DNA of 64,000 nucleotides from Bacteroidota bacterium (GTDB lineage Bacteria; Bacteroidota; Bacteroidia; B-17B0; Aurantibacillaceae). Below the pieces are notes generated by a model. That model was not told the DNA's origin. It worked only from the letters and a program-made list of their open reading frames with translations, and searched no databases. Shown piece by piece: positions 1-64,000 of this stretch. The stretch lies in the NCBI GenBank assembly GCA_021156365.1, contig JAJNDK010000001.1, forward strand, positions 248,001-312,000, given 5' to 3'. A program made the translations under genes and the position numbers. Every line of letters begins with the position of its first letter. Position 1 is the stretch's first letter.

Positions 1-1
1 A

Positions 2-2416
2 AACACTGATATAGACGAGGAAACCGATTTTATTCCCTTACTCTCTTCGGAAGACGAAGAAAGTATGAACGCTGAAAACGTTCCGAACGAACTGCCAATC
101 TTACCGCTCCGAAATACTGTATTATTCCCTGGTGTAGTGATCCCGATCACAGTGGGGCGTGATAAGTCGATTAACCTTATCAAGGAAGCCAACAAAGGAA
201 ATAAGATCATCGGAGTTATTTCCCAGAAAAACGATACAATCGAAGATCCCCTGCCTGCCGACCTGAATACAGTAGGAACGGTTGCATACATCGTGAAAAT
301 GCTGCGTATGCCCGATGGAAGCACCACCGTGATCATCCAGGGAAAAAAACGGTTTAAGGTAACGGAATTCACGCAGACAGAACCTTATATGCGTGGAAAA
401 ACGACCGAATTTACCGAAGACCGGCCAAAAACGGGCGATAAAGAATTTGAAGCGCTTGTTTCTTCTTTAAAAGACATGGCGGTCCAGATCATCAAACAAT
501 CGCCGCAAATCCCTACGGAAGCGTCTTTTGCTATCAACAATATAGAAAGTCCTTCATTCCTGATCAATTTCATTTCTTCCAACTCGCATGTAAGCAGCGA
601 GGAAAAGCAGAAAATGCTGGAAGTGCCGAATCTGAAAGAAAGAGCTACGGTAATGCTGGGCCACCTGACCAAAGAATTGCAGATGCTGGAATTAAAAAAT
701 CAGATCCAGAACAAGGTAAAAGTAGACATCGATAAGCAGCAACGTGAATATTTCCTGAACCAGCAGATAAAAACCATCCAGGAAGAATTAGGAGGCAATC
801 AGAACGAGCAGGAGCTGAATGAAATGGCCGATAAGGCGAAGAACAAAAAATGGGGCAAAGAAACGGCTGATATATTCCATAAACAATTGCAAAAGCTGCA
901 GCGAATGAATCCCAATGCAGCTGAATATGGTATCCAGACCAATTACCTGGAGCTGATGCTCGAGTTGCCCTGGAATGAATACACAGCAGATAATTTCGAC
1001 CTGAAGAATGCACAGAAAGTATTGAATGAAGATCATTTCGGGCTCGATAAAGTAAAAGAACGTATCCTGGAGCATTTAGCCGTCATCAAATTAAAAGGCG
1101 GCGAGATGAAATCTCCTATCATATGCCTGTACGGACCTCCGGGTGTAGGTAAAACTTCACTTGGGAAAAGTATAGCCAAAGCGCTTGGCAGAAAATATAT
1201 ACGTATGAGCCTTGGAGGTTTGAAAGATGAAAGCGAGATCCGCGGGCACCGTAAGACCTATATTGGCGCTATGCCGGGCCGCGTATTGCAGAATTTAAAA
1301 AAATCCAATTCATCCAATCCTGTATTTGTACTGGATGAAATAGATAAAGTAGGACGCGATTTTCACGGCGATCCTTCTTCTGCCCTGCTGGAAGTGCTGG
1401 ATCCGGAACAAAATTCCAATTTCTACGATAATTTCCTCGAGATGGATTACGATCTGAGCAAAGTGATGTTTGTGGCTACGGCCAACTCGCTTTCCACCAT
1501 TCAGCCTGCCCTGCGCGACCGGATGGAGATCATCGAAGTGAATGGATATACAACCGAAGAAAAGATCGAGATCGCCAAACGGCATTTGATCCCGAAAACA
1601 CTTTCCGAAACAGGGATCAATAAGGTACAATTCAAGCTAAGCGACAAGATCATCGAAAAAGTGATAGAAGACTATACCCGCGAAAGTGGCGTGCGTAGTC
1701 TTGAAAAACGCTTCGGCAAGCTGGCCCGCCATGTAGCCATGCATGTGGCAATGAACAAACGCTCCATCATTAAATTCGATGAAAGCCTGCTTGTGAAAGT
1801 ATTAGGGCCTTCGCACAGCAAAGATCGTTACCAGGGTAATGATGTGGCAGGTGTCGTAACAGGACTTGCCTGGACACCTGTAGGCGGTGATATCCTATTT
1901 ATCGAAACAAGCTTAAGCAAAACAAAAACCGGGCGGCTCACACTTACAGGAAATTTAGGGGATGTAATGAAGGAAAGTGCTACTATTGCACATGAGTACC
2001 TCAAATCTCATTTCAGCCTTGTGGGCCTCAAACCGGAAGTTTTTGATGCCTGGTCACTGCATGTGCATGTGCCGGAAGGAGCTACACCCAAAGACGGACC
2101 AAGCGCGGGGATTGCTATGCTTACAGCATTTGCCTCGGCCTATACGCAACGTAAGGTAAAAAAGAGCATTGCTATGACCGGAGAGATAACGCTTCGTGGT
2201 AAAGTGCTTCCTGTAGGTGGTATCAAGGAAAAATTGCTGGCAGCGAAACGGGCGGGAATAAAAGAAGTCATCCTTTGTGCGGATAACCGCAGAGATGTGG
2301 AAGATATCAAACCGGAGTACCTGAAAGGGCTGAACTTTGTATATGTAACGGAAATGCGGGAAGTTCTGGAAGCAGCCCTGTTAAAGGAAAAAGTGAAAAA
2401 TGCGATGGTGATCTGA
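2..2416 (+). CDS. lon: Lon ATP-dependent protease, 5' end cut by window edge
   Basis: Cytoplasmic ATP-dependent serine protease that degrades misfolded and regulatory proteins. The first in-frame ATG in the window is at 65. The frame stays open to base 2, and the residues before that Met ([20 protein letters not shown]) look like the acidic N-terminal leader seen in Bacteroidota Lon, so the real start lies upstream of the window. Numbered from that Met, the order is: substrate-binding LAN domain (about 10-200), a coiled helical region, the AAA+ module with Walker A GPPGVGKT (about 356-363) and Walker [10 protein letters not shown], then the protease domain with the PSAG motif (Ser680) and [11 protein letters not shown] carrying the dyad Lys (about 723). 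Length and motifs are normal for the family. No terminator is obvious after the stop. Confidence 0.97.
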
Positions 2417-2544
2417 TAAATAGTATCACTACCGCGACTTATCCACTTTGCCCTGCTAACAAATTTTAACGTGCTTATTTCACAAATCCGATAAATTTTG
2501 TAAAATTTGTATGCCCGAAACAGGGCCAGGCCAAAAGCTAATTT

Positions 2545-3504
2545 ATGGATATATCGCTGGTAATACCATTGTTGAACGAAGAAGAATCTTTACCCGAATT
2601 GTACGAGTGGATAAAACGCGTGGTGGATCAGCACGGTTATTCTTATGAGATCGTTTTTGTGGACGATGGCAGCAAAGACAACAGCTGGAAAGTGATCAGC
2701 GAATTGGCTCAAAAAGATCCCAACGTAAAAGCGATCAAGTTTCGCCGGAACTATGGCAAGTCCCCGGCCCTTCATGTTGGTTTTGATGCCGCAGAAGGCG
2801 ATGTGGTTATCACCATGGATGCCGACCTGCAGGACAGCCCCGACGAAATCCCCGAATTGTACCGCCTGATCAAAGAAGAGAAATATGACCTCGTGAGTGG
2901 CTGGAAACAAAAAAGATACGACAACGCACTCACCAAAAACATTCCGAGCAAGCTATACAACTGGACCAATCGTAAGATCAGTGGTATCCAGCTGCACGAT
3001 ATGAACTGCGGTCTGAAAGCCTATCGCAGAGATGTGATAAAAGCCATAGAAGTGTACGGCGAAATGCACCGTTTTATCCCGGTTCTGGCAAAAAATGCCG
3101 GATTCTCTAAAATAGGCGAAAAAGTGGTACAGCACCAGGCACGTAAATACGGTGTTTCCAAATTCGGCTGGGACCGCTTTATCAATGGCTTTCTCGATCT
3201 GCTTACGATCACGTTTATTTCCAAGTTCGGCAAACGTCCTATGCATTTGTTTGGCTTATTAGGAACGTTGATGTTTTTCATTGGATTTGTTGTTACTCTT
3301 TGGATACTTGGTGACAAAGCCATCCACCTGATCAACGGGACTCCGGCACCGAAAGTAGCTGAGAACTCCTTCTTCTTTGTGGCATTAACGTCTATGGTAT
3401 TGGGTACCATGCTCTTCCTTGCCGGTTTTATCGGTGAGCTGATCCTGCGTAATAGTCCGGTAAGAAATAACTATCTGCTCGAAAAAAAGATTAATTTGCG
3501 GTAA
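2545..3504 (+). CDS. GT2 membrane glycosyltransferase (DPM1/GtrB-like)
   Basis: Family 2 glycosyltransferase of the polyprenyl-phosphate type, expected to move a sugar from a nucleotide donor to a lipid carrier at the inner face of the cytoplasmic membrane. The N-terminal GT-A domain (about 1-225) shows [14 protein letters not shown], the VDDGSKDNS nucleotide-binding motif and DADLQDSP with the metal-binding DxD-type acidic residues. Two hydrophobic segments (about 232-258 and 280-305) form the C-terminal membrane anchor typical of GtrB/DpmI proteins, and 319 residues is the usual size. It ends 10 bases before the next gene, so the two are probably cotranscribed. The sugar and acceptor cannot be read from the sequence. 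Confidence 0.9.
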
Positions 3505-3514
3505 ATTCAGCTTC

Positions 3515-6500
3515 GTGCAAATTCAACGGAAAATACCTTTTTTATTATCGCTTTTCATTGTACTCATTGTGCAGCTTTCTCTTGCACAGATCCATTATAA
3601 ATTCCCGATCACCAATTTCACTCCGAAGGATTACGGAAAGAACCAGGGCGTTCAGAACTGGGCATTGACGCAATCAAGCGAGGGCATCCTCTATTCGGCA
3701 AGTAACAATGGTGTTTTAGAGTACGATGGCAACAAATGGAAGTTCATTCCTGTCGTGAATGGGAAATGGGTGTATTCGCTGGCCACCGACAGTAACAACA
3801 TCATGTATGCCGGCAGCGAGGGCAATTTCGGATATTTCCAAAAAGACGGGAAAGGCCGCCTGAGTTATATATCACTGAGTGATAGCCTGCTGAAAGAGGA
3901 AGATAAATTCTTCACCCGCATCTGGCGGATCTTTGCCGGGGACGATCGCATCTATTTCCAGTCCAATGAAGCTATTTTTGTATACGATCAGAAAACACTG
4001 AAAACAATATATCCGGTTGGCGGCACCAGTTTTCACCTCGCTTCCTTTGCCAACAATACACTTTACGTCCGCGAACGCCAGAAAGGCCTGATGAAATGTG
4101 TGAAGGATAAATTGGTGCTGGTTCCTAACAGTCAGCTCTTTTCCGAATACGGTGTGTTTTCCATGCTGCCTTTTAAGTCTGATCCGGAAAAACTGCTGGT
4201 TGTTACAAAAGAAAAAGGCCTGTACACTTATAATTCTTCCACAGATGAGTTCAGCGAATTTGTAACTCCCGAAAATTCCATCTGGTACAATGCCAACCTG
4301 ATCGGCGGGATCCGGCTTCGCAATGGTTTATTCGCCCTCAGCTCCGAATCTTTTGGTACCATACTTTTAAATGAATCCGGAACGATTCTCCAGTATATCA
4401 ACAATGCTATCGGTCTGCAGGATGATAATGTAGTAGCTCAACTCGAGGACAAGTCAGGTAATTTGTGGCTGGCGCTCAACAAAGGACTCTCGAAAGCCGA
4501 TATTACTTCTCCCCTGCAAAGTTATACTTCGATACAGGGAAGCATATACGGAGCTGTTGTATATAAAGATAAGATTTACCTGGCCTCTTCCAATGGTCTG
4601 TTTTCAAAATCTCCCACAGATGCTGATTTTATTATGGATTCCGGATTCCCCTACAGCTTTATCATCTGGCAGCTTCTGGTAGACGAAGACAGGATGTATC
4701 TTGCAACCAATGTGGGCTTGTATGTTTTTGACGGCACCAAAAGCAGAGAGGTAGTAAAAGGCAATTTCAGGAAGATCGTTATTGCCAAAAATAAAAAGAT
4801 CCTCGCAGGCGGATCGGATGGCTTTCAGATATTGAAAAGCGATTTTTCGCCCGAACATAATTTCTCCGAAGAGATCTCCGGTGAAATCCTTGGTATTGAA
4901 GAAGATCCTTCCAGCACCAAAGCACACTCCATATATTGGATATCTACCAATGCCGCCCTGTACAGGATCACTGATGCCACCGGAGCGGCCTATAAGGTAA
5001 AGCCTTACGATGTCAGTTATGGTCTCACAGAAGACTGGAAATATCCCTACACATTTAACAACAGGCTCGTCGTCGGCAATAATTTCGGGCTGTATGAACT
5101 GGGGCCTGAAAAAAATGATTCTGCCATTTTTGAAGCGATCCGTTTTTATTCGATAGAATCTGCCGGCAAAAGTTTTTCCTTCCTGAAGGATTACCCCGAC
5201 AAAACCATTGCAATTATCGAGAACAAACCGCACATTGTTTTTAAAAGCGATAAACATGAGATCTACAGGCCTTTCCTTTCCATCGATCTCGGTAAAGAAA
5301 ATGCCTTGTATTCATTCAAAGATCAATTATATATATGTCTGGACGAAGGCCTGGTGATCTATAATGAAAAAGACACAAAGAACTACAATGAAGCTTTTGA
5401 AACGGTGATCCGGAAGATCAGTACGAAGAAAGACTCTGTACTTTTTGATGGTGCGGCCGTTGATCTGTATACTATTTCTCATCCACTGGATTTTGCCTGG
5501 AATGAACTGAACATTGAGTTTTCCTCTAACTATTACAATAACGAGGATAAGATGTTGTATCGGTATAAGCTGGATGGCCTGGATACCTCCTACTCTGCCT
5601 GGCAAACGGATCATAAAGTACGTTTCAATAACCTGCACGAAGGAAGTTACAAGCTGATCATTCAATCAAAGAATATATACGAAGCCACCGGAAAAGATGC
5701 GGTTATTGAATTTAACGTTCTTCCACCCTGGTACCGGACTTCTCTTGCTTTTGTAGTATACGGGATCGGCTTTATCCTTTTTGTTTTCATGGCTGTGAAG
5801 ATCGCTTCCTATCGACTGAAACAACAGAACAAACAATTGGATGAGCTGGTGAAAAAACGGACCAGGGAGATCGAGCATAAAAATGTAGAACTGAAAGAAC
5901 AGAATATCCAGATCCTTCATCAGAAACAGGAGATCACTGATAGTATCAATTACGCCAAACGCATTCAAAACGCTATTCTTCCGCCACTTACCGAAATAAA
6001 GGCAACCTGGGTGGATACCTTTGTTTTCTTTCAGCCAAAGGATATTGTGAGTGGTGATTTCTATTGGTTCCAGAAGATAAATGAACAGGAATTCCTCATC
6101 GCAAGTGCCGATTGCACCGGACATGGCGTGCCGGGAGGTTTTATGAGCATGGTCTGCAGTGATAAATTGAATGAGGCTTATACAGGTACAACTGAACCGG
6201 ATGCGATCCTGAAAAAAGTAAATATTCGTATCAAACAATCCCTGCGCCAGGATAATAAGGAAGGATCTACCAAAGACGGGATGGAAATCGCCCTGCTGAA
6301 AGTGAACAAGGCAGGTAGAAAACTAAAATATGCCGGAGCCAATCGTTTCCTTTGGATCATCCGTGCCGGAAGCAACGAAATAGAAGAGATCAAACCGACA
6401 AAAGCCGGGATTGGCGGGTATACCGAGGATCAGCAGGATTTTGCCTGTCACGAGATCGATTTCCTGCCGGGTGATCGTTTCTATATGAGCACCGATGGCT

Positions 6501-6685
6501 ACGGCGATCAGTTTGGTGGCACGGAAGGCAAAAAACTGATGACCAGGAGCTTCAAGCAATTCCTTCTTTCCATAAAAGACCAGCCAATCGAAGAACAGGA
6601 AAAAAAACTGGAGGAACACATCAATGCCTGGAAAGGAAGCTATGAACAGGTGGATGATATACTGGTGATCGGATTAAAGTTTTAA
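3515..6685 (+). CDS. Beta-propeller/Y_Y_Y sensor with SpoIIE-type phosphatase output
   Basis: Membrane signalling protein of 1056 residues. It has a signal peptide (to about 25, ending LSLAQ) and a periplasmic ligand-sensor made of two-component-regulator propeller repeats (about 35-640, recurring 'sNGVlEYDG.kW' and 'GNLWLALNKGL' units). A Y_Y_Y domain follows (about 660-735), then one membrane helix (about 740-762), a coiled coil (about 765-820, KKRTREIEHKNVELKEQ) and a PP2C/SpoIIE phosphatase domain (about 830-1056). The phosphatase metal and catalytic motifs are visible: SGDFYWF, ADCTGHGVPGGFMSM, DGMEIALL and STDGYGDQFGG. In this architecture the phosphatase replaces the usual histidine kinase, so output is probably dephosphorylation of an anti-sigma or partner-switch protein (inference). 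The start is GTG, 10 bases after the glycosyltransferase stop; no better start precedes the signal peptide. Confidence 0.9.
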   Translation: MQIQRKIPFLLSLFIVLIVQLSLAQIHYKFPITNFTPKDYGKNQGVQNWALTQSSEGILYSASNNGVLEYDGNKWKFIPVVNGKWVYSLATDSNNIMYAGSEGNFGYFQKDGKGRLSYISLSDSLLKEEDKFFTRIWRIFAGDDRIYFQSNEAIFVYDQKTLKTIYPVGGTSFHLASFANNTLYVRERQKGLMKCVKDKLVLVPNSQLFSEYGVFSMLPFKSDPEKLLVVTKEKGLYTYNSSTDEFSEFVTPENSIWYNANLIGGIRLRNGLFALSSESFGTILLNESGTILQYINNAIGLQDDNVVAQLEDKSGNLWLALNKGLSKADITSPLQSYTSIQGSIYGAVVYKDKIYLASSNGLFSKSPTDADFIMDSGFPYSFIIWQLLVDEDRMYLATNVGLYVFDGTKSREVVKGNFRKIVIAKNKKILAGGSDGFQILKSDFSPEHNFSEEISGEILGIEEDPSSTKAHSIYWISTNAALYRITDATGAAYKVKPYDVSYGLTEDWKYPYTFNNRLVVGNNFGLYELGPEKNDSAIFEAIRFYSIESAGKSFSFLKDYPDKTIAIIENKPHIVFKSDKHEIYRPFLSIDLGKENALYSFKDQLYICLDEGLVIYNEKDTKNYNEAFETVIRKISTKKDSVLFDGAAVDLYTISHPLDFAWNELNIEFSSNYYNNEDKMLYRYKLDGLDTSYSAWQTDHKVRFNNLHEGSYKLIIQSKNIYEATGKDAVIEFNVLPPWYRTSLAFVVYGIGFILFVFMAVKIASYRLKQQNKQLDELVKKRTREIEHKNVELKEQNIQILHQKQEITDSINYAKRIQNAILPPLTEIKATWVDTFVFFQPKDIVSGDFYWFQKINEQEFLIASADCTGHGVPGGFMSMVCSDKLNEAYTGTTEPDAILKKVNIRIKQSLRQDNKEGSTKDGMEIALLKVNKAGRKLKYAGANRFLWIIRAGSNEIEEIKPTKAGIGGYTEDQQDFACHEIDFLPGDRFYMSTDGYGDQFGGTEGKKLMTRSFKQFLLSIKDQPIEEQEKKLEEHINAWKGSYEQVDDILVIGLKF

Positions 6686-6804
6686 CCGTGCTGATCAGGA
6701 AGCGCCGTCCCGGAATCCCAACTATTTATCAACCTTTTGTATACGAAAACTTTTTAAAAAGCGTTCTCTATATATTCGTAACTTTACGATTGTAAACTAT
6801 TGGA

Positions 6805-9102
6805 GTGTTAAACAAAAAGACATCTTTCTTTTTTGTAAGCCTGATCATCATTTTTGGCCTTTCTTTTCCTTCTTTAAAAGCACAGACGGTTGGTGTGGTT
6901 CTTAGTGGCGGCGGCGGCGGCGGGATCGCACATATAGGCGTTTTGAAGGCGCTCGAAGACAACGATATTCCTATTAATTACATTACCGGCACTTCCATTG
7001 GCGCTTTGATCGGTGGCCTTTATGCAGCTGGTTACAGCCCGGACGAAATGGAAAAGCTGGTGAGCTCCGATAAATTCCAGGGCTACACCAAAGGGATCGT
7101 AGAAGAAAAATACCGGTATTATTTTAAGAGAAGTCCTGATAATTCTTCCTGGTTTGCATACAGGTTCAGCTTCGACAGTGTGCTGGTAACCAATATCCCG
7201 ACCAACCTGATCAATTCCGTTCCTATTGATTTTTACATGATGGAAATGTTCTCCGCCGCCAATGCCCGCGCCGGATATAATTTTGACAGTCTTTTTGTTC
7301 CCTTTCGTTGTGTGGCTTCAGATATACAGGACAAAAAAACGGTAGTATTTAAAGATGGGAAACTTTCTGTTGCTATCCGGGCATCGATGACCTATCCTTT
7401 TTACCTTCGCCCGATCCTGGTGGATAATAAGCTCTTGTTCGATGGTGGGCTATACAACAATTTTCCATCCAATATCATGACGGAGGACTTTAACCCCGAT
7501 TTCCTGATCGGGAGCATCGTTACCGGCAACAGCCCCAACCCGAATGATGATAATATTTACCTGCAGCTCCGGAATATGCTGATGACAAAAACCGATTTTA
7601 ATCCCACCTGCGAAAATGGTATTGTACTAAAGCCCTGGAGTGATGTCAGTATTTTTTCTTTCGATCAGACACAACGCCTGATAGATAGCGGGTATGTGGC
7701 TACCATGGCAAGTATCCAACTGATCAAGGAACGGATCACCAGCCGGGTAAAAAAAGAGGAACTGCAGCAAAAACGCGACTCCTTCCGGCAAAGCCAGGTA
7801 CCTGTTGTTTTTGAATCGATAGAAATAGACGGGCTCAGCAAAAAAGCAGCATATTATATCCGAAAGTCACTTGAGTCAAGGAATAAGGATCTTCCTATTA
7901 ATGTGCTGCGTAAAAGATATTTCCGGCTAACAGAAGACGAAAAGATCAAATCCATTTTCCCAACTGCTTTATACAATCCGGCAACCGGAAAATATAAACT
8001 GAACCTCCGGGTGAAAAAAGAAAAAGATATGGCACTGGAAGTGGGTGGTAATTTCTCTAATCGTCCCATCAGCCAGGGTTTTATAGGATTGAAATATAAC
8101 TGGCTGGGCAAAAGAGCTCTCACTTTGTACGCCAATGCCTATTTTGGCAAGCTGAATACATCGTTCCAGGGTAAGGTAAAACTGGATTTTCCGGGTACTA
8201 CCCCATTTTTTATCGAATCTTCTGCCACCTATTCACGTTGGGATTATTTCAAAAGCAGTACCTTGTTTTATGATCTCCTCCGACCTCCTTTCCTGATCCA
8301 GGAAGACCGTTTTGCCGATGGCAATTTTGGTTTGCCGTTTGGGAACAGGGCCAAGCTTTTGTTTGGTGGTGGATATGCCCACCTGCAGAATATTTATTAC
8401 CAAACGGATAACTTCTCTAATAAAGATACAGCAGACCGCACTGATTTTGATTTCGGTTTCGGGCGGATCGAATATGAGTTGAATACCCTAAACCGTAAGC
8501 TCTATGCATCAGAAGGCCTGTATGTCAATTTCAAAGTTAATTACTTCGATGGGCTTGAATATTACGACCCGGGATCCACAGCTACAGACACACTTGAGTT
8601 CAATATCCCGCATAAATGGTTCCAGCTAAAAGGCAAGATCGATTATTACTTAAAGACCAGCAGGCATTTTAAGATCGGTGTATTAGGCGAAGGCGTTCTT
8701 TCTTCGCAGAACTTTTTCAAGAATTATTACTCTACTATTCTTTCCACTCCTGCATTTATGCCTACACCGGAAAGCCGTACTTTATTCCTTGAGAAATTCA
8801 GGGCACAAAAATACCTCGCAGGCGGTATTAAGTTTATATTGAACCCGGTAAAAAACGTAGATATCCGCTTTGAAGGATATGTATTCCAGCCGGTTCAGAC
8901 CATCATAAAAGACGATAAGAACAAAGCGCAATACAGTGCTGAATTTCTATACCGGTATTTTACAGGAATGGCTGCCATTGTGTATCATACGCCGGTAGGG
9001 CCGCTTGCAATTTCTACCAATTATTATCACGGAGAACAGCAGCCGTTTACCTTCCTGTTCCACTTTGGATATACACTGTTCAATAAACGATCACTGGATT
9101 AG
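6805..9102 (+). CDS. Patatin-like phospholipase fused to outer-membrane beta-barrel
   Basis: Exported patatin-family lipase of 765 residues. A signal peptide ends near SLKAQ (about 27). The patatin domain (about 29-330) has the oxyanion loop SGGGGGGIAHIG, nucleophile elbow G-T-S64-I-G, and the catalytic Asp in FDGGLYNNFP (about 213). A POTRA-like segment follows (about 333-410, FESIEIDGLSKKAAYYIRKSL), then a barrel-like C-terminal half of alternating aromatic strands (about 411-765) ending in FGYTLFNK. This is the layout of Bacteroidota patatin/BamA-type proteins and resembles type Vd (PlpD) autotransporters. The likely location is the outer membrane, with the lipase facing periplasm or outside (inference). 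The start is GTG at 6805, chosen because it gives a complete signal peptide. The 3' end overlaps the convergent DUF3467 gene by 4 bases. Confidence 0.9.
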   Translation: MLNKKTSFFFVSLIIIFGLSFPSLKAQTVGVVLSGGGGGGIAHIGVLKALEDNDIPINYITGTSIGALIGGLYAAGYSPDEMEKLVSSDKFQGYTKGIVEEKYRYYFKRSPDNSSWFAYRFSFDSVLVTNIPTNLINSVPIDFYMMEMFSAANARAGYNFDSLFVPFRCVASDIQDKKTVVFKDGKLSVAIRASMTYPFYLRPILVDNKLLFDGGLYNNFPSNIMTEDFNPDFLIGSIVTGNSPNPNDDNIYLQLRNMLMTKTDFNPTCENGIVLKPWSDVSIFSFDQTQRLIDSGYVATMASIQLIKERITSRVKKEELQQKRDSFRQSQVPVVFESIEIDGLSKKAAYYIRKSLESRNKDLPINVLRKRYFRLTEDEKIKSIFPTALYNPATGKYKLNLRVKKEKDMALEVGGNFSNRPISQGFIGLKYNWLGKRALTLYANAYFGKLNTSFQGKVKLDFPGTTPFFIESSATYSRWDYFKSSTLFYDLLRPPFLIQEDRFADGNFGLPFGNRAKLLFGGGYAHLQNIYYQTDNFSNKDTADRTDFDFGFGRIEYELNTLNRKLYASEGLYVNFKVNYFDGLEYYDPGSTATDTLEFNIPHKWFQLKGKIDYYLKTSRHFKIGVLGEGVLSSQNFFKNYYSTILSTPAFMPTPESRTLFLEKFRAQKYLAGGIKFILNPVKNVDIRFEGYVFQPVQTIIKDDKNKAQYSAEFLYRYFTGMAAIVYHTPVGPLAISTNYYHGEQQPFTFLFHFGYTLFNKRSLD

Positions 9103-9404
9103 GCCTGTGCCGTAGGTCCGCCGAAATTCAACGGAAAAGCATTGGCCTCTCCTTCTTTTATTTTGCCATTCTGCTGCTCAAATTTCTGGATATTGTCTGA
9201 TAAAGCATGAAGCAGGCGTTTGGCATGCTGTGGGGTAAGAACTATTCGTGATTTTACTTTTGCTTTCGGTACACCCGGCATCATTTTGATGAAATCTATA
9301 ACAAATTCCGACTGGGAATGGGTGATAATAGCCAGATTACTGTAAATACCTTCTGCGATCTCCTCGGATAGTTCTATATTCAGTTGTTGTTCTTTATTTT
9401 CCAT
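9099..9404 (-). CDS. DUF3467 family protein
   Basis: Small cytoplasmic protein of 101 residues matching the DUF3467 family, widespread in Bacteroidota and of unknown function. The conserved core is visible: LNIELSEEIAEGIYSNLAI, SEFVIDFIKMMPG, KAKVKSRIVLTPQHAKRLL. The ATG at 9404 is preferred; a TTG two codons upstream (9410) is possible but adds only Leu-Asn. A TATCTTTG promoter box lies 15 bases upstream of the ATG. The gene is convergent with the patatin gene and the two stop codons overlap (TAG 9100-9102 on +, TAA 9099-9101 on -), so there is no room for a private terminator. Confidence 0.88.
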   Translation of the reverse strand: MENKEQQLNIELSEEIAEGIYSNLAIITHSQSEFVIDFIKMMPGVPKAKVKSRIVLTPQHAKRLLHALSDNIQKFEQQNGKIKEGEANAFPLNFGGPTAQA

Positions 9405-9419
9405 GTTCAATCATTTTTT

Positions 9420-9427
9420 CAAAGATA
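9420..9427 (-). promoter_or_regulatory. -7 promoter box for DUF3467 gene
   Basis: TATCTTTG on the minus strand matches the Bacteroidota -7 element TAnnTTTG and sits 15 bases before the DUF3467 ATG. No good -33 TTG at the expected spacing is seen, so this is a partial match. Confidence 0.5.
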
Positions 9428-9440
9428 CTGTTTATTGAGA

Positions 9441-9962
9441 TTATTCATCCTCATCAAAAAAATAAAACTCTTCTTCTTCCCATACTTCCGGTTTGTTATC
9501 CAGGTCAAAATCAAAAAACGCATCTCCGATCTCAAATACAGCCGGATGACTGGCGCTATAAATCACGCCGCAATAGTTGTCATAGATCTTCTTCCGGATA
9601 AATATAAAACCTTCCTTAAGAGAGCTTGCATTGTACCATTTCGCAAACAGGATCTGCCTGTGACGGTCTTGTTGGTCCAGAGCGGAACATACATAGGCAA
9701 GAATACTGTCGGGATATGCCAAAAAGAGCTCTGAAATAAGATGCATAATAGTGGCACCTATTTTGGGATCGTGTCCCCTGCCAAAAACTTTCATTGCAGG
9801 ATCGCAACTGAAACCAAAGTAAACTCCATACTTATCTACACGGCTGTCATTAAATACAGGATTACTTCGGTCAAAATAAACAGTATAGATATGACCCGAA
9901 CCGGATGTAAATACAAAAGTATTATCCTTTGTTGGGCTTATTGGATAAAGAGAAGGTGACAA
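9441..9962 (-). CDS. DUF6169-like protein, TTG start
   Basis: Protein of 173 residues that resembles the uncharacterised Bacteroidota family DUF6169 (N-terminal 'Y.ISPTKDNTFVFTSGSGHIYTVYF' pattern, then a mixed alpha/beta body). The C-terminus is very acidic (EEEEFYFFDEDE). No signal peptide or membrane segment is seen. The first ATG in frame is far downstream (MHLISEL) and would remove the conserved N-terminus, so TTG at 9962 is chosen; a stop codon lies just upstream in the same frame. The start lies inside the 3' end of the 56-aa gene upstream (41-base overlap in another frame), which suggests translational coupling. Function unknown; the family name is a judgement by eye. Confidence 0.7.
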   Translation of the reverse strand: MSPSLYPISPTKDNTFVFTSGSGHIYTVYFDRSNPVFNDSRVDKYGVYFGFSCDPAMKVFGRGHDPKIGATIMHLISELFLAYPDSILAYVCSALDQQDRHRQILFAKWYNASSLKEGFIFIRKKIYDNYCGVIYSASHPAVFEIGDAFFDFDLDNKPEVWEEEEFYFFDEDE

Positions 9963-10092
9963 AATTTTTGCTTAGTTCCGGATCAATACCTTTGCCTTCT
10001 TCTATTTGTTTGTTGATTTTTTTATGTTTCTCGACTAACAGATGAAGATTATTGGGAGCTCCGGCTTTTTTATATTGAGTTTCCATTTTCAT
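9922..10092 (-). CDS. Small 56-aa protein upstream of DUF6169-like gene
   Basis: A short charged protein, MKMETQYKKAGAPNNLHLLV at the N-terminus and SKNFVTFSLSNKPNKG at the C-terminus, running ATG 10092 to TAA 9922-9924 (a second in-frame ATG is at 10086). Three things suggest it is real. A near-perfect promoter (TTG-N18-TAAATTTG) sits 17 bases upstream. Its 3' end overlaps the start of the DUF6169-like gene in the manner of a coupled operon. Its composition is protein-like (VEKHKKINKQIEEGKGIDPEL predicts a helix). No family is recognised. It may be a small partner or regulator of the DUF6169-like protein, but nothing in the sequence proves that. Confidence 0.65.
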   Translation of the reverse strand: MKMETQYKKAGAPNNLHLLVEKHKKINKQIEEGKGIDPELSKNFVTFSLSNKPNKG

Positions 10093-10109
10093 TTTTGATC
10101 AACTTACAA

Positions 10110-10138
10110 CAAATTTACAAAAAATAATACAGATACAA
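10110..10138 (-). promoter_or_regulatory. Promoter of the 56-aa/DUF6169-like operon
   Basis: The minus strand carries TTG (10136-10138), an 18-base spacer and TAAATTTG (10110-10117), a strong match to the Bacteroidota sigma-ABfr consensus. It is positioned for a short 5' leader before the ATG at 10092. Confidence 0.7.
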
Positions 10139-10272
10139 AAACATACGCTATCTACCTGTTTACGAATCGCATAGGGCATGAACAAAAAGTTCTGTCAGAA
10201 ACAGGGCTTGGTAGCAAAAGACAGATATCGTCCAGAAGCATCGGGCCTGCAACTTAACTGTTAATTATAAAA

Positions 10273-10306
10273 TAAAAAGTCCTTCAGGAATACTGAAGGA
10301 CTTTTT
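10273..10306 (-). terminator. Rho-independent terminator after tRNA-Gly
   Basis: Inverted repeat AAAGTCCTTCAG / CTGAAGGACTTT with a 5-base loop (GAATA on +) flanked by A/T tracts on both sides. Read on the minus strand it follows the tRNA-Gly directly and ends in a T-run. Confidence 0.85.
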
Positions 10307-10382
10307 TGGAGCGAAAGACGAGTCTCGAACTCGCGACCTTAACCTTGGCAAGGTTACGCTCTACCAACTGAGCTACTTTCGC
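10307..10382 (-). tRNA. tRNA-Gly (GCC)
   Basis: Read on the minus strand from GCGAAAGTAGCTC to CTTTCGCTCCA. The acceptor stem GCGAAAG/CTTTCGC is perfect. The D-arm GCTC/GAGC is present, the anticodon arm is TAACC-TTGCCAA-GGTTA with anticodon GCC, and the T-arm contains TTCGAGA. The discriminator is U, as expected for glycine, and the 3' CCA is encoded. A private promoter and a terminator flank it, so it is probably a single-gene transcription unit. Confidence 0.96.
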
Positions 10383-10453
10383 ATTTTTTCAAACAATCCC
10401 GTTTAGCTCTGCCTCCGGTATTTTGAGATGAACTACTTGCGCGATTGGGAGGA

Positions 10454-10484
10454 CAAAAGTACACAGATTTTTAAAATCTGCAAA
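10454..10484 (-). promoter_or_regulatory. Promoter of tRNA-Gly
   Basis: TTTG (10481-10484), 19 bases, then TACTTTTG (10454-10461) on the minus strand: a full -33/-7 match. It lies between the symporter stop (10502) and the tRNA, giving a leader of roughly 65 bases. A 7-bp inverted repeat (CAGATTT/AAATCTG) occupies the spacer. Confidence 0.75.
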
Positions 10485-10501
10485 TTTTTTTTAAAGAATA
10501 T

Positions 10502-11827
10502 TTAAAATTTTTCCCCTTCCCATTTGGCAACTACCGCGGATGCTACGGCATTACCTATTACGTTTGTAGCAGAACGCCCCATATCGAGTACCTGATCCAC
10601 GGCAAGCAATAACAACAATCCTTCTACCGGGATCTTAAACATCGCCAGCATCCCGGCAATAACGACAAAAGAAGCTCTTGGCACACCCGCTACCCCTTTA
10701 CTGGTAAGTAACAGGATCAACATCATATAGATCTGGTCAGCAAAACTGATATGAATTCCATATGCCTGAGCAATAAACATGGTGGCGAAGGTCATATACA
10801 TGATGGATCCATCAAGGTTGAAGGAATATCCCAATGGAATCACAAAACTCACTACTTTATTGGAGATCCCGAATTTTTCCAGGCCATCGATCGTTTTCGG
10901 CATCGCAGCTTCCGAACTGGCAGTGCTGAATGCAAGCAAGGCAGGTTCTTTGATAAGACCGAGCAATTTCCAGAACCGGATGCGGAAAATAACGCAGATA
11001 CCCAGCAGCACTACAAATACAAAAAAGAGCAGTCCTCCGAAAAAACACCCGATAAGGTAAACATAGCCCGATAGTACATCCAGACCTTGCTGAATGACGA
11101 CTGCAGTGATCGCCCCAAAGATCCCGATGGGTGCAAATTTCATCACATAGTTGGTGATCTTGAACATGATATGGCTCACACTATCAAGTAATTTTATGAT
11201 AATTTCTCCTTTCTCTCCTATCGCTGCTGTGCCAATACCAAAAAACAAGGCAAAGATCACGATAGGCAATACATCATTGGCTGCCATTGCTTCTACGATA
11301 CTCTGCGGAATAATATGAGCGATGAAATTCTTCGCCGTTTGAGCGCCTGCTTTTACTCCTGCATCAGCGCCTGCTTCCGGCAATTTTAGTTGCATGGTTT
11401 TTCCCGGCTCAAAAATATTTACGATTACCAGCCCTAACGTCAGCGCTATCAGTGTTGCACAGGTAAAATAGATCAACGTCTTCCCTCCTATTCTGCCCAC
11501 TGATTTAAAATCACCTACTTTGGCAATTCCAACTACAAGTACTGAAAAAACAAGCGGTGCAATGATCATTTTGATCAGGCGGAGGAAAATATCACTGAGT
11601 ATGGAAAATCCGGAGGCAACGGACTTTTTGTCTTTCTCTTCTGCTTTGGTATATATTGCTTTTACGACCTCCACCTGCTTAGGATCGTTTTTATAACGTT
11701 CACTTTGTTCTGCGATCGCAGCTTTGAATGCCCTGGTGCTGTTCGAATTGATAATAGCCCCGGTAATAATACCGATGATCATGGCAATTATAATAAATAA
11801 GAGAAGTCCGTTTTTTTTAAAATTCAT
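10502..11827 (-). CDS. Dicarboxylate/amino acid:cation symporter (DAACS family)
   Basis: Inner-membrane secondary transporter of 441 residues related to GltP/DctA, which bring in glutamate, aspartate or C4-dicarboxylates with Na+ or H+. The first helix is at 7-27. A charged periplasmic insert follows (about 30-75, rich in K/E), then six to seven further hydrophobic segments. The re-entrant and substrate-binding signatures are visible: SSEAAMPKTIDGLEKFG, IPLGYSFNLDGSIMYM (equivalent to the IPLGxxxNxDG motif) and SKGVAGVPRASFVVIAGML. The end VDQVLDMGRSATNVIGNAVAS matches the DxxRTxxNVxGD helix, with Asn-Ala in place of Gly-Asp. It starts 32 bases after the aroC stop and is probably cotranscribed with it. 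Substrate cannot be assigned. Confidence 0.92.
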   Translation of the reverse strand: MNFKKNGLLLFIIIAMIIGIITGAIINSNSTRAFKAAIAEQSERYKNDPKQVEVVKAIYTKAEEKDKKSVASGFSILSDIFLRLIKMIIAPLVFSVLVVGIAKVGDFKSVGRIGGKTLIYFTCATLIALTLGLVIVNIFEPGKTMQLKLPEAGADAGVKAGAQTAKNFIAHIIPQSIVEAMAANDVLPIVIFALFFGIGTAAIGEKGEIIIKLLDSVSHIMFKITNYVMKFAPIGIFGAITAVVIQQGLDVLSGYVYLIGCFFGGLLFFVFVVLLGICVIFRIRFWKLLGLIKEPALLAFSTASSEAAMPKTIDGLEKFGISNKVVSFVIPLGYSFNLDGSIMYMTFATMFIAQAYGIHISFADQIYMMLILLLTSKGVAGVPRASFVVIAGMLAMFKIPVEGLLLLLAVDQVLDMGRSATNVIGNAVASAVVAKWEGEKF

Positions 11828-11859
11828 GTTCTGTGTACTGCTTTGAAACTAATTTTGAT

Positions 11860-12957
11860 TTATGAGGATACTACTGATTGCATCTGCGATGTTTTGGCAC
11901 GAAGCAGGTGATCGGCCAGTATGATCGCTGCCATGCTTTCCACTATTGGCACAGCGCGTGGTAACACACAGGGATCGTGCCTTCCTTTCCCTTTGATCGC
12001 TGTTTCATTCCCCTTCGAATCCACAGTTTGCTGATCCTGCATGATGGTCGCAACAGGTTTGAATGCCACATTAAAATAGATATCCATTCCGTTGCTTATG
12101 CCTCCCTGTATACCTCCGGAATGATTGGTTTTTGTGTGTATTTTTTCGTCTTTTGCTTCAAAAAGATCATTTAGTTCCGAACCTTTGAAGTGTATGGAAT
12201 TAAATCCTTCTCCGTATTCAAAACCTTTAGTGGCATTGATACTCATCATGGCTTTTGCCAGATCTGCGTGCAGCTTATCGAATACCGGTTCGCCCAGTCC
12301 CGCCGGAATGCCTGTACATACACAGGAAACAATGCCGCCTACAGTATCACCTGCTTTGCGTATTTGTTCTATGAGTTCGATCATTTGCGCTGCCGTTGAT
12401 GCATCCGGACAGCGTATACTGTTGCTTTCAATAGTAGAAAGATCCAGCTCTGTATAGGATTTGCTCAGTTTTATGGTGGCTACCTGCGAAACATAAGCTC
12501 TGATCTCCATACCTGCTTCTTTCAGCAATAGTCTGGCAATAGCGCCTGCTACAACCCGGCAGGCTGTTTCCCGTGCAGAAGACCGTCCTCCCCCTCTATG
12601 ATCGCGGATACCATATTTTGCATCATAGGTATAATCCGCGTGGGAAGGTCTGTAAACATCTTTGTTGTGGTCGTAATCTTTGGAGCGCTGATCTTCGTTT
12701 TTAATCGTAAAACCAATAGGAGTTCCGGTTGTTTTTCCTTCATAGATCCCGGACAGGAATTGAACCTCGTCCTCTTCTTTTCGCTGGCTTACAATATGGG
12801 ATTGTCCTGGTCTTCGGCGCTGCATTTCGGAGCGGATAAAATCCAGATCAATATCCAAGCCTGCAGGACATCCGTCAATGATCCCTCCTATAGCCTCTCC
12901 GTGGCTTTCACCAAAAGTAGTTAAGCGATACAGCGTTCCTATTGAATTACCTGCCAT
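11860..12957 (-). CDS. aroC: Chorismate synthase
   Basis: Last step of the shikimate pathway: converts 5-enolpyruvylshikimate-3-phosphate to chorismate using reduced FMN. The 365-residue protein shows [41 protein letters not shown] without the long insert of bifunctional forms, [13 protein letters not shown] and the C-terminal [15 protein letters not shown] motif. The ATG at 12957 ([20 protein letters not shown]) is chosen over a GTG six codons upstream, because the upstream codons overlap a TATATTTG promoter box. It is transcribed divergently from ribBA, with a symporter gene downstream. Confidence 0.96.
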
Positions 12958-12964
12958 AGGGAAA

Positions 12965-12972
12965 CAAATATA
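12965..12972 (-). promoter_or_regulatory. -7 promoter box for aroC
   Basis: TATATTTG on the minus strand lies 7 bases before the aroC ATG. If it is used, the mRNA would have almost no leader. No clear -33 TTG is seen at the expected distance. Confidence 0.45.
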
Positions 12973-13095
12973 CACTTCTTATTGGGATTCCGGCCATTCT
13001 CATTAAGATTAATCAGATACAAGCGCCACATTTAATACCCTTGTATCTGAATGGATTTCAACGGATTTGGACGCTTATTTTAGCAAATAATATCA

Positions 13096-13125
13096 TTGTG
13101 CTTTCTGCAACATTGAGTACCTTTG
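13096..13125 (+). promoter_or_regulatory. Promoter of ribBA
   Basis: TTG (13096-13098), a 19-base spacer, then TACCTTTG (13118-13125), an exact match to the -33/-7 pattern. Only four bases (TAAA) separate the box from the ribBA ATG, so the transcript may be leaderless or nearly so. Confidence 0.75.
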
Positions 13126-13129
13126 TAAA

Positions 13130-14359
13130 ATGGAATTTAAGCTCAATACTATCGAAGAAGCCATCGAAGATCTCAAAGCAGGAAAGCTGCTAATAGTAGT
13201 AGATGATGAAGACAGGGAGAATGAAGGAGATTTTATAACTGCCGCAAGAAATATTACACCGGAAGTAGTGAATTTTATGGCTACACACGGACGCGGCCTG
13301 ATCTGCGTTTCCATTACCGAACAGAAGGCAAAAGAACTGGATCTTGGGTTAATGGTCCGCAAAAATACGGCAGCACACGAAACCGCATTTACAGTTTCCA
13401 TCGACTTATTAGGATACGGATGTACAACCGGGATCTCTGCCCAGGATCGTTCGAAGACCATACAGGCCCTCATCGATCCTGACATGAAAGGAGAGGATTT
13501 TGGCCGGCCGGGACATATCTTTCCATTAATCGCAAAACAAGGCGGCGTGATCCGCAGGCCCGGGCATACAGAAGCTACCATCGACCTCGCTTTGCTGGCA
13601 GGAATGGAGCCATGTGGTGCATTGGTGGAAGTACTGAACGAAGATGGCACGATGGCCCGCTTACCCGACCTGGTAAAAATTGCAGAGAAATTCAACATTA
13701 AGATCATTACCATCAAAGACCTGGTCGCTTACCGGCTACGAACAGAAACAAGCGTAGTTCGTGAGGTACAGGTGAATATGCCTACACAGTGGGGCGACTT
13801 TAAGCTGGTAGCTTATAAAAACACGCAGGACGATTCGGAGCATTTGGCCTTAATAAAAGGTGAATGGAAAAAAGACGAACCTATCCTCGTGCGCGTGCAC
13901 TCTTCCTGTGTAACCGGCGATATTTTTGGTTCCTGCCGTTGCGACTGCGGCCCTCAGTTGCACAAAGCCATGGAGATGGTAGAAAAAGAAGGCAAAGGCG
14001 TAGTCCTATACATGAACCAGGAAGGTCGGGGCATCGGCTTGTTGAATAAATTAAAAGCATACAAACTTCAGGAAAACGGAAGAGATACCGTGGAAGCAAA
14101 TTTAGAATTAGGCTTTAAAATGGATCAGCGCGATTATGGGATCGGTGCACAAATATTACGCGACCTGAACGTTTCCAAAATGCGCCTGATGAGCAATAAC
14201 CCGGTGAAACGTGCCGGGCTTATCGGTTATGGCCTGGAGATCGTGGAAAATGTCCCTATCGAAATTGCTTCCAACCCGCATAACGAGCAATACCTGAAAA
14301 CAAAAAAGGAAAAAATGGGACATGAGTTTACGATAAAAGACTATCCTTTTACCAAATAA
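13130..14359 (+). CDS. ribBA: Bifunctional DHBP synthase / GTP cyclohydrolase II
   Basis: Makes both precursors of riboflavin. The RibB half (about 1-205) turns ribulose-5-phosphate into 3,4-dihydroxy-2-butanone 4-phosphate and shows [14 protein letters not shown] and [13 protein letters not shown]. The RibA half (about 210-409) opens GTP and shows [21 protein letters not shown] with the three zinc cysteines, [11 protein letters not shown] and [14 protein letters not shown]. Both active sites look intact and 409 residues is the standard fused length. No FMN riboswitch precedes it; the ATG follows the promoter box by four bases. It ends in a terminator shared with clpX. Confidence 0.97.
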
Positions 14360-14406
14360 TTGAAAACTGTTAGCGAGCACTAACTGTTTCAAATAACTGT
14401 AAACAA

Positions 14407-14442
14407 AAAAGCACCCTGACAGATAACCGTCAGGGTGCTTTT
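14407..14442. terminator. Bidirectional terminator between ribBA and clpX
   Basis: A 14-bp perfect stem AAAAGCACCCTGAC / GTCAGGGTGCTTTT with an 8-base loop. It has A-rich sequence on one side and T-rich on the other, and lies between two convergent genes, so it can end both transcripts. Confidence 0.92.
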
Positions 14443-14467
14443 ATATTTTTATCAATTTTGATAGCAG

Positions 14468-15718
14468 TTACGCAGCTCTTAAGTTCGAAAGCTTAGCCGG
14501 ATTCAGCTTGTCTTTAGCATATTTCAAGGTAAGCGTAAAATTCTTTACCTGGTTATCTTCCGAAGGGATCTCGAACATGATGTCCACCATGATCGCTTCA
14601 CAGATCGAACGTAAACCACGCGCGCCCAGTTTGAATTCCAATGCTTTTTCTACAATGAAATCCAATACGGCCGCTTCCACTTTCAGCTTCACGCCATCCA
14701 ACGCAAACAGGTGCTCGTATTGTTTGATCAGTGCATTTTTCGGTTCGGTAAGAATCTGGCGAAGTGTCGGGCCATCCAGGGGATTCAGATACGTAAGTAC
14801 CGGTAAACGCCCGATCAGCTCGGGGATCAATCCGAATGCTTTCATATCCTGAGGCGCTACATACTGTAACATGTTGTTTTTGTCGAGTACATTTTCGCTG
14901 GCGTTTGAATAACCGATCGCCTGTGTATTCATCCGGCGGCCGATCACTTTATCGATCCCATCGAAAGCTCCTCCACAAATAAAGAGTATATTTTTGGTAT
15001 TTACCTGAACCATTTTCGCATCCGGATGTTTTCTTCCACCCTGTGGCGGTACATTGGCAATCGAATCTTCCAGCAGCTTCAGCAAAGCCTGCTGTGTACC
15101 TTCCTTGATATCACGTGTCAGCGAGGGATTGTCTCCTTTTCGGGAAATTTTATCGATCTCGTCAATGAATACAATACCACGTTCGGCTGATTCCACATCA
15201 TAGTTAGCAGACTGTAACAGCCGGGTTATGATACTTTCCACATCTTCCCCCACATATCCTGCTTCGGTAAATACTGTGGCATCCGCAATACAAAAAGGAA
15301 CATTCAGTAATTTGGCAATAGTTCTTGCGATCAGGGTTTTTCCGGTTCCGGTCTCACCCACCAGCAGAATATTGGATTTTTCGATCTCCACATCTTCCGA
15401 AGACTTGCTGATATCCGTATTTTTAACAGCTGTAACACGTTTAAAGTGGTTGTAAACCGCTACACTGATCACTTTTTTCGCTTCATCCTGCCCAATGATA
15501 TATTCATCCAGGTAGGTTTTGATCGCCTGGGGTTTTAATAATTTTAAAGATTGTTTGGAAGCTTCCTTACGTGTGGAATCTGCCTCGGCCGATACGATCT
15601 TGTATGCTTCCGAAACACAATTTTCACAAATATGTCCCTGCTGTCCGGCTATCAGCATCTTTGCTTCCCGCTTATCACGACCGCAGAAGGAACAGCGGAT
15701 TAAATTGTCTTTTGCCAT
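14468..15718 (-). CDS. clpX: ClpX unfoldase, ATP-binding subunit of ClpXP
   Basis: AAA+ unfoldase that feeds substrates to ClpP. The N-terminal zinc-binding domain has [14 protein letters not shown]...GHICENC (four Cys). The AAA+ core shows Walker A GETGTGKT, the pore loop GYVGED, Walker [23 protein letters not shown] and the sensor-2 motif [14 protein letters not shown]. The 416-residue length is normal. clpP is not adjacent here. The gene starts with ATG at 15718, 19 bases downstream of a TATTTTTG box. Confidence 0.97.
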
Positions 15719-15737
15719 TTAGTGTTCAAAATAGGTA

Positions 15738-15745
15738 CAAAAATA
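15738..15745 (-). promoter_or_regulatory. -7 promoter box for clpX
   Basis: TATTTTTG on the minus strand matches TAnnTTTG and lies 19 bases before the clpX ATG. A convincing -33 TTG is not seen. Confidence 0.45.
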
Positions 15746-15917
15746 CTCCAAAATACGGTTGAAAACACATTTTTCGCGATAAGATTTGTTAATCATACCC
15801 TGATAATTAAAGGCCCTGGAAGAATTCTTACTGTTTTTTCATTTTGAAAAAAAATTCCGGCAGAAAGAGTATCGAAAAATGCAGTTTTCCCAATAGGTTC
15901 AAATAAAAACATTTGCA

Positions 15918-15925
15918 TATATTTG
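15918..15925 (+). promoter_or_regulatory. -7 promoter box for the DUF349 gene
   Basis: TATATTTG lies 29 bases before the ATG at 15955. Its presence argues against the upstream in-frame start near 15913, which would lie inside the promoter. Confidence 0.5.
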
Positions 15926-15954
15926 TTCATAAAACAATACCCCAGGACTTTTAC

Positions 15955-17670
15955 ATGAAAGCGAACATTATTACAAAATTGGAGGACCTATTGGCTGGTG
16001 CCGATACGAGTGCGGTTGCTAACAGGATCAAAGATATTCAGCGCGAATACGAACAGGCTTTTTCCAAAGAAATGGAAGCAGCCAAACAGGAATTTGTGGA
16101 CGAAGGTGGCAAAGCGCGTGATTTTATTTACACCAAATCTCCGGAAGACAACCGGATCATTGAGCTTTTTGATAAATTCAGGAAACTAAAAAAACAACAG
16201 GATGAAAAGCTGGCCGAGGAGCAAAACAAGAATTTTGTTATCAAGCAGGAGATCATCAACGATATCAATGCGCTTAGCAAGCTCGAAGTAAATGTGGGTA
16301 GCGCAATAAAAAAACTACAGGAATTACAACTGAGATGGAAAGAAACGGGAGCTGTTTCCACCCACAAATACAAGGAATTACAATCGGAATACAGCAAGGC
16401 AGTAGAAAATTTTAATTACAACCTCGCTATTTTCCGCCAGCTGCAGGATCATGACCTGAAAAAGAATGTGGTGCTGAAGAACGAGATCCTGTCAAAAGTG
16501 AACGGTTTGCTGAACAATGAAAATGTAAAAGAAGTTGAACAGCTGATAAAAATATACCGCAATGATTGGGAAGAAATTGGCCCCGTAACACAGGAAAGCT
16601 GGACCGAAATGAAGACTGCATACAAAACGGCTTTAGATGCTGTATATGCGAAAATTAAAACATTTTACAACGAGATAGAGGAACGCAAAAAAGGCAACCT
16701 TGACAGCAAAAAAACGCTGGTAGAGAAAGCCAAAGCATTTATAGAGAACCTCCCTGAACGTGAAGACGGATGGAAAACCACTACAGAAGCACTGATCAAG
16801 CTCCAGGAAGAATACAAAAGCATCGGATACACGGATAAATCCACTGGTGATGTAGTTTATCGTGAATTTCGGGAAGTCTGTGATTCCTTCTTTGAAAAGA
16901 AAAAAGAATTCTATTCTGTTCTGAAAGAAAAAACATCTGAATTCAAGAAACAGAAAATGGCGCTTATCGAAAAAGCAGAGGCGCTGCAAAATGATACCCA
17001 GTGGAAAGAAACATCTGAGAAACTGATCCGCCTGCAGGACAGCTGGAAAAAGATCCCGGCTGCCGGTATGGAAGAATCAAGACTGTTCGTGCGTTTCCGG
17101 AAAGCCTGCAATGGCTTTTTCGATGCAAAAAAAGCGTACTACGAAGCAATAGAGTCGCAATATACCGGTAACCTCGGAGTGAAAGAGGAAATCGTGAAAC
17201 GTATCCTTGAATTCACACCATCGGGAGATACTACTGCCGACAAAGCTTCTCTGAAATCATTTTCAGAAGAATGGAATGCAGCAGGTATGGTTCCTTTCAA
17301 AGATAAACAGCGTCTGAACGAAGCTTTCTACAAACGTCTTGATGAATTGTATGACGGTATCATTACCAACCAGGCAGAAATGCATACGGTAAAATTCATG
17401 AACAAGCTGGAGCGTTTCAAAGGCTCCGCAGAAGCAGATACATTGCTCAGAAAAGAAAAAGATTTCCTGCGCAAAAGTTTTGACGAGATCAATAACAATA
17501 TTCGTACGTATGAAAACAACATGGGCTTTTTCAAAAATGCGAAAGGCAAAAATGATTTCATGCAGGAGATCGAGAACAAGATAACGAATGAAAAAAACAA
17601 GCTCAACGAATTCAAAGAGCGTCTGAAGCTTGTAAATGAAGCCATCGACAGCCTTCGGGTGAGTCAGTAA
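15955..17670 (+). CDS. DUF349 helical-repeat protein
   Basis: Cytoplasmic, highly charged, almost wholly helical protein of 571 residues. It is built from repeated DUF349 units of about 70-75 residues; each carries a 'W k x t g' style core (LRWKETGAVSTHKYKEL, NDWEEIGPVTQESWTEMK, DSWKKIPAAGMEESRLFVRFRKACNGFF, EEWNAAGMVPFKDKQRLNEAFYKRLDEL). A C-terminal coiled coil follows (LERFKGSAEADTLLRKEKDFL...). The family is common in Bacteroidota; its role is not settled. The ATG at 15955 is chosen because it follows AGGA by a suitable distance and starts MKANIITKLEDLL, the family-like N-terminus. DUF2279 and cyclase genes follow closely on the same strand. Confidence 0.88.
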   Translation: MKANIITKLEDLLAGADTSAVANRIKDIQREYEQAFSKEMEAAKQEFVDEGGKARDFIYTKSPEDNRIIELFDKFRKLKKQQDEKLAEEQNKNFVIKQEIINDINALSKLEVNVGSAIKKLQELQLRWKETGAVSTHKYKELQSEYSKAVENFNYNLAIFRQLQDHDLKKNVVLKNEILSKVNGLLNNENVKEVEQLIKIYRNDWEEIGPVTQESWTEMKTAYKTALDAVYAKIKTFYNEIEERKKGNLDSKKTLVEKAKAFIENLPEREDGWKTTTEALIKLQEEYKSIGYTDKSTGDVVYREFREVCDSFFEKKKEFYSVLKEKTSEFKKQKMALIEKAEALQNDTQWKETSEKLIRLQDSWKKIPAAGMEESRLFVRFRKACNGFFDAKKAYYEAIESQYTGNLGVKEEIVKRILEFTPSGDTTADKASLKSFSEEWNAAGMVPFKDKQRLNEAFYKRLDELYDGIITNQAEMHTVKFMNKLERFKGSAEADTLLRKEKDFLRKSFDEINNNIRTYENNMGFFKNAKGKNDFMQEIENKITNEKNKLNEFKERLKLVNEAIDSLRVSQ

Positions 17671-17707
17671 TCTTTATTTCCCTTTTATTTCATACCCGGA
17701 GCGCCTG

Positions 17708-18610
17708 ATGAAACAAATTATTTTTTTATTCGTCTTTTCGCTCCGGGCATTTGTTTTTTTTGCTCAGCCGGCCGATTCCACTATCCTCTTCGAAAAAAGA
17801 AAACTATGGCTGGGCATCGGGGCTGCCACCACTGCTGCAGTAGGTACCACCGGACTGTATTATGCCTGGTACAAGGATTATAACAGCGGCTCTTTCCATT
17901 TTTTTAATGACAACAGTGAATGGCTGCAGATGGACAAGATCGGGCATACGCTTACCACTTACCAGATCGGGAATGCCGGATATCATGCCTGCAAATGGAG
18001 CGGGATGAGCGAGAATAAAAGTACACTGATAGGCGGAACCAGTGGACTGGCCTACATGACCATTATTGAAGGTCTCGACGGTTTTTCGGAAGGCTGGGGA
18101 TTTTCCTGGGGCGATATGGGCGCGAATACGGCGGGCACATTGCTCTTTATCGGGCAGCAGCATTTCTGGAAAGAGCAACGGATCAAATTCAAATTTTCAT
18201 TTCATCAATCAGGATACTGGCAATACCGTCCCAACCTGCTTGGGGAAAACCTGGCCCAGCAATTCCTGAAGGATTACAACGGGCAGAGCTATTGGCTTTC
18301 CTGCAACATCTCTTTTTTTTTGAAAAAAGACAATAAGTTCCCGAAATGGCTGAACGTGGCTGTAGGATACGGTGCCGATGGAATGATCAGCGGGAAAGAC
18401 GATTATGTAATACTACGTTCGGATGGTGAGGTGATCGGTAACCAACGCTATCGTAAACTGCTGCTTTCGCTGGACATAGACCTGGCACGGATAAAAACAC
18501 GCTCAAAAGTTTTGAAAGCTGTTTTCAAAACCATTAACTTTATCAAAATACCTTGTCCTGCATTGGAATTGAGCAGGAACAAGGTAAACGGACATTTATT
18601 TTATTTTTGA
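17708..18610 (+). CDS. DUF2279 family exported protein
   Basis: Protein of 300 residues with a signal peptide (KQIIFLFVFSLRAFVFFAQ) and the DUF2279 (YfiM-like) core: WLQMDKIGHTLTTYQIGNAGY, GGTSGLAYMTIIEGLDGFSEGWGFSWGDMGANTAG and the following helix. Short hydrophobic stretches around 35-55 and 140-155 fit membrane association, probably at the outer membrane or periplasmic face. The function of the family is unknown. It begins 37 bases after the DUF349 gene, and the cyclase gene follows 3 bases after its stop, which indicates an operon. Confidence 0.82.
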   Translation: MKQIIFLFVFSLRAFVFFAQPADSTILFEKRKLWLGIGAATTAAVGTTGLYYAWYKDYNSGSFHFFNDNSEWLQMDKIGHTLTTYQIGNAGYHACKWSGMSENKSTLIGGTSGLAYMTIIEGLDGFSEGWGFSWGDMGANTAGTLLFIGQQHFWKEQRIKFKFSFHQSGYWQYRPNLLGENLAQQFLKDYNGQSYWLSCNISFFLKKDNKFPKWLNVAVGYGADGMISGKDDYVILRSDGEVIGNQRYRKLLLSLDIDLARIKTRSKVLKAVFKTINFIKIPCPALELSRNKVNGHLFYF

Positions 18611-18613
18611 TCT

Positions 18614-19363
18614 ATGGTAGGAACCTTATTACACAATGGAAAAACATTTCGGGTCGATTTTTTTCACCCGATCGATATCTCTATGCCGCTGAGCACAAAT
18701 GAGCATGCTACCAAAGCATGGTACGTGCCACCTGTTAAAATAGAACCGGTGCGACTGGGCGACTGGGTTGGCGATGTGAACCAAGGCAGCAGCGTGAATT
18801 TCAGGAACATTACCTTCAATCCACATGGCAATGGAACGCATACCGAGTGCGTGGGACATATCAGTAAGGAACCCTACAGCATCAATAAAAGCCTTACACG
18901 TTTCATGTTCCATGCAGAACTGATCTCCGTATTGCCTGAACAACAGGAAAACGGCGACAACGTGATCACGAAAAGAGGAATAGAGTTTACGCTCGAAGGC
19001 AGGAAAGCAGAAGCGCTGGTCATCCGTACTATTTCCAATTCACCAGCAAAGCTTGTGACCCAGTACTCCAACAGCAATCCGCCTTATATAAGCAAGGAAG
19101 CTATTGAATACATTCTTTCGCTGGGATACGAACATTTGTTGCTGGACCTTCCGTCCGTGGATAAAGAAGTGGATGGCGGAACACTCGCTGCACATCACGC
19201 TTTCTGGGAATACCCACACAACACGCAGGTGCAGCGGACGATTACGGAAATGATCTACGTACCGAACGATGTATTGGACGGAACGTATATTCTCAACCTG
19301 CAGATCGCTTCTTTCGAGAACGACGCAAGCCCGAGCAAACCGGTATTGTATGCGGTGATGTAA
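18614..19363 (+). CDS. Cyclase-family metal-dependent hydrolase (KynB-like fold)
   Basis: Protein of 249 residues in the cyclase/kynurenine formamidase superfamily. The metal-binding motif HGNGTHTECVGH (His-Gly-x-Gly-Thr-His-x-Glu type) is at about 76-87 and VDKEVDGGTLAAHHAFW supplies the later conserved His. Members hydrolyse amides, esters or lactones using a bound metal; the substrate here is unknown, and no other tryptophan-degradation gene is nearby to support a formamidase role. The start lies 3 bases after the DUF2279 stop. There is no signal peptide. Confidence 0.85.
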   Translation: MVGTLLHNGKTFRVDFFHPIDISMPLSTNEHATKAWYVPPVKIEPVRLGDWVGDVNQGSSVNFRNITFNPHGNGTHTECVGHISKEPYSINKSLTRFMFHAELISVLPEQQENGDNVITKRGIEFTLEGRKAEALVIRTISNSPAKLVTQYSNSNPPYISKEAIEYILSLGYEHLLLDLPSVDKEVDGGTLAAHHAFWEYPHNTQVQRTITEMIYVPNDVLDGTYILNLQIASFENDASPSKPVLYAVM

Positions 19364-19379
19364 AGAAGTTTCGAAGGAT

Positions 19380-20105
19380 TTAGCTCACCCGTTCCAGTAT
19401 TACCAAAACTTCTGTGAAATTCAGGAAAAGGAGCTTCACCTCGAATTTGGTACTGAGAAAATCGTTGGTCTTATATAGGAAATCGCCAAAAGTACTCACT
19501 GTCCAATTGTGGAAATGAATACTGTAATCCGTATCAAAAAGCTCTTTTGCCCGTTTATCGATAGCTTCTTTACCTTTACATTCGTTCCAGTGGATCGCCC
19601 ATTCCTCAAAATGCGGATAATGATCAAGCTCACCGCGGTAATCGCTTAGCAGGTGATCAAAAGTGGTCAGGTTGCGGTCTTTATCCGGACAAAAACGTTT
19701 GTCTGGAATAGCGTAGAAAAGAACTCCGCCCGGTTTTACTTTGCGGAGATGGGTTTCAATAGTAGTGATAGGACTTTTGCAATGCTCCAGCATATGGTTC
19801 GCAATGATAAAATCCTGTGAATTATCCGGAACGGTTGCCAGTTTCTCTCCGTCATCAATGATCTGCACATTCACTAAGTTATAGGAAGCAAGCTCAGGAT
19901 AATGTTTTCGAAGTCCCGGAGTGTCATAGCGGTCGACATACTTTACTTTTGCAGCAGCCGGCAGCTGGAGTGGCATATGAAGGCCTCCGATCTCGATCCC
20001 CTGTCCACGAAGGTATTTGGAAGAAAAAAAATAACGATTCTTTTCTATCGTATTGAAAACTCCAACTGCAGAACGCAGTACACGCTTTTTGAGAGGTTGT
20101 AGCAT
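19380..20105 (-). CDS. SAM-dependent methyltransferase-like protein
   Basis: Protein of 241 residues resembling class I methyltransferases of the Methyltransf_11/ubiE type that occur in glycan and polysaccharide loci. Visible elements are QGIEIGGLHMPL (a motif-I-like loop), VKYVDRYDTPGL, an acidic residue-containing strand VNVQIIDDGEKL, FIIANHMLEHCKSPITTIETHLRKVKPGGVLFYAIPD (the typical 'HvlEH..dp...l.e..RvLkPGG' block) and DRNLTTFDHLLSDY. It may act on sugars or lipids, given the nearby glycosylation genes at 21.6-23.4 kb, but the substrate is not readable. Convergent with the cyclase gene across a 16-base gap. Confidence 0.8.
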   Translation of the reverse strand: MLQPLKKRVLRSAVGVFNTIEKNRYFFSSKYLRGQGIEIGGLHMPLQLPAAAKVKYVDRYDTPGLRKHYPELASYNLVNVQIIDDGEKLATVPDNSQDFIIANHMLEHCKSPITTIETHLRKVKPGGVLFYAIPDKRFCPDKDRNLTTFDHLLSDYRGELDHYPHFEEWAIHWNECKGKEAIDKRAKELFDTDYSIHFHNWTVSTFGDFLYKTNDFLSTKFEVKLLFLNFTEVLVILERVS

Positions 20106-20187
20106 AACTAAAGATTTAATCCAAAAATATCAAAAACAATCCAAACCGGGATCCAAAACGATCAATTCATCGAAAAACTTCCGGATC

Positions 20188-21489
20188 TTAATTATCGTTA
20201 GGATTTGTAACTTCCAGCTTTATCAGTTCCACCAACTGTTTTTTACGTTGCAGGATAGTGATCGTATACCCATCTATCTTTCTCTTTTCATTCACAGCCG
20301 GGATCCTGCCAAACAGGCTGTTGATAAGGCCTGAAACGGTATCGTAATTCGGACTTTCGGGTAAGGCTATCGGGAGCATCTCATTGATATCTCCGATATT
20401 TGCATGCGTTTTTACAATAAACTCCGTATCGCTTTTTTTCTCTACATCGGGTTTTTCCTCGTCATGTTCATCCTGGATCTCCCCTACCAACTCCTCGATG
20501 ATGTCTTCCATCGTAACGATACCAGCTGTAGCCCCATGTTCATTGGTGATAATGGCGATCTGCAAATGCATTTTCTGAAAATCTCTCAGCAGCTCATTTA
20601 CCTTCATGGTTTCAGGAACAAAATGAGCCGGGCGCATGATATCACGGATCGTTTTGAAACGGTTCTCGATCACTTCTTTCAACAGGTCTTTTGAGTGAAT
20701 GATGCCGATAACATTATCAATGTCTCCTAAATACACGGGCAAACGGGAGTATCCTTCTTCGATGATCTTTTTGATTACTTCTTCCCTGCCTGTTTCAATA
20801 TCAATAGCCGAAACCTTGTTTTGAGGCACCATGATCTGTTTCACAATACGGTCATCGAAATCAAATACATTCTGGATCAGCTCGTTTTCGCTTGGCTTGA
20901 TGGCTCCGCCTTCCTCGCTTTCGGTGAGAATAAGCCGCAGCTCTTCTTCCGTATGCACATCGTCTTCTCCCGTTTTTTTCACACCTACGAGGCGCAGGAA
21001 AAGATTGGAAGATTTATTAAGCAACCAAATGAAAGGACCGAATATAAAATAGAAAATACGCAGCGGAACAGCTACGAATAAGATAAGCTCAAGGGGAAAT
21101 TTGATACCGAACATTTTCGGTATCTGCTCGCCGAGGGTAATGTGAAAAAAGGTGATCAGCGTAAACGCAATCGGTATGGAAATGCTGTGAACAGCAAAGG
21201 AGGTTTCGGCAAATCCCAGTTTTAAGAAAAGGATCCTGACCAAATGAGAGACCACATCCTCACCTACCCAACCCAGGGCAAGACTGGCGAGGGTTATTCC
21301 CAGCTGTGTAGCCGAAAGATAGGCATCCAGTTTGTCCACCAGCTTCTTAGCGCTTTTGGCCCTTGAGCTGCCTTTCTGGATCTTTATATCAATTTGGGAG
21401 GCTCTTACTTTTACCAGGGCAAACTCTGCTGCCACAAAAAAACCATTCAGTAAAATAAGGAAAATAGTAAATAAAAGTTCTGTAATCAT
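20188..21489 (-). CDS. Hemolysin/CorC family transporter (DUF21-CBS-CorC_HlyC)
   Basis: Integral membrane protein of 433 residues, CNNM/CorC type, implicated in Mg2+/Co2+ export or divalent cation resistance. An N-terminal DUF21 domain with three to four hydrophobic segments includes LLNGFFVAAEFALVKVR and the TLGEQIPKMFGI motif. Two CBS domains follow (MVPQNKVSAIDIETGREEV..., MRPAHFVPETMKVNELLRDFQ...), then a C-terminal CorC_HlyC domain (YDTVSGLINSLFGRIPAVNEK). The ATG at 21489 (MITELLFTIFLILLNG) is preferred to one 16 codons upstream, whose codons would cover the probable promoter (TACTTTTA). Confidence 0.9.
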   Translation of the reverse strand: MITELLFTIFLILLNGFFVAAEFALVKVRASQIDIKIQKGSSRAKSAKKLVDKLDAYLSATQLGITLASLALGWVGEDVVSHLVRILFLKLGFAETSFAVHSISIPIAFTLITFFHITLGEQIPKMFGIKFPLELILFVAVPLRIFYFIFGPFIWLLNKSSNLFLRLVGVKKTGEDDVHTEEELRLILTESEEGGAIKPSENELIQNVFDFDDRIVKQIMVPQNKVSAIDIETGREEVIKKIIEEGYSRLPVYLGDIDNVIGIIHSKDLLKEVIENRFKTIRDIMRPAHFVPETMKVNELLRDFQKMHLQIAIITNEHGATAGIVTMEDIIEELVGEIQDEHDEEKPDVEKKSDTEFIVKTHANIGDINEMLPIALPESPNYDTVSGLINSLFGRIPAVNEKRKIDGYTITILQRKKQLVELIKLEVTNPNDN

Positions 21490-21620
21490 AGCTTTAATAA
21501 GCGAAAGTAAAAGTACATAATTTTCAGTAGTATCCACCTATGCGGCAGGAGGCAATTATAAACATCATCTGTCTGATACCTTTGTAATGGATTGGATAAC
21601 AGAAACATAAGAGCTTCCGC

Positions 21621-22211
21621 TTAAGAAACAATTTTAAGCAGGGTTTTGAAAATTATCCGGATATCTGTGAATAAACCCTGCTCAGAAATATATTTTTGGT
21701 TCAATAGCAGCTTTGCAGGCATCACTTCAAGGATGTAAGTTTGTTCGGGGTTATCCGATTTGGCAAGGAGTTCGTTTTCATTTACATATTCGATAGAAGC
21801 GTAATCGGTGATCCCCGGTTTTGCCAACAGGACTTTACGCTGTTCTTCGTTATACATATCCACATATTTGCGTACCTCCGGTCGTGGCCCCACGAGACTC
21901 ATGTCTCCGATCAGCACATTGAGCAGCTGAGGCAACTCATCCAGCTTGTATTTCCTCAGGTAATACCCTACGCGGGTGATCCGGCTATCCCGGCCGCCAA
22001 CGGTGAGCAATCCTTTTTTATCCGATCCGGTAGCCATAGTCCTGAATTTGAACAACCTGAAATCACGATTGTTTTTTCCGACACGTACCTGCCGGAAGAA
22101 AATACCTCCGCGCGAATCAATGCTGATGACCAGGGCAATAAGAATGAAAAAAGGAAACAGGAGCAATAGTCCAATAAGTGATGCAATGATATCGAACAAA
22201 CGCTTCAGCAT
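21621..22211 (-). CDS. Undecaprenyl-phosphate sugar phosphotransferase (PglC/WcaJ core type)
   Basis: Bacterial sugar transferase of 196 residues that starts lipid-linked glycan assembly by placing a sugar-1-phosphate on undecaprenyl phosphate. It has a single N-terminal membrane helix (about 8-30), then GIFFRQVRVGKNNRDFRLFKFRTM, KLDELPQLLNVLIGDMSLVGPRPE and KPGITDYASIEYVNENEL. The short, one-helix form matches PglC-like enzymes. The ATG at 22211 overlaps the aminotransferase stop as TAATG, so the two are translationally coupled. Together they look like the initiation step for a surface or protein-linked glycan; other glycan genes are not adjacent. Confidence 0.92.
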   Translation of the reverse strand: MLKRLFDIIASLIGLLLLFPFFILIALVISIDSRGGIFFRQVRVGKNNRDFRLFKFRTMATGSDKKGLLTVGGRDSRITRVGYYLRKYKLDELPQLLNVLIGDMSLVGPRPEVRKYVDMYNEEQRKVLLAKPGITDYASIEYVNENELLAKSDNPEQTYILEVMPAKLLLNQKYISEQGLFTDIRIIFKTLLKIVS

Positions 22212-23416
22212 TACATCACCATTTTGATAGCTTTGTTTACTGCATTGCACACGGTTAGTACCTGCTCATCCGTCAAATCGTAAAATACGGGCAGCGAGAT
22301 CTCCCGGCTCGAATTATCCTGCGTAACCGGGTAGTTCTTCATCTCATATCCGAGGCCCTTGTAAAAGCTCATGCCCGGCACCGGCAGGAAGTGCACATTC
22401 ACAGAAACATCCTGGTCAAAAATAAGACGGATGATCTCATCCCGTTGCGGTTCGCTTACTCCTTTGATACGTAATGGATACAAGTGATAGGAAGATTCCT
22501 TTTCGGCAGTTCTGAACACCGGGATATCGACCAGTACATTTTTCGAAAGCTCCTTTGTATACAGATCAAATATATGTTTGCGTTTTTTGAGCGTATCGTT
22601 ATCGTATCGCGCGAGCTCTACCAAGCCAATGGCAGCCGTAAGATCCGTCATATTGCATTTGTAACCTGCCTCCACGATATCGTAGCGCCAGTTACCTTTC
22701 TGTGTCTTTGCCAGTGCATCTTTGTTTTGCCCGTGCAAAGTAGTAACACAAAGCTGCTTATACAATTCTTCGTTATCAAAAGGTGCCGGTAGGTTCAGGG
22801 CAACAGCGCCACCTTCCGCAGTAGTCAGATTTTTCACTGCATGGAAAGAAAATACGGAAATATCAGTGAGCACACCCGCACGTTTGTTTTTGTAGAAAGC
22901 TCCGAACGAATGAGCAGAATCGGATAACACCAACATCCTGCCCAGTTTTTGCTGGTTGTCGGAAGCGGCAACAAATTTTGATGCGTATTTTTTTGTCAAT
23001 GCGTTAATGGCATCATAATCACAGGGGTAACCGGCAAAATCAACGGGCATGATCACTTTCGTCCGTTCGGTGATGTGCTTTTCGATCTCCGCCACGCTGA
23101 TGTTGAAATCGTGTTTATTCACGTCTACAAAAACAGGTTTGGCCCCGCAGTGAATAACCACATTGGCCGTAGCCGAATAGGTGTATGCCGGGATGATGAC
23201 TTCGTCTCCTTCTTTTACTCCAAACCATCTGAGCATCACCTCCATCCCTGCCGTAGCAGAATTAAGGCATAAAGTCGCTTTCTGTCCGCTGTAGGCACTT
23301 AACTGTTTTTCAAACTCTTTGGTACGTGGACCGGTAGTGATCCAGCCCGAACGGAGGGCGGCAGTCACTTCATCTATAATTTTTTGGTCGATTCGTGGTG
23401 GTGAAAAAGGGATCAT
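22211..23416 (-). CDS. DegT/DnrJ/EryC1/StrS-family sugar aminotransferase
   Basis: PLP-dependent aminotransferase of 401 residues that makes amino sugars from nucleotide-linked keto-sugars. It shows IPFSPPRIDQKIIDEVTAAL, RSGWITTGPRTKEFE, CLNSATAGMEVML, PAYTYSATANVV, VDFAGYPCDY, SFHAVKNLTTAEGGAV (PLP-binding Lys) and YKCNMTDLTAAIG. The ATG at 23416 (MIPFSPP) is preferred to one 30 codons upstream, which lies beyond the TACCTTTG promoter box. Coupled by TAATG to the sugar transferase; the product is probably a 4-amino sugar used by that enzyme (inference). Confidence 0.93.
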   Translation of the reverse strand: MIPFSPPRIDQKIIDEVTAALRSGWITTGPRTKEFEKQLSAYSGQKATLCLNSATAGMEVMLRWFGVKEGDEVIIPAYTYSATANVVIHCGAKPVFVDVNKHDFNISVAEIEKHITERTKVIMPVDFAGYPCDYDAINALTKKYASKFVAASDNQQKLGRMLVLSDSAHSFGAFYKNKRAGVLTDISVFSFHAVKNLTTAEGGAVALNLPAPFDNEELYKQLCVTTLHGQNKDALAKTQKGNWRYDIVEAGYKCNMTDLTAAIGLVELARYDNDTLKKRKHIFDLYTKELSKNVLVDIPVFRTAEKESSYHLYPLRIKGVSEPQRDEIIRLIFDQDVSVNVHFLPVPGMSFYKGLGYEMKNYPVTQDNSSREISLPVFYDLTDEQVLTVCNAVNKAIKMVM

Positions 23417-23444
23417 ACGATGAAAATCTTTTATTCGGCGTATG

Positions 23445-23452
23445 CAAAGGTA
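23445..23452 (-). promoter_or_regulatory. -7 promoter box for the aminotransferase/sugar transferase operon
   Basis: TACCTTTG on the minus strand, 28 bases upstream of the aminotransferase ATG. The -33 region is not a clear match. Confidence 0.5.
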
Positions 23453-23479
23453 GCTAAAATCGGGAGTCGTAAATAAAAA

Positions 23480-23510
23480 AAGCATACTGACAAATTCTGT
23501 CAGCATGCTT
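23480..23510 (-). terminator. Terminator after the DUF3276 gene
   Basis: Stem AAGCATACTGACA / TGTCAGCATGCTT with one mismatch and a 5-base loop, followed on the minus strand by a run of seven Ts. It separates the DUF3276 gene from the aminotransferase operon. Confidence 0.82.
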
Positions 23511-23536
23511 ACCTGAAAACGATCCCATTATTCCCA

Positions 23537-23554
23537 TTCCGATAGCTATCGGAA
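23537..23554. repeat. Palindromic repeat, CCGATAGCTATCGG family, copy 1
   Basis: TTCCGATAGCTATCGGAA, an 18-bp perfect palindrome just beyond the DUF3276 stop. The same core occurs at 24808, 26751 and 63720. Confidence 0.8.
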
Positions 23555-23567
23555 CGGGGAGGAATGT

Positions 23568-23894
23568 TTATTGTCCTAAATCTTCGAATGATATGTTGCT
23601 GCTGGCTGGTTCTGCAACTGCAGCTTCGATAACAGGAGAATTGGTTTTGATAAAACTCACTGCATCATGTAAACCTTCTGAAAATTTTTCAAAGTCTTCT
23701 TTATAGAGGAATATTTTATGTTTTTCGAAAAAAAACTTTCCATCGGTTCCGAAACGTTTTTTGCTTTCTGTTATAGTCAGATAGTAGTCTCCGGCTTTTG
23801 TCGATTTTACGTCAAAAAAGTAGGTTCTCTTACCCGCTCTGATCGACCTGGCATACAAGTCTCCCTGCTCATGTTTTTCAAAATCTTCCGGCAT
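23568..23894 (-). CDS. DUF3276/PUR-alpha-like nucleic acid-binding protein
   Basis: Small protein of 108 residues of family DUF3276 (PUR-domain; the family includes Borrelia BpuR, which binds nucleic acid). The PUR repeat is visible: DLYARSIRAGKRTYFFDVKSTKAGDYYLTITESKK and FFFEKHKIFLYKEDFEKFSEGL. The C-terminal tail (from about 85) is Ala/Glu-rich and probably disordered. It has its own promoter and terminator, so it is monocistronic. A role in binding RNA or single-stranded DNA is expected from the family, not shown here. Confidence 0.87.
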   Translation of the reverse strand: MPEDFEKHEQGDLYARSIRAGKRTYFFDVKSTKAGDYYLTITESKKRFGTDGKFFFEKHKIFLYKEDFEKFSEGLHDAVSFIKTNSPVIEAAVAEPASSNISFEDLGQ

Positions 23895-23924
23895 ATGGCT
23901 CTTTTTTAAGTTTCGTTAACAAAA

Positions 23925-23955
23925 CAAATATATTAAACAAAACGACATATAACAA
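23925..23955 (-). promoter_or_regulatory. Promoter of the DUF3276 gene
   Basis: TTG (23953-23955), a 20-base spacer and TATATTTG (23925-23932) on the minus strand, giving a leader of about 25 bases before the ATG at 23894. Confidence 0.65.
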
Positions 23956-24065
23956 GAACTTATACTCTTTTTTCGTTTTTTGGTCGAAAAATTTAGTTAA
24001 AGTAGTTTTTATCTAAACCACTTTATTTTAAGGAGTTATGTGAGTCCGAAAAGTGTAAAACGAAA

Positions 24066-24090
24066 GAAGGCTGCCTTTCGGACAGCCTTC
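24066..24090 (-). terminator. Terminator after the DUF2795 gene
   Basis: GAAGGCTG / CAGCCTTC, an 8-bp stem with a 9-base loop. It is followed on the minus strand by an interrupted T-run (TTTCGTTTT). Confidence 0.65.
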
Positions 24091-24106
24091 AGTTAGGTTA
24101 TTTTTC

Positions 24107-24328
24107 TTAAAATTCATCTTCATTAAAGAAGAAATCGTCTTTAGTCGGGTAATCCGGCCAAATTTCCTCGATTGTTTCATAGGCCTCTCCTTCGTCTTCA
24201 ATTTCCTGAAGGTTTTCGATAACCTCCATCGGTGCACCGGAACGTAGGGCAAAGTCGATCAACTCGTCTTTTGTTGCAGGCCAGGGAGCGTCTTCAAGCC
24301 AGGATGCCAATTCTAATGTCCAATACAT
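24107..24328 (-). CDS. DUF2795 family protein
   Basis: Acidic protein of 73 residues, nearly identical in pattern to the DUF2795 proteins of Bacteroidota: YWTLELASWLEDAPWPATKD, then ELIDFALRSGAP and VIENLQEIEDEGEAYETIEE. The fold is mainly helical, cytoplasmic, function unknown. It ends in FFFNEDEF. It has its own weak terminator. The AT-rich upstream region (24329 onward) holds no strict TAnnTTTG box close to the ATG. Confidence 0.88.
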   Translation of the reverse strand: MYWTLELASWLEDAPWPATKDELIDFALRSGAPMEVIENLQEIEDEGEAYETIEEIWPDYPTKDDFFFNEDEF

Positions 24329-24556
24329 AAGGCTAAATTATTTAATAAATAAAAAAACGTAAAATTCAATAAAAGGTTACAAAATACACTCTCATTCAAT
24401 TTGCTGCAAAAAGAAGAAAAAAATACTGTTTGTTCAACTGTTTTCGAAAATTTAAGTGGTTTGATAATCAGCTTATTAACAAATAGTCTGTTCTAAAATC
24501 GCCAAAAAGGCCATTTCCCTGATTAGATGGAAATTCTTTTTATCAGGATCCGTATC

Positions 24557-24564
24557 TATATTTG
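24557..24564 (+). promoter_or_regulatory. -7 promoter box for the 75-aa gene
   Basis: TATATTTG, 22 bases before the ATG at 24587. It lies inside the longer reading frame that begins at 24527, so the shorter start is preferred. Confidence 0.5.
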
Positions 24565-24586
24565 TGTTTCTGCTTATTTTTCAGCG

Positions 24587-24814
24587 ATGAAACTATTTGA
24601 AAACGCGTTTACCGGGATGTCGGACAAGAATGGAAATCAGATCTGTGAAGGTCATGACGTGAAATTCTATTATAAAGGTGAATATGTAACCTGCACGGTT
24701 GTCTATTCCAAAGAAGCTGCTATGTTCTGCCTGAAATGGCCGGATGGGTATATTAATAAACACCCCATGAACCCGGATAAATATGAGGTCGTTAATCTAC
24801 GGGACGACCGGTAG
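24587..24814 (+). CDS. Small YopX-like beta-domain protein
   Basis: Protein of 75 residues: MKLFENAFTGMSDKNGNQIC, then EGHDVKFYYKGEYVTCTVVY and a short YINKHPMNPDKYEVV end. The 'f tG..DkNG..I.EGd.V' pattern resembles the small beta-barrel of YopX-like proteins, common on phages and mobile elements but also loose in Bacteroidota chromosomes. There is no signal peptide. An upstream ATG (24527) would add 20 hydrophobic residues but overlaps the promoter box. The stop codon lies inside a copy of the GATAGCTATC palindrome (24808-24821), so the repeat defines the last codon. Family call tentative. Confidence 0.6.
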   Translation: MKLFENAFTGMSDKNGNQICEGHDVKFYYKGEYVTCTVVYSKEAAMFCLKWPDGYINKHPMNPDKYEVVNLRDDR

Positions 24815-24821
24815 CTATCGG
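24808..24821. repeat. Palindromic repeat, CCGATAGCTATCGG family, copy 2 (degenerate)
   Basis: CCGGTAGCTATCGG, one base off the perfect palindrome. It overlaps the last codon and the stop of the 75-aa gene. Confidence 0.65.
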
Positions 24822-25233
24822 GAGAAGTGTAGTCCACATTGCACGTAAGGAGTAATTATCTGAATGTGGTACGTAAACTGTGAGTCATAAAACGAAAAAA
24901 ACCGCAATGGGGTTCCCAGATATAGATTGACGCTTTTTGACCGTAAAATCATTACCTGATGCTTAAAATCTAATCTCCCTTTATTAAAAAAGAGTTAATG
25001 GCATATTTATTGTACAATCTTTACCCTGCTCAACTTATTTACAATGAAAACTCCCGACCACCATACGATGAGAATGGTTCGGCAGGTGTGAAGATTTGAC
25101 AAAAAGAAAAAGGAGCATTGCTTTATTTTATCCATCACGAAAACCGGCTGCAAAAGAATAGTATGAAAAGGGAAATTGGTCTGGCAGGCAGAATTTTTTG
25201 GAAAATGAAAAAACATTCAATTTACAGGAAGAA
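24815..25233. other. AT-rich intergenic region, no gene supported
   Basis: About 420 bases without a convincing gene. It contains the tail of the palindromic repeat, scattered short inverted matches, and a more GC-balanced patch (about 25045-25090) that reads like old coding or repeat sequence but has no frame worth calling. No transposase, tRNA or structured RNA is seen. The last part leads into AGGAAG before the ATG at 25234. Confidence 0.5.
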
Positions 25234-26142
25234 ATGAAAAAATCACTTAGCTTATTACTTGTTTTACTTTGCCAAATTGCTTTGGGGCAACAGCCCCTCG
25301 TAGATAGCTTAAGAGTTTGCAATTGTGATTCTCTAAAACATAGTTTTGTTTGTAGTGATTGTATGCATAAGGATTATTTAAGGGGCGAAAAAGAACCCTA
25401 TTCGGGCAGTTGCTTTTTATATTTTAAGAGTGGCCAAAAACAAAGTGAAAAGGTATATTTAAATGGATACGTAAGTGCGTACCATGACTGGTACGAAAAC
25501 GGCAACAAAAAAACTGAAGTAGTTTTTGACAAAAAACAGTTAGGTGTATTTGGAATTCCTTTTGTTCCAAAAGGAATTTGGTGGTATGAAAATGGACAAA
25601 TAAGCGAAGAACACGCTGACGGTTTGCATACAACATATTTTGAGAATGGACAGAAACATACGGAAGAAATTTACATTGGCTACAAACTAAAAGAATGGAA
25701 AGAATGGGACATAAAAGGGAAATTGATAAAACAAGTTTCAGAGCCAGGCCACGATTGGCGAATACAATATGAAGCACTCGCCCTAAAAAAAGATTCAGTC
25801 ATAATTAAACCGGGTAAATCAGTCTACAAAGTTTCAGAGGAAATAAAATCAGTGTACCTGACAACCAATATAAAATGGCTAAGGGCAGATGGGCGTTGTG
25901 AAAACCTTGGTGCAGGCGCTCCTTTACCCATACTATATAAAAAAACGAAAAAAGGTTATATAAAATGGAACAAGTCGCCCCGGCAGCTTGATTGTGGAGC
26001 AGGTACAATAAAAACATCACAATCATATAATTTCTCTGTTTATATGGATGAACCCGGCACTTACAAAATTGCTTTTGAGGAATATTACTTGCCGGAGAAT
26101 AAGACCAAACTGTGGTTCTCTGATGAGTTTACTGTTAAATGA
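25234..26142 (+). CDS. Secreted MORN/YwqK-type repeat protein with Ig-like C-terminus
   Basis: Exported protein of 302 residues. A signal peptide (KKSLSLLLVLLCQIALGQQ) is followed by a Cys-rich stretch with two CxC/CxxC pairs (VCNCDSLKHSFVCSDC). Three to four MORN-like 'YENG' repeats follow (about 60-165: YFKSGQKQSEKVY, WYENGNKKTEVVF, WYENGQISEEHAD, YFENGQKHTEEIY). A C-terminal beta-rich domain (about 190-302: PGKSVYKVSEEIKSVYLTTN ... DEPGTYKIAFEEYY) looks like a bacterial Ig-like fold. ATG 25234 is chosen because AGGAAG lies just upstream and the signal peptide starts there. Codon use is visibly more AT-rich than neighbours, consistent with recent acquisition. Function unknown. Confidence 0.78.
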   Translation: MKKSLSLLLVLLCQIALGQQPLVDSLRVCNCDSLKHSFVCSDCMHKDYLRGEKEPYSGSCFLYFKSGQKQSEKVYLNGYVSAYHDWYENGNKKTEVVFDKKQLGVFGIPFVPKGIWWYENGQISEEHADGLHTTYFENGQKHTEEIYIGYKLKEWKEWDIKGKLIKQVSEPGHDWRIQYEALALKKDSVIIKPGKSVYKVSEEIKSVYLTTNIKWLRADGRCENLGAGAPLPILYKKTKKGYIKWNKSPRQLDCGAGTIKTSQSYNFSVYMDEPGTYKIAFEEYYLPENKTKLWFSDEFTVK

Positions 26143-26273
26143 AACTGGAAAACGAAGAGAATTACTGATAAAGCGGTCTTGCAGGCATCATATCAAAGGG
26201 GTGTATTCTTTCTTCCATAAAAGTCTTACCAATTATTAATTCACAAGAAGTTGCCAGGAAATACTGTTTTCTT

Positions 26274-26310
26274 AAAACGAAAGCCCCTGTTTGTCAGGGG
26301 CTTTCGTTTT
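26274..26310 (-). terminator. Terminator after tRNA-Met
   Basis: A 16-bp perfect stem AAAACGAAAGCCCCTG / CAGGGGCTTTCGTTTT with a 5-base loop, directly downstream of tRNA-Met on the minus strand. Confidence 0.93.
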
Positions 26311-26311
26311 G

Positions 26312-26385
26312 TAGCGAAGGGGGGACTCGAACCCCCGGCCTCAGGGTTATGAATCCTGTGCTCTAACCAGCTGAGCTACCTCGCC
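26312..26385 (-). tRNA. tRNA-Met (CAT)
   Basis: Read on the minus strand from GGCGAGGTAGCTCAG to CTTCGCTA. The anticodon arm is CAGGA-TTCATAA-CCCTG, anticodon CAT. The acceptor stem has G-U pairs at 1-72 and 6-67. The D-arm is GCTC/GAGC, and the T-arm stem GGGGG/CCCCC encloses TTCGAGT. The layout matches elongator tRNA-Met. The 31-39 position is an A-C mismatch at the top of the anticodon stem. CCA is not encoded, unlike in the tRNA-Gly of this window. Confidence 0.93.
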
Positions 26386-26531
26386 AAAAAATATACCCTG
26401 AAAAGGGAGTGCAAAATTAGGACTTTTTTTCATTAAACAAACAGCCCCGAAAAGTAAAAAAAATTAAATTTTATTGTTAATAAAATTATTTTATATATAT
26501 TGCAGATGTTTAAACCTATATATTCTACTCT

Positions 26532-27608
26532 ATGTCGAAGAAAAAAGCAAAGTCGTCGGTAAAAAAAGATGACAAGAAACACAAAAAGGCTGCTAAAACC
26601 AAATCGAACAGCAAAGCTGAAAAAAAATCCAGTGCTAAAGCATCAAAAAATAAAATAAAAACCGAAGCAACTAAAAAAAAGATAGCTCCCGCTAAAAACA
26701 AAAAAGCGATCGTTAAACCGGTTAAGAAAAGCAAACCGGCCCCTAAGAAAGTCCCGATAGCTATCGGGACAAAAAAAGCCGTTGCTAAAAAAATTGTTGT
26801 AAAAGCTAAAAGCAAAAAAGCCAGTAAACCGGCTCCTAAAAAAGTCGTAGCTAAAAAAGCAGTAAAAAAACCGGCACCAAAAAAAGTAGCCGCAAAAAAA
26901 CAGGTTCTAAAGAAAATAGCTAAAAAGACTTCACGCCCTGGCGTGACGAAAAAAGCGGCCCCTGCTAAAGCAAAGAAAATAGCTCCTACAAAAACAGTAG
27001 TTAAAAAAGTAAGTAAACCGGCCCCAAAACCTGTTCCTGTAAAGACAGCTAAAGTTGTGGCACCTAAAGCACCGGTGACAAAAGCTAAACCGGAAGTGTC
27101 AAAACCTGCAAAAGTTCAGGCACCGGCTAAAAAACCGGAAGCCCCGAAAACAATTACAACAACAACCGTTCTTCCTCAAAAGCCTTTAATTATAGACAAA
27201 GCGCCGGAAAAACCAATAAAAGAACCGGCCGGCAAATTTGAGCTGGAATATGTGATCCACACATCTACTGCCATCCTTTTTGAATTCCTTACGTCTCCGA
27301 GCGGATTGTCCGAATGGTTTTGTGATGATGTCAACATCCGCAATGAAATATATACTTTTCTTTGGGATGGTACGCAGCAACAGGCCCGTCTTATCAAATT
27401 ATATGAGGAGAAACTAGTGCGTTTTCAATGGGTAGACCGTTTGGATGACGCTTTTTTTGAATTCAGGATCGACCGCGATGATCTGACCAATGATATTTCA
27501 TTGATCGTTACCGATTTTGCCGATAATGAAAGTGAAAGGCAATCTTCCAAATTACTTTGGGATAGCCAGATCGATAAACTGCTTCATGTGTTGGGAAGCC
27601 ATTTCTAA
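26532..27608 (+). CDS. Histone H1-like Lys-rich domain fused to START-like domain
   Basis: A 358-residue fusion. Residues 1 to about 234 are a low-complexity Lys/Ala/Pro tail of (K/A)PKKV(A)AKK and KPAPKK units, like bacterial H1 mimics (HctB, AlgP), expected to be disordered and to bind DNA. Residues about 235-358 (FELEYVIHTSTAILFEFLTS...DSQIDKLLHVLGSHF) match the START-like/AHSA1-type domain that in other Bacteroidota is usually a stand-alone protein of about 130 residues. A 20-bp perfect palindrome of a dispersed repeat (26751-26770) is read in frame as VPIAIGT, interrupting the Lys-rich repeat. The ATG at 26532 is the only sensible start. Convergent with gapdh, 8 bases apart. Confidence 0.85.
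   Translation: MSKKKAKSSVKKDDKKHKKAAKTKSNSKAEKKSSAKASKNKIKTEATKKKIAPAKNKKAIVKPVKKSKPAPKKVPIAIGTKKAVAKKIVVKAKSKKASKPAPKKVVAKKAVKKPAPKKVAAKKQVLKKIAKKTSRPGVTKKAAPAKAKKIAPTKTVVKKVSKPAPKPVPVKTAKVVAPKAPVTKAKPEVSKPAKVQAPAKKPEAPKTITTTTVLPQKPLIIDKAPEKPIKEPAGKFELEYVIHTSTAILFEFLTSPSGLSEWFCDDVNIRNEIYTFLWDGTQQQARLIKLYEEKLVRFQWVDRLDDAFFEFRIDRDDLTNDISLIVTDFADNESERQSSKLLWDSQIDKLLHVLGSHF
26751..26770. repeat. Palindromic repeat, CCGATAGCTATCGG family, copy 3, inside a CDS
   Basis: GTCCCGATAGCTATCGGGAC, perfect over 20 bp. It is translated as V74-P-I-A-I-G-T80 inside the Lys-rich tail, where neighbouring units are KKAPKK-like. Confidence 0.85.
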
Positions 27609-27616
27609 AAACACAT

Positions 27617-28612
27617 TTACATTTTTGCCAGTTTAAGCACCAGGTCCTTCAAACGGGAGCTGTATCCCATTTCATTATCATACCAGCCGATCACTTTTAC
27701 AAGGTTGCCAACGATCGAAGTAAATTCAGCATCGAATATGCAGGAATATGGATTTCCGATGATATCCGTAGAAACAATCGGGTCTTCTGTATACGCAAGA
27801 ATACTCTTTAATTCATTTTCCGCGGCACGTTTGAATTCGGCATTGATCTCTGCTGCCGTAGGATAAGATGTCATTACACAGGTGATATCCGTAAGCGATC
27901 CATCCGGAACAGGAACACGCATTCCTCCTCCCCCGATCTTTCCATCCAGCTCGGGGAAAATTTTCGTAATGGCTTTTGCCGCACCGGTTGATGTCGGGAC
28001 AATGCTCATGGCTGCAGCCCTGGCTCTCCGAAGATCCTTGTGAGGTGCATCATGCAGACGCTGATCACCGGTATAGGAATGCACCGTATTGATATAGGCA
28101 TCTTCGATCCCCCATTTTTTCAATACCTGGATCATGGGCGCTGCACAATTGGTGGTGCAGGATGCATTGGAAATAATACGGTCCTCTTTTGTGATAATAC
28201 CATCATTGATCCCCATTACAATAGCTTTTGTATTGTCTTTCGGTGGGGCAGAAAGGATCACCTTTTTTGCTCCGGCATCAAGATGCTTTTGAGCAGATTC
28301 CTGGTCGAGGAACAAACCTGTGGATTCGATAACGATATCTATGTCTAATTCTTTCCAGGGAAGCTGCGCAGGATCTTTAACGCTGCAGACACGAATAGTT
28401 TTTCCGTTGATAACGATCCCCTGCTCTGTAGCAGAAACAGTTCCGGGAAAAGCCCGGTGAACGGAATCATACTTCAGCAGGTGTGCCAGCGTATGACTGT
28501 CGGTAAGATCGTTGATCGCTACAATCTCAATTTCGGGGTTGTTGTGCGCCACCCGCGTAAATACTCTGCCTATCCTGCCGAAGCCGTTGATGGCAATACG
28601 TACTGGTTTCAT
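27617..28612 (-). CDS. gap: Glyceraldehyde-3-phosphate dehydrogenase, type I
   Basis: Glycolytic enzyme of 331 residues: oxidises glyceraldehyde-3-phosphate to 1,3-bisphosphoglycerate with NAD+. The Rossmann start is IAINGFGRIGRVFTR. The acidic cofactor residue region is IVAINDLTD, catalytic Cys is in SNASCTTNCAAP, and the catalytic His is within INTVHSYTGDQ. HKDLRRARAAAMSIVPTSTGAAKAI and WYDNEMGYSSRL are also present. Normal length and intact active site. Monocistronic by position: convergent with the H1-like gene and more than 100 bases from its other neighbour. Confidence 0.96.
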   Translation of the reverse strand: MKPVRIAINGFGRIGRVFTRVAHNNPEIEIVAINDLTDSHTLAHLLKYDSVHRAFPGTVSATEQGIVINGKTIRVCSVKDPAQLPWKELDIDIVIESTGLFLDQESAQKHLDAGAKKVILSAPPKDNTKAIVMGINDGIITKEDRIISNASCTTNCAAPMIQVLKKWGIEDAYINTVHSYTGDQRLHDAPHKDLRRARAAAMSIVPTSTGAAKAITKIFPELDGKIGGGGMRVPVPDGSLTDITCVMTSYPTAAEINAEFKRAAENELKSILAYTEDPIVSTDIIGNPYSCIFDAEFTSIVGNLVKVIGWYDNEMGYSSRLKDLVLKLAKM

Positions 28613-28722
28613 ATAGTAATGGGATTAAATGTCAATTTGAAACTGTAAAATTACGAATTTTGAGCAAGTAAATCCCGAAGGTTTTGAAAAGCTCCGGAGT
28701 TTTACATTTATTAAGAGAAGCT

Positions 28723-30957
28723 TTATTTAGCATTGAACAGGCTGAAATAGGAACACTCTTTTAGTATTTCCTGGTAATAAGCTGTGGCTGCATACTCCTT
28801 CTTCAGCATCCGGAAATATTTTCCCGACTGAAAATCGCCTTCATACCCTGCCGGAACATTACGATACCAGGTATTTTGCTCACATTTTGCTGCCATAAAC
28901 GTACATTTGGCACTGAATTCCTTATCCGTCGAATTTTCCTTCGCCAACAGGTAATACTTCAGCGCCAGACTGCAATCCAGATCATCCTGCGTTTCTCTTT
29001 TGACATAGGAAGTCTTATCATTAGGATTGATCGCATATTCATAAAAGATTCGCGCATTGCCATAATAGGTCATATTGTAGAAACCGTTTGCCACCAGGAA
29101 ATAATTTTGAGCGGCTTCTGCTTTATTTACTTTGGCTTTGTTTTTCATTTCGATCATCTTTTCGATGAACTTCGCCGATGTATATTTTGTTTTTTGCGCG
29201 GCCATATGATCGCAATCATGGCAATCTTTGATGTGAATGGTAAAAGGATTGCCTAACAAAGTAGCATCGCTGTTCACTTTATTAAATGCAACAAGTGAGG
29301 AATCCAACATATCCTGTTGTGCATAGCGGACACCTAACAGATCGATGTAACTGTTCTTTGATCTGGAATCATGCTGCATAAATAGCTGCTCCAGCTCGCT
29401 ATGCTTTGGATTTTCATAATAAGCGATCATCTTTTTTACATTTTCGTTCTTATCCAAAAATCCTGCAACCGTTCCCGGTACGATCATTTCTGATTTTTCG
29501 TACTCCTTGTTATTGGCGTACAATACCGCAAGTACGTTCCGTGTCCATCGTTCTGCAAAATTCATCCGTACATCCGTTACATTCCTGAAATTGTGATCAA
29601 ACAAGATCTTCAGCTCCGGTAGCATGTTTTTTTCTGTGGCAGCATCTATTTTCTCTGCCCGGTTCAGTTTTCCTGCCAGGCTCACAATATAATACTGCGC
29701 CTGTATCAGCCTATCACCCGTTTTGGCTTTCTCTGCGCTTTTCAGAAAGGAATCTCCTTTATCGTACTTATTGGCTTCATAGCTCAGGTACGCCGCAGCG
29801 AGGTTCCATAAATCCGGGTTGGAAGTATTGCCTTTGGACGCTATATCACTAACTGTATTCAATATCGTATAATTGGGCTGAAGCGCTTCCTGCTTTGGCT
29901 CGAATGCTTTGCGCATAAGCCTCGAAGTAAAGCGATCTTCTTCAATATTCACAAGGCGTACCAACAAAAGATCAAGCTCTGCTGCTTTTGGATCCAGCTT
30001 GTAGATCTCCCGGATAGCAAGAGCGGGATCATTGGCAATACCGAACAATTGCCACAATACTGCTTTCTCATGAGTGGACTTTGCCAGTGCAAGCGACTGC
30101 TGCCAGTCTTTTTCTTCCTGCGGATGGAACGACAGGTAAGCCGATTGTTTATGTTCATCCAGCTGATCAAAAACAACCGAGTACAGGTAATTGGCCTGCG
30201 AATATTGTTTTTGTTTGTAGTACACACCGGCAATATATTCCATCGTTCTCCATTTCATACTCGTTTCGTTACTGAATGAAGAAACATTGGCCGTATACAG
30301 ATCGATCGCTTCCTTATACTGTTTATTGAAATAATACAAACGAATAAGCTGGAAAAGATAGCGTTCTTTCAATAAAGGATTTTTTGCATTCGTAAAGAAT
30401 TTCAAACCGCCTTCGATCTGTTTGTTAATATCAACTGCTGTTGGCGATTCTTTTTCGTCCCAGCCATTTCCTTCCGTAGCAGTATATGTTTCATTCCGTT
30501 TTGCAAATCCTACATAATACAGGAAAGCAGTGGCTTTTTCGGAAGGTTGAACGGAGATAAGACTGTTCAGTTTCGATTTTTCGCTCAACTTGGGAATATC
30601 TTTGGTTGTTCCTTTGATGGTAAAGATCATATTGTTCACTTCTTTGGATTCCGCCTCGTACAACCAGTAGCTGATCGATTCTTTTCCCACTTTTTTGTTG
30701 AAGTAGAGATCCCACTCTTTCAGGTTCAGCTCATAGCAGGCGCTTATGGGGTTTGTATAAAAACCACTTTTATAAAAAGGCAGATACTGCGAACGGAAAA
30801 AAGGCTCATAGACCGGTTTATTAATGATTTCCGGTGCAAACATAGATCCTTCTGTCTCATCCCAATCTCCACCGGCACAAGCCAGTGCAATAATTGTCCC
30901 AAAGCCGACAAAGCTACTTAAGAATGTCCAGAACTTCTTCGATTGTTTCATGCTCAA
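28723..30957 (-). CDS. Exported TPR-like protein, last gene of a four-gene operon
   Basis: Protein of 744 residues with an N-terminal hydrophobic export signal ending ALACAGGDWDE; the Cys fits a lipoprotein only loosely (Ala at -3), so either a lipoprotein or a normal signal peptide is possible. The rest is helical, with TPR-like hairpins (YKEAIDLYTANVSSF, AGVYYKQKQYSQANYLYSVVFDQL, NSYIDLLGVRYAQQDMLDSSLVAFNKVNS, NAAFYNMTYYGNARIFYEYAI-type pattern), and a CHDCDH motif near residue 580. No enzyme signature is recognised. The start overlaps the 3' end of the DUF3142-like gene by about 44 bases (ATG at 30957 or 30951), indicating coupled translation. Function unknown; the context says exported complex. 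Confidence 0.75.
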   Translation of the reverse strand: MSMKQSKKFWTFLSSFVGFGTIIALACAGGDWDETEGSMFAPEIINKPVYEPFFRSQYLPFYKSGFYTNPISACYELNLKEWDLYFNKKVGKESISYWLYEAESKEVNNMIFTIKGTTKDIPKLSEKSKLNSLISVQPSEKATAFLYYVGFAKRNETYTATEGNGWDEKESPTAVDINKQIEGGLKFFTNAKNPLLKERYLFQLIRLYYFNKQYKEAIDLYTANVSSFSNETSMKWRTMEYIAGVYYKQKQYSQANYLYSVVFDQLDEHKQSAYLSFHPQEEKDWQQSLALAKSTHEKAVLWQLFGIANDPALAIREIYKLDPKAAELDLLLVRLVNIEEDRFTSRLMRKAFEPKQEALQPNYTILNTVSDIASKGNTSNPDLWNLAAAYLSYEANKYDKGDSFLKSAEKAKTGDRLIQAQYYIVSLAGKLNRAEKIDAATEKNMLPELKILFDHNFRNVTDVRMNFAERWTRNVLAVLYANNKEYEKSEMIVPGTVAGFLDKNENVKKMIAYYENPKHSELEQLFMQHDSRSKNSYIDLLGVRYAQQDMLDSSLVAFNKVNSDATLLGNPFTIHIKDCHDCDHMAAQKTKYTSAKFIEKMIEMKNKAKVNKAEAAQNYFLVANGFYNMTYYGNARIFYEYAINPNDKTSYVKRETQDDLDCSLALKYYLLAKENSTDKEFSAKCTFMAAKCEQNTWYRNVPAGYEGDFQSGKYFRMLKKEYAATAYYQEILKECSYFSLFNAK

Positions 30958-31927
30958 CTGTTTTTAAATTATATTCATCCAGGTCAAAAAATACGATCCT
31001 GCGCGGGCTCTTCCTGTTTTTTTGTCCGGCAAGTAAAGTAGCAGCTTCTATTAATTCATCTTTTGTCAGACGTTCTGTTTTCAACAGGTCACTTTCCATA
31101 AAATAACGTCCCTTGTGCAAAAATGAGGATTTAATTTCAAAAACACGCGGATCAGCTGTTTTAGCGATTTGTGGCGTGGTATCTGTATCCGGACAATCAT
31201 CCTTTGGAATGATCCCGCTCAGTTTTTCATTTCTAAACTGCAGCTGCCAGCTGAATATGGGCAATGCAATATCCAACGGAAGCGGATACGAAGAAACATA
31301 ACCAACATATTTTTCAGCATCTTCTTTATTGTAAATAGAATTCCGACCGCTCATCTTATGACTGTCGCCCATATTATAAAACATCAGCATACCTTTATCC
31401 ACGGGTGGAACTCCCGACCGCAAAGGGTATTTGGCCTGGTGCAGACGAATAGTGGTTGAAAGTGTTTTTTCCGGAGCTATGGCCTTCAATTTTTTCAAAA
31501 ACAGGAAATACTCTTCTTTTGTTTTCTCCGTCCAGTCACAATCGATCTGTATTTCCGAACAGCTCTTCCCTGCCCCGCTGAGCATGGTAGTGATTTTTCC
31601 ATACACCTGACCGGCAAGCTGAGCAGTTTCTTTTTCGGAAATAGAACCAAATGTTCGGTTGGTTATAAAAACCACAGGGATGGTCCGTATGCTATCCGGT
31701 ACCGCATTAAGACCTGACAGGACTCCTAACGGGGCAATGGAGTCGTTTTGTTTGTCAACATCAAAAAAACGGATATACAGCTCGCTGGTATGAAGATCCT
31801 TCAATGCCGATTTTTCGGGATCCCTAAGCTTAAACGTTGTTTTCCAATAATAGAAAGAAGCTTTACTTTCCTGTTTCTCCGAACAGCTGAAAAAGACAAC
31901 ACAAACAAACAGTAGTATCCTGTACAT
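30914..31927 (-). CDS. DUF3142-like lipoprotein, possible TIM-barrel glycosidase relative
   Basis: Lipoprotein of 337 residues: MYRILLFVCVVFFSCSEKQ gives a lipobox-like FFSC. The body resembles DUF3142/GH-like TIM-barrel proteins. It has a strand-turn SCSEIQIDCDWTEKTKEEYFLF (the 'iQiDyD' signature), then LKAIAPEKTLSTTIRLHQ and VDKGMLMFYNMGDSHK, and later YPLPLDIALPIFSW. Asp and Glu residues at these positions could be catalytic or metal-binding, but no activity is established. The ATG at 31927 is preferred to one 13 codons upstream because it begins the signal peptide directly. It lies 46 bases after the WG-repeat gene and overlaps the downstream TPR-like gene. Confidence 0.72.
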   Translation of the reverse strand: MYRILLFVCVVFFSCSEKQESKASFYYWKTTFKLRDPEKSALKDLHTSELYIRFFDVDKQNDSIAPLGVLSGLNAVPDSIRTIPVVFITNRTFGSISEKETAQLAGQVYGKITTMLSGAGKSCSEIQIDCDWTEKTKEEYFLFLKKLKAIAPEKTLSTTIRLHQAKYPLRSGVPPVDKGMLMFYNMGDSHKMSGRNSIYNKEDAEKYVGYVSSYPLPLDIALPIFSWQLQFRNEKLSGIIPKDDCPDTDTTPQIAKTADPRVFEIKSSFLHKGRYFMESDLLKTERLTKDELIEAATLLAGQKNRKSPRRIVFFDLDEYNLKTVEHETIEEVLDILK

Positions 31928-31973
31928 GGAATTATTCACCGGAAAATCGGTGAATAAAAGTAACAATTTATCT

Positions 31974-34940
31974 TTAATTCTCTATTGGCCGGAAACGCCC
32001 GTCAAATTCAAAATACGGTTTCCCGTTTTCGCTCACATACAGTATGTAAGTACGATCTGTGTCTCCTGTTTCACCCGCACTTGTAGATTCATAAAACGGC
32101 ATTTCAAAAACAGCGAACCATTTGTTGCCTATTTTCTCTGTAGTTGCATACATTGGATCTCCTTTAAAATCGTATTCAAAACGTTTGTACTGGTTGAAGG
32201 AGTTGAACAGGTGGTATCGTTTTTTGCCTTCTTCTTCGTATTCACCATAAAACACGGATTCGTCTTCAAAAGAGCTACTGGTGTATTTTTTACCGGGTGA
32301 AACGATCGCACCTTGCAAAGGAATCAGATCTGTTCTTTCTGCCGTAAAAGCTACATACAGCGCCAATTCTTCATAATCATTCGGCATATCGATCGTTTCA
32401 TATATTGGCTGAGCAAGAATAGTCCCATTTTCATCCATGATCCCACGCTTTGTCATAGTGGAATCGGCATAAAAATAGAAGTACTGATGATGACTGGTAG
32501 ACCATGTTTCGTAGATAGGAGAAAAATCATTGATATAGCCGGGTAGTTGTTTGAAATTGCCATTCTTCGCATCATAAAAATAGTACCTGTTCTTCATATC
32601 CTGGAAAAAGAAGCTGGAGGATGTTTCCATATCTGAGCTCACATAGGATTGAAAAGTGAAAGGCATTTTCACCAACTGTTGTTGCGGGACGAAATATATG
32701 TATGCTGCCCTGCTGGTGTCCCTGAATAAGAAACTGGTGTCGCTCAGGTCTTCATATCCTTCGCCTGCAAACGGAACAGGAACAATTTTTTGTGTGGTTT
32801 CACTGTACAGGTAAATCATATTCCAGGGGTTTTCTTCCTTATTCCCTGTTACCGTAAAATTTGGGAATGGTATTTCATAAAAATAATTTTCTGCGGTAAT
32901 AGTGCACTCCCTGCACTCAAAGAGTTTTTCTCCTCTCGAATTATAAACGGCAGAGCTCTTAGGTCCGTTAGCAATGAATACCGATTGAGAATGTTTTTTA
33001 GTCCGGTCATTAAAGAACCGGTAGTCGTCTATATAATCCCATTTGCCATACGGAACTTTTTCAGTTCCGTCCAACGACATGAAATTGATCAGGGAATCTT
33101 TATTCAATAAGGTAAAGCCGACAGGAGATTCTGTGGCTGAACTGCTTCCGGTAAAAGGAATTATCAGGCTTATTTCCTGGTCTTTAATACGATACACTTC
33201 GATCATGTCAGGATTCCTTTTTAGAATACTCACATAATGTGTTCCATTTACCGTCATTGTATTCTTCACACTTACACCATCTGTTTCAGCTCCAATACCG
33301 GGCAGCCGTACAATTTTATCATCGGCCAAATAGATAAAACCGGTCGGGGTACGAAAAATAAATTGTCTTTCAGCTCCGTTCAGCGATGTCTCCAACTCCA
33401 TACTGTCAGCGATGCTTGTCCTGTTACCTGCTTTATCCACGATCACCGGCTTTTGCATAGCCTCATCTATGTATCCCAAAACAACATCATCTATCCTTTT
33501 GCATCTGTATAAAGAGGGTTGTATTCCTGCCTTGAAATTCCTGTCGAGCGTACCGTATAGTTTTTTACCATCCTTTAGCAAAGTAACCAGTATGAGATCC
33601 GGATCTTTATTGTTTATATCGTCATACCACGAATCCTCAGTGAGATCAGCCTCAGTATGCGGGAATTTCAATATAGCACTTTTTCCATTGTGCTTTGTCA
33701 GGATGATTGTACTATCAGAATTCGTTTCCAGGAATTTATAAGTCAATGAAATATAAGGTTTGCCGTCTGAATAAAGCAATCCTTTCAAACTATCATCAAC
33801 TACGCGGATAAGACCGAATTTTTCGAGGGCCGGTTCATTATCAATATAATCCGTATATGGTTTTTTATTGATCAGCTCTCCTTTGCGGGTGAAGAAATAG
33901 CTCCGATCCTTGTCTTTGATTTTATCCTCCAGGTCTATGGAAAAGAGCTGCTGATACAGTACCTGGTGTTTTGAAAACACATCTTTCCCGCTATAGGTGG
34001 TTTTTATCGTTCCGCTTTTAGATCTGATCTCGATCCCTGTTGGTGTTTTCTTCAGCGATAAAAGCTCTTTGCCGGAAAGGGTAAAGAGCTTTTGCAAGGA
34101 ATCTTCATATCCGGTAGCGATGTAGGTTGTATTCAAAAAATCAAGATAGGCCGACGGATTTACATAGCGGTCCATACAGATCTTTTCAAGGTTCTTTTCG
34201 CGGTATTTGGCTTTATCTATTATGAGCCCTGCTTCCTTTGTGCCCGGCGTGAATTTTATCAGCCAGTCCCCGGTCTCTTTCAGCAAGGCTACTTCTTTTA
34301 TTTTACCTCTTGATTCAACAATATAAATACCTGTGCCTTCGAGATTCTCCATTCGGAGCTCGCTTTCTACCGGTCCGAATATTTTTTCATTCTTTTTGGT
34401 ATAGATGGAGCTCAAAAAAATTTTACCCGACAGATAGGAGGCAATATATAAGCTATCCTGCTCATTTTCATCCACTGAAACAGCACTGTCGGAAGCGATA
34501 AGTTTTTTCCCATGTGGAGAGAACCATACTCCTTTACCATTGGGAAGCTCTGCTTCTACTCCGAATCCGTAATGTTCCAGATCTTTATAAATCACCGGCA
34601 AAACGGATTTACCATTCCTGTCTATCAAACCTACACTGTCCCTGATCGTTACTTTATATCCAAAGATCTGCTCCTCGCCTTCTATATCAATATCAGTATA
34701 TCCGGTTGTGCTTACTTTCTTCCCCTTTTCATCAATTAAAAAGTATAGTCCCTTTTCTTTTACGATGCTGCGGTTGTCATAAAAACGGCTGGCTCTTTCA
34801 AAGGCAGGTTGTATGATCAGCTCACCTTTAAAATTACTATAGCCATAGACTCCGTTTTTGCAATAGGGGATCAGTTCCTGTGCGTCTGCTGTCAGCACCT
34901 GTACCAATAGCCAGACTATACAAATTCTTTTCAGTATCAT
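31974..34940 (-). CDS. Secreted WG-repeat protein
   Basis: Exported 988-residue protein with a signal peptide (ILKRICIVWLLVQVLTADAQ). Beta-rich repeats follow, of the WG/KWG type at the N-terminus (CKNGVYGYSNFKGELIIQPAFERA, LIDEKGKKVSTTGYTDI, GLIDRNGKSVLPVIYKDLE), and looser copies continue through the length (LLYSDGKPYISLTYKFLE, GIMDENGTILAQPIYETIDMP). A beta-propeller or solenoid is likely. There is no T9SS tail or membrane anchor. The ATG overlaps the ankyrin-gene stop as ATGA, so the two are coupled. Ligand unknown. Confidence 0.8.
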   Translation of the reverse strand: MILKRICIVWLLVQVLTADAQELIPYCKNGVYGYSNFKGELIIQPAFERASRFYDNRSIVKEKGLYFLIDEKGKKVSTTGYTDIDIEGEEQIFGYKVTIRDSVGLIDRNGKSVLPVIYKDLEHYGFGVEAELPNGKGVWFSPHGKKLIASDSAVSVDENEQDSLYIASYLSGKIFLSSIYTKKNEKIFGPVESELRMENLEGTGIYIVESRGKIKEVALLKETGDWLIKFTPGTKEAGLIIDKAKYREKNLEKICMDRYVNPSAYLDFLNTTYIATGYEDSLQKLFTLSGKELLSLKKTPTGIEIRSKSGTIKTTYSGKDVFSKHQVLYQQLFSIDLEDKIKDKDRSYFFTRKGELINKKPYTDYIDNEPALEKFGLIRVVDDSLKGLLYSDGKPYISLTYKFLETNSDSTIILTKHNGKSAILKFPHTEADLTEDSWYDDINNKDPDLILVTLLKDGKKLYGTLDRNFKAGIQPSLYRCKRIDDVVLGYIDEAMQKPVIVDKAGNRTSIADSMELETSLNGAERQFIFRTPTGFIYLADDKIVRLPGIGAETDGVSVKNTMTVNGTHYVSILKRNPDMIEVYRIKDQEISLIIPFTGSSSATESPVGFTLLNKDSLINFMSLDGTEKVPYGKWDYIDDYRFFNDRTKKHSQSVFIANGPKSSAVYNSRGEKLFECRECTITAENYFYEIPFPNFTVTGNKEENPWNMIYLYSETTQKIVPVPFAGEGYEDLSDTSFLFRDTSRAAYIYFVPQQQLVKMPFTFQSYVSSDMETSSSFFFQDMKNRYYFYDAKNGNFKQLPGYINDFSPIYETWSTSHHQYFYFYADSTMTKRGIMDENGTILAQPIYETIDMPNDYEELALYVAFTAERTDLIPLQGAIVSPGKKYTSSSFEDESVFYGEYEEEGKKRYHLFNSFNQYKRFEYDFKGDPMYATTEKIGNKWFAVFEMPFYESTSAGETGDTDRTYILYVSENGKPYFEFDGRFRPIEN

Positions 34941-36112
34941 TTTTCTTCGGTTTTAGGAGCTGATTCAAATTTTTTAAGCAATTCCTTATCGGCTTTGAAT
35001 ACTTTCTTTGCCTCTTTGAGTGTCTGCTTGTCCACTTTCACTCCGTTATCCAGCAAAACAGTACTCATGGATGTTTGACCATTGGCAACTGCCCAGGAGA
35101 TGGTACTATACCCTTCAGCGTCCTTCACATTCAGATTGGGTTTTAACTGCATTACCTGCTTGAAAGCTGCTTTATTTTCTGTTTTTACGGCTCCGGTAAT
35201 CATACACTCGCCATCAATGTCTGGAGTTTCCGCCAGCTCTTTCGTCAATGTTATACGTTCATCCTTCAATACCTTTTCAAACATATTATTGTTATTGACC
35301 ATACCAACATCATCATTTTGCTTATAGGACATTGCATAATTGATAAGGCTCGCTACTTCTTTCTTATCCTCTTTATTCAGACGGGCGCCTTTTGCTTTTA
35401 TATAATCATATAGTTGCGGCTGATTGGCAGATGCTGTATATATCAATACAGTAGCGCCTTCCCTGCTCTTTTTATTAATGTCCACTTTTCTGTTGATCAG
35501 TGTATCGATAATGATCTTCGCCACATCCAATGATTTGGTAGCAGTAATGCCGGGAATATTCTTGTGTGTTTTTGAATCCAGGTAGGTCGTAGTCAGCGTG
35601 TGCAATAAATTCTGTTCTCGGAAATTTTCCACAGTAGGATCAGCGCCAAGTTTCAGCAATCTAAAAAATATATCATAGTTATTGTAATTCAACGCTACCT
35701 GTATCGGAGCCTGACCCTGGCAGGATTCGCACAAATGATTCACGTCGGCTTTGTTTTTGATCAGAAATTCAAGCATTTGCATATTTCCATTGCGGGCTGC
35801 ATGTGCAAGGCATTTGTCCAGCTCATCATCTACATTCAGATGTTCTTCGAGTTTTTTCCGTTTGTCTATAAATTCTTCGAGGCAGGGTTGGCAGTTTTTT
35901 ATGGCACTCCATTCGATCACAGAGAACGTAAAAGTAACGCTTGAATCACGAATGGTGCCTGTTTTAACAGCAAAGAGATCATCATATTTACAAGTCCCCG
36001 CCAGGTAGGATTTAATACCTGCCCTGTCAGTTTTTTCTATCTTAGTGAATAGTTTTTGTGCAAGCCCGGTCTGCATCAGCAAACATAACAGGGAAATAAG
36101 GATCAGTTTCAT
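34937..36112 (-). CDS. Secreted ankyrin-repeat protein, first gene of the four-gene operon
   Basis: Protein of 391 residues with signal peptide (KLILISLLCLLMQTGLAQ). Ankyrin repeats are visible at about 105-140 (LAHAARNGNMQMLEFLIKNKADVN), 140-175 (APIQVALNYNNYDIFFRLLKLGADPT), 215-250 (REGATVLIYTASANQPQLYDYIKAKGA) and 325-365 (EGYSTISWAVANGQTSMSTVLLDNGVKVD). A CQPCLEEF motif precedes the first repeat. The C-terminus is Lys-rich. ATG 36112 is chosen as the start of the signal peptide; a slightly upstream ATG exists seven codons earlier. The near-consensus box AATATTTG lies about 18 bases upstream of the ATG. A terminator hairpin further upstream separates it from the adhesin gene. Confidence 0.83.
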   Translation of the reverse strand: MKLILISLLCLLMQTGLAQKLFTKIEKTDRAGIKSYLAGTCKYDDLFAVKTGTIRDSSVTFTFSVIEWSAIKNCQPCLEEFIDKRKKLEEHLNVDDELDKCLAHAARNGNMQMLEFLIKNKADVNHLCESCQGQAPIQVALNYNNYDIFFRLLKLGADPTVENFREQNLLHTLTTTYLDSKTHKNIPGITATKSLDVAKIIIDTLINRKVDINKKSREGATVLIYTASANQPQLYDYIKAKGARLNKEDKKEVASLINYAMSYKQNDDVGMVNNNNMFEKVLKDERITLTKELAETPDIDGECMITGAVKTENKAAFKQVMQLKPNLNVKDAEGYSTISWAVANGQTSMSTVLLDNGVKVDKQTLKEAKKVFKADKELLKKFESAPKTEEK

Positions 36113-36209
36113 AGTAGCATACGTATACTGCAAATATTGGTAAAATAATGCAAAGCCTGCATACGTACCGGTGGGTATTTTTGCAGGAATACCGGTTTCT
36201 TTTGAGCAT

Positions 36210-36265
36210 AAAAAAGGCCGCTCCCCTCTTCGTCAGGCTCAGAATGACAGGGAACGGCCTTTTTG
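36210..36265 (-). terminator. Terminator hairpin built on a dispersed repeat (GTCATTCTGAGC type)
   Basis: A long hairpin whose arms are AAAAAGGCCG and CGGCCTTTTT. The core, read on the minus strand, is TTCCCTGTCATTCTGAGCCTG then ACGAAGAGGGGAGCG. It lies downstream of the adhesin gene stop (36283) and ends in a T-run. The core is shared with the hairpin at 49846-49890. Confidence 0.8.
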
Positions 36266-36282
36266 TATATATGAAGATTGTT

Positions 36283-39200
36283 TTATTGTTTCACGATCTT
36301 CAGCATTTTAATTCCACTGTCCACACCTACTTTCAACAGGTACGTCCCGGATGCAAAAGAACGAAGATCGATTACTGCATCAATATTCCTACCGGCCAGA
36401 GAAGCGATTTGTTCGCTGTACAATACTCTTCCGGTGATATCTGTGATCTCAATTTGTATTTTATCAGAATTGATATTATTCACTGACAGATTAATGGTCT
36501 CTGTTGCAGGATTAGGATAGGCAACAATTCCGAATGTGTTATCTGCCTCTGCAACTCCGATACAAGGATCTACGAGTATAGAAGAAGTATCTGCCGCAGA
36601 GCATCCATTACCATCAGTATACGTGTAGGTGATCAGCGAAGGTCCCGCTCCTGCAGTTGCCGGATCGAACATACCACCGCTTACACCGTTTCCGCTCCAG
36701 CTACCACCTGCAGGGGATTCGCCGCTCAGGGTAATGGCAGGATCATTTATACAATACGAGCTTGTTGCAAATGTAATATCCACCACAGGAAGTGTGTTTA
36801 CCGTAACAGTGATCATCGCTGTGTTCGAACAGTTATTGGCGTCAGTACCTGTTACTGTATACGTATCTGTTGATGATGCAGCAAAGGCAGCACCATTCGT
36901 AACAGAGCCGGTCCAGCTATAGGTGTCTGCTCCGCCACCGGTCAGGATCACAGAATCTCCCGCACAAACTGTGTTGGAAGGAGCATCGGATGAAGCGGTT
37001 ACTGTTGGCAATGTATTCACAGTAATGGTGATCATAGCTGTGTTTGTACAGTTATTGGCATCGGTACCGGTTACTGTATACGTATCTGTACTTGCAGCGA
37101 TAAAGGCTGTTCCATCCGTAACGGAACCTGTCCAGCTATAGGTGTCAGCGCCGCTACCATTCAGCGTTACAGAACTTCCTGCACAAACTGTATTGGCAAG
37201 AGCATTAGAAGAAGCTGTTACACCTGGCAAGGCATGAACAGTAACAGTGATCATAGCCGTGTTTGAGCAGTTATTTGTATCGGTTCCGGTTACTGTGTAC
37301 GTATCCGTTGCGGAAGGTGCAAATGCAACTCCGTCATTTACCGATCCCGTCCAGGCATAAGATGTAGCTCCGCCTCCGGTAAGGGTTACAGTAACACCTG
37401 CGCAAACTGCATTGGTATCCGCAGTAGCTGTAACAGTTGGTAATGTATTAACAGTGATCGTGATCATTGCCGTATCCGAGCAACCATTTACATCAGTTCC
37501 TGTAACTGTATAGGTATCTGTTGTAGAAGCAGTAAATGCAACTCCGTCATTTACTGATCCGGTCCAGGCATACGTGTCAGCACCGCTGCCGCTCAGGATT
37601 ACAGAGCTTCCTGCACACACCGTATCAGTTGGTGCATTAGAAGAAGCGGCTACGGTTGGTAGTGAATTTACAGTTACCGTAATAGTAGCAGTATTTTCAC
37701 AACCATTGGCATCGGTACCGGTTACGGTGTACGTGTCTGTAACAGAAGGAGCAAATGTTTCATCATCCACAACAGATCCGGTCCAGACATACGTTAGAGC
37801 ATTTCCTCCATTCAGAGTTACGGAGTCTCCTGCACAAACAGCATTTGCCGGAGCGTCGGAGGAAGCTGTTACGTTCGGTAATTGATATATGGTCACATGA
37901 ACGCTATCCGTGTTGGTGCAACCTCTCAGATCTGTAACTGTTACAGCATATACAAGAGAAGCTGTAGGACTTGCTACAGGACTGATGTCAGTAGCAGAGC
38001 TAAGATCCGTGGCCGGATTCCAGCTATAAGAAGCAATACCATTGCTGGAAGGGAAGCTGAGTGACCAATTGTTCAATGTGCCCACATCGTCAGCTACATC
38101 ATCTACAATATGAAGTTTCCAGGTACCGTTAGCAGAGCCCGTAAGTCCGCTGAAAAGAACTTCCGGTTGCCAGGTGCCGGTGAAAGGATTGTCTCCAAAC
38201 CAGATCGGATCTATTGCCAGATCAGAGAATACCGTATTGGTAAAATCGGCATCTGATCCTGCGTAATAAGCCAGATCTGCAGATGACCCATCGGGTGCGA
38301 TAAGCGTAAGAATAAGATCACCTGTATATGTATGAAGAAGACTTCCGATAGTAGCAGTAACATCCGATGCAAGTGCTGATCCCGCCCCGGAAATAACGAT
38401 AGTAGAGAATACTCCGGTGACATCTTCATCAGGAATAGCAAGCGGGGTTGAGTTGCTTGCGGTAATAGTATAGGGCGTAACGGATGTGGTACCTGTAAGA
38501 GCAGTTCCCACACCGGCACAGAAAGCCATATCAGAATAAGCTACCGCAGGTCTTGCATTTGTGATAGTTGAAATCAGTGTATTATTTCCCGGGCTCCCGT
38601 CACCTGTCAAAGGTGCCGAAGCAGTATATATATAATTCCCACCCGCTACCGACATATCATACGAAGCGCTGACCTGTACAGACTGGCTCGCATTCACGGC
38701 AAGTGTACCAGTACTGATCGTAACCGGGCTAAAACCTGCCGGGTTCGGACCGGTAACTGAAGAGGTGATCGTAACAGGTGTTACACTAAAATCGATCGTG
38801 CTACCACCATTATTTGTCAGTGTAACCGACACCGGCTCTGTTGAACCATAGCAGGTGGAAGCACCTGAAAAAGTAAAACCGCTTACTCTCAGATCCGGTT
38901 TTGCAGTCCAGATAAAAGTTGTGCCTGCTACCGGAACAGTTCCCGGGGTGTTGGAATCAAAATAACAGGTGCTGAATTCATCTGCTCCGGCAGTGGAATT
39001 AACCCACGCACCGGTAACATCGAACACTTCCCTGTTGTTCACATTCACACCGAAAGTATTATCAGGTCCTCTTAAACCAACTTCCGGATAGGTCTGATCA
39101 TCACCCGCCGTAATAGCCGCAGTACTTCCGTATACGATTTTTATCTGGTTATTGCTGCTGTTCAGGCGGATCTGAAATCCTATACGTTCGGCCCCAATCA

Positions 39201-39651
39201 GATAACGAGAGACATTTTGCCATTGAACAACAAATTCAGTTCCTACCTGCAGGTAACGGATATTTTTGGCTCCGCCCACAGATGCCTGGTCCAGATCGGC
39301 ACAAAAAGCACAAATGGCCCCGTTATACGCCGTTTGTGTTCCGGAGATAACGTCATATTCATAAAGATTGGAAGCGCCGCCGAATGTAATATGTCCGTTG
39401 GTACTGATATAAATACTGGTATAAACAGTTCCGTCGAATGTAAAAGCCGGGATCGCAACCGGCCCGAAAACTTCTTCGTCCATATTGGCCATAGCCGCAT
39501 TAGCAAGTAGTGTTCCGCCGGTAATTGTAGTGAATGTACCTGTAGATTGGCTAAACGTATAACCGGTAGCTACCTGCGCCTGCGAGAACAGGGCAGTAAA
39601 AAGGCCCATACCGATAAATAGTTTTTTCAGAGGAGTAAATTTTATTTTCAT
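36283..39651 (-). CDS. Large T9SS-sorted surface protein with P-domain and tandem repeats
   Basis: Exported 1122-residue protein with a signal peptide (LFIGMGLFTALFSQAQ) and an N-terminal beta-rich domain of secreted surface proteins (about 30-260). An Ig/CARDB-like domain follows (DLRVSGFTFSGASTCYGSTEPVSVTLTNNGGS). A proprotein-convertase P-like domain is next (about 410-560, SSADLAYYAG ... GTWQPEVLFSGLTGSANGTWKLHIVDD). Then come five near-identical Ig-like repeats of about 73 residues plus one divergent copy. The C-terminal Por_Secre_tail T9SS sorting domain is VAYPNPATETINLSVN to LKIVKQ. No catalytic residues are apparent. It is probably a surface adhesin or structural protein. Ends in a strong terminator hairpin. 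Confidence 0.85.
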   Translation of the reverse strand: MKIKFTPLKKLFIGMGLFTALFSQAQVATGYTFSQSTGTFTTITGGTLLANAAMANMDEEVFGPVAIPAFTFDGTVYTSIYISTNGHITFGGASNLYEYDVISGTQTAYNGAICAFCADLDQASVGGAKNIRYLQVGTEFVVQWQNVSRYLIGAERIGFQIRLNSSNNQIKIVYGSTAAITAGDDQTYPEVGLRGPDNTFGVNVNNREVFDVTGAWVNSTAGADEFSTCYFDSNTPGTVPVAGTTFIWTAKPDLRVSGFTFSGASTCYGSTEPVSVTLTNNGGSTIDFSVTPVTITSSVTGPNPAGFSPVTISTGTLAVNASQSVQVSASYDMSVAGGNYIYTASAPLTGDGSPGNNTLISTITNARPAVAYSDMAFCAGVGTALTGTTSVTPYTITASNSTPLAIPDEDVTGVFSTIVISGAGSALASDVTATIGSLLHTYTGDLILTLIAPDGSSADLAYYAGSDADFTNTVFSDLAIDPIWFGDNPFTGTWQPEVLFSGLTGSANGTWKLHIVDDVADDVGTLNNWSLSFPSSNGIASYSWNPATDLSSATDISPVASPTASLVYAVTVTDLRGCTNTDSVHVTIYQLPNVTASSDAPANAVCAGDSVTLNGGNALTYVWTGSVVDDETFAPSVTDTYTVTGTDANGCENTATITVTVNSLPTVAASSNAPTDTVCAGSSVILSGSGADTYAWTGSVNDGVAFTASTTDTYTVTGTDVNGCSDTAMITITVNTLPTVTATADTNAVCAGVTVTLTGGGATSYAWTGSVNDGVAFAPSATDTYTVTGTDTNNCSNTAMITVTVHALPGVTASSNALANTVCAGSSVTLNGSGADTYSWTGSVTDGTAFIAASTDTYTVTGTDANNCTNTAMITITVNTLPTVTASSDAPSNTVCAGDSVILTGGGADTYSWTGSVTNGAAFAASSTDTYTVTGTDANNCSNTAMITVTVNTLPVVDITFATSSYCINDPAITLSGESPAGGSWSGNGVSGGMFDPATAGAGPSLITYTYTDGNGCSAADTSSILVDPCIGVAEADNTFGIVAYPNPATETINLSVNNINSDKIQIEITDITGRVLYSEQIASLAGRNIDAVIDLRSFASGTYLLKVGVDSGIKMLKIVKQ
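36780..37890 (-). repeat. Tandem coding repeats in the adhesin gene (about 220 bp units)
   Basis: Five direct repeats, each encoding about 73 residues. The shared core is VCAGSSVTL-x-G-x-GADTYSWTGSV, then TDTYTVTGTDANNCSNTAMI. A sixth unit nearer the 3' end of the gene has diverged. DNA identity between units is high enough that they probably arose by recent duplication and can recombine. Confidence 0.85.
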
Positions 39652-39831
39652 GTATTCTTTTTTTGATTGAATAAGTTACTAATATAGCAATTTATCTTTG
39701 TTTTTTAGTCAAGGAAAACCCAAGAAAAAATTAACAAATCCAACTTTAAATAAAGATCCAAGTAATATCAATAGATGCCACCCAAAGCGTTTTACGACTG
39801 ATTTTTTATATCTTTAGCGGTTTATAAAAAT

Positions 39832-40590
39832 ATGCAACGAAAAAAAATAGTAGCCGGGAACTGGAAAATGAATAAGACCTTACCGGAAGCAGAAGCATTG
39901 GTAAAAGAAGTGATGCAGGCCGAAACGAAAGCCAGTGTTACAAAGATCTTCTTCCCTCCTTTCCCATTCCTTGTAACTGTCAACAACCATTTACATAACA
40001 ATAGCCGTGATTTTTTCTGCGGTGCACAAAATTGTTCGGATAAAGAAAGCGGTGCATATACAGGTGAGGTAGCTACTCCTGCCATCGCTTCCACCGGCAC
40101 TTCTTATGTGTTGGTAGGTCATTCGGAACGCCGGACATTGTTTCACGAAACAGCAGCTTTATTAAAAAACAAGATCGACAGTTGTCTTCAGCATATGCTC
40201 ATACCTGTTTATTGCATCGGTGAAGTGTTGCAGGAACGGGAGGCCAATAAGCATTTCAGTGTGGTAGAACGCCAGCTGGAAGAATCTCTTTTCCACCTGT
40301 CCGCCGAGGCGATCCGTAAATGTGTAGTAGCATACGAGCCGGTGTGGGCGATCGGTACAGGCAAAACAGCTACCGCAGAAGAAGCAGGAGAAATGCATTC
40401 TTTCATTCGTGAGCGCATTGCACACAAATACAACAAAGAAACAGCCGACAGTATCTCCATTTTATACGGAGGAAGCTGCAATGCACAAAATGCAAAGGAG
40501 CTCTTCGGCACCAAAGATATTGATGGCGGCCTCATTGGTGGCGCTTCCCTGAAAGCAGCCGATTTTGTAACGATCATAAATTCCTTTTAA
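39832..40590 (+). CDS. tpiA: Triosephosphate isomerase
   Basis: Glycolytic isomerase of 252 residues that interconverts dihydroxyacetone phosphate and glyceraldehyde-3-phosphate. RKKIVAGNWKMNKTLPEA contains the Asn/Lys of the active site. VLVGHSERR supplies the catalytic His-Ser pair, and the catalytic Glu is in VAYEPVWAIGTGKTA. SILYGGSCNAQNAKEL and GGLIGGASLKAADF form the phosphate-binding loops. Normal length. ATG at 39832, preceded by a near-consensus TATCTTTA box. The stop overlaps the prmA ATG as TAATG. Confidence 0.97.
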   Translation: MQRKKIVAGNWKMNKTLPEAEALVKEVMQAETKASVTKIFFPPFPFLVTVNNHLHNNSRDFFCGAQNCSDKESGAYTGEVATPAIASTGTSYVLVGHSERRTLFHETAALLKNKIDSCLQHMLIPVYCIGEVLQEREANKHFSVVERQLEESLFHLSAEAIRKCVVAYEPVWAIGTGKTATAEEAGEMHSFIRERIAHKYNKETADSISILYGGSCNAQNAKELFGTKDIDGGLIGGASLKAADFVTIINSF

Positions 40591-41408
40591 TGAATTACGC
40601 AGGAGTTGATTTTACAATAGAACCGGTTCAGCCCGGTAGCGATGTGCTCATCGCTTTGTTGGGAGAAATGGGATTCGACTCTTTTGTGCAACATGAAACG
40701 GGCTTTGAAGCCTATATATCTGAAGAGGATTTTAATCCCGATGAATTGCAGCATATTGGTGAATTCGATTTCAGCTATAGCTATAAAATAAAAACGATCG
40801 AGCAGAAAAACTGGAACGAAGAATGGGAAAAGAATTTTCATCCCGTACTGGTGGAAGATAAATGTTGCATTCGCGCTTCTTTCCACGAGCCTGCCGACGT
40901 TCAGTTAGACATCATCATTAATCCGAAAATGTCTTTTGGCACCGGGCATCACGATACTACCTGGATGATGTCGCGCACCCTGTTCGATCTGGATCTTAAA
41001 GGAAAAACAGTATTGGATATGGGTTGTGGAACCGGTGTCCTGGCCATCATTGCTCATAAACTGGGAGCTATAAAAATAGAGGGAATAGACATTGACGACT
41101 GGAGCGTGGAGAACAGTATAGAGAACGCTTCATTGAACGGGATCACTGATATTGCTTTCTATAAAGGAAATGCGGCGAGTCTTGAAGTAAAGCAGTTCGA
41201 TATCATTCTTGCAAACATCAACCGTAATGTATTGCTGGCCGATATGCCTGCTTATTTCAATTGCCTGCCGAAAGCCGGGAAACTACTGCTCAGCGGATTT
41301 TTCGATAATGATTTTGAAGAGCTGAATAAAAAAGCAACTTTCATCGGATTCAGCTTTGTAAAAAAGAATGTGCGGAATAACTGGGCGCAGTTGGAGTATC
41401 AAAAATGA
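40590..41408 (+). CDS. prmA: Ribosomal protein L11 methyltransferase
   Basis: SAM-dependent enzyme of 272 residues that methylates ribosomal protein L11. The N-terminal substrate-recruiting domain (about 1-95: MGFDSFVQHETGFEAYISEEDF) is followed by IINPKMSFGTGHHDTTWMMSR. Motif I is VLDMGCGTGVLAIIAHKLGA, then GIDIDDWSVENSIENASLNG and FDIILANINRNVLL. TAATG overlap with tpiA indicates translational coupling; the pairing tpiA-prmA is common in this phylum. All core motifs are intact. Confidence 0.94.
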   Translation: MNYAGVDFTIEPVQPGSDVLIALLGEMGFDSFVQHETGFEAYISEEDFNPDELQHIGEFDFSYSYKIKTIEQKNWNEEWEKNFHPVLVEDKCCIRASFHEPADVQLDIIINPKMSFGTGHHDTTWMMSRTLFDLDLKGKTVLDMGCGTGVLAIIAHKLGAIKIEGIDIDDWSVENSIENASLNGITDIAFYKGNAASLEVKQFDIILANINRNVLLADMPAYFNCLPKAGKLLLSGFFDNDFEELNKKATFIGFSFVKKNVRNNWAQLEYQK

Positions 41409-41551
41409 TCTGTCCCCGGATTTTAAGTTTCCGGAATCTCAATCCAATTTACTTTAAAACACGTATCAGTATTTCAAAAAAAATGCAGTTTGACTTCACA
41501 AGTGGTGGACATGGATTGGTAAGTGGTACTACTTTTTCGGATCTGTTGCAA

Positions 41552-41559
41552 TACATTTG
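41552..41559 (+). promoter_or_regulatory. -7 promoter box for the first 930-aa gene
   Basis: TACATTTG, about 90 bases upstream of the ATG at 41649. A -33 element is not clear. Confidence 0.45.
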
Positions 41560-41648
41560 TAAAAGAAGCTCTTTGTTGAACAAGAACTAAGCCTCGGACA
41601 AACACCCCACTCTGTCCATTTTGTTTAATCCTTTAAAACCAGGTACTC

Positions 41649-44441
41649 ATGAAAAAATTATTACTCTTGCTTTATAGTATATCCTGCCTTGCAGGAAACG
41701 CACAGAACGGCTTTACTACCTATAGCTGCACAATTACCGGAACGAACTCTGCTTTTGCTAACAGAAGTTGTATTGTTCAGGACAATACAAATAATATCTG
41801 GCTGGGATTCAACTCCGCCGGTTCCATTAAACTGATAAAGTTCGATGGAAGTGTGTGGACCGATCATTCAACTGCTGCACCATCCGGAATCAACTCCCTG
41901 TCTGCAGATCAACTTGGAAATATCTGGATAGGAACTTCCGGTTCCGGAATTGCCAAATATGATGGAAGCACATTTACTTCGTATAACCAAAGCAATTCTT
42001 CCATAATCAGTAATAATATCTTATCTGTTAATGTGATCAATGCTAAAATATACATCGGTACTACTATGGGCTTCTCCGAATTTGACGGAACGAACTTTGT
42101 GAATTATTCCTCTTCCAACTCAGGACTCACATCCAACCTGGTTTATTGTTTCGAAAAAGAAAATGCACAGATCTGGATAGGGACCGGGCACGGTCTTCAT
42201 TCACTTAATGCAGGTATTATTTCCTATACTGGAGACACCGTTAGGATCAATGATATAATGATCGACGGAAATGCCAATAAATGGCTGGGAACCGAGTATT
42301 CCGGGCTACTGAAATATGATAATTCAATCTTCAGTCCACTTGCTATTCCTCTGGTAATTGGAGGCAATATTCCAACAAGAATAAAAGGTATTGGCAGAAG
42401 TATCAACAACAATCCGGTTATTAATACTGAAAAGTTCAATTTGAATACTTACGTAAAAAATGCACTGTTGGAACTACTTCCTGGAAATGATTATCGTTTA
42501 TACGTGCATCATGCCCATGTGCCCAACGACTGTGTTTTTATTTCTGATCCGTCCGGCGATATCTGGTTTACGGATGCAAGAAGAATGCCTGGTCCCGGGG
42601 CCAACATATTCATGGCAAAGAATTGCCTGCACCGTTTCCAACAAAACCAGTACAACCCCAGTGTGGAAATAACAACCATAACCCCTGAAAATGTTCAATT
42701 TCTCGATATCAACAATGTAAGTGCAGGATGTAATCCAAATGCGGATATTCATTCGGACGGGACAAAAAGCTTGTATGAAGCTCCGAAAGGGTCGGCGTCA
42801 AAACCAACGTTTGCATCCAAATTCTGGGTAGGAGGATATGTTAATGGCACCTTAAGGACTGCAGCTAATACATACCGGGAAGCCGGTACAGATTTCTGGC
42901 CGGGACCGATCCATACATTAACTGGCACTACGGATACTGCCACTGCACAACAATTTAACCGCGTGTGGAAGCTCAATCGTTTCGATGTGGAGAATTTCAA
43001 ATTTAATTACCTGAATGGGAATGTTCAGAACGGAACTTTTCCAATACTGAATGAAATAATGACCTGGCCGGGTAACGGAACACAAGCAGGCGAAATGCTC
43101 GCTCCCTATTTCGATTATAATAATGATATGTACTATGATCCAATGGATGGAGATTACCCGCTTATCAAAGGTGACCAGATGCTCTGGTGGGTATTTAACG
43201 ATGCACTGGCAACACATGCTGTGACGGGAACCGTTAACCCACTGAAAATTCAGGTACAGGCTTCTGCCTATGCTTTCACCTGCCCTGCTCTTTCTGACAG
43301 CGATAAAGTATTGAATTATACAACGTTTTACAACTATAAACTTATTAATAAAAGTACCGATATAATAGACTCCATGTATATAGGAATGACTTCAGACGTG
43401 GATCTTGGCAATTACAATGATGATTATGTTGGCTGCGATGTAACGAATAATTTTGCATTCGTATATAATGGCGACGTGTATGATGATGATGTTGCTCATA
43501 CCGGGGTAACGGGTTACCATTCCAATACACCTTATTTCTCTTATAATGTATTACGCGGCCCTACTGCAGATATGAACGATGGCTCGGACAACGACAGGGA
43601 TGGATGCATTGACTGTACATTTCAATTAGATCCGAACGGGCAGCCAGATATAAGTCTTCCTCCTCTCAACGAATCGGCACAGCGTGAAAACACAGCTATG
43701 TCTTCTTTTCTGTTTTATCACAATAACGCAGACGTGCTAACCGGTAATCCCGGAGCGGGAAATAATGGAAGTCAATTTTATAATTATATGAGCGGACACC
43801 TGAGAACCGGTGCCCCTATGACCTATGGAGGATTTGGAACTTTTCCCACGGGTCCAGTTTGTTCCTATTTACTTCCGGGCACATCTGATCCGTTGGGATA
43901 CGGTGTAGGTGGCGGTCCCGGAAACCCAATACCTATGCCAGCCTGGGATGAAGTTACTTCCAGTGGTACTCCCGGAGATCGAAGACTCCTTGCCAATACA
44001 GGTACATTCACTATGCAACCTGGAGAAGTAAAAGAACTGGACTATGCATACGTATTTACACAGGATAGTGTAGCATTGGCAAACGGAGTGCTTTATAACA
44101 AAGTAGTGTCTGATAACCAGAAGATCAAAAAATGGTTTACGCTGAACAATGCACCAAGCTGTCTTGATATGACCGGGGTTGGATTAAAAGAAGCTGATCA
44201 TAAGCTGCAGATGATCGTATTCCCGAATCCTGCCAGCAACAGCCTGACCATTGATGCAGGAAACAACAATACCATCCTGAAATTGAAAGTATATGATATC
44301 TTAGGCAAGGAACTGTTCGCGCAGGAAAACATCCGTACTACAAGATCACAACTGAACATCGTTTCCATGAGTGCAGGTGTTTATTTGCTGGAAGTGCAGT
44401 CTGAACAGGGAGCCTACTTTACGAAGTTTATTAAGCAATAA
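41649..44441 (+). CDS. T9SS-sorted beta-propeller surface protein, paralogue A
   Basis: Exported 930-residue protein with signal peptide (KLLLLLYSISCLAGNAQ). An N-terminal propeller is built from two-component-regulator-type units (NNIWLGFNSAG, GNIWIGTSGSGIAKYDGSTFTSY, GFSEFDGTNFVNYSSSNSGL, NKWLGTEYSGLLKYD; about 20-340). A long beta-rich mid region follows (about 340-840) with the metal-site-like acidic stretches YFDYNNDMYYDPMDGDYP and DGSDNDRDGCIDC. The end is a T9SS C-terminal sorting domain (VFPNPASNSLTIDAG to FIKQ, about 855-930). Role unknown; probably a large surface or secreted protein. The gene immediately downstream is a same-length paralogue. Confidence 0.83.
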   Translation: MKKLLLLLYSISCLAGNAQNGFTTYSCTITGTNSAFANRSCIVQDNTNNIWLGFNSAGSIKLIKFDGSVWTDHSTAAPSGINSLSADQLGNIWIGTSGSGIAKYDGSTFTSYNQSNSSIISNNILSVNVINAKIYIGTTMGFSEFDGTNFVNYSSSNSGLTSNLVYCFEKENAQIWIGTGHGLHSLNAGIISYTGDTVRINDIMIDGNANKWLGTEYSGLLKYDNSIFSPLAIPLVIGGNIPTRIKGIGRSINNNPVINTEKFNLNTYVKNALLELLPGNDYRLYVHHAHVPNDCVFISDPSGDIWFTDARRMPGPGANIFMAKNCLHRFQQNQYNPSVEITTITPENVQFLDINNVSAGCNPNADIHSDGTKSLYEAPKGSASKPTFASKFWVGGYVNGTLRTAANTYREAGTDFWPGPIHTLTGTTDTATAQQFNRVWKLNRFDVENFKFNYLNGNVQNGTFPILNEIMTWPGNGTQAGEMLAPYFDYNNDMYYDPMDGDYPLIKGDQMLWWVFNDALATHAVTGTVNPLKIQVQASAYAFTCPALSDSDKVLNYTTFYNYKLINKSTDIIDSMYIGMTSDVDLGNYNDDYVGCDVTNNFAFVYNGDVYDDDVAHTGVTGYHSNTPYFSYNVLRGPTADMNDGSDNDRDGCIDCTFQLDPNGQPDISLPPLNESAQRENTAMSSFLFYHNNADVLTGNPGAGNNGSQFYNYMSGHLRTGAPMTYGGFGTFPTGPVCSYLLPGTSDPLGYGVGGGPGNPIPMPAWDEVTSSGTPGDRRLLANTGTFTMQPGEVKELDYAYVFTQDSVALANGVLYNKVVSDNQKIKKWFTLNNAPSCLDMTGVGLKEADHKLQMIVFPNPASNSLTIDAGNNNTILKLKVYDILGKELFAQENIRTTRSQLNIVSMSAGVYLLEVQSEQGAYFTKFIKQ

Positions 44442-44527
44442 TTAAAATAATTCTTTTGTTTTTATACTGTTCGGCGGGCCAAAAGACGAATACGTCATAA
44501 AAGCTGGACAATCAAAGATTATTTAAA

Positions 44528-44535
44528 TACTTTTG
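44528..44535 (+). promoter_or_regulatory. -7 promoter box for the second 930-aa gene
   Basis: TACTTTTG, 17 bases before the ATG at 44553, so paralogue B probably has its own promoter. Confidence 0.55.
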
Positions 44536-44552
44536 CGTTCATAAAACCAACT

Positions 44553-47345
44553 ATGAAAACACTACTACTTTCACTCGGACTGCTTTGTTGTTTATTAGGC
44601 AGAGCGCAAAACGGCTTTACTACCTATAGCTGCACACTTACTGGAACAAACCCTGCTTTTTTAAATAAAAGCTGTGTTGCCGTCGACAATGCAGGAAATA
44701 AATGGGTAGGCTTTAAACGGGCTAACACCTCCGGTATGGCACTGATCAAATTTGACGGCGCAAACTGGACCAATTACACTTCTTCCATTAATGCGCCCGT
44801 ACTTTCCCTGGCTGCCGATGCAATCGGGAATCTATGGATCGGAACGGTAAATGCCGGTCTGATTAAATTTGATGGAAGTACTTTTACATCTTACAAAAGA
44901 AGTAATTCAACGATTATCAGTGATACGATCACTGCAGTGGCCGTAATCAATAACATGGTGTATGCGGGTTCCAACATCGGATTTTCGGAATTCAACGGAA
45001 CAGCATTCAATAATTTTACCACCTCAAACTCTGGTATTTCTTCCAATGTAGTATACTGCTTCGAGCAGGAAAATAGCCAGGTGTGGATTGGTACAACGAA
45101 CGGGCTAAATTTCCTGAACGGCGGCACAATCAGTTATACAGGCATTACCAACCGCATCAATGATATTATGGTAGATGGCAGTGGCAATAAATGGCTGGGA
45201 ACAGAAACCGCAGGTCTCATTAAATACGACAACAGCACCTTTTCACCACTTGCATTGCCAGTGATTGTAGGAGGCAATATCCCTGTGAGAATAGGATCGA
45301 TCGGAAAAAGCATGAACAACAATCCGGTCGTTAATACAGAAGAAAGTCTTCCCGTTCCTCAAAAAAACGGACTGGTCGAAATACTTCCGGGGAATGCTTA
45401 TCGTTTTTTTCCACATTCGTATACTTTAGCAGGGGAATGTATTTTTGCTTCTGATAATACCGGTGTGCTTTATTTTACCGATTGGAAAGCACAGACTACA
45501 CCCACAGGTTCTATGCCCAAAAAGGTTCTGTACAGCTTTCAGCAAAACCAATACAATGCCGCTTCAGCTATTTCTTCCATTCTTCCGGAAAACACAGCGT
45601 TCCTGGATATAAACGAAGTAAGTGCAGGTTGTAATCCAAATTCGGATATTCATTGGGATGGTACAAAAAGCTTGTATGAAGTTCCGAAAGGATCAGGCTC
45701 CAAACCTACTTTTGCTTCTGCATTCTGGATCGGAGGATATATAAACGGGACATTACATACAGCTGCCAATACATACAGACAAACCGGGAATGATTTCTGG
45801 CCTGGTCCGATTAATACTTTTACCGGCACAGCAGATACTGCTACCGCACAACAATTCAATCGGGTGTGGAAAGTAAGTCGTCTGGATGTTGAAAACTTCA
45901 AGTATCACTTCCTGATGGGAAATGTTCAGAACGGTACCTATCCGATCCCGAACAATATCCTTACCTGGCCAGGGGATGGATCTCAGTTTGGGGAGATGCT
46001 GGCTCCGTATTTTGATTACAACAATAATTTTTATTACGACCCTCAGAATGGAGACTATCCTTTGATAAAAGGCGACCAGATGCTGTGGTGGGTATTCAAC
46101 GATGCCCTTGCCGCTCATACGGAAACCGGATCTACCGGAAAACTAAATGTCCAGGTTCAGGTTTCCGCTTACGCATACACCTGCCCTTCAATTGCAGACG
46201 CTGATAAAGTAATCAATTACACTACTTTTTATAACTATAAGATCATCAATAAAAATACTTCGGCTATAAACAACATGTATGTAGGAATACGCTCGGATGT
46301 TGATCTGGGGAATTACCAGGATGATTATATTGGCTGTGATGTGATGAATAATTTCGGTTTTGTATACAATGGTGATACGTATGATGATGATGTTAACGGT
46401 GTCACCGGTTATCACGCCAATACACCTTATTTTTCTTACAGTGTATTACGCGGGCCGGCTGCAGATGCCGGAGACGGAATAGACAACGACAAAGACGGTT
46501 GTATCGATTGCACCTGGCAATTGGATATGAACGGGGATCCGAATATGGGTGTATCACCGATTGATGAATCTACGCAGCCGGAATATACGTCTCTTTCTAA
46601 TTTTGGCCTAAGCAACAACAACTCAGGTCCGCTAGACGGAAATCCATCAAATACCGGTGGTGGAATCGAATATTATAATTATTTAAGCGGTCGCTGGAGA
46701 ACGGGAGCTGCGATGCACTACGACCAGGATCAGGCCACCACGAATGCCGGACCGATATGCTCTTATATTTTTCCGGGCACTTCCGATCCATTAGGATATG
46801 GTGTAGGTGGTGGTCCCGGAAATACGATTTTCATGCCTAACTGGACAGAGCTGCTTTCCGGGACAGCAAACACTCCAGGTGACCGGAGAATGCACGCCGG
46901 CTCGGGAAAATTCACAATGGACCCAATGGAAATAACAGAGCTCGATTTTGCTTATGTATTCACACAGGACAACGTGGCCCTTGGTAATGGGACGCTGTAC
47001 AACAGAGTAGTGTCTGATAACCAGAAAATAAAAAAATGGTTTACGCTGAACAATGCTCCAAGCTGTCTCGATCTGAGCGGTATCGGACTGAAAGATACAG
47101 ACCATAAGTTGCAGATGCTTGTATTCCCCAATCCGGCCAGCAACAGCCTGACCATCGATGCAGGAGACAATAATACCATCCTGAAGCTGAAAGTATATGA
47201 CATCTTAGGGAAGGAAATGCTCGTGCAGGAAAACATCCGTACGACGAGAGCACAACTGAACATCGCTTCTCTGAATGCAGGTGTTTATTTGCTGGAAGTG
47301 CAATCCGAACAGGGAGCGTACTTCACGAAGTTTATTAAACAATAA
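44553..47345 (+). CDS. T9SS-sorted beta-propeller surface protein, paralogue B
   Basis: Exported protein of exactly the same length as the gene before it (930 residues) and alignable along the whole length. Signal peptide KTLLLSLGLLCCLLGRAQ, then NGFTTYSCTLTGTNPAF, propeller units (NLWIGTVNAGLIKFDGSTFTSYKRS, NKWLGTETAGLIKYDNSTFSPLALP) and the mid domain (YFDYNNNFYYDPQNGDYP, DGIDNDKDGCIDC). The T9SS tail is VFPNPASNSLTIDAGDNNT to FIKQ. Identity to paralogue A is highest in the last 90 residues. A terminator follows. Tandem duplication is the simplest origin. Confidence 0.83.
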   Translation: MKTLLLSLGLLCCLLGRAQNGFTTYSCTLTGTNPAFLNKSCVAVDNAGNKWVGFKRANTSGMALIKFDGANWTNYTSSINAPVLSLAADAIGNLWIGTVNAGLIKFDGSTFTSYKRSNSTIISDTITAVAVINNMVYAGSNIGFSEFNGTAFNNFTTSNSGISSNVVYCFEQENSQVWIGTTNGLNFLNGGTISYTGITNRINDIMVDGSGNKWLGTETAGLIKYDNSTFSPLALPVIVGGNIPVRIGSIGKSMNNNPVVNTEESLPVPQKNGLVEILPGNAYRFFPHSYTLAGECIFASDNTGVLYFTDWKAQTTPTGSMPKKVLYSFQQNQYNAASAISSILPENTAFLDINEVSAGCNPNSDIHWDGTKSLYEVPKGSGSKPTFASAFWIGGYINGTLHTAANTYRQTGNDFWPGPINTFTGTADTATAQQFNRVWKVSRLDVENFKYHFLMGNVQNGTYPIPNNILTWPGDGSQFGEMLAPYFDYNNNFYYDPQNGDYPLIKGDQMLWWVFNDALAAHTETGSTGKLNVQVQVSAYAYTCPSIADADKVINYTTFYNYKIINKNTSAINNMYVGIRSDVDLGNYQDDYIGCDVMNNFGFVYNGDTYDDDVNGVTGYHANTPYFSYSVLRGPAADAGDGIDNDKDGCIDCTWQLDMNGDPNMGVSPIDESTQPEYTSLSNFGLSNNNSGPLDGNPSNTGGGIEYYNYLSGRWRTGAAMHYDQDQATTNAGPICSYIFPGTSDPLGYGVGGGPGNTIFMPNWTELLSGTANTPGDRRMHAGSGKFTMDPMEITELDFAYVFTQDNVALGNGTLYNRVVSDNQKIKKWFTLNNAPSCLDLSGIGLKDTDHKLQMLVFPNPASNSLTIDAGDNNTILKLKVYDILGKEMLVQENIRTTRAQLNIASLNAGVYLLEVQSEQGAYFTKFIKQ

Positions 47346-47365
47346 AGTAATAATTTCCTTTTGAG

Positions 47366-47398
47366 CCGGATATACTGAAAAGTGTATCCGGTTTTTTT
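47366..47398 (+). terminator. Terminator after paralogue B
   Basis: CCGGATATAC / GTGTATCCGG (one wobble) with a 6-base loop, followed by seven Ts. The T-run overlaps the stop codon of the convergent hydrolase gene. Confidence 0.85.
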
Positions 47399-48266
47399 AT
47401 TCGGCCAGCCATTGTACGATCTTCGATTCGATCTCTGCAAATTTAGAAGCGGAGGGTATATGTTTGGTATTCCTTAATATATACGAATCCCTAAAGTCGG
47501 GGAAGAGTTTTTTGCAGCGTTCCAATGCTTTGTTGCCAGGGAAGAAAATATCGTTATCAACCACAATCGCATACACCGGATGTTTCATTTCTTTTACATC
47601 TTCCGCCTGCAGCAGAGCTGGCCGGCGATAATCCATTTTGATACCTAACAACACATGCTTCTGAAAAGCAATATCCTTTGTTTCCTTGTCATCATAAAAG
47701 GCATTCATGAAATTTACCAGGTGCTTTTCTTTTTTGGTGAACAGGAATTTCATAAGCGGGATGCTCAGTTTTGCGAATGAGGTTCCGGCAGCGCCATTCA
47801 CCAGTCCGCCCGGCACTACCATGATCCCTTTCAGAATCCGTTCAGGACAATACGACATGGCCTTTTGCAGCAAAAATCCGCCAAAGGAAATACCTATTGT
47901 ATATGCCTGTTTTATACCAAGACCGTCCATTGTCTCCGCGATCCATTTCCCATAACTTTTGTCGTTCATCGGTAAGCGTGTTTCGGAGCTTTTTGTTGCC
48001 TGCCCTACGGTATCAAAAGCATATATACGATAGTGTTTTCCTAATCCCTTCACAGCTTCGAGGGCCATAGGTGCACCCGCATTGATGCCATGCAGTACAA
48101 TAAGTGGTGGTCCGGAGGGCTCACCTGTTATGATCACATGCGTTTTACCCGCAAACGTGTCAACATACACTTCTTCATACTCAATATTGCAATTACGGAT
48201 CCGTTCGTCATACAGCTTCCATATTTTTGCTTTGGTTTCCGGAGATTTATAAATAGAGGCACTCAT
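47397..48266 (-). CDS. Alpha/beta hydrolase, divergent from a TetR regulator
   Basis: Cytoplasmic alpha/beta hydrolase of 289 residues. The oxyanion region is PPLIVLHGINAGAPMALEAVKGL, then RIYAFDTVGQATKSSETRLP, nucleophile elbow GISFGGFLLQKAMSYCPERI, an acidic residue in VYAIVVDNDIFFPGNKALE, and the His in RNTKHIPS. A typical catalytic triad is therefore present. The substrate is unknown; the TetR partner and operator suggest induction by a small molecule that the enzyme may act on (inference). ATG 48266 is chosen because it starts MSASIYKSPETKAKIWKLYD downstream of the TATTTTTG box; the upstream in-frame codons cover the promoter. Confidence 0.88.
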   Translation of the reverse strand: MSASIYKSPETKAKIWKLYDERIRNCNIEYEEVYVDTFAGKTHVIITGEPSGPPLIVLHGINAGAPMALEAVKGLGKHYRIYAFDTVGQATKSSETRLPMNDKSYGKWIAETMDGLGIKQAYTIGISFGGFLLQKAMSYCPERILKGIMVVPGGLVNGAAGTSFAKLSIPLMKFLFTKKEKHLVNFMNAFYDDKETKDIAFQKHVLLGIKMDYRRPALLQAEDVKEMKHPVYAIVVDNDIFFPGNKALERCKKLFPDFRDSYILRNTKHIPSASKFAEIESKIVQWLAE

Positions 48267-48286
48267 GGATGTAAATTTTAATGACA

Positions 48287-48294
48287 CAAAAATA
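48287..48294 (-). promoter_or_regulatory. -7 promoter box for the hydrolase gene
   Basis: TATTTTTG on the minus strand, about 20 bases before the hydrolase ATG at 48266. The operator palindrome (48311-48330) lies immediately upstream of it. Confidence 0.6.
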
Positions 48295-48310
48295 TACATT
48301 TTTTTATGAA

Positions 48311-48330
48311 ATTAGTCCAATTGGACTAAT
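48311..48330. promoter_or_regulatory. Candidate TetR operator, 20-bp perfect palindrome
   Basis: ATTAGTCCAATTGGACTAAT, a perfect inverted repeat between divergent promoters. Its position over the -33 regions of both genes is what is expected of a TetR-family operator that represses both the regulator and the hydrolase. Confidence 0.75.
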
Positions 48331-48335
48331 TTTTA

Positions 48336-48343
48336 TATTTTTG
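48336..48343 (+). promoter_or_regulatory. -7 promoter box for the TetR gene
   Basis: TATTTTTG, four bases before the TetR ATG at 48348, so the transcript would have little or no leader. Confidence 0.55.
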
Positions 48344-48347
48344 TGGT

Positions 48348-48971
48348 ATGAATACGAGGGAACTGATCAGGCAAAAGGCACTCCTGCTTTTTAATCGCAA
48401 TGGCGTAATGAACGTAACACTGAGAAATGTGGCGGAAGAACTGGAGAGAAGCTACGGAAACATCACCTATCATTACAAAACTAAAGAACAGCTGATAGAG
48501 GAATTGTATACAGATATGCAGGCAGAACTGAAACAGATCAGCAGTTCCCTGCTTGGTGGGGAGGATATGTTCAAAGCCATGATCAAGGCTCCCGGGAATA
48601 CCTTTGAGCTTTCCATGAAATATCTTTTCCTGTTCAAGGATTTTGTGGAGATCCGGAGAAATTTCCCGCATCTGTCAATCCTGATCGAAAAGAACCATAC
48701 AACCCGCAAAAAACTTTTGAAGCAGTCCTTACTTTTCCTCCGTGATAAAGGCCTGTTAAGAAAAGAGCTGGAAGAAGATGAGCTGGATTACCTGATGGAG
48801 CTGAGCGGCACCGTACGTACTTTTTTCTTTTTGAATCTGAGGGATGAAGAATATAAAAGTAAAGACCTTGAAATGCAATACATTATGTATACAAATAAAC
48901 TACTGCTTCCGTACTTAAGCAGTCGCGGAAAAAAACTATATACGGCTATAGCTGCTCCAGCATCTTTTTGA
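48348..48971 (+). CDS. TetR/AcrR-family transcriptional regulator
   Basis: One-component repressor of 207 residues. The N-terminal helix-turn-helix is IRQKALLLFNRNGVMNVTLR to NVAEELERSYGNITYHYKTKEQLIEELY (about 5-55). A helical ligand-binding and dimerisation domain follows (about 60-207) with FLFLKDFVEIRRNFPHLSIL and a Phe-rich patch VRTFFFLNLRDEEY. It probably represses itself and the divergent hydrolase through the palindrome at 48311-48330 (inference). The 3' end overlaps the convergent lipoprotein hydrolase by 26 bases. Confidence 0.9.
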   Translation: MNTRELIRQKALLLFNRNGVMNVTLRNVAEELERSYGNITYHYKTKEQLIEELYTDMQAELKQISSSLLGGEDMFKAMIKAPGNTFELSMKYLFLFKDFVEIRRNFPHLSILIEKNHTTRKKLLKQSLLFLRDKGLLRKELEEDELDYLMELSGTVRTFFFLNLRDEEYKSKDLEMQYIMYTNKLLLPYLSSRGKKLYTAIAAPASF

Positions 48972-49833
48972 TCTTCTCACTGATCTCATCCGGATAATAC
49001 GATGGTCCGCAAATATGGCATTGTTTGATCTCATAGAAATCTTTCGGGGCATTGGCTGCAGCAAAGATCTTCTTCCCCATTTTGAAAGGGATAGTGGCAT
49101 CTTCCGTACTGTGAATGATAAGTACTGGTTTATGAAATTCTTTAATGGAGCGTTTGGCAGAATAGCCTTCTTTTACACATACGCGTCCCAGCACAGGAAC
49201 CATATCCGCAGCAATATCTTTGTGTGAAGAAAAAGCGCCTTCCACCACCAATGCATCGATGTCTTTTTCCCGCTGTGCCGCCACTACTGCCGACAAATGA
49301 CCGCCAAGCGATTGTCCGTACAGCACCAACTTTGTTCCTTTCACATCTGCCCTGCCCTTCAGGTAATCGAGAGTTGATAAAGCATCTGTCAATACATTTT
49401 TCCGGGTAGCCTTACCTTCTGAAAAACCAAAGCCACTGTAGTCAAATACGAAGATCTGGAACCCGTTTTTCAAAAGCGGTGTCATTGCCTCGTATTGCTG
49501 AAGCAGGAAACCTGCATTGCCATGCATATGAAGAATAGTAATCGCCGGTTGCTGACCTTTGGGTTTCATCATCCAGCCATTCAGCTTGTGCCCGTTGCTG
49601 CTTGCATATACCACACTCTCCAGTTCGAAATCAAAAGGAAGGGTATCCTTTTTGGAACTGAGCAAAGTCGGTTGATGACTGATCGTATCAAATGCCACAT
49701 ACATAGTATCTGTTTTCGATCGCATAGTCAGCTTCTTTGCGCCGGCAGGCACTTTGGTTGGTTGCAGATACATTCCATTGAAGCTGCAGGAGCAACATAC
49801 AAAACAGATGGTAATCAGAAACAGAAATTTCAT
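48946..49833 (-). CDS. Lipoprotein alpha/beta hydrolase (BEM46/ABHD13-like)
   Basis: Exported alpha/beta hydrolase of 295 residues with a lipoprotein signal KFLFLITICFVCCSCSFNG (lipid-modified Cys about residue 14 or 16). The catalytic core shows ILHMHGNAGFLLQQYEAMTP (oxyanion HGNAG), FDYSGFGFSEG, LYGQSLGGHLSAVVAAQ (nucleophile Ser) and VLIIHSTEDATIPFKMGKK (Asp). HICGPSYYPDEI lies near the His position. The HGNAG/GQSLGG pair is typical of the BEM46/ABHD family. ATG 49833 is chosen because it begins the signal sequence; the upstream in-frame Met lies in the terminator repeat. The substrate is likely a lipid or ester (inference). Confidence 0.87.
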   Translation of the reverse strand: MKFLFLITICFVCCSCSFNGMYLQPTKVPAGAKKLTMRSKTDTMYVAFDTISHQPTLLSSKKDTLPFDFELESVVYASSNGHKLNGWMMKPKGQQPAITILHMHGNAGFLLQQYEAMTPLLKNGFQIFVFDYSGFGFSEGKATRKNVLTDALSTLDYLKGRADVKGTKLVLYGQSLGGHLSAVVAAQREKDIDALVVEGAFSSHKDIAADMVPVLGRVCVKEGYSAKRSIKEFHKPVLIIHSTEDATIPFKMGKKIFAAANAPKDFYEIKQCHICGPSYYPDEISEKIKKMLEQL

Positions 49834-49845
49834 AAAGCAATGTAT

Positions 49846-49890
49846 AAAAAAAATCCCCACACTCTTCGACAAGCTCAGAGTGACGGGGAT
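49846..49890 (-). terminator. Terminator hairpin built on a dispersed repeat, second copy
   Basis: Stem ATCCCCGTCACTCT / AGAGTGTGGGGAT, read on the minus strand, with loop GAGCTTGTCGA, followed by a run of eight Ts. It ends the acyl-CoA dehydrogenase transcript. The core matches the hairpin at 36210-36265. Confidence 0.82.
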
Positions 49891-49914
49891 CCTTATTTTG
49901 TATGTTTAATGCTA

Positions 49915-51093
49915 CTAATCTTTCAATAATTCACGGGAGATCACTAATTTCTGGATCTCGCTGGTTCCTTCTCCGATCGTACACAGCTTGCTATCCCTAT
50001 AGAATTTCTCTACCGGGAAGTCTTTGGTGTAACCATATCCTCCGAAGATCTGTACAGCCTCGTTGCTCACCCGCACACATACTTCAGATGCATAGTATTT
50101 TGCAAAGGCTCCTTCTTTGGTTATTTTCAATCCGCGGTTTTTCATGTCCGCTGCTTTGAAGGTCAATAGTTCTGCAGCTTCGATTTCTGTTGCCATATCA
50201 GCTAATTTGAAACCGATCGCCTGGAACTGAGAAATAGCTTTTCCAAACTGGGTACGCTCTTTTGAATATTTTAATGCTGCTTCGAAAGCGCCTTTTGCAA
50301 TTCCCAGGGAAAGAGATGCAATGGAGATACGACCACCATCCAGTACTTTCATTGCCTGGATGAAGCCATCACCTACTTTGCCCAACATCTGGCTTTCATG
50401 TACACGGCAGTTCTCAAAGATCAACTCTGCTGTTTCGGAAGCACGCATGCCCAATTTATTTTCTTTTTTTCCCGAGCGGAAACCCGGAGTGCCTTTTTCA
50501 ATCACAAAGGCAGTCATACCATGACTATCCCCTTTTTCACCGGTACGTACGATAACTACTGCTACATTACCGGAGATCGCATGTGTAATGAAATTCTTGC
50601 TTCCATTGATCACCCAATGATCGCCGTCTTTCACTGCTACCGTGTGCATTCCACCTGCATCGCTCCCCGTTCCTGTTTCTGTAAGTCCCCATGCACCGAT
50701 CCACTCAGCAGTAGCCAGCTTTGGAAGGTATTTTTGCTTTTGCTCTTCGTTACCGAATGCCATGATATGGCCGGTGCACAAGGAGTTGTGAGCTGCCATG
50801 GAAAGTGCAATCGAACCGCAGATCTTTCCAAGCTCTGTAATAGCCGTTACATACTCGATATAGGAAAATCCGGAACCACCATATTCGGTAGGCACCAATA
50901 CACCCATCAATCCCAGCTCTCCCAGTTTTTTGAAAACTTCAACCGGGAATTCCTGGCTCTCATCCCATTCCATCATTTTTGGATAGATATGGTCTTTTCC
51001 GAATTTACGGATCATATCTGCGATCATAACCTGATTTTCATTCAGCTGAAAATTCATACCGGTTGCTGTTTCATTTAATAGTGCACTAGACAT
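49915..51093 (-). CDS. Acyl-CoA dehydrogenase
   Basis: FAD enzyme of 392 residues for the first step of beta-oxidation or amino-acid catabolism. N-terminal helices, then GLMGVLVPTEYGGSGFSYIEYV, WGLTETGTGSDAGGMHTVAV, GSKNFITHAISGNVAVVI and LGMRASETAELIFENCRV. ERTQFGKAISQFQAIGFKLADMA and AVQIFGGYGYTKDFPVEKFYRDSKLCTIGEGTSEIQ carry the catalytic Glu (C-T-I-G-E-G-T). All signature blocks are intact. The ATG at 51093 overlaps the apt stop by 19 bases; an internal ATG at 51057 (MNFQLNENQ) is an alternative. Chain-length preference cannot be read. Confidence 0.93.
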   Translation of the reverse strand: MSSALLNETATGMNFQLNENQVMIADMIRKFGKDHIYPKMMEWDESQEFPVEVFKKLGELGLMGVLVPTEYGGSGFSYIEYVTAITELGKICGSIALSMAAHNSLCTGHIMAFGNEEQKQKYLPKLATAEWIGAWGLTETGTGSDAGGMHTVAVKDGDHWVINGSKNFITHAISGNVAVVIVRTGEKGDSHGMTAFVIEKGTPGFRSGKKENKLGMRASETAELIFENCRVHESQMLGKVGDGFIQAMKVLDGGRISIASLSLGIAKGAFEAALKYSKERTQFGKAISQFQAIGFKLADMATEIEAAELLTFKAADMKNRGLKITKEGAFAKYYASEVCVRVSNEAVQIFGGYGYTKDFPVEKFYRDSKLCTIGEGTSEIQKLVISRELLKD

Positions 51094-51605
51094 TGTATAT
51101 TATTTGTGTGTTTAATTAATTTCTCTTTTCCGTTCAAAAAATCGAGCGCCACGATAAATGTAAAGGCGCAAACTTCCGCATCAAATTGTTTTATAAGGTC
51201 GGCCGTTGCTGCCGCTGTTCCTCCCGTAGCAAGCAGATCATCGTGGATGACCACTTTCGCTCCTTTGTGAATACTGTCGGTATGCATCTCTATTTTTGCC
51301 GTTCCGTATTCCAGCGAGTATTCCTGGCTGACGGTGGTATACGGCAATTTGCCGGATTTACGAACCAATACAAAAGGAAGATTCATCCTGTTCGCCAGCA
51401 GGATCCCGAATAAAAAGCCGCGGCTTTCGATCCCGACTATGATGTCAGGTTTGGTTGGACCCAATAAACGAACAAATTCGTCAACGATCCGGTTGCACAA
51501 AGTCTGGTCATAAAATATAGGCGTAATATCCTTAAACAGGATCCCCGGTTTTGGAAAATCGGGAACGTCCCGGATAGCCTTTTTTATTTGATCGGGCAGG
51601 TTCAT
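51075..51605 (-). CDS. apt: Adenine phosphoribosyltransferase
   Basis: Purine salvage enzyme of 176 residues: adenine plus PRPP gives AMP. IRDVPDFPKPGILFKDITPIF is the family N-terminus. VGIESRGFLFGILLANRMNLPFVLVRK and KVVIHDDLLATGGTAAATADLI give the PRPP-binding loop (DDLLATGGT). Normal length. A TTG-N18-TACTTTTA promoter lies 8 bases upstream of the ATG. The 3' end overlaps the acyl-CoA dehydrogenase start, so the two are in one operon. Confidence 0.96.
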   Translation of the reverse strand: MNLPDQIKKAIRDVPDFPKPGILFKDITPIFYDQTLCNRIVDEFVRLLGPTKPDIIVGIESRGFLFGILLANRMNLPFVLVRKSGKLPYTTVSQEYSLEYGTAKIEMHTDSIHKGAKVVIHDDLLATGGTAAATADLIKQFDAEVCAFTFIVALDFLNGKEKLIKHTNNIQCLVHY

Positions 51606-51613
51606 GCAGAGCC

Positions 51614-51642
51614 TAAAAGTAGCGTATTTTTTGCAATTACAA
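51614..51642 (-). promoter_or_regulatory. Promoter of the apt/acyl-CoA dehydrogenase operon
   Basis: TTG (51640-51642), 18-base spacer and TACTTTTA (51614-51621) on the minus strand. One mismatch from the -7 consensus at the last base. Confidence 0.65.
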
Positions 51643-51753
51643 GCCTGTTTTCCGGAAAATTATGAGGCGGAAATTCGTTAAAATCAGATGAAACAGCGCC
51701 AAAAGCACATCCCGGATCTGTCGGCAAAATCTGCATCCGGATACCCATTAAAA

Positions 51754-51788
51754 AAGCCCTTCATCCGGCTCGGGCGGACAAAGGGCTT
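51754..51788 (-). terminator. Terminator after the lipoprotein gene at 51.8 kb
   Basis: AAGCCCTT...CCG / CGG...AAGGGCTT, a stem with small internal mismatches and A/T tracts on both sides, just downstream of the lipoprotein stop. Confidence 0.75.
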
Positions 51789-51811
51789 CTTTTATTAAAT
51801 TCCGGTATTGA

Positions 51812-52762
51812 CTACCAGTAACCAAACACTTTATCGTTCGATTTGTTTTTGTAGGTCCACTCTACTTTCCAGCCGTATGGGCAGCTATTAGCCTGTACTC
51901 CAACCACATTACCCGAATTATCCACACCGAGCGTAACTTTCAGGTCGAAATCTTTATCTGCCACTTTTATATTCATTTTACCCTGCACCGGTCTCGACAT
52001 ACAGGTTGAATTCCACAATATGGGAGTTTCTACCTTGCTGGTGAAAGCATCACCGTCTCTCGTTGTTCCCCAGTTCTCAAGTGCGGTTTCCCCATTATAT
52101 GAGCCCAATCCTTCCCCTAAGCAAGTATATGCACCGTTGGAATTACTGTAAGTATATTTCCGGTTGATGTTCCAGCTCGCCACACTTCCATTGTCAAAAG
52201 TCACCTGCAGGTTGTTTCCGGTGATCGTGCGGATCACTGTTCCTCCGAATAACCAGGTAATAAAATTGCCACCCACGACATTGGTCAGGTATTGTGTACC
52301 GTTAAACATCAGACTTTTGTTATCGCTGGAACGTGTTACCCTGTAATTGGTATAATCCATCTGCAGTACACAGGCCGTATCTTTCCATTGTTTGCCCTGT
52401 GCGAATCCAAGTATCGTTAATTTTATGGAACCGCTTCGTTTACGGTTGTCACAAACGGTAACCCCGTCAAAATTCAGTGTGATAGAACCCTGGCTGATAT
52501 GTGTAGTATCTACAGTTGTACCGCAGGGAAGAGCGAGCACACTGGCAGCAGAAGCAGGAGCACCTATCAGTTTACCCGTAAGCGACTGGTAATTGCCGAT
52601 GGCATTATCGCCGTATCCCATCGCATCGTCCGATTGCTGCTGAACATTGCGGTTATCTTCCGTTACCTGGCCATCTTCATTTTTAAAGGCTTTTTTCTTT
52701 TTGCAGGACGCTGCCGAAATGATCAGCGAAACAGCTGCAAAGGCAATGAATAGTTTTTTCAT
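51812..52762 (-). CDS. Lipoprotein of unknown function
   Basis: Protein of 316 residues. Its lipoprotein signal KKLFIAFAAVSLIISAASCKKKKA gives a clear lipobox (AASC) with a Lys-rich +2 region, so it is probably surface-directed or outer-membrane anchored in this phylum. The body is beta-rich, with CGTTVDTTHISQGSITLNFDGVTVCDNRKRSGSI, YTNYRVTRSSDNKSLMFNGTQYLTNVVGGN, VTFDNGSVASWNINRKYTYSN and SCPYGWKVEWTYKN. Five conserved-looking Cys after the lipobox may form disulphides. No family recognised. Own promoter (TTG-N18-TAATTTTA) and terminator. Confidence 0.8.
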   Translation of the reverse strand: MKKLFIAFAAVSLIISAASCKKKKAFKNEDGQVTEDNRNVQQQSDDAMGYGDNAIGNYQSLTGKLIGAPASAASVLALPCGTTVDTTHISQGSITLNFDGVTVCDNRKRSGSIKLTILGFAQGKQWKDTACVLQMDYTNYRVTRSSDNKSLMFNGTQYLTNVVGGNFITWLFGGTVIRTITGNNLQVTFDNGSVASWNINRKYTYSNSNGAYTCLGEGLGSYNGETALENWGTTRDGDAFTSKVETPILWNSTCMSRPVQGKMNIKVADKDFDLKVTLGVDNSGNVVGVQANSCPYGWKVEWTYKNKSNDKVFGYW

Positions 52763-52781
52763 GTTGGTTTTTTGGTTTAGC

Positions 52782-52810
52782 TAAAATTACAAAAAATGTT
52801 CCAAAAGCAA
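52782..52810 (-). promoter_or_regulatory. Promoter of the lipoprotein gene
   Basis: TTG (52808-52810), 18-base spacer and TAATTTTA (52782-52789) on the minus strand, 19 bases before the ATG. Confidence 0.6.
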
Positions 52811-52852
52811 ATTAAGCTAAGTTTAACAAATAAACAACAGGTTTTTAGTAAC

Positions 52853-54376
52853 TTATTTATTCTTTGGTAAAGCTTTCATTTTCAGGAATTGCTCTTTCAT
52901 GAACACCATAAAAAAGGAAATGTGAAAGAAAATGCCAAAAGCCATCGATGCCCAGATCAGGTTCTCGAACAAGGCACGGTAATATTTATATTGCTCTTCA
53001 TACAGCAATTGTCCCATCTGAAAGGATGTGGACGGTGAAGTAAATGAATTGCTGCTAACAGCTTCCTGGATAGCATAATCATTGTAATAATATTTCCCTC
53101 TCCAGAAGATATCGGTGTTCTCATCCAGGTAAAAAATGAGGTACAGGAAGAAAACGGGAGTGCACACATAAACGATCTGCATACATATGCTTTTAAAGGC
53201 ATTGAATTTTTTCGGGTGCACCATAAATGAAAGTGAAAAGCCCACCGCCACGAGGTAGATCAGGAGCAGCGTTGTCATAAATATGGTTTCTGATCCGCGA
53301 CCACTGCCAAAGCCTAATAGCATAGAGAAAATGAACACAAGGATCGGAAGCAGGATGAAAGAAACAACCGTAACGAGAAATTGCTGCCAGCGCACCGTTT
53401 TGAAGAGCATAAAAGCAAGTGTAATATAAAATACAAAATAGAAAACAACGAGGTTAAACTCCCAACGCAGTACAAACACAGGATCGAACTTGGCATCACA
53501 GACATTACGCAGGATTGTTTCTACCCGACCAAAATCAACGGTATAATCATACGTTTTATAACTCTCATTATTAAAATCGATAGGCTCCCTGCACAGGGAT
53601 TTATAGCGACTCAATACATAACTCGCCTCATAATCGAACTTCACATCGTGCTTTCGCAGTATGGAAATATAATTCTGTATAGCCTGCAATGCCTGTGAGT
53701 CGTTTTTGCGCAGGCGGTTAAAGCTCAGCTGTTGTTGGTAGCTGGAAAGGATCCCCTGCACTTTATTCGAATCCGTGGTCAGGCGATAAGGTGTATACTT
53801 ATTCCAGCTATGGTAATCATTGATATCATATTTGTAGGTATAAGACTGATAATCCGTTTGATCATCAGCTATAATTGAATCTTTTTTGATCTGCACTTCC
53901 CGGTAATCATAATAGCTCTTCACAAAGAAAGGCTCGGCTACGTTCAGCGTATTGATCTCTGACACCAGCTCTTCTTCACTCAGTGTATTGGCCACCCGTG
54001 CATTGTAGATATAGGTGAAGGGATACGAATAGGAGAATAAAAGGAATACGCACAGAAAATTAATGAAGAATACCTTGTATTCATCCGTTACTTTCCGGTT
54101 TCCGTAATCGCTTTCGATATTGAAAATAGCATTGCGGTAGATCCATACACAAAGCAGTACAATAGAGATAATAGTAAAAAATGTATAATAGATCCCGTTG
54201 TTTACCATGTCGGCAAGGTTGATCGGGATCACAAGAGCGATCAACCCCGTGAGCAACCATAGGATCACGGTATAGTAGATCACATAATGTAATTTGCTCA
54301 GCCAAAGGATCGGGCTGCTCAGCAGCAGGCGTTGATCCAGTCGTTTTAAGAAGCGCGGCGCGAAAAAACTTAACAT
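52853..54376 (-). CDS. Polytopic membrane protein, partner of the ABC ATPase
   Basis: Protein of 507 residues with about seven to eight hydrophobic segments. Two are near the N-terminus (about 30-50 and 62-80, IYYTVILWLLTGLIALVIPI and YTFFTIISIVLLCVWIY) and one is at about 105-125. A long soluble loop follows (about 130-300, Tyr/Asn/Asp-rich, containing YREVQIKKDSIIADDQTDYQSY). A C-terminal group follows (about 310-335, 343-365, 373-395, 405-425 and 480-500). The pattern is that of an ABC exporter permease with a large extracytoplasmic loop, but no known permease family is recognised. It is separated from the ATPase gene by one base, so the two are coupled and likely form one transporter or mechanical complex. 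Confidence 0.7.
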   Translation of the reverse strand: MLSFFAPRFLKRLDQRLLLSSPILWLSKLHYVIYYTVILWLLTGLIALVIPINLADMVNNGIYYTFFTIISIVLLCVWIYRNAIFNIESDYGNRKVTDEYKVFFINFLCVFLLFSYSYPFTYIYNARVANTLSEEELVSEINTLNVAEPFFVKSYYDYREVQIKKDSIIADDQTDYQSYTYKYDINDYHSWNKYTPYRLTTDSNKVQGILSSYQQQLSFNRLRKNDSQALQAIQNYISILRKHDVKFDYEASYVLSRYKSLCREPIDFNNESYKTYDYTVDFGRVETILRNVCDAKFDPVFVLRWEFNLVVFYFVFYITLAFMLFKTVRWQQFLVTVVSFILLPILVFIFSMLLGFGSGRGSETIFMTTLLLIYLVAVGFSLSFMVHPKKFNAFKSICMQIVYVCTPVFFLYLIFYLDENTDIFWRGKYYYNDYAIQEAVSSNSFTSPSTSFQMGQLLYEEQYKYYRALFENLIWASMAFGIFFHISFFMVFMKEQFLKMKALPKNK

Positions 54377-54377
54377 A

Positions 54378-55592
54378 TTAAAAATCTTTTTTAAATAATT
54401 TACGGGTTGAAAAACTGATATCCCTGAAATAATTGAGCCGGATCTTATTGATCAGCAAGGTCTGCAGGAATTCTTCCGGTGTAAAGTCAACCGGAACGGA
54501 GATCAGGAACACGGTGCCGCTGTCTTCTATTTTGTAACCGGGAATGAGCTGCATCACCTGCGTAAGGCTTTCTCTGCTAAAACTGCCGGCGATCTCGAAC
54601 GTATTGTACTGGCGCTCCTGTCCGAATTCTTTTTGAGAGCCGCTGTACAGGGTTTGTCCCTGCTTGATAAAAATGATATTATCGGCCACACTTTCTACTT
54701 CGTGCAGGGCCTGCGAGCTGAGAATAATAGATAAAGGAAAACGAATCGATTTGATAATGAATTTGAGATCCTGCAGAAAAAGCTGTTGCGCGTTGATGTC
54801 CAGGTTGGCTAATGGCTCATCCAATACGAGAAGTTTGGGTCTCCACATCAGCATTTTGGCAAGCTCGAAACGAAGGCGATATCCGCTGGAGATCTCCGAC
54901 CATTTGAGATGTTTGAAACGATCAAGCCCGAGACGATGGAGAATATAGGTAACCTGCTTGTTGTTCTCCGCATCTTTGATCCCGTGCATAGTGGCATAAA
55001 AACTCAGGTTATCGAGAAGGGTGCCATGCCATTTATCAATACGTTGCGGGATAAAAGCGATCTGGTTTTTTATTTTATACCACTGCCCGGCTTTAAGCCC
55101 AAGGATCGGGTAACTGATATCGCCGGTATCGCTAAGTAGTTCGCCGGCTATGATCCGCAGAAGAGTGGTCTTTCCATTACCATTTTCCCCCACCACTCCT
55201 GTGATCTGTCCGGTGTATAAATTAATATCCGATGGCTGCAGGTAAAAGGGAGAATTGCCAGACCAGAAACGTTTGCTGATGCCTATTCCCGAATACACGG
55301 GCAAAGTTCCGTGGTCGATCTTCGAAATAAAATCTTCGTAATATTCCTTGTGTTGTTCGATGTAGGAAACAAAGAACCTGCATTTTTCAATGATAGCGGG
55401 ATCTACCACCTGGCTCTCGTTTTGCAGGTTGTTGTGCGCTATCCGTACTTCATGCGCCAACAGCTCCACTTCCCCGGGCAGGTCAAATTCCTTGGTAACA
55501 TCCAGCATCTTCCGGCTGGCCCTGCTGATGTCATTTTCTGCGAGCAGGAAACGTAGCTCGCTGATCGTCTCTGAAATGCTGAATGTTTTCAT
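54378..55592 (-). CDS. ABC ATPase with extra N-terminal helical domain
   Basis: Protein of 404 residues. Residues 1 to about 100 are a helical extension (SISETISELRFLLAENDISR onward) with no ABC features. Residues about 100-330 form the ATPase: Walker A GENGNGKTT (K141), Q-loop IPQ (about 181-183), a degenerate signature ISSGYRLRFELAKML (SSGYR instead of LSGGQ) and Walker B LLVLDEP (D258, E259). The D-loop is LANLD. The H-loop reads LSSQALHEVE, with Gln294 where His is normal. A C-terminal tail (about 340-404) may contact the membrane partner. The N-terminal part resembles small helical effector-associated domains of Bacteroidota, a weak impression only. Cotranscribed with the membrane protein. 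Confidence 0.8.
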   Translation of the reverse strand: MKTFSISETISELRFLLAENDISRASRKMLDVTKEFDLPGEVELLAHEVRIAHNNLQNESQVVDPAIIEKCRFFVSYIEQHKEYYEDFISKIDHGTLPVYSGIGISKRFWSGNSPFYLQPSDINLYTGQITGVVGENGNGKTTLLRIIAGELLSDTGDISYPILGLKAGQWYKIKNQIAFIPQRIDKWHGTLLDNLSFYATMHGIKDAENNKQVTYILHRLGLDRFKHLKWSEISSGYRLRFELAKMLMWRPKLLVLDEPLANLDINAQQLFLQDLKFIIKSIRFPLSIILSSQALHEVESVADNIIFIKQGQTLYSGSQKEFGQERQYNTFEIAGSFSRESLTQVMQLIPGYKIEDSGTVFLISVPVDFTPEEFLQTLLINKIRLNYFRDISFSTRKLFKKDF

Positions 55593-55675
55593 ACAAGAGT
55601 AGTATTTTTCGACAGCGGAATGACCTCTTGGATCACCCGGTTTATAATGATATAAATATACTAAAAAACATACAC

Positions 55676-56200
55676 TTACTCTGCCCCAAAAGCAGCTATT
55701 GCCGCCCGCCGCTCTTTGAGACTGTTAGTGGTAAGTGCGACGGCCAGGTTCTTCATATTCTTATCCTGTATCTGTTTGATAGAATATTCCTGCTTGGAAC
55801 TGCTCAGTGTCCAGGCAAGTGCCAGGTTCTTAATATCCGCAGCTTTGATCAGGTTGGTATACTCATCCCGTTCCTTATAGCTTTTTCCTTTTACGGCCAG
55901 CGCCAAATTTTTAATATCTGCGTCCTGGATCTGGCCGATGAACTCATCTCTTTTTTTGTAAGTACCTGCATTCATTGTGAGAGCGAGGTTCTTCAGGCTG
56001 ATATTTTGTATTTTGTCCGTAGCTGCATCGCGTTCCGTATCCGAATTTTCAGTGATCGCCAAAGCGAGATTTTTGAGATCGGCAGAAGAGTATGCAGCGG
56101 ATTGAATCGCACACAAAAAATCACCGGTTCCAATAGATCCGGCTGTTGTTTTCAATGAGTTGCTAAAGCAAAGGAAGGTTAGTAGCAGTAATTTACTCAT
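55676..56200 (-). CDS. Secreted protein made of five 27-residue LKNLALA repeats
   Basis: Exported protein of 174 residues with a signal peptide (KLLLLTFLCFSNSLKTTAG). After a linker containing one Cys, five tandem repeats start at L42, L69, I96, I123 and M149, with periods of 27, 27, 27 and 26. Each begins (L/I/M)KNLA(L/V) and continues with a charged ERDxxxxxI stretch. Two predicted helices per repeat suggest a small alpha-solenoid. No family recognised. A TATCTTTG box lies about 39 bases upstream of the ATG. Divergent from the B12 riboswitch operon. Confidence 0.75.
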   Translation of the reverse strand: MSKLLLLTFLCFSNSLKTTAGSIGTGDFLCAIQSAAYSSADLKNLALAITENSDTERDAATDKIQNISLKNLALTMNAGTYKKRDEFIGQIQDADIKNLALAVKGKSYKERDEYTNLIKAADIKNLALAWTLSSSKQEYSIKQIQDKNMKNLAVALTTNSLKERRAAIAAFGAE

Positions 56201-56239
56201 GGTTTTTGATTTGATACATTTTTATGACCTCCGTAGACC

Positions 56240-56247
56240 CAAAGATA
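56240..56247 (-). promoter_or_regulatory. -7 promoter box for the LKNLALA-repeat gene
   Basis: TATCTTTG on the minus strand, 39 bases before the ATG at 56200. No clear -33 TTG. Confidence 0.45.
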
Positions 56248-56323
56248 CTTCTTTTCATCAAATGCCGTTTTCAGCTCGGTAGCTCAAAAATCAACATTTT
56301 TTACTTCTTAATTAATTTATTCC

Positions 56324-56331
56324 TACATTTG
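56324..56331 (+). promoter_or_regulatory. -7 promoter box for the B12 operon
   Basis: TACATTTG, directly before the riboswitch. Transcription from it would begin at about 56338, so the aptamer would form the 5' end of the RNA. Confidence 0.6.
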
Positions 56332-56340
56332 CCCCGTATT

Positions 56341-56515
56341 TGGTTTTTGTTCCATCGAAGGTGGATATAAAATTAAAAGGGAATCACGTGTAAATCGTGA
56401 ACAGTTCCCGCTGCTGTGAGTCTTAATTAACAGCTTTGCACACTTCAACACCACTGTCAGCAATAAGCCTGGCGGGAAGGTAAGCAAAGTAAGACGAGTC
56501 AGAAGACCTGCCGGA
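56341..56515 (+). promoter_or_regulatory. Cobalamin (vitamin B12) riboswitch
   Basis: Conserved aptamer blocks appear in the usual order: AAAAGGGAATC, AGTTCCCGCTGCTGTGAG (first conserved loop), CACCACTGTCAGC, GGCGGGAAGG, and GACGAGTCAGAAGACCTGCC (the B12-box end). Internal stems such as ATCACG/CGTGA support folding. It lies in the leader of the BtuB-like gene, 100 bases before its ATG. B12 binding is expected to lower expression of the whole uptake operon (family knowledge). No clear intrinsic terminator follows, so control may act on translation initiation. Confidence 0.93.
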
Positions 56516-56616
56516 TACATTGAACATTCGTAACTTTCGGGAAGAAAGGTTCGGATAGTGCGGTCTAAAAAGCTTCATTATTTGTACGTAGGGTTACGGA
56601 TGAAATTGTATTTGCA

Positions 56617-58530
56617 ATGTTCGGAAGAGCCTATATACTTTTTTCATATGTACTTTTTGTACTGATCGCTCCTGTATGCCTATACGCACAGGATACGAGC
56701 TCACTCCTGTTGCAGGAAGCAGTGATACTGCAAAACCGCTATCAGTCCGATCAAACAGGGTTCAAAACAGTTCGCCCGGATACACTCGTAAAAAAACAAT
56801 TCACCGGTTTCAACCTGTCTGACCTGCTTGGCTCTACCAATACCGTTTTCATCAAAAACTACGGGGCCAATGGTATTGCAAGCTCTTCTGTTCGCGGCGG
56901 AAATGCTTCCCAAAGCACCGTGAACTGGAACGGATTTACGATCAATAACCCGATGTTAGGGCAAAGCGATCTGTCCATCCTGCCTTCCTTCTTTTTCGAT
57001 GATGTGAGTACAACGTATGGTGGCAACGCCTGCCTGGCGGGATCGGGGGCAATAGGTGGTACGGTGTACCTGAAAAACACCAATAGTTTTTCAGATGCTT
57101 TCAAGTTGCAGGCATTTACCAATTACGCTTCTTATGGAACGATACGTGCAGGAGCAGGCTTTAATAAATCGACCAAAAAACTGGTGAATACCACCCGGCT
57201 CTTTGTTAATGGTGGCAATAGTAACTTTTCATATGGAGATACGATAGATGGTGTGTATACCACACAAAAGCTGCAGCACACCCAATTACTGCAATACGGC
57301 CTGTTGCAGGAAAACAGTTTTCTGCTGAATAAGAACCAAAAGCTGTCTTTTCATGCCTGGTTACAGAGCAGCAATAAACAACTGCCGAATGCAGCAAACG
57401 AAACACCAGGTAAAAAATCACAATACGATGCCTGTATTCGTACCAGCGCCGACTGGCAGCTTACCAAAGAACGTTACACCTTATTTGCCCGTTCCGCTTT
57501 TTTTATAGATCAGCTTGATTATACCGATTCGATGAGTGCATTGTATTCGAAAAGCAGGTCGCTTTCTTCCATTACCGAGCTGGAAGCGAAGATCCGGCTC
57601 GGATCCTTTCACACGATCGATGCAGGGCTCAATCAAAGTTATACCGAAGGAATTACAGAAAACTATACGGCTAATCCGTATCAGCTTAAATATGCAGCCT
57701 TTGCTTCCTGGCAATTTGAGAACAGGAAAAAATGGTTCAGCTCCAATATCTGTACACGTCAGGAAATGGTGGTGAACGGACAAGCCCCTTTTGTGTGGAA
57801 TGCAGGTTTTGTCATCAAACCCTTCTCCTGGATGGCGGTACATGGCAATGCTGGAAAAGTATTTCGCTTACCTACCCTGAACGATCTGTATTGGAACCCG
57901 GGAGGAAACCCGGATCTGAAACCGGAGCAAGGCTACAGCGAAGAAGCAGGATTGGAGTTGAAAAAACAAACTGGCAACTGGAATTTATTTTTTGACATTA
58001 CGTATTTCAACCGCGACATCACTAACTGGATCTCCTGGCTGCCCGGTGGTGGCGGAACCTGGAGTCCCGTGAATATCATGCAGGTATGGAGCAGAGGCTG
58101 CGAAACACATGCTACGGTCTCCTACAGCCGGAAAAAATTCAAAGCTTACAACAAAACGCTTACAAATTATATTGTATCTACTTATCAGAAAGCGATAAAC
58201 GAAAATGATGAATCGGTAGGGCGACAACTGATCTACACACCGATGTACAGCGGTTCCAACACAAGCGTTCTTTCTTATAAAGATCTCAGCCTGATCTATA
58301 CGGTATCGTATACAGGCTACCGTTATCTGAGCAGTGATAATTACCAGTACTTGAAACCGTATTGGCTTCACAATACGGGCATCGTATACACCTTTCATCA
58401 CAAAAAAACAGAGACGCTTGTTTCTGCAGGCATTGACAATGTATTCAACCGGAGCTACGAGGTAGTACCATCCAATCCTATGCCGCTTCGGTATTGGAAA
58501 TTAGGCATTCAATTTAAATTCAATAAATAA
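56617..58530 (+). CDS. btuB: TonB-dependent vitamin B12 receptor, BtuB-like
   Basis: Outer-membrane receptor of 637 residues. A signal peptide (YVLFVLIAPVCLYAQ) is followed by the plug domain (about 40-170: FTGFNLSDLLGSTNTVFIKN, SSSVRGGNASQSTVNWNGFTINNPMLGQSDLS, then GGTVYLKN) and the 22-stranded barrel (about 180-637) ending YWKLGIQFKFNK. The carboxypeptidase-like N-terminal extension common in SusC is missing, which fits the BtuB branch. The upstream cobalamin riboswitch and downstream BtuH- and BtuG-like genes support cobalamin as substrate. It energises uptake through TonB, which is not encoded in this window. Confidence 0.92.
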   Translation: MFGRAYILFSYVLFVLIAPVCLYAQDTSSLLLQEAVILQNRYQSDQTGFKTVRPDTLVKKQFTGFNLSDLLGSTNTVFIKNYGANGIASSSVRGGNASQSTVNWNGFTINNPMLGQSDLSILPSFFFDDVSTTYGGNACLAGSGAIGGTVYLKNTNSFSDAFKLQAFTNYASYGTIRAGAGFNKSTKKLVNTTRLFVNGGNSNFSYGDTIDGVYTTQKLQHTQLLQYGLLQENSFLLNKNQKLSFHAWLQSSNKQLPNAANETPGKKSQYDACIRTSADWQLTKERYTLFARSAFFIDQLDYTDSMSALYSKSRSLSSITELEAKIRLGSFHTIDAGLNQSYTEGITENYTANPYQLKYAAFASWQFENRKKWFSSNICTRQEMVVNGQAPFVWNAGFVIKPFSWMAVHGNAGKVFRLPTLNDLYWNPGGNPDLKPEQGYSEEAGLELKKQTGNWNLFFDITYFNRDITNWISWLPGGGGTWSPVNIMQVWSRGCETHATVSYSRKKFKAYNKTLTNYIVSTYQKAINENDESVGRQLIYTPMYSGSNTSVLSYKDLSLIYTVSYTGYRYLSSDNYQYLKPYWLHNTGIVYTFHHKKTETLVSAGIDNVFNRSYEVVPSNPMPLRYWKLGIQFKFNK

Positions 58531-58549
58531 ACAACAAAATAAAAATACC

Positions 58550-59530
58550 ATGAAAAAAACGATTACCATTATTGCAGTTTCATTTCTCAGTGTTTTCTCT
58601 CTGAAAGCACAGATCACAGCCGATTTCGAAAGTCTGGTACTTTCAGCTGATTCTTTTTACCAGGATAGTACCGGGGCAGATTTCATCAATGGAGATATTT
58701 CTTTTGAGTACACCTGGACCGAAAGCATGTGGGGAGATTACTGGAGCGGTGGTTTTTCATACTCCAACATGACTGACAGTGTAACATCCGGAGCGGGTAA
58801 TCAATACAGCGCTAAAACAGCAGGCGGCTACAATTCTACCAACTATGCTGTTGGATATGGTGGTGGAGTGGTACGATTGCTGAACGCTTCTACAGGTCAG
58901 ACAGCACAAGGCTTTTATATTACCAATTCTACCTATGCATACAACAGCATGCGTGACGGTGATATGTTCGCTAAAAAATTCGGAGGAGCAAGCGGCAATG
59001 ATCCGGATTGGTTCAAGCTGGTGATCCGCAAATACCAGGCAGGTGTATTAAACCCTACTGACAGCGTGGAGTTTTACCTGGCCGATTTTCGTTTTGCCGA
59101 CAACTCGCAGGATTATATTTTAAAAACATGGCAATACCTTGATCTTTCATCGATCGGGACAGCTGATAGTTTCCGTTTCGATCTGTCTTCTACCGATAAT
59201 TCATTTGGTTTCATGAACACGCCTGCTTACTTCTGCATAGATGATTTCTCTACAAATGCTACAATTGGTCTGAAAGAGACCACAAACACCGGGTATCTTA
59301 TTTTTCCGAATCCTGCCATAAATTCGCTGACAGTTCGGTTCAACACTCCTGTAAAAGGCAATGCATCTTACAGCATTGTGGATGTAACTGGAAAAACGGT
59401 CTTGGCAAACGAATTGGAAACAGGGACAGAAAAAGCTATACTGAACATTGAACACTTAAACTCCGGGATCTATTTCCTTCATGTAATAAACGGAACGGAA
59501 GTGATCACAAAGAAATTTACAAAAGAATAA
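58550..59530 (+). CDS. DUF4465 (BtuH-class) surface protein with T9SS tail
   Basis: Exported protein of 326 residues. Signal peptide KTITIIAVSFLSVFSLKAQ, then a DUF4465 domain (about 22-240: ADFESLVLSADSFYQDSTGA, GGFSYSNMTDSVTSG, FGGASGNDPDWFKLVIRKY, LADFRFADNSQDYILKTWQYLDLSS). A T9SS sorting domain follows (about 255-326, LIFPNPAINSLTVRF to KFTKE). DUF4465 proteins in Bacteroides B12 loci (BtuH) bind cobalamin at the cell surface as lipoproteins; here the anchor is T9SS-type. It starts 19 bases after btuB. Confidence 0.87.
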   Translation: MKKTITIIAVSFLSVFSLKAQITADFESLVLSADSFYQDSTGADFINGDISFEYTWTESMWGDYWSGGFSYSNMTDSVTSGAGNQYSAKTAGGYNSTNYAVGYGGGVVRLLNASTGQTAQGFYITNSTYAYNSMRDGDMFAKKFGGASGNDPDWFKLVIRKYQAGVLNPTDSVEFYLADFRFADNSQDYILKTWQYLDLSSIGTADSFRFDLSSTDNSFGFMNTPAYFCIDDFSTNATIGLKETTNTGYLIFPNPAINSLTVRFNTPVKGNASYSIVDVTGKTVLANELETGTEKAILNIEHLNSGIYFLHVINGTEVITKKFTKE

Positions 59531-59531
59531 C

Positions 59532-60509
59532 ATGAGAGCACTTTTTTTAAGTATAACATTCCTGTCGTGCGGATTGGGTAGTTTTGCCCAGTTCGCACCA
59601 CCGGCAGGACAGGCCGGCACCTCTGCTATCCATAAGGACAGTTCTGCAATCGTAGGCTGGGCAAGCGCCTGCACTATCCAAAGAGGTCTGCAGGATATCA
59701 GCAATGTAGCAAGCGGTCCGGCATCTGTAGGAGACAGTTCTTCCGCAATCGGTATGGCAGGCACCAATGGTATTGTGAGCCTTGGTGACAGCGGTGTTGC
59801 TATTCTTCGCTTTGCTGCGCCCATTACAAACGGAGCGGGATATGACTTCGCTGTTTTCGAAAATAGCTTCAGCGATAGCTTCCTGGAATTCGGGTTTGTA
59901 GAAGTAAGCAGCGATGGTATAAATTATGTTCGTTTCCCGGCTACCTGCAATATACCTGATACTGCGCAAACCGGGTCCTTCGGATTGAGCGACGCTACAC
60001 TGGTAAATAATCTTGCCGGGAAGTACCGTGCAAATTATGGCACTCCTTTCGACCTGCAGGAATTGAGCGGACAAGCGGGGCTTGATATAAACAGCGTTAC
60101 ACATGTAAAGATCATTGATGTGATCGGCAGTGTAGCCGGTCATGCTACAATAGATGCATTCGGGCACAAAGTAAACGACCCCTTCCCTACTCCGTTTCCT
60201 TCTTCCGGTTTCGACCTGGATGCGGTAGCAGCTTTACATACATTAGCGGTTGGGATCCGGGAAGAAACCAATACGATCGTCTGCAGACTGTATCCGAATC
60301 CGGCGAGGGGTAGTGTTTTTATTGCTTTGCCGGAGCTGAAAGAAGAAGCCAGGATCCGCGTCTTTAGTCTTACCGGGATGACCTGTTTTGAATGGCACAC
60401 GAATAGTTCGCTTGTTCAGCAGGATATTTCTAATTTAGCAGCGGGCATTTATTTTGTAGAAGTAATGTCCGGTACCAAACGTTCCATTCAAAAATTAGTG
60501 ATCCAATGA
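59532..60509 (+). CDS. B12-operon surface protein with T9SS tail
   Basis: Exported 325-residue protein. Signal peptide LFLSITFLSCGLGSFAQ, then a beta-rich domain (about 18-240) seen beside TonB receptors in B12 loci of this phylum, often annotated only as 'cell surface protein': AGTSAIHKDSSAIVGWASAC, DFAVFENSFSDSFLEFGFVEVSSDGINY, TPFDLQELSGQAGLDINSVTHVKIIDV, SSGFDLDAVAALH. The end is a T9SS tail (YPNPARGSVFIALP to KLVIQ). One base separates its ATG from the previous stop; its own stop overlaps the next gene by ATGA. A role in capturing or delivering cobalamin is inferred from position. Confidence 0.82.
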   Translation: MRALFLSITFLSCGLGSFAQFAPPAGQAGTSAIHKDSSAIVGWASACTIQRGLQDISNVASGPASVGDSSSAIGMAGTNGIVSLGDSGVAILRFAAPITNGAGYDFAVFENSFSDSFLEFGFVEVSSDGINYVRFPATCNIPDTAQTGSFGLSDATLVNNLAGKYRANYGTPFDLQELSGQAGLDINSVTHVKIIDVIGSVAGHATIDAFGHKVNDPFPTPFPSSGFDLDAVAALHTLAVGIREETNTIVCRLYPNPARGSVFIALPELKEEARIRVFSLTGMTCFEWHTNSSLVQQDISNLAAGIYFVEVMSGTKRSIQKLVIQ

Positions 60510-60802
60510 CAAACAATATCATCAACTTAGGCATACAAGTCATTCCCCTGCGTTTTGAGGGAGACAAATATACCATCATCGACAAGGCGATCCATCATAT
60601 TCAACAATCGGGCTTTCCTTACCGCGTTACTCCTTTCGAAACAGTTATCGAAGGACCGGAAGATGCATTGCACCAGCTCATCGCCGATGTCCGCAAACTA
60701 TGTTATACCGGTGGCTGCCTGGAACTGATCATTAATATGCGGACACATTCCGCCAGCGATAAAAACATCCTGATGAACGATAAAACGCAGAAGTTTGAAT
60801 AA
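60506..60802 (+). CDS. MTH1187/YkoF-family small protein
   Basis: Cytosolic protein of 98 residues in the MTH1187 (Thiamine_BP, DUF77) family: INLGIQVIPLRFEGDKYTII, DKAIHHIQQSGFPYRVTPFETVIEGP and ALHQLIADVRKLCYTGGCLELIINM. Relatives form ferredoxin-like dimers or tetramers and some bind thiamine or HMP. No signal peptide, so it is the only clearly cytosolic product of the B12 operon. ATGA overlap with the gene before and an 8-base overlap with the BtuG-like gene show it is inside the operon, not a passenger next to it. Its ligand here is unknown. Confidence 0.85.
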   Translation: MTNNIINLGIQVIPLRFEGDKYTIIDKAIHHIQQSGFPYRVTPFETVIEGPEDALHQLIADVRKLCYTGGCLELIINMRTHSASDKNILMNDKTQKFE

Positions 60803-61832
60803 ATTCTTTTTCATACCGGCTTTTGTTGTTCTGCTGGCTGCCTGCAAAAAGGATGTGCCGCCGCAGAAAAATGTCTTCAATGGAACGATCACTTCAGGAC
60901 AACGTGTTTTTATCAGTAACGAAGGCGGCTTCGGATACGACCAGGGCAGTATTTCTCTTTACGATGCAGAAAGCGGGAATGCACTCAGCGATATTTACAA
61001 ACCCAATAACAACAACGAGGATCTCGGAGATGTCTGCCAATCGGTATTTATCGGTGAGAATGCATTATATGCTGTAGTGAACAATTCTCACCAAGTGGTG
61101 GTGATGGACAAACAGTCCTTCCAAAAGACTGCTGTTATTACCGGATTTAACTCTCCCCGTTATTTCCTGCCCGTGAGTAATAACAAAGCTTATGTAAGTG
61201 ATCTGTATGCCAATTCCATCAGCATTGTTGACCTTAGCACAAATACACGTACCGGAAGCATTCCCTGCAGTGGCTGGACCGAAGAGATGGTGAGCTCATA
61301 CGGACAGGTGTTCGTGACGAATATCCGGACTGCTTATGTGTATGTGATCAATGCCTCCTCTAATTTAATTACCGATAGTATTGCAATCGGTTATGGCTCT
61401 TCCTGCATAATAAAAGACCGAAATGAAAAACTCTGGGTAAGCTGTTCGGGAGATTCTACAAAGAACAGCCTTCCGCGTATCGTCCGGATAGACCCGGTTT
61501 CTCACAGTGTGGAACAGAGCTTTGTCTTCCCGCAGTATTCCAGTTCTCCTTCTTCCATGAAAATAAACGGCACCGGTGATAAATTATATTATCTCAATTC
61601 GGATATTTATACACTTGACATCACTGCTACAGTGCTCAGCGCGTCACCTTTTATCGTCAAGGGCAATAAACTGTTTTATGCGCTGGGGATCCGGCCAAAC
61701 AATGGAGACATCTACATCTCCGATGCCGTTGATTATACCCAGAGCGGAAAAATAATGATCTACGACAAACAGGGCAGTTTCAAAAGCAGCTTTAGTGCCG
61801 GTATTATTCCGGGTGGCATCTTTTTCGAATAA
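60795..61832 (+). CDS. BtuG-like beta-propeller lipoprotein, TTG start
   Basis: Lipoprotein of 345 residues: NKFFFIPAFVVLLAACKKD gives a lipobox ending in Cys about residue 17. A YncE/BtuG-type seven-bladed propeller follows (about 35-345), with FISNEGGFGYDQGSISLYDA, NALYAVVNNSHQVVVMDKQS, KAYVSDLYANSISIVDLST and GDIYISDAVDYTQSGKIMIYDKQGSF. BtuG of Bacteroides binds B12 tightly on the BtuB plug face; the same role is inferred here. The start is TTG at 60795, inside the 3' end of the previous gene, because no ATG or GTG gives a full signal peptide. Last gene of the riboswitch operon. Confidence 0.87.
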   Translation: MNKFFFIPAFVVLLAACKKDVPPQKNVFNGTITSGQRVFISNEGGFGYDQGSISLYDAESGNALSDIYKPNNNNEDLGDVCQSVFIGENALYAVVNNSHQVVVMDKQSFQKTAVITGFNSPRYFLPVSNNKAYVSDLYANSISIVDLSTNTRTGSIPCSGWTEEMVSSYGQVFVTNIRTAYVYVINASSNLITDSIAIGYGSSCIIKDRNEKLWVSCSGDSTKNSLPRIVRIDPVSHSVEQSFVFPQYSSSPSSMKINGTGDKLYYLNSDIYTLDITATVLSASPFIVKGNKLFYALGIRPNNGDIYISDAVDYTQSGKIMIYDKQGSFKSSFSAGIIPGGIFFE

Positions 61833-61879
61833 CCATACCCATATAATTTCTATAGCAGGCCAATAAACCATCTTTGCCC

Positions 61880-62227
61880 ATGGACATTTCAGAAATACAA
61901 AAGATCTGCAAAAAACATAAGGGTGTAACGGAAGATATCAAATGGGAAAACCACCTGTGTTTTAATATCGGTGGAAAGATGTTCCTGGTAACCGCTCCCG
62001 ATCATGTACCCGTTTCCGCTTCTTTCAAAGTGAGCGACGAAGCATTCGATGAGCTTTCTTCCAAAAAAGGCTTTATGCCGGCGCCCTATATGGCCCGCCA
62101 CAAATGGGTCCATCTCGATGACATCAAACGGGTATCGAAAAAGCAATGGGAACAATACATTGCAGAATCTTATACACTGGTTGCTTCGAAGCTTCCTGCG
62201 AAACTCAAAAAAGAGATCGGCATTTAA
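61880..62227 (+). CDS. MmcQ/YjbR-family protein
   Basis: Small protein of 115 residues, MmcQ/YjbR fold. Pattern: EIQKICKKHKGVTEDIKWEN, LCFNIGGKMFLVTAPDHVP, ASFKVSDEAFDELSSKKG, APYMARHKWVHLDDIKRVSKKQWEQYIAESYTLVASKLP. The YjbR fold resembles MotA-type double-wing DNA-binding domains; function is unknown. ATG 61880 (MDISEIQKI) is preferred to a TTG two codons upstream. It overlaps the convergent RDD gene by 4 bases. Confidence 0.88.
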   Translation: MDISEIQKICKKHKGVTEDIKWENHLCFNIGGKMFLVTAPDHVPVSASFKVSDEAFDELSSKKGFMPAPYMARHKWVHLDDIKRVSKKQWEQYIAESYTLVASKLPAKLKKEIGI

Positions 62228-62841
62228 CGCAGATCCGTTACCGCGCGCATATCATCGATTTTTGATTGCATCTCATCCTTACCAAATTCCTGGATCTTCA
62301 TAGCTACCCGCAGCTCTTCAAGGTCTTTTTTACGGAGGACAAATGTTTCCGACCAAGTGTCGTGCCAGCCAAGTGTACCAAGACAGGAAAACATTTCAAA
62401 TGGAACCATGCGTCCATAGGAACGACCAATGATCTGGCCCAGGCTGGGTTTCTCTCCATATTCATTCACTACTATACGTCCAAGGATCATCTTTGAAGGT
62501 GTGGCTGCCGCTGAACCTTCAAAAATGATATAAAAAAGCGGGCGAATCAATACCCAGGTCAATAAACGGAAAAGAAGATCGAATGAATCTGTTTCGATAA
62601 CGTTTACGTCACCGAAAAGAGCGATCAGTATTCCAATGCCAAAACCAATGATCCCTTCAAAGATCAGGATAAAAACGAGATCGAGCATGAAACCTCCAAA
62701 CCGGGCCCATCCCTCCACATACTTTACTTCCTTGAAGCGGGTGAGTGTTACATCCCGGAATTCCAACTCTCCAGCGGCATTGCGTGCACGCCTCCTGGTG
62801 GTATACGTTTCTTTGATCTCCGTGATTTTTGTCTTTTGCAT
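62224..62841 (-). CDS. RDD family membrane protein
   Basis: Membrane protein of 205 residues with an RDD domain. N-terminal charged region (MQKTKITEIKETYTTRRRAR), then the motif YVEGWARFGGFMLDLVFILIFEGI (the R...D pattern that names the family). Three hydrophobic segments follow: about 60-85, 105-125 (LLTWVLIRPLFYIIFEG) and a re-entrant GRSYGRMVPFE region. The C-terminus is soluble and charged. RDD proteins are often transporters or antiporter components, substrate unknown here. The ATG at 62841 is chosen because it starts before a normal charged N-terminus; an upstream ATG (62895) adds 18 residues that cross the probable promoter region. Confidence 0.83.
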   Translation of the reverse strand: MQKTKITEIKETYTTRRRARNAAGELEFRDVTLTRFKEVKYVEGWARFGGFMLDLVFILIFEGIIGFGIGILIALFGDVNVIETDSFDLLFRLLTWVLIRPLFYIIFEGSAAATPSKMILGRIVVNEYGEKPSLGQIIGRSYGRMVPFEMFSCLGTLGWHDTWSETFVLRKKDLEELRVAMKIQEFGKDEMQSKIDDMRAVTDLR

Positions 62842-62974
62842 AGGTAAGGGTTTAGCGGAGACGAATATACCGGAATTATGAAGGTGGCCGATCAATTATT
62901 GGACTAATTCAGTTTTTCAGCCCACAATACTAATGAGAAGCACGTTTATTTCATTTCGTACTGCAGCTCTGATT

Positions 62975-63706
62975 TTAGTCGGTCTCGTATTCCAGCTTCA
63001 CTGTAATTGTAGCTGTTTTCTTTTTGGAAGAAGTATTGTACGATCCTCCCCAGGAATAATCATCCGATGAGTTCTGTGCGATGATCTGGAAAACACCCAT
63101 GTCGGCATTCTTTAATTTCCCGACATCACTGCCTGCGTTCTCTGCAATTTTCTCTGCCCGGATATTGGCATCTTTGGTAGCAGCTGCGATCATTTCTATT
63201 TTTAATTCGGCCAGCCTGGTGTAATAATACTTCGGTTGATCGGAGTAGAATTCCACACCCGAGTTGATCAGCTCAGTTACCTGCCTCGAAATACTTTCCA
63301 CTTTGTCAACTTCCTTCGACTCTACCTGCAGGCTTTGTCGTAGTGTATATCCTGAAAAAGTTGATTTGAGCTTAGTTCCGTTGTTGTCAAACACATCATC
63401 AAATTCCTTATCGATATCCACTGCCGAAAAAACGATGGTTTCCGCTTTCAGCCCTTTTGACACCAGGTAGGTTTTGATGCTTTCCCTGTCCTTATCCAAT
63501 TCCGAATAGGCCTCTTTTAGATTGGCGTTCTTTTTGGAAAAATTTCCACTCCAGACGATCAGGTCAGAAGCGAAATCTTTTGAGCCGAGCCCCGTTACGG
63601 AGATCGTATTATTCGATCGGTTGCGGTTCTTAAACGCGCCGGCAAGTACCAAAGCAGTGATCACAATGGATGCAGCGATAATGATGGAGTGAAGGTTGTT
63701 TTTCAT
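62975..63706 (-). CDS. SIMPL (DUF541) domain periplasmic protein
   Basis: Exported or membrane-anchored protein of 243 residues with an N-terminal hydrophobic segment (LHSIIIAASIVITALVLAGAF). The SIMPL domain (about 33-240) contains ISVTGLGSKDFASDLIVWSG, the long helix AYSELDKDRESIKTYLVSKGL and the C-terminal block AAATKDANIRAEKIAENAGSDVGKLKNADMG. The family is periplasmic, and its role is little known. A short palindromic repeat (63720-63737) lies between its start and uvrA. Confidence 0.9.
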   Translation of the reverse strand: MKNNLHSIIIAASIVITALVLAGAFKNRNRSNNTISVTGLGSKDFASDLIVWSGNFSKKNANLKEAYSELDKDRESIKTYLVSKGLKAETIVFSAVDIDKEFDDVFDNNGTKLKSTFSGYTLRQSLQVESKEVDKVESISRQVTELINSGVEFYSDQPKYYYTRLAELKIEMIAAATKDANIRAEKIAENAGSDVGKLKNADMGVFQIIAQNSSDDYSWGGSYNTSSKKKTATITVKLEYETD

Positions 63707-63719
63707 ATGGATATTTCGG

Positions 63720-63737
63720 TCCCGATAGCTATCGGGA
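63720..63737. repeat. Palindromic repeat, CCGATAGCTATCGG family, copy 4
   Basis: TCCCGATAGCTATCGGGA, an 18-bp perfect palindrome in the 44-base gap between uvrA and the SIMPL gene. Confidence 0.8.
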
Positions 63738-63750
63738 TAGGTGGTTACTA

Positions 63751-64000
63751 TTATTTAATTCCAAGTTCCTTTTTCAAAAACTTCGCCGTATAACTTATTT
63801 TGTTCTTAACTATTTCTTCCGGTGTTCCTTCACAAAGAATGGTTCCTCCCCGCTGCCCGCCTTCCAAACCCACATCAATGATATGATCCGCCACTTTTAT
63901 AATATCCATATTGTGTTCGATCACCAGCACGGTATTCCCACTATCTACCAAACGGTTCAGTACATCCAGCAAAATGCGGATGTCCTCGAAATGCAGACCG
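63751..64000 (-). CDS. uvrA: UvrA, excinuclease ABC subunit A, C-terminal end only
   Basis: The last 83 codons of UvrA, the damage-recognition ATPase of nucleotide excision repair. Visible: [40 protein letters not shown] (H-loop His of the second ABC domain), [26 protein letters not shown] and the end [10 protein letters not shown]. The frame is open to the window edge; the rest of the gene lies beyond base 64000. Confidence 0.96.

Follow-up and report, generated by a model that had tools for sequence, protein, structure and literature searches.

The window analyzed here, a stretch of 64,000 nucleotides from a Bacteroidota bacterium, raises the question of how a perfect palindrome came to be translated, in frame, within a lysine-, alanine- and proline-rich tail. 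The tail belongs to a 358-aa open reading frame on the plus strand (26532-27608), for which an earlier note, made from the letters alone, had described a 20-bp palindrome read as VPIAIGT with no frameshift. Both the sequence and the translation confirm this description: GTCCCGATAGCTATCGGGAC at 26751-26770 is palindromic without a single mismatch across 20 bp and is read in the frame of the ATG at 26532. The RNA of this stretch forms a computed hairpin (60 nt, -20.3 kcal/mol, z -4.2). The KPAPKK motifs on either side had been taken for pieces of an uninterrupted tail; the left one adjoins the insert directly, and the right one begins 18 residues after VPIAIGT.

The host gene itself had been labeled H1-like, and this turns out to be a misnomer. 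A Pfam profile search of the 358-aa frame returned a single match, to the START_2 domain (PF19569; 141.2 bits against a curated cut-off of 23.6, E 2e-41), at 27234-27596 on the plus strand (residues 235-355). The Lys/Ala/Pro stretch (about residues 1-235) is thus the N-terminal extension of a START_2 protein, and the frame is not a histone H1 gene. We take the extension to resemble histone H1-like tails, but the likeness is one of composition alone, and the present tail differs from them in being fused to a START_2 domain. Nearly all of the 80 relatives listed for the START_2 protein come from Bacteroidetes/Bacteroidota or families of that phylum, and one comes from Parachlamydiaceae. The extension is presumably unstructured.

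To what kind of sequence does the palindrome belong? Its 16-bp core, CCCGATAGCTATCGGG, is found 83 times without mismatch across the 5.31 Mb of the genome, and the reversed control not once. Flanks were compared in 51 of the 83, a non-random sample made up of the first 50 listed and one met incidentally. In these, one further base is conserved on each side of the core (T in 45/51 and A in 45/51) and the outer flanks are unrelated; beyond 18 bp the commonest base at any position is shared by at most 23 of the 51 copies, with no target consensus. Because the outermost G/C pair of the 20-bp palindrome is not conserved in the copies read, we define the repeat unit as the perfect 18-bp palindrome TCCCGATAGCTATCGGGA, here at 26752-26769 and read (V)PIAIG(T). 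With up to three mismatches TCCCGATAGCTATCGGGA is found at 143 genome sites (reversed control, 1), and CCCGATAGCTATCGGG at five sites in the window, where 0.09 were expected and none of 100 shuffles reached five. The other sites in the window include a second exact 18-bp copy at 63720-63737 (the longest overlapping frame has 34 codons), a symmetric variant TTCCGATAGCTATCGGAA at 23537-23554, in which a paired change in both arms leaves the palindrome perfect, and a degenerate copy ACCGGTAGCTATCGGG at 24807-24822 that supplies the frame 24527-24814 with its TAG stop codon. A 24-bp perfect palindrome of different sequence, AAATTAGTCCAATTGGACTAATTT, lies at 48309-48332. Exact copies of the core are present in 18 of 60 genomes, the present one included: the congener G002 has 67, G001, an incomplete congener, has 1, and G017, from the same family, has 83. 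Searches of the open-licence literature with the sequence GATAGCTATC and by topic, over titles and the starts of abstracts, did not turn up this repeat in any report.

The unit is its own reverse complement, so its orientation is irrelevant, and of its three phases two are open (PDSYR and PIAIG) and the third contains a TAG. Among the 51 copies, 17 lie inside open reading frames of at least 94 codons (nine in frames taken for genes and eight more in other frames of that length), while 34 lie in no such frame. A Pfam search that took in nine of the 17 copy-bearing frames gave matches for seven: START_2, MORN_2 (L007), Thg1 (L046), OmpA (L143), Lysine_decarbox (L144), ORF6N (L145) and FtsZ (L166, matching Tubulin and FtsZ_C). 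The same type of search as for L007 gave no match for the frames L008 and L040. The unit is read as PDSYR in five of the nine frames searched and as PIAIG in four. In L040 the copy at 1501 is read VPIAIG within a hydrophobic part of the protein (MKKTIILSAIFIAA-VPIAIG-SLASC), which from its sequence is an apparent lipoprotein signal peptide.

In several of these genes, comparison with homologues points to the addition of codons, and the copies look like in-frame insertions. In the FtsZ linker the present genome has NTLDPDSYREENASEPVV and the congener G002 has NTLEPTMETPVM; the two are of equal length once 18 bp are removed, and in the DNA the unit splits a would-be GAA codon. The gap of exactly six codons holds for G002 alone, the gap being eight against G001 and three against G031. 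The FtsZ linker of G002 carries a copy of its own, TCCCGATAGCTATCGGAA (one mismatch), in the PDSYR frame and at a position different from that of the copy at L166 1501. The lysine-decarboxylase-like protein reads YEALPIAIGIGKWI where G020 has YTAPEVAKWI, and a four-codon gap is seen in seven of nine aligned homologues (net gain +12 bp). Thg1 shows a net gain of four codons (+12 bp) relative to G020, with a match in 4 of 41 genomes, the present one included, the two other aligned proteins being distant. For ORF6N, KIYDPDSYRDRGQKV stands against KIYELRGQKV of G020, a net gain of five codons (+15 bp). The alignment of KIYDPDSYRDRGQK with KIYELRGQK of G020 places two residues there in the short form, which was found at 11 of 13 homologue loci (of the other two, one yielded a wrong frame and one has a different N-terminus). 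The reading frame is kept in every case, as selection would demand. Since the net gain is smaller than six codons in three of the four genes, one or two target codons would have been lost in these at or after insertion, or the ancestor was different.

At the START_2 locus the evidence is of two kinds. First, the segment is missing from relatives: PIAIG, PDSYR, SRPGV, CCCGATAG and CTATCGGG were absent when 29 orthologue tails from other genomes were read (lengths of 153-258 residues, and 55 for a truncated one), and PIAIG, PDSYR, SRPGV and CCCGATAG were not found in frame upstream of START_2 at 80 contig loci. In 51 of these loci the upstream part has 80 residues or more and a Lys content of 20% or more, and their genomes are partly those of the 29 tails. 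The observation that would have spoken for an ancestral segment, orthologues with the same hydrophobic residues at this place, was thus not made in any of the tails examined, and as far as this sampling reaches the PIAIG segment is not ancestral. Second, when the 18 bp are removed in silico, a G and a CA are joined into a GCA (Ala) codon and the tail reads AAG AAA GCA AAA AAA GCC GTT GCT, or KKAKKAVA, which is typical of the extension; this is suggestive, though it falls short of proof. The earlier prediction that close relatives lack exactly these codons is borne out for the segment itself in the tails read but not shown to the codon: the tails are of low complexity, and indels are numerous between them even among congeners, so that an exact empty site is not demonstrable here. 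Three MAFFT modes, applied to the present protein and those of G002 and G001, placed either VRVVIKS (G002) or a gap (G001) opposite VPIAIGT. The G002 and G001 tails also contain odd pieces that are not perfect palindromes (STRLPAGKGG and SRASAT, respectively), and in G002 an exact palindrome copy lies outside the orthologous gene (L010), some 0.3 kb upstream of the frame.

Flanking duplications, which the earlier note had proposed to look for, are absent: a direct repeat of at least 4 bp flanks none of the 51 copies, the one at 26752-26769 included. There is a weak excess of shorter ones (2 bp in 6/51 against 2.5 expected; 3 bp in 4/51 against 1.4). The suggestion that a dispersed repeat is tolerated in this tail thus stands as regards its dispersal, its reading frame and its absence from orthologue tails, whereas the insertion at 26752-26769 and its exact point are something we infer.

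Our preferred reading, to which we assign a probability of roughly 0.8, is that very small mobile palindromes insert in frame and that the copy in the START_2 tail is one of them, tolerated in disordered segments. On this model TCCCGATAGCTATCGGGA would be a non-autonomous, very small mobile repeat of the present bacterium and some related genomes, one copy of which would have entered the Lys/Ala/Pro extension, most simply at the GCA codon of ...KK-A-KKAVAKK..., turning that alanine into V-PIAIG-T. An 18-bp unit adds exactly six codons and, inserted without a long target duplication, would have left the frame intact. Such insertions would persist where a few added residues are harmless, as in tails, linkers, signal peptides and protein ends, and the VPIAIGT residues are most likely without function in the START_2 protein. 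Copying of the unit might depend on a hairpin formed in single-stranded DNA, which is a guess on our part. The symmetric variant TTCCGATAGCTATCGGAA would fit copying through a hairpin, in which the arms stay complementary, although a single example proves little. A bolder version, tentative and in our view rather doubtful, is that the bare 18-bp palindrome repeatedly writes PDSYR or PIAIG into disordered regions (the FtsZ linkers of two species independently, and Lys/Ala tails), with hairpin copying keeping the arms complementary so that the structure moves rather than an exact sequence.

One alternative is that the palindrome is a functional site selected at many places, and at the DNA level in this gene. 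Sites of the matS and parS types are examples of protein-binding or nucleoid-organizing sequences, and a site of that kind would accord with the perfect dyad symmetry of 83 copies, with the variant at 23537-23554 that still pairs despite its altered sequence, and with the 34 sampled copies outside any frame of at least 94 codons. It sits poorly with the different places of the FtsZ-linker copies in two congeners and with the lack of the unit in most related genomes, only 18 of 60, ours counted, having any. It is also at odds with the surroundings of some copies. Six of the 51 sit at the apex of a hairpin that has a stem of at least 6 and a loop of at most 4 nt, where the null mean is 0.66 and the maximum of 1000 shuffles is 3, and five of these six hairpins are terminator-like, sharing an inner stem of CTGAC/GTCAG (L147, two sites in L155, L160 and L161). 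Since this stem is common to all five, they may represent one composite repeat rather than independent events. We regard a selected binding site as an unlikely explanation overall.

Complementary flanks without a loop show no excess among the 51 copies (mean 3.16 of 12 pairs, null 3.16), and at least nine such pairs were found at one site (null 0.28). Three further copies (L043 1501, 2208 and 2606; G000:C1, about 287.9-290.9 kb) lie in an array of eight tRNA genes in 3 kb, beside or inside tRNA-like sequence. We read the first of them as lying at the would-be anticodon loop between acceptor-like arms GGACAAA/TTTGTCC. ARAGORN accepted no tRNA at any of the three, either with the unit or after removal of 16-22 bp, so that insertion into tRNA genes is unproven.

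The same extension contains a second dispersed palindrome at 26930-26947, read (T)SRPGVT, whose core TCACGCCCTGGCGTGA (TCACGCC-CT-GGCGTGA, 26931-26946) the earlier note had overlooked. TCACGCCNNGGCGTGA has nine copies in the genome (reversed control, 0) and was found in 5 of 60 genomes, including the present one. Four of the nine lie in Lys/Ala tails of three proteins, the other five being in short or doubtful frames; besides the START_2 protein, a 239-aa protein (L169) has two SRPGVT copies in its N-terminal tail, at 1944 and 2094, and a 422-aa protein (L168), which by our reading of its sequence would be adenylate-kinase-like, has one in its C-terminal tail, at 2864. The distant orthologue L106 has GTCACGCCAAGGCGTGAC elsewhere in its tail, read SRQGVT, as well as SRPSVT. 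Lys/Ala tails thus seem to collect small palindromes. These data bear on another alternative, that of an adaptive rather than a neutral insert: the tails would have co-opted the added segments for some use, PIAIG among them but chiefly the basic SRPGVT. The repeated SRPGVT of L169, its presence in L168 and the similar SRPSVT and SRQGVT of L106 speak for such a role; on the other hand, PIAIG occurs in no other tail that was read, and the SRPGVT copies may have spread by recombination between similar tails. Co-option strikes us as quite improbable. Finally, the notion that local mutation in a repetitive, unstable tail made the palindrome, its resemblance to the family being fortuitous, can be set aside given the exact match to the 18-bp consensus, the empty reversed control in 5.3 Mb and a shuffle expectation for the window of 0.09 even with three mismatches.

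Returning to the preferred reading of a very small mobile palindrome, the nearest precedents for in-frame insertion are the Rickettsia palindromic elements (RPE), which are described as dispersed palindromic repeats found in frame in open reading frames of unrelated proteins (PMC2229807, PMC10969869, PMC3733652), with lengths of 105-146 bp or about 150 bp (PMC2229807, PMC10969869). The present unit is alike in being in frame in seven Pfam-matched, unrelated proteins and in the length gained by four other genes. It is set apart by description: RPE are some 105-150 bp long and belong to Rickettsia, whereas our unit is 18 bp long and belongs to Bacteroidota. Repetitive extragenic palindromes (REPs) are closer in size, being described as short palindromes (20-40 bp), mostly extragenic with some within open reading frames (PMC3733652, PMC3116915), and REPs of the CGTC type are reported from Bacteroidetes too (PMC3733652). 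The present unit differs from REPs and REPINs in having no conserved GTAG or CGTC tetranucleotide beside it in the 51 copies, and in being a perfect dyad without a loop. REPIN-like pairs are lacking among the 50 listed exact copies, since none lie closer than about 400 bp. The genome has three Y1-transposase-like genes (PF01797 matches), but no linkage of the unit to a RAYT was found: their 3.2-kb loci contain no copy with up to four mismatches. Miniature inverted-repeat elements (MITEs) differ in turn, as the present unit lacks a target-site duplication of at least 4 bp in the 51 copies.

A third precedent is the small dispersed repeats (SDR) that Elhai et al. reportedly described in 2008 from Nostoc and other cyanobacteria. 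These are likewise very small mobile repeats, in a host phylum and with a sequence unlike those of the present unit. One of them, SDR5, is described as inserting precisely within a short palindrome (PMC4390886); for our unit a clean 18-bp difference is seen only in FtsZ against one congener. TCCCGATAGCTATCGGGA therefore behaves like RPE, REP and SDR elements, yet it departs from RPE in length, from REPs in tag and RAYT proximity, and from MITEs in target duplication. At 18 bp it is near the lower limit for a mobile element, and one may ask by what means a sequence too short for separate ends is copied. In nature its copies have also furnished presumably disordered regions with new peptide, the FtsZ linkers of two congeners being one instance. 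We rate TCCCGATAGCTATCGGGA as a member of a broad kind, that of very small mobile palindromic repeats open to translation. In-frame palindromic selfish DNA, known from Rickettsia elements of more than 100 bp, would thereby be extended to an 18-bp unit in Bacteroidota.
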